Virus record (IMG/VR): IMGVR_UViG_3300017733_000055
Location: 1-22,033 of that record
Reading direction: 5' to 3' (one strand)
Length of the DNA stretch: 22,033 nt
Source of the DNA: a virus
Below are positions 1-22,033 of the stretch, in pieces. The notes under the pieces are model-generated. The model ran no database searches. It saw only the letters and a list, made by a program, of their open reading frames with translations, and had not been told where the DNA came from. The position numbers and the translations under genes are program-made. Position 1 is the first letter of the stretch. Every line of letters begins with the position of its first letter.

Positions 1-243
1 ATCACTGGCACCAAAGTCAACTGTGTTAGCAATATACTGACGGACACCAGCACCACTACCAACTGCTTGATAGTTTACTTGATTACCAGTCTCTTGATTA
101 TATCTTTGAAACCATGAAGTATAAAGAGGAGCAGGGAATGTAGCACCTGCTGCATCAAGTCTGAATGTAGTGCTTTCTCCCGAACCACATGCCACCATTA
201 GAGGAGTGGCAGCAGCGATTGTTGCGAGTGCTTTGAGTTTCAT
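1..243 (-). CDS. pstS: Phosphate ABC transporter substrate-binding protein PstS (5' part only)
   Basis: The first 81 codons of a periplasmic phosphate-binding protein run off the left edge of the window. A signal sequence (residues 1-18, basic then hydrophobic) ends at Cys19, so the product may be a lipoprotein. The mature start has the PstS pattern AGATFPAPLY (residues 33-42) and the phosphate-loop region AVGSGAGVRQ (residues 61-70). PstS captures phosphate for the Pst uptake system, and phage copies are known in cyanomyoviruses as host-derived metabolic genes. The ATG at 243 has no clear Shine-Dalgarno. A terminator and a candidate PHO box lie just upstream, which suggests its own phosphate-responsive transcript. 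The rest of the gene cannot be judged. Confidence 0.9.
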   Translation of the reverse strand, partial: MKLKALATIAAATPLMVACGSGESTTFRLDAAGATFPAPLYTSWFQRYNQETGNQVNYQAVGSGAGVRQYIANTVDFGASD

Positions 244-257
244 TTTAGTAAAAAAAC

Positions 258-297
258 TTCTTTATATAGAGACAATTAATACAATTTTAACCATTAA
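258..297 (-). promoter_or_regulatory. Candidate PHO box and promoter of pstS
   Basis: On the minus strand two repeats, GTTAAAAT (291-284) and ATTAATTG (280-273), are separated by 3 bp, so their TTAA cores are exactly 11 bp apart. This is the layout of cyanobacterial PHO boxes (two 8-bp repeats, 3-bp gap). A TATATAAA box (268-261) follows, and the pstS ATG is at 243. A third TTAA lies at 297-294. The box-to-(-10) distance is shorter than usual, so the -10 assignment is uncertain. Confidence 0.55.
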
Positions 298-322
298 AAA
301 GGAGACTCTCGTCAGAGTCTCC
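296..322 (-). terminator. Rho-independent terminator after the outer-membrane-like gene
   Basis: A perfect 9-bp stem (301-309 with 314-322) with a 4-nt loop is followed on the minus strand by five T residues (300-296). It lies 31 nt past the stop of the gene at 354-725 and directly before the pstS promoter, so it insulates the two genes. Confidence 0.85.
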
Positions 323-353
323 GAACATCTAGATGTTTATTTTATATGGAAGA

Positions 354-725
354 TCAGAAGTTGTACTTCAGACCCAATTTGGATCCATATCCACGGTCGA
401 TGTTAGAATCACCGGAACCGATGAATGAAACTTCACCATAAGCACCCAGTGCCTCGGTCAAACCGAGACCCAGACCTGCCTTACCAGAAGGAACGGTGTC
501 GCTCTCACCGCCATCAGGGGAGACTACACTAGCTCCTCCTTGCACGTAGTATGAACCACTATCACCAAGTGCACCCTCGTATCCTACGTGAAGGTCTGTC
601 GTGGTTGAAGTGTAATCAGATCCGGTCCAACCAGAATTAGCCTCCACGTTGACGTAGGGACCTGCAAGGGCAGCGCCTGCGGACATAGACAGAGCAGCAG
701 TTGCTGCGAATACAGATTTAAACAT
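354..725 (-). CDS. Small secreted outer-membrane-like (beta-barrel type) protein
   Basis: 123 residues. A clean Sec signal peptide (K3 followed by an Ala/Ser-rich hydrophobic core) ends in AGAALA at about residue 21. The mature part is Gly/Ser/Tyr rich, with alternating polar and hydrophobic residues resembling short beta strands (for example LHVGYEGAL, SYYVQGGASVV, AGLGLGLTEALGAYGEVSFI), and ends in GLKYNF. A terminal Phe after a beta strand is typical of outer-membrane barrel proteins, which use it for BAM insertion. About 102 mature residues is short for an 8-strand barrel. It neighbours pstS but has its own promoters, leader and terminator. The SD AAAGG lies about 10 nt before ATG 725. 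Specific function is unknown; I infer envelope modification of the infected cell. Confidence 0.8.
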   Translation of the reverse strand: MFKSVFAATAALSMSAGAALAGPYVNVEANSGWTGSDYTSTTTDLHVGYEGALGDSGSYYVQGGASVVSPDGGESDTVPSGKAGLGLGLTEALGAYGEVSFIGSGDSNIDRGYGSKLGLKYNF

Positions 726-806
726 TTTTGTTACCTTTAGTTACTTGCGGAATGGATACCCGCAGATGAATAGGGACTCGACTGTCCCGTTGAATGTATT
801 ATATCA
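726..806 (-). promoter_or_regulatory. Extended -10 promoter and two-hairpin 5' leader of the outer-membrane-like gene
   Basis: TATAAT (803-798) is preceded by TG with 1 nt between, giving an extended -10; no good -35 is present. Transcription would begin near 791. The roughly 65-nt leader holds two stem-loops: GGGAC/GTCCC (773-777 with 784-788, 6-nt loop) and TGCGG/CCGCA (746-750 with 760-764, 9-nt loop), followed by the SD. The compact two-hairpin leader may protect the mRNA or regulate translation; no known riboswitch was recognised. Confidence 0.5.
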
Positions 807-845
807 CAGATTTGGCGCGAGTAATTGAGGCGATTGTCTGTAACA

Positions 846-878
846 ATTCGTAATGCGCTTTACGAATGAGTATTTATA
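846..878 (-). promoter_or_regulatory. T4-type late promoter with hairpin just downstream
   Basis: TATAAATA (878-871, minus strand) matches the T4 late-promoter consensus exactly. Just downstream is a perfect 8-bp inverted repeat (846-853 with 860-867, 6-nt loop), which would lie at the very 5' end of the late RNA. The next gene downstream is the outer-membrane-like protein at 725, so that gene would have both an early-type and a late promoter. The interval 726-923 holds no further ORF that I can support. Confidence 0.6.
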
Positions 879-923
879 CACCCTAGTCTTTAGTATAACC
901 GAACATACCGTACCTGTCAACCC

Positions 924-1079
924 CTAGTATCGATATTCCCCAATCTTATCTAAAATTTTGGTCAAGTACTTTTGCACAAGGTACTTTTCGCCTGGAAATC
1001 CCTCATCATCATCTACCTGATGCTTGAGTTTGAGTACATAGTACTTAAACTCATCTTTGTCCAATTGATTCTTTGGCAT
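924..1079 (-). CDS. Small conserved-type cyanophage protein, 51 aa, function unknown
   Basis: 51 residues, highly charged, predicted mostly helical, beginning MPKNQLDKDEFKYY and ending KILDKIGEYRY. No transmembrane segment or known motif was seen. The amphipathic Lys/Asp/Leu pattern resembles small soluble proteins common in cyanomyoviruses (recalled, not searched). The ATG lies only 2 nt beyond the T-run of a strong terminator, and the only purine-rich SD-like stretch (AGAGGG) is inside that terminator's stem. Expression would therefore depend on read-through and on melting of the hairpin. Confidence 0.7.
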   Translation of the reverse strand: MPKNQLDKDEFKYYVLKLKHQVDDDEGFPGEKYLVQKYLTKILDKIGEYRY

Positions 1080-1081
1080 AT

Positions 1082-1113
1082 AAAAAAAGACCCTCTACAG
1101 TATGTAGAGAGTC
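1082..1113 (-). terminator. Rho-independent terminator at the end of the hli-petF transcript
   Basis: A 10-bp stem (1089-1098 with 1104-1113, one G-U pair) with a 5-nt loop is followed by seven T on the minus strand (1088-1082). It starts 6 nt beyond the stop at 1119 and ends immediately before the ATG at 1079. Confidence 0.88.
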
Positions 1114-1118
1114 TAGCG

Positions 1119-1253
1119 TCAATTTGGTGTTGGTGCATATACTGGTGTCATGAAACCACCACCTGGACCGTCGTTATCGTCATCAACATCAATATCAGAT
1201 AAGACTGCGTTAATAATAAAAAGAATTATCAGACCCGATGCGAATGCTAACAT
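1119..1253 (-). CDS. Small single-pass membrane protein, 44 aa
   Basis: 44 residues. The N-terminal half (MLAFASGLIILFIINAVL) is one hydrophobic span. The rest is an acidic DIDVDDDNDG stretch followed by a Gly/Pro tail ending APTPN. The ATG at 1253 directly follows the TAA of the upstream hli gene (TAAATG), with AGGAG about 9 nt before it, so translation is probably coupled. It is the last gene of the petF-hli unit. No function recognised; co-expression with Hli suggests a thylakoid or plasma membrane location, which is inference. Confidence 0.75.
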   Translation of the reverse strand: MLAFASGLIILFIINAVLSDIDVDDDNDGPGGGFMTPVYAPTPN

Positions 1254-1361
1254 TTACCATACTCCTGGAATGATTTGACCTGTGACTGCATAACTACCCA
1301 TTGCGGCAATGATTCCGATCATTGCTGCCCAACCATTGATGCGTTCTGCGTTTTCGTTCAT
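1254..1361 (-). CDS. hli: High-light-inducible protein, short form
   Basis: 35 residues. It carries the single chlorophyll-binding-type helix of the Hli/CAB family: AERINGWAAMIGIIAAMGSY, with Glu6 and Asn9-Gly10 in the usual ExxNG position, and ends GQIIPGVW. Hli proteins bind chlorophyll and carotenoid and protect photosystems under excess light; phage copies are thought to keep host photosynthesis running during infection. It is shorter than most host Hli proteins because it lacks the N-terminal extension seen in the second copy at 2196-2414. The SD AGGAG is well placed. The ATG overlaps the upstream stop as ATGA. Confidence 0.92.
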   Translation of the reverse strand: MNENAERINGWAAMIGIIAAMGSYAVTGQIIPGVW

Positions 1362-1507
1362 TTGTTTTGCTCCTGTGTTTTGTTGTAAACAATGACTCTG
1401 CCATTTTCATGTGTGAAAACTAGTTCATCATCATGTGCCCAACAGAGTTCTTCGTAAAGGGCATTCAATCTCTCCATATCCTGATAGAGAGCATTATGAT
1501 CCGTCAT
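1358..1507 (-). CDS. Small acidic soluble protein between petF and hli, 49 aa
   Basis: 49 residues, beginning [20 protein letters not shown] and ending VYNKTQEQNK. The first half reads as a charged helix (possible short coiled coil), the second as two short strands around a HENGRV turn. No family recognised. The stop overlaps the hli start (ATGA) and the start overlaps the petF stop (TGATG), so it sits in one translationally coupled chain petF-this-hli-44 aa protein. That makes it a real gene despite its size. Its position suggests a role with ferredoxin or Hli, but nothing in the sequence proves this. Confidence 0.75.
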   Translation of the reverse strand: MTDHNALYQDMERLNALYEELCWAHDDELVFTHENGRVIVYNKTQEQNK

Positions 1508-1797
1508 CAATAAAGATTCTCTTCTTGTTCGGTTTCAATCACACAATCGGAAGTGGGATATGCAACACAAGTGAGTACAAATCCAGTTTCAATTTGATCA
1601 TCATCTAGGAAAGATTGATCAGATTGATCAACAGTACCACTGATAATCTTACCAGCACAAGATGAACAAGCACCAGCGCGGCATGAGTAGTTCATATCAA
1701 CACCTGCTTCTTCAGCAGCGTCGAGGATGAACTGATCGTCTTCACATTGAATTGTGTGTTCTCCCTCAGTAGTCTTGAGAGTAATATTGAAAGCCAT
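1507..1797 (-). CDS. petF: Plant-type [2Fe-2S] ferredoxin
   Basis: 96 residues, the usual length of cyanobacterial PetF. Cluster ligands are Cys39, Cys44, Cys47 and Cys77 in the CX4CX2CX29C pattern, with the signature [13 protein letters not shown] (38-50). The C-terminal EEENLY-like tail (QEENLY) is typical of ferredoxins that dock to FNR and other reductases. It would carry electrons from photosystem I to acceptors, including phage or host ribonucleotide and bilin reductases. Phage petF genes are known in cyanomyoviruses. It heads the hli operon and is driven by the promoter at 1826-1854. The SD is weak (CTGGATAA). Confidence 0.95.
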
Positions 1798-1825
1798 TTA
1801 TCCAGAGTAAATTGGTTTAGTGTAT

Positions 1826-1861
1826 AGGATACAAAAAATCTAATACTTTGTCAAGTATTAG
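1826..1861 (-). promoter_or_regulatory. Fused terminator and sigma70 promoter before petF
   Basis: The promoter is TTGACA (1854-1849), 17 bp, TATCCT (1831-1826). The same DNA forms a perfect 9-bp stem (1840-1848 with 1853-1861) with a 4-nt loop. On the minus strand the stem is followed by a six-T run, so it also reads as the terminator of the gene at 1883-2110. The -35 box straddles the loop and the T-run lies in the spacer. Confidence 0.8.
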
Positions 1862-1882
1862 TTGTGAGGTTCAAGACATAAT

Positions 1883-2110
1883 TTAATCTACAGTCTTTAT
1901 ATCAAAACAGAATTTGCTTTGATCTACTGGTGCATTCTCATAAGATGAAATGTCACCATACTGTTTGTGGTCTTTGTAACCTACCATACGACCCTTCGTA
2001 TTTTGAAGGGCAGACATGAAGACTACGAAAAAGAATACTGCTGGCGCACCGACAAGCAGTGCTCCTCCAATCACATAATACGTCAGAATTTCAAGTAGAG
2101 AAGGTTCCAT
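1883..2110 (-). CDS. Single-pass membrane protein with soluble tail, 75 aa
   Basis: 75 residues. Residues 8-34 form one long hydrophobic span (YYVIGGALLVGAPAVFFFVV). The tail is polar with a KDHKQYGDISSYENAPVDQS stretch (46-65) and a single Cys near the end. I do not recognise a named family. The start ATG overlaps the stop of the 28-residue ORF upstream (TGATG), placing it in one unit with the larger hli gene. It ends before the fused terminator/promoter at 1826-1861. A membrane role near the photosystems is possible from context only. Confidence 0.75.
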   Translation of the reverse strand: MEPSLLEILTYYVIGGALLVGAPAVFFFVVFMSALQNTKGRMVGYKDHKQYGDISSYENAPVDQSKFCFDIKTVD

Positions 2111-2196
2111 CAGTAGGTTTCTGAAAGTTGTTCCACAGTATAACCGAGCAGACAGAAAAAAGCAACTGTCGTGACGGTGAAAATAATCTCAGTCAT
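2110..2196 (-). CDS. Tiny membrane peptide, 28 aa
   Basis: 28 residues (MTEIIFTVTTVAFFCLLGYT then VEQLSETY), almost entirely one hydrophobic helix with a short polar tail. The start overlaps the stop of the upstream hli gene (TGATG) and the stop overlaps the start of the next gene (TGATG). This double coupling is the main reason to accept it as a gene. Size and form resemble small photosystem subunits, but no specific match is recognised. Confidence 0.6.
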   Translation of the reverse strand: MTEIIFTVTTVAFFCLLGYTVEQLSETY

Positions 2197-2414
2197 CAGA
2201 ATCCGAAGACACCAAAGAAAAATACACTACCGGAAGTAGCATAAGAGATAACAGCAGCAACAAATCCAAGCATAGCAGTGCGTCCATTTAATTTCTCTGC
2301 TTTCTCTGCATATGACTCATATCCATAACGCTCAGCATCGGTCTGAGAGACATACATCTGGGGTTCTTTAGCGAACAGATTCTGTTGTCCGCGATCGTTC
2401 GTTGTTACAGTCAT
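2196..2414 (-). CDS. hli: High-light-inducible protein with N-terminal extension
   Basis: 72 residues. An N-terminal polar extension of about 40 residues precedes the Hli helix AEKLNGRTAMLGFVAAVISY (residues 39-58), which has the ExxNGRxAMxGF chlorophyll-binding signature. It ends in FFFGVFGF. It has the same photoprotective role as the short copy at 1254-1361 but with the full-length form seen in many cyanophages, so the window carries two distinct hli types. It is the first gene after a perfect-consensus promoter at 2441-2469, with a roughly 20-nt leader and a weak SD. Confidence 0.95.
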   Translation of the reverse strand: MTVTTNDRGQQNLFAKEPQMYVSQTDAERYGYESYAEKAEKLNGRTAMLGFVAAVISYATSGSVFFFGVFGF

Positions 2415-2440
2415 TTCCGTATGTAAAGATTTATGTCATA

Positions 2441-2469
2441 ATTATATAGGAAAGGTAAAGTTTTGTCAA
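2441..2469 (-). promoter_or_regulatory. Perfect-consensus sigma70 promoter of the hli unit
   Basis: TTGACA (2469-2464), a 17-bp spacer and TATAAT (2446-2441), 12 of 12 consensus positions on the minus strand. Transcription would begin near 2434, about 20 nt before the hli ATG. The host RNA polymerase should read it without phage factors. It is the strongest-looking promoter in the window. Confidence 0.9.
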
Positions 2470-2511
2470 GACCATCCATGTGGAAATAAAGATATTATTA
2501 AGTATAAATGC

Positions 2512-3303
2512 TCACTTTGCTGCTTGATTGGGTTCGGTAACCCGTCCTAGGTATGGATTATATGCAGTAATTCGTTCGACAGTCATGTCAGATCCACTCT
2601 GTTCCCAGAAACCCCTAATACCTTCATAACTCTGTTTATGAAATACATCAACATGCTCTGGATGAATACTAGATCCTAATTGAATCTTATACAGAAGAAT
2701 GGGAGTGGCATACGTGCATCCAGAATTATAGATCAAATCATCCGCTACTGGACGTGGGAGTACACCATTATCAAGTTTATACTTGTCTCCTCTGCAATGG
2801 TACTTAATTAGTTTTGATGCATGATGACGTGTGATTACATAACATGCTGTGCTGAAATCATTAACGAATCTTGTATGGACAGGAACAACGATGTCTCCCG
2901 TACAAATAATTGCAAGTTGAATAACATCCCAACAATATGGAACTCTAGCAATAAAGTCTTGCCAAGTGAAGTTCCAGTTCTTTACAATACTCAGATCACA
3001 ATCATCTTCCATAATGACTGCATAAGGAGAATCTGATGTCTCATACCAATGCTTGATTGCTTTGAGGTGTGACGTAACACATCCAATTTCACCAGAAGAC
3101 ATATTCTCTGGATAACGTCCAGAGATAATATCACTCAGATCATCATCACGACCATCGTGACCAGAGATACGAGTGTAATCTTCAATCTCCCAGTAGTCAA
3201 ACTGAGATTCCATCCACTGCTTTCTATCTGGTTGCCCATCAAGATTAGTGTAATAAATTGGACCAAATCCTCTCAGTTTATGTGTTGATTTATTTTTGTC
3301 CAT
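2512..3303 (-). CDS. GT25-type glycosyltransferase
   Basis: 263 residues from ATG 3303. It has the GT25 (LPS beta-glycosyltransferase) layout: IYYTNLDGQPDRK near residue 16, GCVTSHLKAIKHW at about 74-86, then the acidic AVIMEDDCDL motif (95-104). It probably transfers a sugar from a nucleotide donor in the cytoplasm; donor and acceptor are unknown. It is the last gene of the sugar operon. The start is ambiguous: ATG 3303 lies 1 nt beyond the upstream stop, whereas TTG 3312 has AGGAG 7 nt upstream and would add three residues. No terminator is obvious between this stop and the hli promoter. Confidence 0.85.
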   Translation of the reverse strand: MDKNKSTHKLRGFGPIYYTNLDGQPDRKQWMESQFDYWEIEDYTRISGHDGRDDDLSDIISGRYPENMSSGEIGCVTSHLKAIKHWYETSDSPYAVIMEDDCDLSIVKNWNFTWQDFIARVPYCWDVIQLAIICTGDIVVPVHTRFVNDFSTACYVITRHHASKLIKYHCRGDKYKLDNGVLPRPVADDLIYNSGCTYATPILLYKIQLGSSIHPEHVDVFHKQSYEGIRGFWEQSGSDMTVERITAYNPYLGRVTEPNQAAK

Positions 3304-3304
3304 A

Positions 3305-4051
3305 TCAATCAACCAGAATCTCCTCTAATACTTTGGTCATTAGTTCAGTTTTGGTATGACTGACAACATTAAATCCATTATGCCAGTTACAAGAGTTTCT
3401 AAAGTGGAAAAACTTTCCACCATAATGCAACTCAGAATCATATCCCTGTGTCACTGACTGATCGTTCAATACAGTTTCACCAAAGGTATCTGGATACTCA
3501 ACACCAGTATCTTCAAAAGTTAACTGAGGATCTTCCAAAAGGATATGAGTACCACCACCAGTGTCTAGTGCTAGACCATCTCTGAATACACCAGGATCAC
3601 AGTTGATTCCATGCTTACTTACAGAATCTACTTTAAATGCAAACAGACCAGGCCAAATGTATCGAACGTGATCCCTATTCTGCATACACCCAAGCAAGTC
3701 TAGAGATTCCATTGTCTCTGATAGATTCAGTTTATCAATCAAAAACATATCGTGGTCCAGGAGAAGAGCAATCTCCCCAGAACAATCATTCTTAATTAGA
3801 TTAGCATATGCTTTGTTAATAGTATCCGCATGATACTGACTTGGACTTCTTCCAGGAAAAGATTGGTAGTGAACATAGTTTACACTAAGTCTATCCGCTT
3901 CCTCTGTAAACTCAGCAACAAAGTTATCTTCTCTACTATCGTGGACAATAGTGATCGAATGCTCCCCAACAAAGTTCTTCCTAATAGAATGAACTTGATT
4001 TTTCAATAAATCCGGTCTATTGAACGTGAATAAAAAGATATTTGTTTTCAT
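3305..4051 (-). CDS. GT-A fold glycosyltransferase with DHD motif
   Basis: 248 residues. The N-terminus NIFLFTFNRPDLLKNQVHSI is the start of a GT2-like nucleotide-sugar domain, and IALLLDHDMFLI (94-105) supplies a DxD-type metal site (Asp99, His100, Asp101). The middle has a Gly-rich LDTGGGTHILLEDP stretch and the C-terminus HFRNSCNWHNGF. It overlaps the epimerase upstream by 4 nt (ATGA) and is followed 1 nt later by the GT25 gene. A sugar transferase is well supported; family and specificity are not. Confidence 0.78.
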   Translation of the reverse strand: MKTNIFLFTFNRPDLLKNQVHSIRKNFVGEHSITIVHDSREDNFVAEFTEEADRLSVNYVHYQSFPGRSPSQYHADTINKAYANLIKNDCSGEIALLLDHDMFLIDKLNLSETMESLDLLGCMQNRDHVRYIWPGLFAFKVDSVSKHGINCDPGVFRDGLALDTGGGTHILLEDPQLTFEDTGVEYPDTFGETVLNDQSVTQGYDSELHYGGKFFHFRNSCNWHNGFNVVSHTKTELMTKVLEEILVD

Positions 4052-4947
4052 GGTTGTTTTGCTACCCAGTCATTTAATTTCATGGTTGGTTCCCAACCAA
4101 ATGTTTCTCTGAGTTTACAGTTGTTCGCAAGACTGACTCTTGCTTCTGCAGGACGTGGAGGGATATTCTCAGTCTTATCAGAGATCATACGAGCAACTTG
4201 ATTGACTGAATAATTGTTTCCAGTTCCAACATTGTAGACCTGACCAAATGCTTCAAAGTCAACCTCAGTGGTTGCTGCAAGAATGTTTGCTCTTACAACA
4301 TCACCAACATAAGTGAAGTCTCTACGTTGATTGCCGTCACCAACAATAGTAAGTGTCTGACCAGCAGCACGTTGACGTAAGAAGATACCTACTACAGGTG
4401 CATACTGACCTTTCAATGGTTGTCTTTCACCATAGACATTAAAATATCTAAATGTGACTGTTGGTAAACCATATAGTTGAGTGTACATGTGACAAAGTTT
4501 TTCACCACATACCTTAGAGATAGAATAAGGATTCAAACAATCATCTGGTTGGGTTTCAACATTCGGTGAATCATTCATACCATATGCAGATGATGTCGAA
4601 GAATACATCACACGCTTTACACCCGCCTCACGGGCGGTCTGGAGGACCGTACAGGTGCCTCTAGCGTTAATATCTACTGCCTCAATAGGATTGAGAATCG
4701 CTGGTTGAATACGTGCTTCTGCAGCGAGGTGAAACACATAGTCTACACCCACCATCAAACCAGACATCACGTTATAATTTCTGATATCTCCAGTGACGTT
4801 CTGCGCTTTCTCATTATAGTAAAACTGCTCATGTGCATCTGAATGTTCGTTGTCTATACAGATAACCTCATGACCTTCATCAATCAGAGTATCAACAAGA
4901 TTCGATCCAATGAATCCCGCTCCTCCAGTAACTAAACACTTCGCCAT
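4048..4947 (-). CDS. NAD-dependent sugar-nucleotide epimerase (UDP-Glc/GlcNAc 4-epimerase type)
   Basis: 299 residues, an extended SDR. The NAD-binding GGAGFIGSN is at residues 8-16, Asp32 ends the second strand, and HLAAEA is at 73-78. The active site is SSTSSAYG (116-123) with Tyr141 and Lys145 (PYSISK). RRDFTYVGDV and NVGTGNNYSVN are typical of GalE/WbpP-like 4-epimerases. It probably converts UDP-Glc to UDP-Gal or UDP-GlcNAc to UDP-GalNAc, the donors a GT6 enzyme would need. A related epimerase or dehydratase specificity cannot be excluded. It is slightly shorter than usual at the C-terminus. It is coupled to both neighbours (TAATG and ATGA overlaps). Confidence 0.88.
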   Translation of the reverse strand: MAKCLVTGGAGFIGSNLVDTLIDEGHEVICIDNEHSDAHEQFYYNEKAQNVTGDIRNYNVMSGLMVGVDYVFHLAAEARIQPAILNPIEAVDINARGTCTVLQTAREAGVKRVMYSSTSSAYGMNDSPNVETQPDDCLNPYSISKVCGEKLCHMYTQLYGLPTVTFRYFNVYGERQPLKGQYAPVVGIFLRQRAAGQTLTIVGDGNQRRDFTYVGDVVRANILAATTEVDFEAFGQVYNVGTGNNYSVNQVARMISDKTENIPPRPAEARVSLANNCKLRETFGWEPTMKLNDWVAKQP

Positions 4948-5699
4948 TAAACAATCCTCGTTGGTATGTAATATCCAGGAATCCCGCTCACGTCCATCAT
5001 CTCAATGAGAGGTTTGATTGGAGATTTGAACTCTTGATTCAATTTATAATAGTTTTCATCTGCCGCCAAAATCTTTTGGAATAAAGATTCACCCTTAGTC
5101 TTATCCAAAGAAACTTCAGAAAGTCTTCCAGTGGTCACTGCATTCCAATCGTATTGTCTGAGAAGAGGTTCATCGAAAGAGTACACATTATAAAGTTTGT
5201 GAATTTCTGCGAATCCAATATCAATGTGACCTTCTACCTCGTACCCATAATGGTAGGCGATTCTCTTGCAAATGTCAACATATGATTCTGATATGTACAT
5301 AATGGCATGGGTTGCCAACATGTTATACACTCTTACGATTTCATCATTCACTTTATCAGTATGAACATATGGTCCAGAATGATTCAAGTACCTACCCCAA
5401 TGCGATATTCCTAAGTAGAGCGCATCTGCATTATCAGGGACTTCAATCTCAGATACAAATTCCTTATTGAGAGCACAATCATCTTCGATAATAATGAATG
5501 GTGGTTTTGCATCTTTAAGGATTTGATAGTGAGACATTGCACAACCAGTGATCCTCCCCTTCTCATGAAGAATTGCTGGAACTCTAATTACATTAGTAAA
5601 ACCTAGTCGTTTGAGGAGAGTCTCAGTAGACTTTCTCTTTTCTTCATCCTGATCTAAGTTGATATAGTAAACAGGAAGTTTACATAGATTCAACTTCAT
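4947..5699 (-). CDS. GT25-like glycosyltransferase, paralogue A
   Basis: 250 residues. LPVYYINLDQDEEKRKSTE (8-26), GCAMSHYQIL (52-61) and IIIEDDCAL (69-77) give the GT25 layout. It shares long stretches with the gene at 6400-7056: the EDDC motif is at the same residues (72-75), followed by PDNADALYLGIS-WGR and an RVYNML-type segment, so the two are gene duplicates. It has an extra C-terminal part of about 30 residues. It overlaps GT6 upstream by 4 nt and the epimerase downstream by 1 nt. Sugar specificity is unknown. Confidence 0.82.
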   Translation of the reverse strand: MKLNLCKLPVYYINLDQDEEKRKSTETLLKRLGFTNVIRVPAILHEKGRITGCAMSHYQILKDAKPPFIIIEDDCALNKEFVSEIEVPDNADALYLGISHWGRYLNHSGPYVHTDKVNDEIVRVYNMLATHAIMYISESYVDICKRIAYHYGYEVEGHIDIGFAEIHKLYNVYSFDEPLLRQYDWNAVTTGRLSEVSLDKTKGESLFQKILAADENYYKLNQEFKSPIKPLIEMMDVSGIPGYYIPTRIV

Positions 5700-6400
5700 G
5701 ATCGAACTTCAGCATGATTCTTTTCTAGAGCAACAATCTTTGCTTCAAATGGAACATTCCATCCAGCAGGATTGAATCGTGCTGCTTCAGGGTAGCAATA
5801 AGATGGATCTAATTCTACAGTTGGAGGATTGTTAATGAGATATCGGTTCATGTGAGACTCATCATGCCAGACTGCAACGATACCTTTATCCGCATCTGCA
5901 TTTACATTCTCAACGATAGTCTCCGCCATCTTCAAGAAGTGCTCAGGTTTACCACCATTGAAACCACCAGCATAATACATTTTACCATCTTCTGGGGCAA
6001 CGTATGCAGTGCACTCTGGACGACGCTCATAAGAGAACTGAAGTTTATCCTTGAACCAGAATCCAGGATGCTGTGTTGCAACTAAATCCCCAAGAATCTC
6101 CTCACCAACCTTACCTTCAATTCTCATGTCTACATCCATGTAGAACACATAATCAAATTGTGAAAGGTATTCTTTCTCCTTAACAAAGTAATGATACCTT
6201 TTCAAAGTTGGCATGGGCCATGGTTCATGATCAATCTGGGAGATCTTTACATTATCGGAAGACTCTTCGATCTCATGGTCAGTAAAAACAAGAGCAGAGA
6301 TCTCGTGACCATTGAGAAAGTTCTCTTCTACAGATTCAAGGAGTTGCTCAACAAACTGAATATATTTGTTGGTAGCAATATTCAAAATACAAATTTTCAT
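5696..6400 (-). CDS. GT6-family glycosyltransferase (ABO blood-group / alpha-1,3-Gal(NAc) transferase family)
   Basis: 234 residues, the catalytic core of family GT6 without the membrane stem of animal enzymes. Signature blocks in order: HEPWPMPTLKRYHYF (58-72); YVFYMDVDM with a DxD metal site (Asp89, Asp91); HPGFWF (111-116); YERRPECTAYV (124-134); MYYAGGFNGG (141-150); VWHDESHMNRYL (177-188) with the catalytic Glu181; and KNHAEVR at the C-terminus. Family members move Gal or GalNAc in alpha-1,3 linkage, usually to Fuc-alpha1,2-Gal. Residues matching human 266 and 268 are Ala144 and Gly146; Gly at the second site is as in the A (GalNAc) enzyme. A GT6 gene is known in cyanophage P-SSM2. Coupled on both sides. 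Confidence 0.92.
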   Translation of the reverse strand: MKICILNIATNKYIQFVEQLLESVEENFLNGHEISALVFTDHEIEESSDNVKISQIDHEPWPMPTLKRYHYFVKEKEYLSQFDYVFYMDVDMRIEGKVGEEILGDLVATQHPGFWFKDKLQFSYERRPECTAYVAPEDGKMYYAGGFNGGKPEHFLKMAETIVENVNADADKGIVAVWHDESHMNRYLINNPPTVELDPSYCYPEAARFNPAGWNVPFEAKIVALEKNHAEVRS

Positions 6401-7056
6401 TATCGAATAGCGTAGGGGTAGAATTGCAAGTGTTCATAACTCATGCATTGAGTCATTGGGAAAGAAGTCAGTTTATGTGCCGTACCCAGGTCATTACTTG
6501 TTTGATAGAACATTGGATTGTCCAATGTAAAAATATTGAACCAGCGATGAAGTTCCGCGAATCCAACATCCTGATAATCTTTTACAACATACCCAGCGTG
6601 ATATGCAACTTTTGCACACATATCTTTGTAGAAATCATTCAGATATACAACTGAATGACCACCGAGCATATTATATATTCTTAGCAAGTTTGGATGCTCC
6701 TCAAACTGATCAATCTGAACATACTGTCCATTATGACCATTCATCCTACCCCATGAAGATATTCCTAGGTACAGGGCATCCGCATTATCAGGAAGATCAA
6801 TGATTGGAGTGAAGTTTTCCTCAAACAAAACACAGTCATCTTCAAAGAGAATGAATGGTGCTTTGAACTCGGTCAGTGCTTTGTGATGCGCCTTGGAACA
6901 TCCCGCTACTGGATTGTCGGAATCTGGAACACCATCAGTCCTAATAATATTTTTGAATCCCATTTTAGTGAGCATGTTCTTCATGCTCTCACTCTTCTCT
7001 ACATGATGTTCCATGTTCATGTAGATTGCTGGAATTTCCCTTAGATCAAGTTTCAT
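6400..7056 (-). CDS. GT25-like glycosyltransferase, paralogue B
   Basis: 218 residues. EIPAIYMNMEHHVEKSESM (7-25), GCSKAHHKAL (52-61) and LFEDDCVLF (70-78) match the GT25 pattern, and the sequence aligns without gaps to the first 80 residues of the gene at 4947-5699. The two copies flank GT6. This copy has AIYMNM where most GT25 proteins have YxINL, so its donor site may differ or be less active. Stop and start overlap the neighbours by 1 and 4 nt. Specificity unknown. Confidence 0.8.
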   Translation of the reverse strand: MKLDLREIPAIYMNMEHHVEKSESMKNMLTKMGFKNIIRTDGVPDSDNPVAGCSKAHHKALTEFKAPFILFEDDCVLFEENFTPIIDLPDNADALYLGISSWGRMNGHNGQYVQIDQFEEHPNLLRIYNMLGGHSVVYLNDFYKDMCAKVAYHAGYVVKDYQDVGFAELHRWFNIFTLDNPMFYQTSNDLGTAHKLTSFPMTQCMSYEHLQFYPYAIR

Positions 7057-7754
7057 CGAAATACCCTATAGTCAAAGTTGAATGTTTTAATATCTTTTCT
7101 AATATTTTTAAAATGTTGTCCAGTAATTGCCTCTCCATGAATATGTGGAATCTGTTGTTTAATCTTCTCCAGATTAGAATACTGACTATTAGATTCTAAG
7201 AAGTTTTCTTCAGTGGAAATCCAAATATACTCATTACATTCAGTTCCATTAAACTTAGCATTATGCCAGTAGTTTTCATTTACTATGATACTCTTTCCAA
7301 TATTCAATGCTTCTTCTTTAGGAATAAATTTATTAAGCAAAACATCAGGACGTAGAGTCACATATAAATCATATCCCGGATTGAAGAATTGTGTTGCCAC
7401 ACGATTTACTTTGTAATATTGTGATGCCAACCTTTTCTTTTCTTCTGGAAAGGAACTAGATCGAATTATACTTTCAGATAAGTTGTAATCTTCAATCTCT
7501 CCTTCAAAATGAGTTACAGAACTATCAATGAGGTATTCATCAATCTTTTTCTTATCTACATTATCAAAGCACGTATCTGGAATTTTACTGTGCCAATCAT
7601 CATTGATTCGATCAGATCTATGGTTTTTACTCCAGAAGGAATAGAACAAATCGATCTCACAATTTCCAAGGTCACGTCTAATGATATCAAAGTTATGTGC
7701 AAACTGATATCTAAATGTTCGCAAATACCCAGAAGTAAATACCGCAATTCTCAT
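7053..7754 (-). CDS. Unrecognised protein of the sugar operon, possible glycosyltransferase
   Basis: 233 residues from ATG 7754, which overlaps the stop of the fucosyltransferase as ATGA; longer readings start inside that gene. It begins MRIAVFTSGYLRTFRYQF, and the middle has a GYDLYVTLRPDVLL segment. The R-P-D motif after a YDLYVxL strand occurs in uncharacterised polysaccharide-cluster proteins, so a GT-A-like fold is plausible. No DxD site is clear. Codon and amino-acid use is richer in A/T-encoded residues (Asn, Ile, Lys) than in neighbours, which may point to a separate acquisition. Function not established. Confidence 0.65.
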   Translation of the reverse strand: MRIAVFTSGYLRTFRYQFAHNFDIIRRDLGNCEIDLFYSFWSKNHRSDRINDDWHSKIPDTCFDNVDKKKIDEYLIDSSVTHFEGEIEDYNLSESIIRSSSFPEEKKRLASQYYKVNRVATQFFNPGYDLYVTLRPDVLLNKFIPKEEALNIGKSIIVNENYWHNAKFNGTECNEYIWISTEENFLESNSQYSNLEKIKQQIPHIHGEAITGQHFKNIRKDIKTFNFDYRVFR

Positions 7755-8542
7755 AGAACCACCCATCCATCTCGATAGATTGTTGTCCAATCCTTCGTCT
7801 TTGATAATTCATCACCAAACCAAAGTTTAGGTGCAATAGTCTTTTGACTTTTGGCAAGATAAGACCCCCACCATGAGAACGATGAGTTTGCAATAATATG
7901 GTACTGACAGAGTGACATGAGGCACATATCAGCATCAGAAGAATTACCTTCAGCAACAATAAATCTGTCGTCAGAGAATAGTTCTTGTTGATGACACCAC
8001 TCGGGATCATCGGAAAAAACAATCACATCAGTCTTTGGTAAGAGTTTCAATGCTTCAGCATAATACTCCATGGGTTGAACTGGATGATTTGCGTTTACAG
8101 TATAATCTCCTCTACGGATATGCAGGGAAATCAATTCACCAAACTGGGATACAAACTCTCGACATGGATCAAGAGTTTCTGACTTAAATGTAAACTCTTT
8201 ACGAATTTGATCTTCTATACCTTCAAAATACTTTTCATTCTGAAAGTATCCAATAAGATCAACATTGTCTTCACAGGTATTGAATAACTGTTCATCAAAA
8301 CCAAATGTAGACTCAGACACCTTTCTCTGGTTTACTAAACCAGTATTGAAGTCACCAATCTTGAATGATTCGTAGATTGTAACATCAGAGTTTGCAACAT
8401 TGTCGTCTGCTTCTCCAAAGAATCTACGTGGTGGAATTGTAACTTCTAGTCCTCTGTTTGCTGCAATACCTTTTAATGATGCATACTGGAACATTTGATT
8501 ACCCAAACGTCCCAGATTTCCCAAACTATTAAACGACAACAT
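7751..8542 (-). CDS. GT11-family alpha-1,2-fucosyltransferase
   Basis: 263 residues from ATG 8542. LGRLGNQMFQYAS (10-22) is the GT11 N-terminal motif, and LHIRRGDY (140-147) is the GDP-fucose-binding HxRRGDY motif shared with human FUT1/FUT2 and bacterial WbsJ/FutC. SDDPEWC (177-183) and NSSFSWWGSYLA (219-230) are the other conserved GT11 blocks. It should move fucose from GDP-fucose to a terminal Gal in alpha-1,2 linkage, giving an H-antigen-like end. The two upstream genes make GDP-fucose. A longer reading from 8629 lies inside fcl and is rejected. It overlaps fcl by 14 nt. Confidence 0.93.
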   Translation of the reverse strand: MLSFNSLGNLGRLGNQMFQYASLKGIAANRGLEVTIPPRRFFGEADDNVANSDVTIYESFKIGDFNTGLVNQRKVSESTFGFDEQLFNTCEDNVDLIGYFQNEKYFEGIEDQIRKEFTFKSETLDPCREFVSQFGELISLHIRRGDYTVNANHPVQPMEYYAEALKLLPKTDVIVFSDDPEWCHQQELFSDDRFIVAEGNSSDADMCLMSLCQYHIIANSSFSWWGSYLAKSQKTIAPKLWFGDELSKTKDWTTIYRDGWVVL

Positions 8543-9464
8543 TATCTTTAAACCACTGATACGCCAACTCAACACCTTCACGGATATCTGTGGATGCTTT
8601 CCACCCAAGATCATTAACCCTAGAGACATCCATGACCTTTCTCATAGTTCCATTTGGTTTAGATGTATCCCATTCAATAGCACCAGTATAACCAACAACA
8701 GAAGCAATGGTTTCAGTCAATTCACGAATAGTGATATCAGTTCCCGTTCCAACATTAACGATGTTTTGTGGATCATCATACACATTCATCAGATGAACAC
8801 AAGCATCAGCAAGGTCATCAACATATAGGAACTCACGCATTGGTGAACCATCACCCCAGCAAGTAACTGAGTCTAGACCACTGACTTTTGCTTCATGGAA
8901 TCTACGAATCAAGGCAGGAAGTACGTGAGACTTTTCTGGATGATAGTTATCACATGGACCATACAAATTGCATGGCATTACACTAATTGCATTGAATCCA
9001 TGTTGCTCATGATATGACTGGCACATTTTGATTCCAGCAATCTTAGCAACAGCATAAGCGTCATTAGTCGTTTCTAGAGGACCAGTCAGCAATTGATCTT
9101 CTGTGATTGGTAGTCTTGGTTCCTTTGGATAGATGCAGGAGGATCCAAGGAATAATAGTTTTTTTACACCAAACTTGTGTGCGTTTCTAATGATGTTGGT
9201 TTGAATCATTAAATTGTCATTAATGACATCTGCTTTATAATCTCGGTTGGCAAGAATACCTCCAACTTTAGCAGCAGCAACAAACACATAATCAAACTCA
9301 TTATGTTTGAAAAAATAATTTGTTTGCATCTGACTGGTAAAGTTTACCTCATCTCTATGTGCACAACAAATGTCAGTATATCCTTCCCTCTCCAATCTTC
9401 GGACGATTGCTGAACCAACCATCCCTTTAGCACCCGCTACTAGAATCTTAGAATTTTTTTCCAT
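8529..9464 (-). CDS. fcl: GDP-L-fucose synthase
   Basis: 311 residues from ATG 9464, which overlaps the gmd stop (TGATG); GAGGG upstream serves as SD. NADP-binding VAGAKGMVGSAI (9-20), active-site LGSSCIYP (106-113; Ser108, Cys110), NDAYAVAKIAG (134-144; Tyr137, Lys141) and His180 (KSHVLP) match the E. coli enzyme's Ser107, Cys109, Tyr136, Lys140 and His179. It performs the 3,5-epimerisation and NADPH reduction of GDP-4-keto-6-deoxymannose to GDP-L-fucose. Length is normal for the family. The gene is also called wcaG. It works directly with gmd and feeds the GT11 transferase. Confidence 0.96.
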   Translation of the reverse strand: MEKNSKILVAGAKGMVGSAIVRRLEREGYTDICCAHRDEVNFTSQMQTNYFFKHNEFDYVFVAAAKVGGILANRDYKADVINDNLMIQTNIIRNAHKFGVKKLLFLGSSCIYPKEPRLPITEDQLLTGPLETTNDAYAVAKIAGIKMCQSYHEQHGFNAISVMPCNLYGPCDNYHPEKSHVLPALIRRFHEAKVSGLDSVTCWGDGSPMREFLYVDDLADACVHLMNVYDDPQNIVNVGTGTDITIRELTETIASVVGYTGAIEWDTSKPNGTMRKVMDVSRVNDLGWKASTDIREGVELAYQWFKDNVVV

Positions 9465-10468
9465 CACTTACCCTCACTTTCACACATTTCTTTAACTAGG
9501 TCTTCAAATGAGACTTCTGGTTCCCAACCCAATTCATGTCTCGCTTTGAATGAATCACCCAATAATGTCTCTACTTCTGTAGGTCGGTAATATTTAGGAT
9601 GCACTGATATGATTGTCTTTTTTGTCTTTCGGTCTAGAGCAATTTCGTCTTGACCTTCACCCATCCATTCAAGATCAAAACCAAAGTATTTCGCAGAAAG
9701 TTCTACAAATTCTCGAACAGAATGATCTATACCTGTGGCAATTACATAGTCCTCAGGTTTATCCTGCTGAAGCATCATCCACATCGCTCTCGCATAATCT
9801 TTAGCGTGTCCCCAGTCTCGTCTTGCATCAAGGTTGCCCAGAAATAGTACGTTCTCTTCCCCAGTTGAAATTCGATGCAGTCCTCGGGTAATCTTACGGG
9901 TAACAAACGTCTCACCCCTTCTTGGACTTTCATGATTGAATAAAATTCCAGAACTTGCATGTAGTCCATACGCTTCCCGATAATTTTTTACAATCCAAAA
10001 ACCATACAGTTTTGCTACGCCATATGGTGAGCGTGGATAAAAAGGCGTATTTTCAGTCTGTGGTGTTTCCTGAACTTTGCCATATAGTTCACTAGTAGAT
10101 GCCTGATAGATACGAACCTTGTCCTCCATACCCAGAAGACGAACTGCTTCTAAAACACGAAGCGTTCCAAGACCATCCACCATTCCGGTGTATTCGGGCA
10201 TCTCAAATGATACCTTAACATGACTCTGAGCACCCAGATTATAAATTTCATCGGGTTCAGTTTTCTTAATAATATTTACAATGTTGGTGGAGTCCGTGAG
10301 GTCACCATAATGCAATGTAATTTTATCGTAAATATGATCAATACGATGGGTATTAATAAGAGAAGAACGTCTCACGATACCATGTACTTGGTATCCCTTC
10401 GTGACTAGTAACTCTGCAAGGTATGAACCGTCTTGCCCAGTAATACCAGTAATTAGAGCAACTTTCAT
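9464..10468 (-). CDS. gmd: GDP-mannose 4,6-dehydratase
   Basis: 334 residues from ATG 10468. [18 protein letters not shown] (4-21), RRSS (33-36), NLGAQSHV (77-84), ASTSELYG (123-130; Thr125, Glu127) and Tyr149/Lys153 in RSPYGVAK reproduce the GMD catalytic triad plus Glu. [15 protein letters not shown] is the GDP-mannose-binding block. It converts GDP-mannose to GDP-4-keto-6-deoxymannose, the first step to GDP-fucose. It is the first gene of the sugar operon. A longer reading to 10549 is rejected because it would pass through a terminator and a promoter. The leader is about 15 nt without a clear SD. Confidence 0.97.
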
Positions 10469-10489
10469 AAACAATGAATCAATATGGTT

Positions 10490-10530
10490 ATTATATAGAA
10501 AAAGACGGTTGGGGTCAAGCCAACCGTCTT
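10490..10530 (-). promoter_or_regulatory. Fused terminator and sigma70 promoter of the sugar operon
   Basis: TTGACC (10518-10513), a 17-bp spacer and TATAAT (10495-10490) form a near-consensus promoter, with the start near 10483. The same DNA forms an 11-bp perfect stem (10502-10512 with 10520-10530) whose 7-nt loop holds five of the six -35 bases, followed by a T-run (minus strand) in the spacer. It thus also ends the transcript of the gene at 10677-10895. This is the second unit of this design, after 1826-1861. Confidence 0.85.
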
Positions 10531-10597
10531 TATAAGGTCTCACATGCACGCCACCTATTCTTTAGAGAAATAGGAAACTCATAATAGGGTCATATTG

Positions 10598-10671
10598 ACT
10601 CCACCAGTGCTGTTAAAGTCCATCCGTGACTTATGGGAGAAAACTCCGACCAGGGTTGTTAAAGACTCTCC
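10598..10671 (-). repeat. Imperfect direct repeat pair in the 3' untranslated region
   Basis: Two copies, 10598-10625 and 10643-10671, share about 23 of 29 positions on the minus strand around a CTTTAACA core and a CTGGT-GGAGT tail. They lie between the stop at 10677 and the terminator at 10502-10530, in DNA with no ORF. A further near-palindrome sits at about 10554-10574. Purpose unknown. Confidence 0.55.
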
Positions 10672-10676
10672 ATGTC

Positions 10677-10895
10677 TCAAGCAACTTCAACAGATTCTAA
10701 ATCATTGATTAGACAATCAATAAGGATTTCATAATCATCAAGAGCATCTCCAGAAAAATCAATGCCCGTATTTTCATAAAAACGACGAACTTTTTTGAAG
10801 AGTTTAGGATTTTTAACGTCAAGGAAAATATCTCCCTTTGCTGCTGAACGTAGAGTATCCAGATCCTTAGTCTTGAATTTTGTAGTCAGTGCCAT
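10677..10895 (-). CDS. Conserved-type cyanophage protein, 72 aa, function unknown
   Basis: 72 residues, soluble, mixed charge (MALTTKFKTKDLDTLRSAAK at the start, acidic LDDYEILIDCLINDLESVEVA at the end). The first third is basic and the last third acidic, consistent with a small helical protein that may bind nucleic acid or a partner, but no motif supports this. It has its own near-consensus promoter (10918-10946), a leader of about 16 nt and a terminator (10502-10530), so it is a single-gene transcript. This suggests early expression as a host-interaction protein, by inference. Confidence 0.8.
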   Translation of the reverse strand: MALTTKFKTKDLDTLRSAAKGDIFLDVKNPKLFKKVRRFYENTGIDFSGDALDDYEILIDCLINDLESVEVA

Positions 10896-10917
10896 TGTTT
10901 TGAATGTTAACGATTAC

Positions 10918-10946
10918 AGTATAAGATGGATTTAGTATTTGGTCAA
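10918..10946 (-). promoter_or_regulatory. Sigma70-type promoter of the 72-aa gene
   Basis: TTGACC (10946-10941), a 17-bp spacer and TATACT (10923-10918) on the minus strand. It lies between the tRNA-CAT gene and the ATG at 10895. Confidence 0.8.
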
Positions 10947-10967
10947 GTAGGACAAATAATCTGCCCA

Positions 10968-11040
10968 TGGGGGTCGCGAGGATCGAACTCGCCTTATCCG
11001 AATTATGAGTTCGGTGCATTCACCAGATTGCTAGACCCCC
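10968..11040 (-). tRNA. tRNA with CAT anticodon (Met or lysidine-type Ile)
   Basis: 73 nt with acceptor stem GGGGGTC/GACCCCC, D-arm GCA/TGC, anticodon stem CCGAA/TTCGG with loop CTCATAA, variable ATAAG, T-arm GCGAG/CTCGC and A73. G1 pairs with C72, so it is not an initiator. CAT may read AUG, or AUA if the C is modified to lysidine. No CCA is encoded. It lies 2 nt beyond tRNA-Ile. Confidence 0.93.
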
Positions 11041-11042
11041 GG

Positions 11043-11114
11043 TAGGACCGCTGAGAGTTGAACCCAGTTCACACCGTTATAAGCAGTGGGCCTTAACCGA
11101 TAGGCGACGGTCCC
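11043..11114 (-). tRNA. tRNA-Ile (anticodon TAT)
   Basis: 72 nt with acceptor GGGACCG/CGGTCCT (G-U at the end), D-stem GCCT/AGGC, anticodon stem CACTG/CGGTG with loop CTTATAA (U33, anticodon UAU, A37), T-arm CTGGG/CTCAG and A73. It reads AUA codons directly. UAU anticodons are uncommon in bacteria, which normally use lysidine-modified CAU. No CCA encoded. Confidence 0.9.
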
Positions 11115-11125
11115 TCATATTCAAT

Positions 11126-11269
11126 TTAATCCAACTTGTCTGAATCTTCCTCAGGAACTAAGACAACTATACCATACTCTGTAGATATTTGTATTTTTTC
11201 TCCAAAACTGACTCTTTCAAAAATTTCGTAGCAATTCTCTATGAAAGATTCTGCGTTAATTGATTCCAT
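11126..11269 (-). CDS. Phd/YefM-like orphan antitoxin, 47 aa
   Basis: 47 residues. The pattern INAESFIENCYEIFERVSFGE followed by KIQISTEYGIVVLVPEED resembles the N-terminal DNA-binding fold of Phd/YefM antitoxins (helix, then a V..GE turn, then a strand with VVLVPEE). In that family this part binds operator DNA, and a C-terminal tail neutralises the toxin. Here the tail is only a few residues and no toxin ORF is adjacent. It could repress a promoter, or be a leftover or decoy. It shares a transcript with two tRNAs and a structured leader. Identification rests on pattern only. Confidence 0.55.
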   Translation of the reverse strand: MESINAESFIENCYEIFERVSFGEKIQISTEYGIVVLVPEEDSDKLD

Positions 11270-11305
11270 CTATGTTTAATAGATTACCTGACTTATATAT
11301 GGTGT

Positions 11306-11374
11306 GGTAGGTTCCTATCGCCGCTAACCCTGAACCTACCGAAGGGGGTCACCGCAGTCGTTATTTGAACGACT
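11306..11374 (-). ncRNA. Structured 5' leader RNA with possible pseudoknot
   Basis: The leader of the transcript starting near 11373 has a 7-bp hairpin at its very 5' end (11356-11362 with 11368-11374) and a 9-bp hairpin (11306-11314 with 11332-11340) with a 17-nt loop. On the minus strand the loop holds GGGTTA, which can pair with TGACCC in the linker (about 11346-11351), forming a pseudoknot. It has no terminator T-run. It precedes the Phd-like ORF by about 35 nt. It may be a cis-regulatory RNA or a stabilising 5' structure. Confidence 0.5.
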
Positions 11375-11379
11375 CAAAT

Positions 11380-11408
11380 ATAATAACACTACTCATGGTG
11401 CTTGTCAA
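11380..11408 (-). promoter_or_regulatory. Sigma70-type promoter of the leader/Phd-like/tRNA transcript
   Basis: TTGACA (11408-11403), a 17-bp spacer and TATTAT (11385-11380) on the minus strand, lying over the 3' end of the 53-residue membrane protein gene. The predicted start (near 11373) coincides with the first hairpin of the leader. Confidence 0.82.
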
Positions 11409-11550
11409 ATGGTTCCCAGTGCTGCCAACCATATTTGTGAACTGCCCACATACCAATGATAGGGACAAAAACTAAACACCATGCCAGAAATCCTATTCCG
11501 TATGGGTTTTTTAATACTGTTCCGCAAAACCTAGCAAGATGTATCATCAT
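11389..11550 (-). CDS. Small single-pass membrane protein, 53 aa
   Basis: 53 residues (start MMIHLARFCG). One hydrophobic span (about 20-39, FLAWCLVFVPIIGMWAV) is followed by a Trp/His-rich tail (HKYGWQHWEPFDKHHE). The aromatic, basic tail suggests membrane-surface anchoring. It overlaps the next upstream ORF by 20 nt, in the compact style of this block. No family recognised. Its last codons contain the promoter at 11380-11408. The second ATG (11547) is also possible. Confidence 0.65.
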   Translation of the reverse strand: MMIHLARFCGTVLKNPYGIGFLAWCLVFVPIIGMWAVHKYGWQHWEPFDKHHE

Positions 11551-11692
11551 TAGATTCGTTACCTTTAATATCGCATGTTAATTTACAATCCTCTCCTTGA
11601 TATTCACTATCAGGAATAAAAACATCTCCACCACATACAATGCTTCTACATACTCGTTTAGATGAGTCTATTTTAATATACTGATCGTCCAT
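11531..11692 (-). CDS. Small Cys-rich protein, 53 aa
   Basis: 53 residues, acidic, with five Cys (RVCRSIVCGG in the first half, EDCKLTCDIKG and a terminal Cys in the second). The two CX3-4C pairs could hold a metal or disulfides, but the spacing matches no zinc ribbon I recognise. It overlaps neighbours on both sides (25 and 20 nt). Real coding is likely from the chain of overlaps; function unknown. Confidence 0.6.
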   Translation of the reverse strand: MDDQYIKIDSSKRVCRSIVCGGDVFIPDSEYQGEDCKLTCDIKGNESNDDTSC

Positions 11693-11889
11693 AAGTCTCT
11701 AAAATAAAAATCTACTTTAGTAAGGCTATCCAATGGTGGGGATAAAGTTGACTCTGCCCATAGTATACAAAATCTATGCATACTATTATTAGATTGAACA
11801 GATTTAACTCCATACATTCTAGAAAAAGACGACATAGCAAAGTCGTAAGAATTTTTTAATTCGGGTTTAATGTGCTGTTCCATTTCCAT
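11668..11889 (-). CDS. Small soluble protein, about 73 aa, function unknown
   Basis: Read from ATG 11889 (MEMEQHIKPELKNS); ATG 11883 or 11898 are alternatives. A longer reading from TTG 11937 is unlikely because it would run through the 42-residue ORF. No membrane span or known motif was seen. The sequence has Ser/Met-rich SSFSRMYG and a hydrophobic RFCILWAES segment. It overlaps both neighbours, in keeping with this block. It is one of the weaker coding calls. Confidence 0.5.
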   Translation of the reverse strand: MEMEQHIKPELKNSYDFAMSSFSRMYGVKSVQSNNSMHRFCILWAESTLSPPLDSLTKVDFYFRDLWTISILK

Positions 11890-11995
11890 CATAATCATCG
11901 CTTTCGTAGTAAAAATTTTCACCCCTATAAAGTCCAAAGGTTATAGTAAGAAGCACAAATGGAATTGATATCCACAGTAAGACAGTACTTAACAT
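11867..11995 (-). CDS. Small single-pass membrane protein with acidic tail, 42 aa
   Basis: 42 residues. MLSTVLLWISIPFVLLTITF is one hydrophobic helix, followed by GLYRGENFYYESDDYDGNGT, an acidic tail. This is the same design as the 44-residue protein at 1119-1253 (N-terminal span, acidic tail). The start overlaps the stop of the truncated gnd gene (AAATGTTAA), suggesting coupled translation. No family recognised; too short for the usual ORF cut-offs. Confidence 0.65.
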   Translation of the reverse strand: MLSTVLLWISIPFVLLTITFGLYRGENFYYESDDYDGNGTAH

Positions 11996-12459
11996 TTTAC
12001 ATTACCCGGTGATAAGGATTGAAAAATTTTAGAACAAGCATCAATAGCAACATGTGCTCCATATACCCCAGAGAAAATATATAAGATACCTAACTTAGAA
12101 CAGCACAGTTCCAGTTCCTGACATTTTCTTATATCTGTGGTACTGTGATCAATGATGATATCACCATCCTCAAGTAAAGGTAGCAATTCATCAAGTGTGT
12201 CTTCTGCCTTTTGCTCTGGAAGTGTAATCTGAAAAATGCCAGGAATTTTACCAGCACTAATAAATTTCTTATTATCAGTTTTAACTGCTCTAACAAGATA
12301 CTCTAGTGAAGTTACACATCCACTAAGGTGTCCTGCTTCATATTGTCCACAGGCATTCTCATAGTTACTACTATAACCCCAAACTTCAATTCCATTTTCG
12401 ATCATATGGCGGGACATACCCTCACCAGTACGACCTAACCCAATCATCCCAACTTTCAT
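11989..12459 (-). CDS. 6-phosphogluconate dehydrogenase, NAD(P)-binding domain only
   Basis: 156 residues. MKVGMIGLGRTGEGMSRHM is the Gly-rich Rossmann start of Gnd-type dehydrogenases (GLGRTG). Then come GYSSNYE, ITLPEQKAEDTLDELLPLLEDGDIIIDHSTT (the IDHST-type strand) and a final GVYGAH where active enzymes have GVSGG. Full cyanophage Gnd has about 300 or more residues with a helical C-terminal domain that completes the catalytic site; here the frame ends at NVKC. The catalytic Lys-containing part is absent, so oxidation of 6-phosphogluconate is unlikely. It is either a decaying host-derived gene or a domain kept for another use. The frame is open without internal stops, so it is not yet a clear pseudogene. 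Confidence 0.8.
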   Translation of the reverse strand: MKVGMIGLGRTGEGMSRHMIENGIEVWGYSSNYENACGQYEAGHLSGCVTSLEYLVRAVKTDNKKFISAGKIPGIFQITLPEQKAEDTLDELLPLLEDGDIIIDHSTTDIRKCQELELCCSKLGILYIFSGVYGAHVAIDACSKIFQSLSPGNVKC

Positions 12460-12466
12460 AATTTTC

Positions 12467-12682
12467 CTACAAATTAATTTTTAACCATGGCAGAATTGGA
12501 GGGATAACACCAATAAGTCTTAACAAACCCTCACTAAACAATCCAAGAATAAAAAAACCAACGAACATACTGATAATTCCAGCATTACGATTGTGCTTTC
12601 TTATTGCATCATCAATCATCTCCTGACATTCTTCTCGTGTTACATGGTGTTCAGGTATTATCTCAAGCATCCTGTGAGGCAT
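12467..12682 (-). CDS. Small membrane protein, 71 aa
   Basis: 71 residues (or 67 from ATG 12670, which reduces the overlap with the upstream gene from 20 to 8 nt). A charged N-terminal helix (HHVTREECQEMIDDAIRKHN) is followed by a hydrophobic span (about 35-60, AGIISMFVGFFILGLFSEGL) and a short PPILPWLKINL end. It could be a monotopic or single-pass inner-membrane protein. No family recognised. It lies just upstream of the truncated gnd gene, 7 nt before its ATG. Confidence 0.68.
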   Translation of the reverse strand: MPHRMLEIIPEHHVTREECQEMIDDAIRKHNRNAGIISMFVGFFILGLFSEGLLRLIGVIPPILPWLKINL

Positions 12683-12818
12683 TTGGAAAATTTTTCATTG
12701 GATCGGGATCTCCTCCCACTATAGCACAAGCTCGCTTATAATAGTAGTTGTCTGTTGTGCCGTTTTCCTCAAACTTCTCTTTGATTGTTGCCCAGTTTTG
12801 AAATTCGTCGGGATGCAT
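12663..12818 (-). CDS. Small soluble cyanophage-type protein, 51 aa
   Basis: 51 residues: MHPDEFQNWATIKEKFEENG, then a TDNYYYKRACAIVGGDPDPM stretch and a short polar end. The helix-turn-YYKRACAIVGG pattern is one I associate with small conserved cyanomyovirus proteins of unknown role (recalled, not searched). It overlaps the downstream gene by 20 nt. No membrane span. Confidence 0.7.
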   Translation of the reverse strand: MHPDEFQNWATIKEKFEENGTTDNYYYKRACAIVGGDPDPMKNFPNASQDA

Positions 12819-12879
12819 GGTAGAAAGAAAGTGTCTACAATACTATTTACGGTATCAAGTTGCTACACCTAATAAAATA

Positions 12880-12893
12880 TGAGTATATACTCA
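12880..12893. promoter_or_regulatory. Perfect 14-bp palindrome
   Basis: TGAGTATATACTCA is a perfect inverted repeat in the gap between the genes ending at 12900 and starting at 12818. On the minus strand it is followed by a T-rich tract (ATATTTTATT). It could be a dimeric repressor operator or a weak terminator. No matching -35/-10 pair was found. Confidence 0.4.
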
Positions 12894-12899
12894 CAATTT

Positions 12900-13148
12900 C
12901 TATCGGATATCAAAATCCAATTTTCTTACTATTCTCTTCCGTCTTTCCTCTTGGAATTGCATATCTTGAGAAGTGAGGAGTCCAGAATTTTTTGATTTTT
13001 TATTGGTACTCAGCATTACAACCTGAGACATATCATTCGCTGTTACTTTGTCATCAACAACCATCACTTGGTTTGAACAACCACAACATTGTACCTTAGA
13101 GGTACTGTGCAATTCTCTATTACACATCTTACATCTTACTTTTAGCAT
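12900..13148 (-). CDS. Zinc-ribbon-like small protein, 82 aa
   Basis: 82 residues. The N-terminal MLKVRCKMCNREL (CXXC at 6-9) and STSKVQCCGCSN (Cys21, 22 and 24) form a probable four-Cys zinc site. The C-terminal half is basic and helical (FQEERRKRIVRKLDFDIR), suggesting RNA, DNA or protein binding. I associate this layout with a small protein common in cyanomyoviruses, of unknown role (recalled, not searched). It overlaps the upstream ORF by 20 nt. Confidence 0.78.
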   Translation of the reverse strand: MLKVRCKMCNRELHSTSKVQCCGCSNQVMVVDDKVTANDMSQVVMLSTNKKSKNSGLLTSQDMQFQEERRKRIVRKLDFDIR

Positions 13149-13299
13149 TTTCTTCTTTTTTAAGTTTGAAGTACATCTTGTAATAACGACCCTTCATCTC
13201 ATTAAGGATTTCGCTATCTTCAAGAAACCCATGCTTTTTCGTGTGAGTGCTTGATCCCTCTAACTCACTTATTAAAAGTAGGATTTCTACTGCTTTCAT
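13129..13299 (-). CDS. Small basic protein, 56 aa, function unknown
   Basis: 56 residues: MKAVEILLLISELEGSSTHT, then KKHGFLEDSEILNEMKGRYY and a Lys-rich end (KLKKEENAKSKM). It is mostly helical and strongly basic towards the C-terminus. The stop lies inside the next gene (20-nt overlap). It starts 16 nt past the last gene of the four-tRNA cluster and probably shares that transcript. No family recognised. Confidence 0.6.
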   Translation of the reverse strand: MKAVEILLLISELEGSSTHTKKHGFLEDSEILNEMKGRYYKMYFKLKKEENAKSKM

Positions 13300-13314
13300 A
13301 TTTATCACCTAGAA

Positions 13315-13387
13315 CTGCTCCACTTGGACTCGAACCAAGAACCTCAAAGTTAACAGCTTCGCGCACTACCAATTGTGCTATAGAGCA
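13315..13387 (-). tRNA. tRNA-Asn (anticodon GTT)
   Basis: 73 nt with acceptor TGCTCTA/TGGAGCA, D-arm GCAC/GTGC, anticodon stem CGAAG/CTTTG with loop CTGTTAA, T-arm CTTGG/CCAAG and G73. It is the fourth and last tRNA of the cluster from the promoter at 13648-13676. No CCA encoded. Confidence 0.93.
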
Positions 13388-13405
13388 ATATTTCCCTTAC
13401 GGGAA

Positions 13406-13478
13406 TGGAGAATAGGAGACTCGAACTCCTGACATCCTGCTTGCAAAGCAGGCGCTCTACCAACTGAGCTAATTCCCC
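13406..13478 (-). tRNA. tRNA-Ala (anticodon TGC)
   Basis: 73 nt with acceptor GGGGAAT/ATTCTCC (one G-U), D-arm GCTC/GAGC, anticodon stem CCTGC/GCAGG with loop TTTGCAA, T-arm AGGAG/CTCCT and A73. Third tRNA of the cluster. Confidence 0.95.
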
Positions 13479-13481
13479 CCA

Positions 13482-13552
13482 AGCGGAATACCAGAATCGA
13501 ACTGGTGACGAAAGGTTGGAAACCTTTAGTTTTGCCTCTAAACTAATTCCGC
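13482..13552 (-). tRNA. tRNA-Gly (anticodon TCC)
   Basis: 71 nt with acceptor GCGGAAT/ATTCCGC, a short D-arm GTTT/AAAC, anticodon stem AAAGG/CCTTT with loop TTTCCAA, T-arm ACCAG/CTGGT and T73. Second tRNA of the cluster, 3 nt past tRNA-Arg. Confidence 0.94.
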
Positions 13553-13555
13553 AAG

Positions 13556-13628
13556 CGACTCAGGTTGGGGTCGAACCAACGACCGACTGCTTAGAAGGCA
13601 GTTGCTCTGTCCACTGAGCTACTGAGTC
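13556..13628 (-). tRNA. tRNA-Arg (anticodon TCT)
   Basis: 73 nt with acceptor GACTCAG/CTGAGTC, D-arm GCTC/GAGC, anticodon stem ACTGC/GCAGT with loop CTTCTAA, T-arm GTTGG/CCAAC and G73. It reads AGA. First tRNA after the promoter, with the transcription start near 13641. Confidence 0.95.
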
Positions 13629-13647
13629 ATATGTTTTCTACCCCTTA

Positions 13648-13676
13648 ATTATACAGGAAGGGGACAATCCCGTCAA
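13648..13676 (-). promoter_or_regulatory. Sigma70-type promoter of the four-tRNA cluster
   Basis: TTGACG (13676-13671), a 17-bp spacer and TATAAT (13653-13648) on the minus strand, 11 of 12 consensus positions. The TATAAT box lies in the loop of an inverted repeat (13641-13646 with 13658-13663), which could be an operator or simply chance. The -35 box overlaps the stop codon of the upstream gene. Confidence 0.88.
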
Positions 13677-13903
13677 TAGTCTGGATAGTCACTCAGATCT
13701 TCTTGATTGAACTCAAGTCTAGCAATAGACGGAACGAGAGAATAAGTCAGTTCAGAATCATCTTCAACTCCAATCCACTCATGCCATTCATCCGCAAATG
13801 ACATAGCATCTTCAATACGCTGTTCATCAATCAATTCTTGGAAACGAGTAATAACAAAATCTCTAATTTCATAAAGATCAAGTTCCTTAGTCTGGTTGCT
13901 CAT
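13673..13903 (-). CDS. Acidic small protein, 76 aa, function unknown
   Basis: 76 residues from ATG 13903; longer readings to 14065 run through the promoter at 13926-13954 and into the ABM gene, so they are rejected. It is strongly acidic (ending NQEDLSDYPDY) with a helical start (ELDLYEIRDFVITRFQELID) and a WHEWIGVEDD segment. It could be a DNA mimic or a regulator of a basic partner, but no family is recognised. It has its own promoter. The stop lies inside the tRNA-cluster promoter. Confidence 0.75.
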   Translation of the reverse strand: MSNQTKELDLYEIRDFVITRFQELIDEQRIEDAMSFADEWHEWIGVEDDSELTYSLVPSIARLEFNQEDLSDYPDY

Positions 13904-13925
13904 GTAGTGTTTTTGAGATGTCGTA

Positions 13926-13954
13926 ATACTAACACGTTCTTGGTCTTGCGTCAA
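13926..13954 (-). promoter_or_regulatory. Sigma70-type promoter of the acidic 76-aa gene
   Basis: TTGACG (13954-13949), a 17-bp spacer and TAGTAT (13931-13926) on the minus strand. It lies between the ABM gene's stop (13992) and ATG 13903. The -10 box is the weakest of the set. Confidence 0.65.
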
Positions 13955-13991
13955 CAGTCGTGCTCTCCTCTTGATGAATACTGTTACAAAG

Positions 13992-14267
13992 TTAGCGATC
14001 AATACAATCAAAGTGTTTCGCCCTATACCAATCATACCATAACCCAACTTTACGTTTTGCTTCAAGGTGCTGTGGATCTCTTGCCCAGAGTTCTACATCT
14101 TCCTTAGTTTTCCATTTACTAATGGTAATCTCAACACCATCAACGACCTCGGTGTCAATACCGATGAATCCATCCATGGTCTTGGCACTTAAGTAAAGTG
14201 AATCATTGTACTCTTCATACTCAGGTGTTGAGTTCTTAATCTTTCCAATAAAAAGAACTTCAATCAT
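13992..14267 (-). CDS. ABM-fold (antibiotic-biosynthesis-monooxygenase-like) protein
   Basis: 91 residues, the normal single-domain length. MIEVLFIGKI, MDGFIGIDTEVVDGVEITISKW (strand-turn-strand), then KEDVELWARDPQHLEAKRKVG (helix with the W..-PxHxxA-xxxG pattern) and LWYDWYRAKHF match the dimeric alpha/beta-barrel ABM superfamily, which includes heme-degrading HmoA-like enzymes and many of unknown substrate. No heme ligand can be assigned safely. ATG 14267 overlaps the upstream stop as ATGA. Role in phage infection unknown; possibly small-molecule or heme oxidation. Confidence 0.78.
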   Translation of the reverse strand: MIEVLFIGKIKNSTPEYEEYNDSLYLSAKTMDGFIGIDTEVVDGVEITISKWKTKEDVELWARDPQHLEAKRKVGLWYDWYRAKHFDCIDR

Positions 14268-14695
14268 TTAAAATTGCCATAATCTTTCCTCATGTATCTA
14301 CCGAGGATATTGCTATTATAGTAAGCAGGACCTCCTGTGTCAAGAGATTCTTGCAAGACATTATTTAAGAATAACTGTTTAGTTTCCTCAAAATTACAAG
14401 ATCCTTTAGTGGAATGAAGACTTAATATCTCTCTACTGAAAGTCTCTTTTCCAAATACTTTAAGATCATCCTTTAGTTCAGGACAAGATCCATAATATTT
14501 TTTCCAGTCAGATTCTTGTTTTACTTTTCTCTTTTTTCCTGGTGGTGTTCTGAAAGACCAAAAATACTTTCTCCCAATGTATTGTCGTTGGTTTGAGAAA
14601 TTGGTAATGAGATAAACAAAACCAAAGTAGTCATGAACATCGTCACTAGTAAAAGGTCTCTCATTATATATCCAGGGATTATCATAATCGCACAA
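14264..14695 (-). CDS. GIY-YIG-like endonuclease-type protein with TTG start
   Basis: 143 residues. FGFVYLITN (24-32) and QYIGRKYFW (38-46) give the paired strands of the GIY-YIG motif with the conserved Arg42. WKKYYGSCPELK and a Glu pair (103-104, NFEETKQL) fit later family positions. Such proteins in T4-like phages cut DNA as free-standing homing endonucleases, but a domesticated role is possible. No ATG exists in frame before residue 135; an in-frame stop lies at 14717-14719, so the start is probably TTG 14695. The C-terminus lacks an obvious DNA-binding module. Confidence 0.7.
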   Translation of the reverse strand: MCDYDNPWIYNERPFTSDDVHDYFGFVYLITNFSNQRQYIGRKYFWSFRTPPGKKRKVKQESDWKKYYGSCPELKDDLKVFGKETFSREILSLHSTKGSCNFEETKQLFLNNVLQESLDTGGPAYYNSNILGRYMRKDYGNFK

Positions 14696-14716
14696 AACAT
14701 TTATATGTAAGTCCGA

Positions 14717-14869
14717 TTATTTATCAGGATAATAAGAATCGTATCTATACTTAAGTGCCTGAAGACGCCACGCTTGAGCAAGAGATTTAGGTCCCCCCTT
14801 AAGAAGGACCCTCTCATCAGGTTTTAATACCCAATGCTCAAGCATATTTTTTTTCCAACTCTGATTCAT
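14717..14869 (-). CDS. Small basic protein coupled to nrdB, 50 aa
   Basis: 50 residues: MNQSWKKNMLEHWVLKPDER, then VLLKGGPKSLAQAWRLQALK and YRYDSYYPDK. It is basic, with Trp and Tyr spread through helices. The ATG overlaps the nrdB stop (TAATG), so it is translated with NrdB from the primase-nrdA-nrdB transcript. It could modulate ribonucleotide reductase or be unrelated; no family recognised. Confidence 0.68.
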   Translation of the reverse strand: MNQSWKKNMLEHWVLKPDERVLLKGGPKSLAQAWRLQALKYRYDSYYPDK

Positions 14870-15999
14870 TAAAGTGAGAATCCAGAGAAGGTATCTTTCT
14901 TGACATCTTGTTTGATACCACCGACAACGTAGGACTCAACTTCAGTCTCCTGAGGGGCAACCTGAAGACCCTTGGAGGAGATCCAATGCTGTGTCCAAGG
15001 TAGTGGGTTGTTCTTGGCAGGAATGTCATACTGTGCCTTGAGACCAATCGCCTTGAGACGACGATTAGCAATCCACTCAACATACTGCTGTAGAAGTTTA
15101 TCGTTCAAACCAATCATGGATCCATCTTTGAACAGATACTCTGCCCATAGTTTCTCCTCATTGACTGCCTTATCAAACAAAGAATACAACCAGGGAATCT
15201 CTTCTTCGAAGATTCTCTTCATGTCTGGATCATCACCTTCTGCCCACTTGTTAAGGATGTTTTGAGTGAGGACAAGATGTTGGTTCTCATCTCTGGCGAT
15301 AAGTGAGATGATTTTAGCGGATCCTTCCATAAGTTTAAGTTCGCCAAATGCGAAGCTGCAAGCGAAACTAACATAGAAACGGATTCCCTCTAGAACATTT
15401 ACATTTGCAATCGCTCTAAAGAGTTTACGCTTTAGTTCATATCTATCGTCCATTGCAGTTGGAACTTGTTCCAACGCATGTCTCCACTGATTGGAATTAT
15501 CATACGCATGTGCTGCGTTGATGAAGGTATCATATGACTCCGTAACACTCCCAGCACGGTCTAGAATACGCTGATCAGAGAGAATCTTATCGAATACATC
15601 ACTTGGATTTGCATAGATGTTTTTAATGATATACGTGTAGGAGCGAGAATGGATCATCTCCATAAACTCCCACACAGTCATTGCCGCCTCAAGTTCAGGA
15701 AGAGAACAGTAAGGAATGAATGCCATTCCTGGACCTCTACCCTGAACACTATCCAACATAACTTGATACTTCAGGTTTGAAGTGAAGATATGCTTCTGTT
15801 CTGGACGTAGTGACTGATAGTCACCACGATCTTTTTGTAGAGAGACTTCTTCAGGTCTCCAGAAATATCCCAGTTGTTGAGTAGTAAGTTTATCAAAGAT
15901 GGGATACTTGTATGAATCATATCTTTGAACCCCAAGTGGGTTACCAAAGAACATTGGTTGCTTTTTGGTGTCCACTGGGGTTGAATTGAAAACAGTCAT
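14869..15999 (-). CDS. nrdB: Class Ia ribonucleotide reductase, small subunit (R2)
   Basis: 376 residues from ATG 15999 (MTVFNSTPVDTKKQPMFFG); a GTG at 16059 would add 20 residues and overlap nrdA. Metal and radical residues are visible: Asp83 (MLDSVQGR), Glu114 and His117 with radical Tyr121 (EMIHSRSYTYI, as in E. coli ETIHSRSYTH), Glu in LEGIRFYVSF, and Glu and His in ARDENQHLVL. It holds the di-iron/tyrosyl radical that NrdA uses to reduce NDPs to dNDPs for phage DNA synthesis. The gene lies 40 nt after nrdA in the same transcript. Confidence 0.96.
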   Translation of the reverse strand: MTVFNSTPVDTKKQPMFFGNPLGVQRYDSYKYPIFDKLTTQQLGYFWRPEEVSLQKDRGDYQSLRPEQKHIFTSNLKYQVMLDSVQGRGPGMAFIPYCSLPELEAAMTVWEFMEMIHSRSYTYIIKNIYANPSDVFDKILSDQRILDRAGSVTESYDTFINAAHAYDNSNQWRHALEQVPTAMDDRYELKRKLFRAIANVNVLEGIRFYVSFACSFAFGELKLMEGSAKIISLIARDENQHLVLTQNILNKWAEGDDPDMKRIFEEEIPWLYSLFDKAVNEEKLWAEYLFKDGSMIGLNDKLLQQYVEWIANRRLKAIGLKAQYDIPAKNNPLPWTQHWISSKGLQVAPQETEVESYVVGGIKQDVKKDTFSGFSL

Positions 16000-16039
16000 A
16001 CCATGAGGGATAGTCTTGATTTGATCTGTTGTATTTACC

Positions 16040-18346
16040 TTAAATTGCACAGGATTCACACTCCGATTCGTTTGCGTTTTCTAGTTCTTTAATTAGTTCA
16101 GACAATTCAGTACCATTGTCTTCCTTTTCCGTTAGTCCATCATCCTTCCTATCATAGGTGTTCTGATAATAAGAAGTCTTCCAACCGTACTTATATGTAG
16201 TCAAAAGGTCATTTGCCATGACCGAGATTGGAATCTCATTATCTGGATACTGCTCAGGATTGTAACTCCAGTTACCACTAATCGCTTGGTCAAAGAACTT
16301 TTGCATCATAGCAACCACTTTAACATATCCAGAGTTGCCTTTCATATCCCACAGAAGAGTGTATTGATTCTTCAAGGTGGAAAATTGTGGAACAATCTGC
16401 TTAAGAGGTCCTTTCTTTGATTTTTTAATGGACAAGAAATCACGAGGTGGCTCGATTCCATTGGTTGCGTTTGACACAACGGAACTACTCTCTGAAGGCA
16501 TCTGTGCGGACAATGTTGAGTGCCTAAGACCGTGGGTAGTGATAGACTTCCGAAGACCTTCCCAATCATGTGTTAGTTCCGGATTAGAGATTTCATCTAC
16601 GTCTTTCTTATATGTATCAATTGGCAGAATTCCATCTGCATATTTGGTACGACCAAAGTCTGCACACCACCCCTTCTCCTTAGCAAGTTCATTAGATGAC
16701 TTGAGAAGGAAATATTGGAAGGACTCAGACAACCCATGAACAGCATCCCATGCTTCTTGTGAGTCATATGAGTATCCCAGTTTAGCAAGATAATGTGCGA
16801 GACCAATAAACCCCACTCCAAGGGATCTACGTGCCTTTGTAGCGCGTTCTGCTGCTGCTACAGGATACTCTTGATGGTCAATTAGTTCCTCTAGACCACG
16901 TACTGCAAGATCACAAAGTTCTTCAAGTTCCTCATCAGAACGAATCTTACCTACGTTGACAGCAGAGAGAATACAAAGTGCGATTTCACCATTCTCTTCA
17001 TCAATGTGTTGAAGAGGATACGTTGGTAGAGTGATCTCTTGACAGAGATTACTCATCTCGATTTTATCTTTGAAGGAAGAGTGTGAATTACAATGGTCAA
17101 TATTCATGATGTAAATACGACCAGTCTCCGCTCTCTCCTTCAGGAGATCCCCAATAAGTTGCTGAGCACCGATAGTTTTGCGCGGAACAGATCCATCAGA
17201 TTCATAACTTGTATAGAGATCATCAAAACGATCAGTCCCAAAAGCATCATACAGACCTGGGACATCGTGAGGACTGAATAGGGAGATGTCTCCATCTTGG
17301 ATGAATCGTTCATAGAACAGTTTACTGATTTGAATACTATAGTCTAGTTTGCGAACTCGATTATCTTCTGTACCCTTATTGTTTTTAAGAACAATAATGT
17401 CTTCTATTTCTTGGTGCCAGATTGGGAAGTGGACAGTTGCTGACCCACCTCGTATTCCATTTTGTGTACAACACCTGACAGTCGATTCAAACTTTTTAAG
17501 GAATGGTACAACACCTGTGTGTTGAACTTCTCCATCTCTGATTTTACTGTTGATGCCACGGATTCTGCCTGCGTTGATACCGATACCCGCCCTTTGTGCA
17601 ACGTATCGGCCAATCGCCATATCAGAAGTAAAGATAGAATCGAGGGTGTCATCAACATCAACAAGTACACAGCTAGCATACTGTCTAAGTGGAGTTCGCA
17701 CTCCTGCCATGATAGGTGTGGGAATGTTGAGTTTGTGCTTTGAGATTGCGTCGTAGTATCGTCTGACATAAGTTAATCTTGTTTCCTTAGGATACTCAGC
17801 GAACATGGTTAAAGCAACCATGATGTACATGAACTGGGGTGTCTCGTAGACTCCACCAGAACTTCTATCCTGTACAAGATATTTATCTGCGACTTGTCTC
17901 AGACCGGCATATGTGAACAAGAAATCACGATCATGATCGATAAATCCGTTTGCCTTCTCAATCTCTTCTTTCGAGTACTTTGTGTAAATATTACCATCAT
18001 ATACTCGCCTGTTCACACATTCATAGATGTGATTCTCTAGATTTGGAAGTTCACAAGACTTTCCATATATCTGTTTACGAACTGAAAATAGTAGAAGGCG
18101 AGCGGCAACGTACTGATAGTTTGGATGATCAAGATCAATCAGGTCAGAAGCAGCACGAATTAAAATCTCTTGAATCTCTGCAGTTGTAATACCATCATAA
18201 AATTGAATCCCAGAGTTCATCTCAACTTGACTCGCAGAGACCCCTGCAAGACCTTCACACGCCTCTTCGACCATCAAATGCATCTTGTCTAGGTCTAGAG
18301 GTTCAATTCGTCCATCACGCTTCTGTACTTTTGTTCCGTTGCTCAT
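16040..18346 (-). CDS. nrdA: Class Ia ribonucleotide reductase, large subunit (R1)
   Basis: 768 residues from ATG 18346, which overlaps the primase stop as ATGA (ATG 18358 is an alternative). The ATP-cone allosteric domain covers about residues 5-95 (KVQKRDGRIEPLDLDKM). Catalytic residues: Cys226 (QYASCVLVD), Asn433/Cys435/Glu437 (SNLCQEI), Cys458 (ALCILSAVN), the Tyr pair in TSYYQNTYD near the C-terminus, and the redox Cys pair in ECESCAI. These match E. coli Cys225, Asn437/Cys439/Glu441, Cys462, Tyr730-731 and the tail cysteines, so the enzyme looks fully active. It works with NrdB and with thioredoxin or glutaredoxin. Confidence 0.97.
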   Translation of the reverse strand: MSNGTKVQKRDGRIEPLDLDKMHLMVEEACEGLAGVSASQVEMNSGIQFYDGITTAEIQEILIRAASDLIDLDHPNYQYVAARLLLFSVRKQIYGKSCELPNLENHIYECVNRRVYDGNIYTKYSKEEIEKANGFIDHDRDFLFTYAGLRQVADKYLVQDRSSGGVYETPQFMYIMVALTMFAEYPKETRLTYVRRYYDAISKHKLNIPTPIMAGVRTPLRQYASCVLVDVDDTLDSIFTSDMAIGRYVAQRAGIGINAGRIRGINSKIRDGEVQHTGVVPFLKKFESTVRCCTQNGIRGGSATVHFPIWHQEIEDIIVLKNNKGTEDNRVRKLDYSIQISKLFYERFIQDGDISLFSPHDVPGLYDAFGTDRFDDLYTSYESDGSVPRKTIGAQQLIGDLLKERAETGRIYIMNIDHCNSHSSFKDKIEMSNLCQEITLPTYPLQHIDEENGEIALCILSAVNVGKIRSDEELEELCDLAVRGLEELIDHQEYPVAAAERATKARRSLGVGFIGLAHYLAKLGYSYDSQEAWDAVHGLSESFQYFLLKSSNELAKEKGWCADFGRTKYADGILPIDTYKKDVDEISNPELTHDWEGLRKSITTHGLRHSTLSAQMPSESSSVVSNATNGIEPPRDFLSIKKSKKGPLKQIVPQFSTLKNQYTLLWDMKGNSGYVKVVAMMQKFFDQAISGNWSYNPEQYPDNEIPISVMANDLLTTYKYGWKTSYYQNTYDRKDDGLTEKEDNGTELSELIKELENANESECESCAI

Positions 18347-19326
18347 ACCCGTTTCCATTCGTTAAATTTGATCTTTGCTTGTAAACCTGAATATGTATTA
18401 AATTTTATCACGGACATGGGATCATGTCCAGCAAGCATCATGTCATTGATGTCTTTCTTATCTATTCCTCTTGGCCAGATGACGACGTTCTCCCCTCTAT
18501 CCACACACTTTCCAATTCGATTGACAATTTCTCGATTACGGGGTTCATTATCGTAAACAAAAACGATACTGCTTCCCTCAAGACAACAAACGTCACCGTC
18601 ACTGCCACACAAAGCCACACTATTGTTGATGAAAGTGCTGTCAAAGGGTCCTTCGACCACATAGACTGGTAGTTTCTTATCGATTTCATCAAGTCCATAG
18701 ATTTTAGGTGCCTCCTCGTCGAACATCACGGTTATATATTTAATCGATTTAGGATTGGAGAAATCTAGACTCCTACCCTGAATACCAATCAGTTTTTCCT
18801 TGTAAATCAGTGGAATAATAATTCTTGGTTCATCGTATTTGAATCCATCAAATGTTAGTTTGATTCCATTGACCCATGTTTTAAATTTGTCGGTATAATA
18901 AAATTTATCTGGATTGAGTTTTCTACTTTCAAGATATCCTCTTGCGTCAGGATTTGATGATGCCTTTGGTAGATCGATCTTTACAGACTTCTTAAATACA
19001 GGTTTTTCAAATTTAAATTCAGGGTCCTTTCGTACAGATGATATACCAGTAAATCCTTCCTTAAATTTCTCCATGGTGTATTGATCAAACATAGATTGAT
19101 CAACCTTCTTCAAGAAGTTAGTGAGAGATATATTAATACCGCAGTTATGACACTTATAATTTGCATTATTCTTTACTTGGTAAAAGTACCCTCTTGCCTT
19201 AGTCAGATTCTTCTTTGAGTCCCCACAGATAGGACATCTACAATTAAAAAGATTGTGCTTTACTTTTTTAAACTTTTGAAGTTTCAATGAGAGTAAATTG
19301 ATGTACTTTACATCAATGAAATCCAT
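18343..19326 (-). CDS. DNA primase, T4 gp61-like
   Basis: 327 residues. A zinc-binding start (NCRCPICGDSKK, Cys29/31/34, then YKCHNCGI, Cys59/62) is followed by a variable linker. The TOPRIM region (VYVVEGPFDSTFINNSVALCG, with Glu, then IVFVYDNEPRN with the Asp) and IDKKDINDMM follow. This is the order seen in T4 gp61, which makes RNA primers with the gp41 helicase at the phage fork. Length fits (T4 gp61 has 342). It heads the replication transcript primase-nrdA-nrdB from the promoter at 19349-19377. Confidence 0.93.
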   Translation of the reverse strand: MDFIDVKYINLLSLKLQKFKKVKHNLFNCRCPICGDSKKNLTKARGYFYQVKNNANYKCHNCGINISLTNFLKKVDQSMFDQYTMEKFKEGFTGISSVRKDPEFKFEKPVFKKSVKIDLPKASSNPDARGYLESRKLNPDKFYYTDKFKTWVNGIKLTFDGFKYDEPRIIIPLIYKEKLIGIQGRSLDFSNPKSIKYITVMFDEEAPKIYGLDEIDKKLPVYVVEGPFDSTFINNSVALCGSDGDVCCLEGSSIVFVYDNEPRNREIVNRIGKCVDRGENVVIWPRGIDKKDINDMMLAGHDPMSVIKFNTYSGLQAKIKFNEWKRV

Positions 19327-19348
19327 AACGAAGTCCTAGGGTCAACTC

Positions 19349-19377
19349 AGTATATCAAATACCCTTCTCCATGTCAA
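19349..19377 (-). promoter_or_regulatory. Sigma70-type promoter of primase-nrdA-nrdB
   Basis: TTGACA (19377-19372), a 17-bp spacer and TATACT (19354-19349) on the minus strand, 11 of 12 consensus positions. Transcription would start near 19342, about 16 nt before ATG 19326. It lies over the end of the 46-residue ORF. Confidence 0.87.
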
Positions 19378-19495
19378 GGACAAAAATTGAACTCGCAACA
19401 ATTCCTGTCCATTTGAGAATGGCATTTGATATCGTACACATTTGATAAGCAGAGACCGCCTTTTTCTGCTTGATCTGCAAATATTCTTTTTTCAT
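19355..19495 (-). CDS. Possible small protein, 46 aa
   Basis: 46 residues: a basic start (MKKEYLQIKQKKAVSAYQM) and a mildly hydrophobic second half (SNAILKWTGIVASSIFVLDM). It fills the gap between two transcripts. No good SD is seen and its 3' end contains the primase promoter, so it could be spurious. Accepted only because the frame is open and the composition is protein-like. Confidence 0.4.
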   Translation of the reverse strand: MKKEYLQIKQKKAVSAYQMCTISNAILKWTGIVASSIFVLDMEKGI

Positions 19496-19521
19496 CGTGA
19501 CCACTAGCCACTCAACTCTTA

Positions 19522-19932
19522 CTATATAACAGATTTCTGAATTGGAGTTGTTGAAGGTTGTAGTATTAATGGCAGAATTCTACTCCCAGCACCAATCAGT
19601 AGTGCTGTAACGATTAAAACACCACCAACTTGCCAACGAAACTTAGAAAATGCCTTTATTTCTACCTGTATTCTATCGATTCTCTCGTGAATAATTCTAT
19701 GGTTTTTCTCTTCCTGCTCTTTCATCTCATCAATCATCTTGATGATGAGAGAATCCGTCTTCATACTTTGCTCAATTCTTTCGTCGTGCTTGGTCAGGAT
19801 TTGAGCAATCCTGTTGTTACCTTCCGATATCTTTTCTACTGCTGATTCTAACTTTGCAAGCATCTCCCGAGAGAGATCCTCATACATGTTAAGTTTAGAT
19901 TCTAAAACATCAACCTTAGAATTACTGAACAT
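19522..19932 (-). CDS. Coiled-coil protein with C-terminal membrane anchor, 136 aa
   Basis: 136 residues. Residues about 5-95 show heptad repeats rich in Leu, Ile, Glu and Lys (for example LESKLNMYEDLSREMLAKLE and IIKMIDEMKEQEEKNHRIIH). Residues about 98-120 are a hydrophobic span (WQVGGVLIVTALLIGAGSRI), followed by a short polar tail. This tail-anchored coiled-coil layout recalls XhlA-type lysis accessory proteins, and also phage proteins of unknown role. It starts 1 nt after the neighbour's stop. Lysis or membrane function is inference. Confidence 0.75.
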   Translation of the reverse strand: MFSNSKVDVLESKLNMYEDLSREMLAKLESAVEKISEGNNRIAQILTKHDERIEQSMKTDSLIIKMIDEMKEQEEKNHRIIHERIDRIQVEIKAFSKFRWQVGGVLIVTALLIGAGSRILPLILQPSTTPIQKSVI

Positions 19933-19933
19933 C

Positions 19934-20425
19934 TTACTTTAACCAGAATTTTCTAGATCCCTTGCCGCCATAGATATATCTCTTTTTCTTTTTTCTCACT
20001 GGAGGTGCTTCTCCAGGAACTGCGCCTGCAATCTTACCGTCACCAACATTATTAGTTGGTCCACCCATAGCAGCAACACCCATCTCCTCTTTAAGAGAAC
20101 GAACCATATTCATAATATTTGATAATCTTTTATCATCCATTATTTTTATATAATCCTTTGATGCGTCTACCATATTATTAATATCTGATAGAGATAATTT
20201 TTGAGCAGGGTAAACGTTAGAAAATCTCCAACGTGCTTGTCCAGATTGTCCAGGAGTTTGAAAATCCTGATCCAGTACATCTTCAGTAGGAGGAAATAGA
20301 AACTTATCAAATCCACCAAGAGAAGTATTAGATCCACTATTCGTATATCCAGTATTCCCAACACTATTAGTTGGTGCTTCATTTAGATTTCGAACTTTGG
20401 AAATGATCTTATCAATATCCATCAT
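19934..20425 (-). CDS. Conserved-type cyanophage protein with basic tail, 163 aa
   Basis: 163 residues. It has an Asn/Ser/Gly-rich flexible stretch (residues 15-38), a central segment DVLDQDFQTPGQSGQARWRF, a helical part (LSDINNMVDASKDYIKIMDD), and a Lys/Tyr/Gly tail (VRKKKKRYIYGG then KGSRKFWLK). It was not matched to a T4 gene. The disordered and basic composition fits a structural or assembly protein. AAGGG precedes ATG 20425, and the start overlaps the upstream gene by 14 nt, so translation is coupled. Confidence 0.72.
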   Translation of the reverse strand: MMDIDKIISKVRNLNEAPTNSVGNTGYTNSGSNTSLGGFDKFLFPPTEDVLDQDFQTPGQSGQARWRFSNVYPAQKLSLSDINNMVDASKDYIKIMDDKRLSNIMNMVRSLKEEMGVAAMGGPTNNVGDGKIAGAVPGEAPPVRKKKKRYIYGGKGSRKFWLK

Positions 20426-20795
20426 TCATCCCTTCTAACTGTTTCTTACAATCTTCATCAATTGGAATGTCGTGGATGTGACATTTAGGATAGTCAGGAA
20501 GACGATTCATGAAAACCACGAATGTCTTTGTTAATGACCACAAATCCCTTTCAATCTTATAAAACAACATTGGAGTTGTAGCATCACCAAAGATATTGTA
20601 TAGAACAATAAAATGATTGATCAACAGGTGAGTTTTTAACTCACCTGTATTTCTGTACCGCTTCAATAATCTTTTTATATACTTAAAGTGATTAAGATCT
20701 CTGTCGAAATCTTCTTTGGTCACGGCTTGGGGATTTTCGTAGTTCTTTATAGCAAATAAAAAGAAATTTTCATCATTTAGTTCATTAAAAATCAT
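20412..20795 (-). CDS. Conserved-type cyanophage protein, 127 aa, function unknown
   Basis: 127 residues: ELNDENFFLFAIKNYENPQA, DLNHFKYIKRLLKRYRNTGE, LKTHLLINHFIVLYNIFGDA and TPMLFYKIERDLWSLTKTF. It looks like an all-helical soluble protein. I recall very similar proteins in many T4-like phages as a domain of unknown function, but cannot name it surely. It precedes the two coupled downstream genes at 19934 and 19522. The coding DNA contains a perfect 11-bp hairpin at 20624-20648. Confidence 0.75.
   Translation of the reverse strand: MIFNELNDENFFLFAIKNYENPQAVTKEDFDRDLNHFKYIKRLLKRYRNTGELKTHLLINHFIVLYNIFGDATTPMLFYKIERDLWSLTKTFVVFMNRLPDYPKCHIHDIPIDEDCKKQLEGMNDGY
20624..20648 (-). repeat. Perfect 11-bp hairpin within a coding region
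   Basis: Arms 20624-20634 and 20638-20648 are exact complements (ACAGGTGAGTT and its complement) with a 3-nt loop, inside the 127-residue gene where they encode the NTGELKTHLL region. No T-run follows on either strand, so it is not a standard terminator. Confidence 0.7.
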
Positions 20796-20813
20796 AATAT
20801 ATTACATTAATTA

Positions 20814-21353
20814 TCAAAGTGCAGCGCCTGGGAATGCAGGTGCATTACCGGTGCTAATACCGGACATTGCTACTAGAACTTCGCTCTTAACTCTCAGACT
20901 ACCGTGCTGATCATTGTAGGTGGTAACACCAACCCATCCAGCATGTCCTGGACGATATGCGTCATAGATATCATTATCGTTGGATACAGAAACACCAACT
21001 CCAGATACACCGTATACGAATGAATCAAAGTTAGTCTTCTTCTCGCTATAATGCTCGTCCAGAACTTCAGACTTGGGACATTGCGCTACAGTAAAGTCTA
21101 CGCCAGCAATAGCAGCGCCACTTAGACCCATGGTGGATCCAATGGTGCATGACTCAGTGCCAGCAATAGAAACAATTACAGCATCACCATAATAGGTTCC
21201 GCTACGCTCTCCAAATCTAATAATATCCCCGGTTGCTCCAGAACCGACAGCGCCACCAAAGTTAGTACCTGTCGCAGTGACAATGCCAGTGGTATAGTTT
21301 AACCAAACTGTTCCAGCAGACCCAACATTGTCAGAATTTCCCCAAAGTGCCAT
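20814..21353 (-). CDS. Probable virion structural protein, 179 aa
   Basis: 179 residues starting MALWGNSDNVGSAGTVWLNY, rich in Gly, Ser, Thr and Val with almost no long helix. Repeated short strands (TGIVTATGTNFG, DIIRFGERSGTYYGDAVIVS, CTIGSTMGLSGAAI) suggest beta sandwiches. I recall similar MALWGN starts in cyanomyovirus structural proteins (not searched). GGAAAGG upstream of ATG 21353 is a good SD, and a CTAAATA late-type box lies 35 nt upstream, in line with late expression. Whether it is a head decoration, tail or fibre part is unknown. Confidence 0.75.
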   Translation of the reverse strand: MALWGNSDNVGSAGTVWLNYTTGIVTATGTNFGGAVGSGATGDIIRFGERSGTYYGDAVIVSIAGTESCTIGSTMGLSGAAIAGVDFTVAQCPKSEVLDEHYSEKKTNFDSFVYGVSGVGVSVSNDNDIYDAYRPGHAGWVGVTTYNDQHGSLRVKSEVLVAMSGISTGNAPAFPGAAL

Positions 21354-21387
21354 GTCCTTTCCTGTAAATTTTTTTTACTGATAATAA

Positions 21388-21394
21388 TATTTAG
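21388..21394 (-). promoter_or_regulatory. Late-type promoter box upstream of the structural gene
   Basis: TCTAAATA on the minus strand (box CTAAATA at 21394-21388) matches the T4 late consensus TATAAATA at seven of eight positions. It is about 35 nt before ATG 21353, so the leader would be about 25 nt. It overlaps no other promoter type. Confidence 0.55.
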
Positions 21395-21402
21395 AAGATC
21401 TA

Positions 21403-21597
21403 TTACCTTGCCTCAATGGCACCTTTTACTGTTTCCAGTAACTTGTCGTCCATATCGGTCTTGGTAAGTTTGACCGCCTTTTCTAAGATGATGATACAAA
21501 TTGCAATAAGTTTTTCCCCCAGTTCCTCATTGTCAGGAACCTTCGATACCGCATCAGTAATAATCTTTGATGCGATTGGTAGTAGAAATGCTAACAT
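21403..21597 (-). CDS. Small amphipathic/hydrophobic protein, 64 aa
   Basis: 64 residues from ATG 21597 (a TTG at 21609 would add four). Two hydrophobic stretches, MLAFLLPIASKIITDAV and EKLIAICIIILEKAVKL, are separated by a charged VPDNEE turn, and the end is charged and helical. It could be a holin-like two-helix membrane protein or a small structural protein; the sequence does not decide. It lies between two probable late genes. Confidence 0.65.
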   Translation of the reverse strand: MLAFLLPIASKIITDAVSKVPDNEELGEKLIAICIIILEKAVKLTKTDMDDKLLETVKGAIEAR

Positions 21598-21617
21598 AAT
21601 TGACTTCAATACACTAC

Positions 21618-21623
21618 ATTATA
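21618..21623 (-). promoter_or_regulatory. TATAAT box without a matching -35
   Basis: TATAAT on the minus strand, about 20 nt before ATG 21597. The 17-bp position holds GGTGAC, a poor -35, and a TTGACC lies only 8 bp upstream. It may be a factor-dependent (middle-type) promoter or chance. Confidence 0.3.
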
Positions 21624-21637
21624 TAGGTAAGGGTCAA

Positions 21638-22033
21638 TCAGTCACCTTGATACCTTCCTGATCCGTAACCATAAGGATCGGGTTTGGGTGCTCTCTTACG
21701 TGCAAGGTCTCCCTTGATCTTATCAACAGGTGTTACACCTTTATAACCCTTTGCACCTTTTTCTTTCTTCTTACCTTGGGGTTGAATCGCTTTACCACGA
21801 GAAGAGATCACACCACCAGTCTTACGCAGTTGTCCTTTTACTTTATCAAAAGTATTTCCTGGTCTGGTTCCCGGTTTTGCAGAAGGTTCTCCAGTTTTGA
21901 AGTCCTTTCCGGTTTCCTTGGCGTAGCGAGTCACTTCATCAATACCGCGTTCATCTTCTAGTTTAGCAGCAATTGCCATCTTGCGGATCTCTTCCTTGGT
22001 TTTACCCTTGAATTGAGGAGCATCGGACTTATA
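21638..22033 (-). CDS. Basic Lys/Gly-rich protein (5' end beyond window)
   Basis: The frame is open to the right edge, so the ATG at 21979 is probably internal: the 18 codons before it (SDAPQFKGKTKEEIRKMAIA region) look coding. At least 131 residues: a helical KTKEEIRKMAIAAKLEDE part, then a long Lys/Gly/Pro-rich part (PSAKPGTRPGNTFDKVKGQL, GKKKEKGAKGYKG) and a GYGSGRYQGD end. No family recognised. The low-complexity basic composition suggests a DNA-binding or head-assembly role, by inference only. Confidence 0.7.
   Translation of the reverse strand, partial: YKSDAPQFKGKTKEEIRKMAIAAKLEDERGIDEVTRYAKETGKDFKTGEPSAKPGTRPGNTFDKVKGQLRKTGGVISSRGKAIQPQGKKKEKGAKGYKGVTPVDKIKGDLARKRAPKPDPYGYGSGRYQGD

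Follow-up and report, generated by a model that had tools for sequence, protein, structure and literature searches.

A candidate fused terminator-promoter element at gene boundaries of T4-like cyanophages

The window analyzed here, that is, the whole stretch of 22,033 nucleotides, is a 22-kb viral contig from a T4-like cyanophage, for which the best-matching isolate record is S-SKS1. The genes and signals of interest all lie on its minus strand (Table 1). Between petF and the gene upstream of it is an element (1861-1826, minus strand) that reads CTAATACTT-GACA-AAGTATTAG-ATTTTTTG-TATCCT: a stem-loop starting 21 nt past the TAA of the phrog_961 gene, with a -35 box lying across stem and loop, followed by a T-run that forms part of the 17-bp spacer and then by a -10 box. 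This is the anatomy given in a preliminary description of the locus, and its coordinates are confirmed. The same description reported a recurrence of the design before gmd; this too is borne out (10531-10490, minus strand; AAAGACGGTTGG-CTTGACC-CCAACCGTCTTT-TTCTA-TATAAT), and the gmd element turns out to be a far better copy, with a longer and more stable stem and a perfect -10 box. What that description did not mention is the gmd context, namely a wcaG RNA directly upstream.

Table 1. Positions of the genes, RNA and element parts within the window.
Feature	Position	Strand	Remarks
petF, 2Fe-2S ferredoxin	1507..1797	-	start 1797; Fer2, phrog_844
petF -10 box TATCCT	1826..1831	-	4/6; 17-bp spacer from -35
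petF T-run	1833..1838	-	6 T; after stem and A 1839, before G 1832; within 17-bp spacer
petF stem-loop	1840..1861	-	9-bp stem, loop GACA, -8.9 kcal/mol
petF stem arms	1861-1853 and 1848-1840	-	CTAATACTT and AAGTATTAG; loop GACA 1852-1849 between
petF -35 box TTGACA	1849..1854	-	6/6; TT = last two stem bases, GACA = loop
Upstream gene, phrog_961	1883..2110	-	function unknown; PHROG match
hli, high light inducible protein	2196..2414	-	
hli promoter TTGACA-17-TATAAT	2441..2469	-	hairpin-less form
gmd, GDP-mannose 4,6-dehydratase	9464..10468	-	ATG 10468
gmd -10 box TATAAT	10490..10495	-	6/6; 17 bp from -35
gmd hairpin	10501..10531	-	12-bp stem, 7-nt loop CTTGACC, -17.0 kcal/mol
gmd -35 box TTGACC	10513..10518	-	5/6; in loop
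wcaG RNA (RF01761)	10540..10634	-	diverged full-length match; 8 nt before gmd hairpin

Elsewhere in the window, the minus strand also carries a perfect sigma70 consensus, TTGACA-17-TATAAT, at 14343-14315, inside an ORF (14264-14695) that by eye resembles a GIY-YIG-type nuclease; six tRNA genes (Met, Ile and an Asn-Ala-Gly-Arg cluster) at 10968-11114 and 13314-13628; and a 156-aa ORF (11989-12459) whose match to 6-phosphogluconate dehydrogenase is confined to the NAD-binding part and for which an equally short PHROG exists.

By sequence, no example of the fused design is weaker than that of petF, with its AT-rich stem, 4/6 -10 box and a T-run that is missing in relatives. When a sigma70-type promoter is taken to be a -35 and a -10 box separated by 16-18 bp before a start codon, petF has one (6/6 and 4/6 matches, 17-bp spacer), and the element likely acts as a promoter. 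As an intrinsic terminator it offers, in the window, a stem of -8.9 kcal/mol followed by six T; the stem contains only two G-C pairs, too few for it to be picked up by the terminator scan of the window. Moreover, in a dozen related petF loci the dyad is retained and the T-run is missing: where petF stands behind the same phrog_961 gene, these relatives often have GATACTTGACAnAGTATC, with the -10 box at 17 bp and with AAACTTTC replacing the T-run, and other petF relatives have the promoter without the dyad. Because the relatives keep the dyad but not the T-run, the preliminary view that this stem-loop ends the upstream gene is doubtful; a terminator role here would be weak and uncertain, with the odds leaning slightly against it. 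A search of viral contigs for the exact petF core yielded no exact orthologue, its four matches all falling within unrelated coding sequence (VILDKVL), as expected by chance. Two other arrangements were seen along the way. Loci L128, L119 and L116 have fused hairpins with TATCCT or TATGCT at 17 bp and then ATATAAT, which resemble the TATCCT of petF and provide two candidate -10 boxes; before petF in loci L042, L043, L050, L052 and L072 the order is reversed, with a TATAAT promoter and, directly after it in the leader, a strong hairpin resembling a terminator.

How often such an arrangement arises by chance was gauged using a strict composite, defined as a stem of at least 6 bp, TTGAC over the loop, a T-run, and a -10 box at 16-18 bp (with at least 4/6 matches in the window and 5/6 elsewhere). 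The window contains two composites, as compared with a mean of 0.027 in 300 dinucleotide shuffles, none of which reached two. The search of cyanophage genomes that the preliminary description had proposed, for hairpins with TTGAC in the loop and a -10 box downstream, was carried out on six cyanomyovirus genomes (S-SKS1, Syn9, S-PM2, P-SSM2, S-SM2 and Syn1; 1.2 Mb) and returned nine strict composites where about 0.37 are expected, one of them, in Syn9, being doubtful due to a poor T-rich stretch. No strict composites were found in RB49, Phi1, T4, KVP40 or P-SSP7. Nor did the genome of the host Synechococcus WH7803 contain the exact form TTGAC-N18-TATAAT, the only form sought there, and hence it gives no sign of a host origin.

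The association is seen most clearly from the terminators. The six genomes contain 189 terminator-like hairpins. In 34 of these a -10 box follows the stem at 8-10 nt (4.2 expected), a distance at which the hairpin loop falls at the -35 position; T-runs without a hairpin have a -10 box at a rate of 0.6-0.9% per offset. Hairpins with a -10 box just past the stem more often have a -35-like loop (13/39) than do the others (12/150; Fisher p 1.7e-4). Measured from the stem, the stop codon of the preceding gene lies at a median of 20 nt upstream, and the following ATG in most cases 34-48 nt downstream. A metaprofile anchored on promoter-like matches gives a modest peak at -35, far less clear than the signal obtained by anchoring on terminators. 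Since many of the terminator hairpins with a -10 box combine an extended -10 with a non-TTGAC loop, and since most gmd relatives have TTGCAT, a poor -35 box, in the loop, the -35 box may often be dispensable.

Whether both the pairing and the promoter letters are maintained can be judged from two families, before hli and before gmd. For hli (35 distinct orthologous elements aligned), TTGAC and TATAnT are invariant and the T-run is near-invariant, while 97.5% of stem cells are paired and double changes occur at seven of the nine pairs. Stem covariation is 0.582, versus 0.173 in shuffles (0/500 as high) and at most 0.169 in slid controls; because kinship alone can lift covariation above that of shuffles, more weight falls on the slid controls and on the double changes. 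For gmd, the 20 distinct elements carry TTGCAT in the loop, at a distance of 17 bp from TATAAT; every stem cell is paired (100%) and stem covariation is 0.542 versus 0.191 in shuffles (0/500); here as well the arms covary strongly while the loop box, the T-run and the -10 box are nearly fixed. This combination in both families shows that pairing and promoter letters are each under selection. Moreover, as expected of intrinsic terminators, the hli and gmd copies have stable stems that covary and a U-run behind them. Taken together, the comparisons indicate that the fused terminator-promoter design is real, widespread in T4-like cyanophages and evolutionarily maintained. Thus the fused design proposed in the preliminary description stands for the phage group, where the design exceeds chance and its hli and gmd copies bear compensatory changes, though the petF copy on which it was based is its poorest representative.

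The hli family also includes a hairpin-less promoter with a different spacer, found in about 30 of 81 distinct elements, including that of the window (one of the 30, in Syn1, is a misread hairpin form). The existence of this form shows that the promoter does not depend on fusion. In elements that have the hairpin, most upstream stop codons precede the -35 box by 11-40 nt, and the upstream genes are of many different types; in 22 of 30 elements that lack it, the stop codon is no more than about 6 nt from the -35 box, too close for a hairpin to fit. This pattern fits a movable gene boundary.

At gmd, the window's wcaG match is full length but scores 32 bits (E 0.014), below the Rfam gathering score of 42; relatives have clear matches at the same place (70-101 bits). 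A wcaG match is present at 13 gmd loci, and at 11 of these the fused hairpin comes within about 25 nt after the RNA; the same order, wcaG followed by a fused hairpin, is seen in S-SKS1 and S-SM2. In loci L088 and L090, which have gmd at a distance of 454 and 927 nt, the place after wcaG is taken by a plain terminator without a -35 or -10 box. The gmd hairpin may thus be the terminator of wcaG with a promoter built in. A general rule placing wcaG before hli was considered and rejected: wcaG occurs at 2 of 20 hli loci and is directly upstream at neither.

Two other readings bear chiefly on petF. Its composite could be a promoter that overlaps a short palindrome by chance, as the two G-C pairs, the 4/6 -10 box and the lack of an orthologue for the exact element would allow; this is unlikely given the excess of composites over shuffles in the 22 kb, and given that relatives carry the dyad in the same position, the window copy, which does have a T-run, differing from them in both members of one base pair (G-C to A-T). 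Alternatively, the dyad around the -35 box could be an operator for a DNA-binding regulator rather than an RNA hairpin. The petF relatives, which retain GATACTTGACAnAGTATC almost unchanged and without a T-run, are what such an operator would predict, but at hli and gmd the arm sequences vary freely while pairing is retained, so that a fixed operator is ruled out for these two families, and as an account of the element it is quite unlikely.

Two further readings concern how the element might be used. The gmd hairpin could be the expression platform of wcaG, with wcaG sensing deciding whether transcription reads through from upstream and the embedded promoter adding wcaG-independent gmd transcription. 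The close succession of RNA and fused hairpin at 11 of 13 loci, the plain terminators that take its place in L088 and L090, the order conserved in S-SKS1 and S-SM2, and the published proposal that wcaG, which is linked to exopolysaccharide and high-light genes, is a candidate riboswitch (PMC2864571) all speak for this possibility; elsewhere, however, wcaG precedes tRNAs or an unfused hli promoter, and the idea is not applicable to petF, so that it is held tentatively, at somewhat less than even odds. The preliminary description also stated that termination and initiation at the element must interfere or be coordinated, which is true only physically, in that the DNA has no room for two polymerases at the same time. 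A stronger form of coupling would have a polymerase that terminates in the T-run stay on the DNA, over the promoter, rebind sigma and restart at the fused -10 box, so that upstream expression would feed the next gene. The placement of the T-run inside the promoter spacer provides the geometry for this, and in E. coli a polymerase that has undergone intrinsic termination usually remains DNA-bound and is able to start again from promoters close by (PMC6978380; PMC6978322); yet simple packing explains the sequence, restarts were mostly antisense in one study (PMC6978322), and such coupling is very unlikely. A more novel reading, likewise very unlikely, is a transcription relay in which the polymerase is handed directly from the end of the upstream RNA to the underlying promoter, coupling neighbor genes that have separate RNAs, with wcaG as the gate at gmd.

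The explanation favored here, with a probability of roughly 0.8, is that of a bifunctional gene-boundary element, a terminator and a promoter in one. Within the RNA of the upstream gene, the element would be an intrinsic terminator (paired arms followed by a U-run); as double-stranded DNA read by the host sigma70-type polymerase, it would be the promoter of the next gene. On this best reading, two functions are packed together but read in different molecules, the hairpin and U-run in RNA and the -35 and -10 boxes in DNA. Both would fit into about 36 bp because what is fixed in one occupies what is free to vary in the other: the -35 box would sit in the loop of the terminator, and the 17-bp spacer would consist of the right arm and T-run. 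The element would thereby insulate a gene from its upstream neighbor and supply its own start, which would allow gene modules to sit behind different neighbors. From sequence patterns of this kind we infer that RNA actually ends and starts at the element.

If so, T4-like cyanophages widely possess a compact, evolutionarily maintained way, about 36 bp long, to close one transcript and open the next, which annotation that handles terminators and promoters separately has apparently overlooked. The naturally occurring hli promoters with and without a hairpin would provide a direct test bed for post-termination restart of polymerase at an adjacent promoter. The wcaG RNA motif (RF01761), which in cyanophages lies directly 5' of the gmd element, was published as a candidate regulator of the genes that follow it, whereas here a promoter-bearing terminator intervenes before the gene; because a putative terminator with its own promoter thus separates wcaG from gmd, the notion of wcaG as a simple 5'-UTR riboswitch is called into question. 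Were the relay true, neighboring phage genes on separate RNAs would be coupled, with the wcaG RNA gating gmd.

The closest known counterpart is the promoter-early stem-loop (PeSL) of T4-type phages, reportedly described by Arbiol in 2010 and by Comeau in 2014, which is said to combine, in a small cassette, a stem-loop terminator with an early promoter of sigma70 type and to occur at gene boundaries, behind shuffled gene modules. It is also reported to mediate recombination (minicircles, indels). In sequence anatomy the cyanophage element likewise joins a stem-loop terminator and a sigma70-type promoter in one cassette, and the hairpin form of the hli element likewise lies at the boundaries of shuffled modules, behind many types of upstream gene. 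A published cyanophage study describes PeSLs as sparse in S-PM2 (PMC4503421).

Outside the T4-type phages, the intergenic repeats of HGTV-1 are described as containing an inverted repeat and have been likened to PeSLs (PMC3950731; PMC8707807). By published descriptions, the intergenic repeats of haloviruses HF2 and HGTV-1 resemble the cyanophage element in carrying promoters, but these are archaeal viruses with TATA-like promoter motifs. Within the T4-type phages the difference is one of layout. In the PeSLs of RB49 and Phi1 the order is tandem, the -35 box starting at least 10 nt after the stem in 25/25 cases; in the cyanophages, by contrast, the -35 box is inside the hairpin in 20/28 cases and the T-run serves as spacer, so that the order is not tandem. 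KVP40 (AY283928) has a third layout, with TTGAC within the left stem arm, in seven copies of aaagggTTGACnnnnGTCARcccttt (for example, at 85859, 100194 and 121377), most of which are followed by a TATTAT-like box. With the PeSL design taken from citing papers, the fused cyanophage element is accordingly filed, on sequence layout, as a compact variant of the PeSL.
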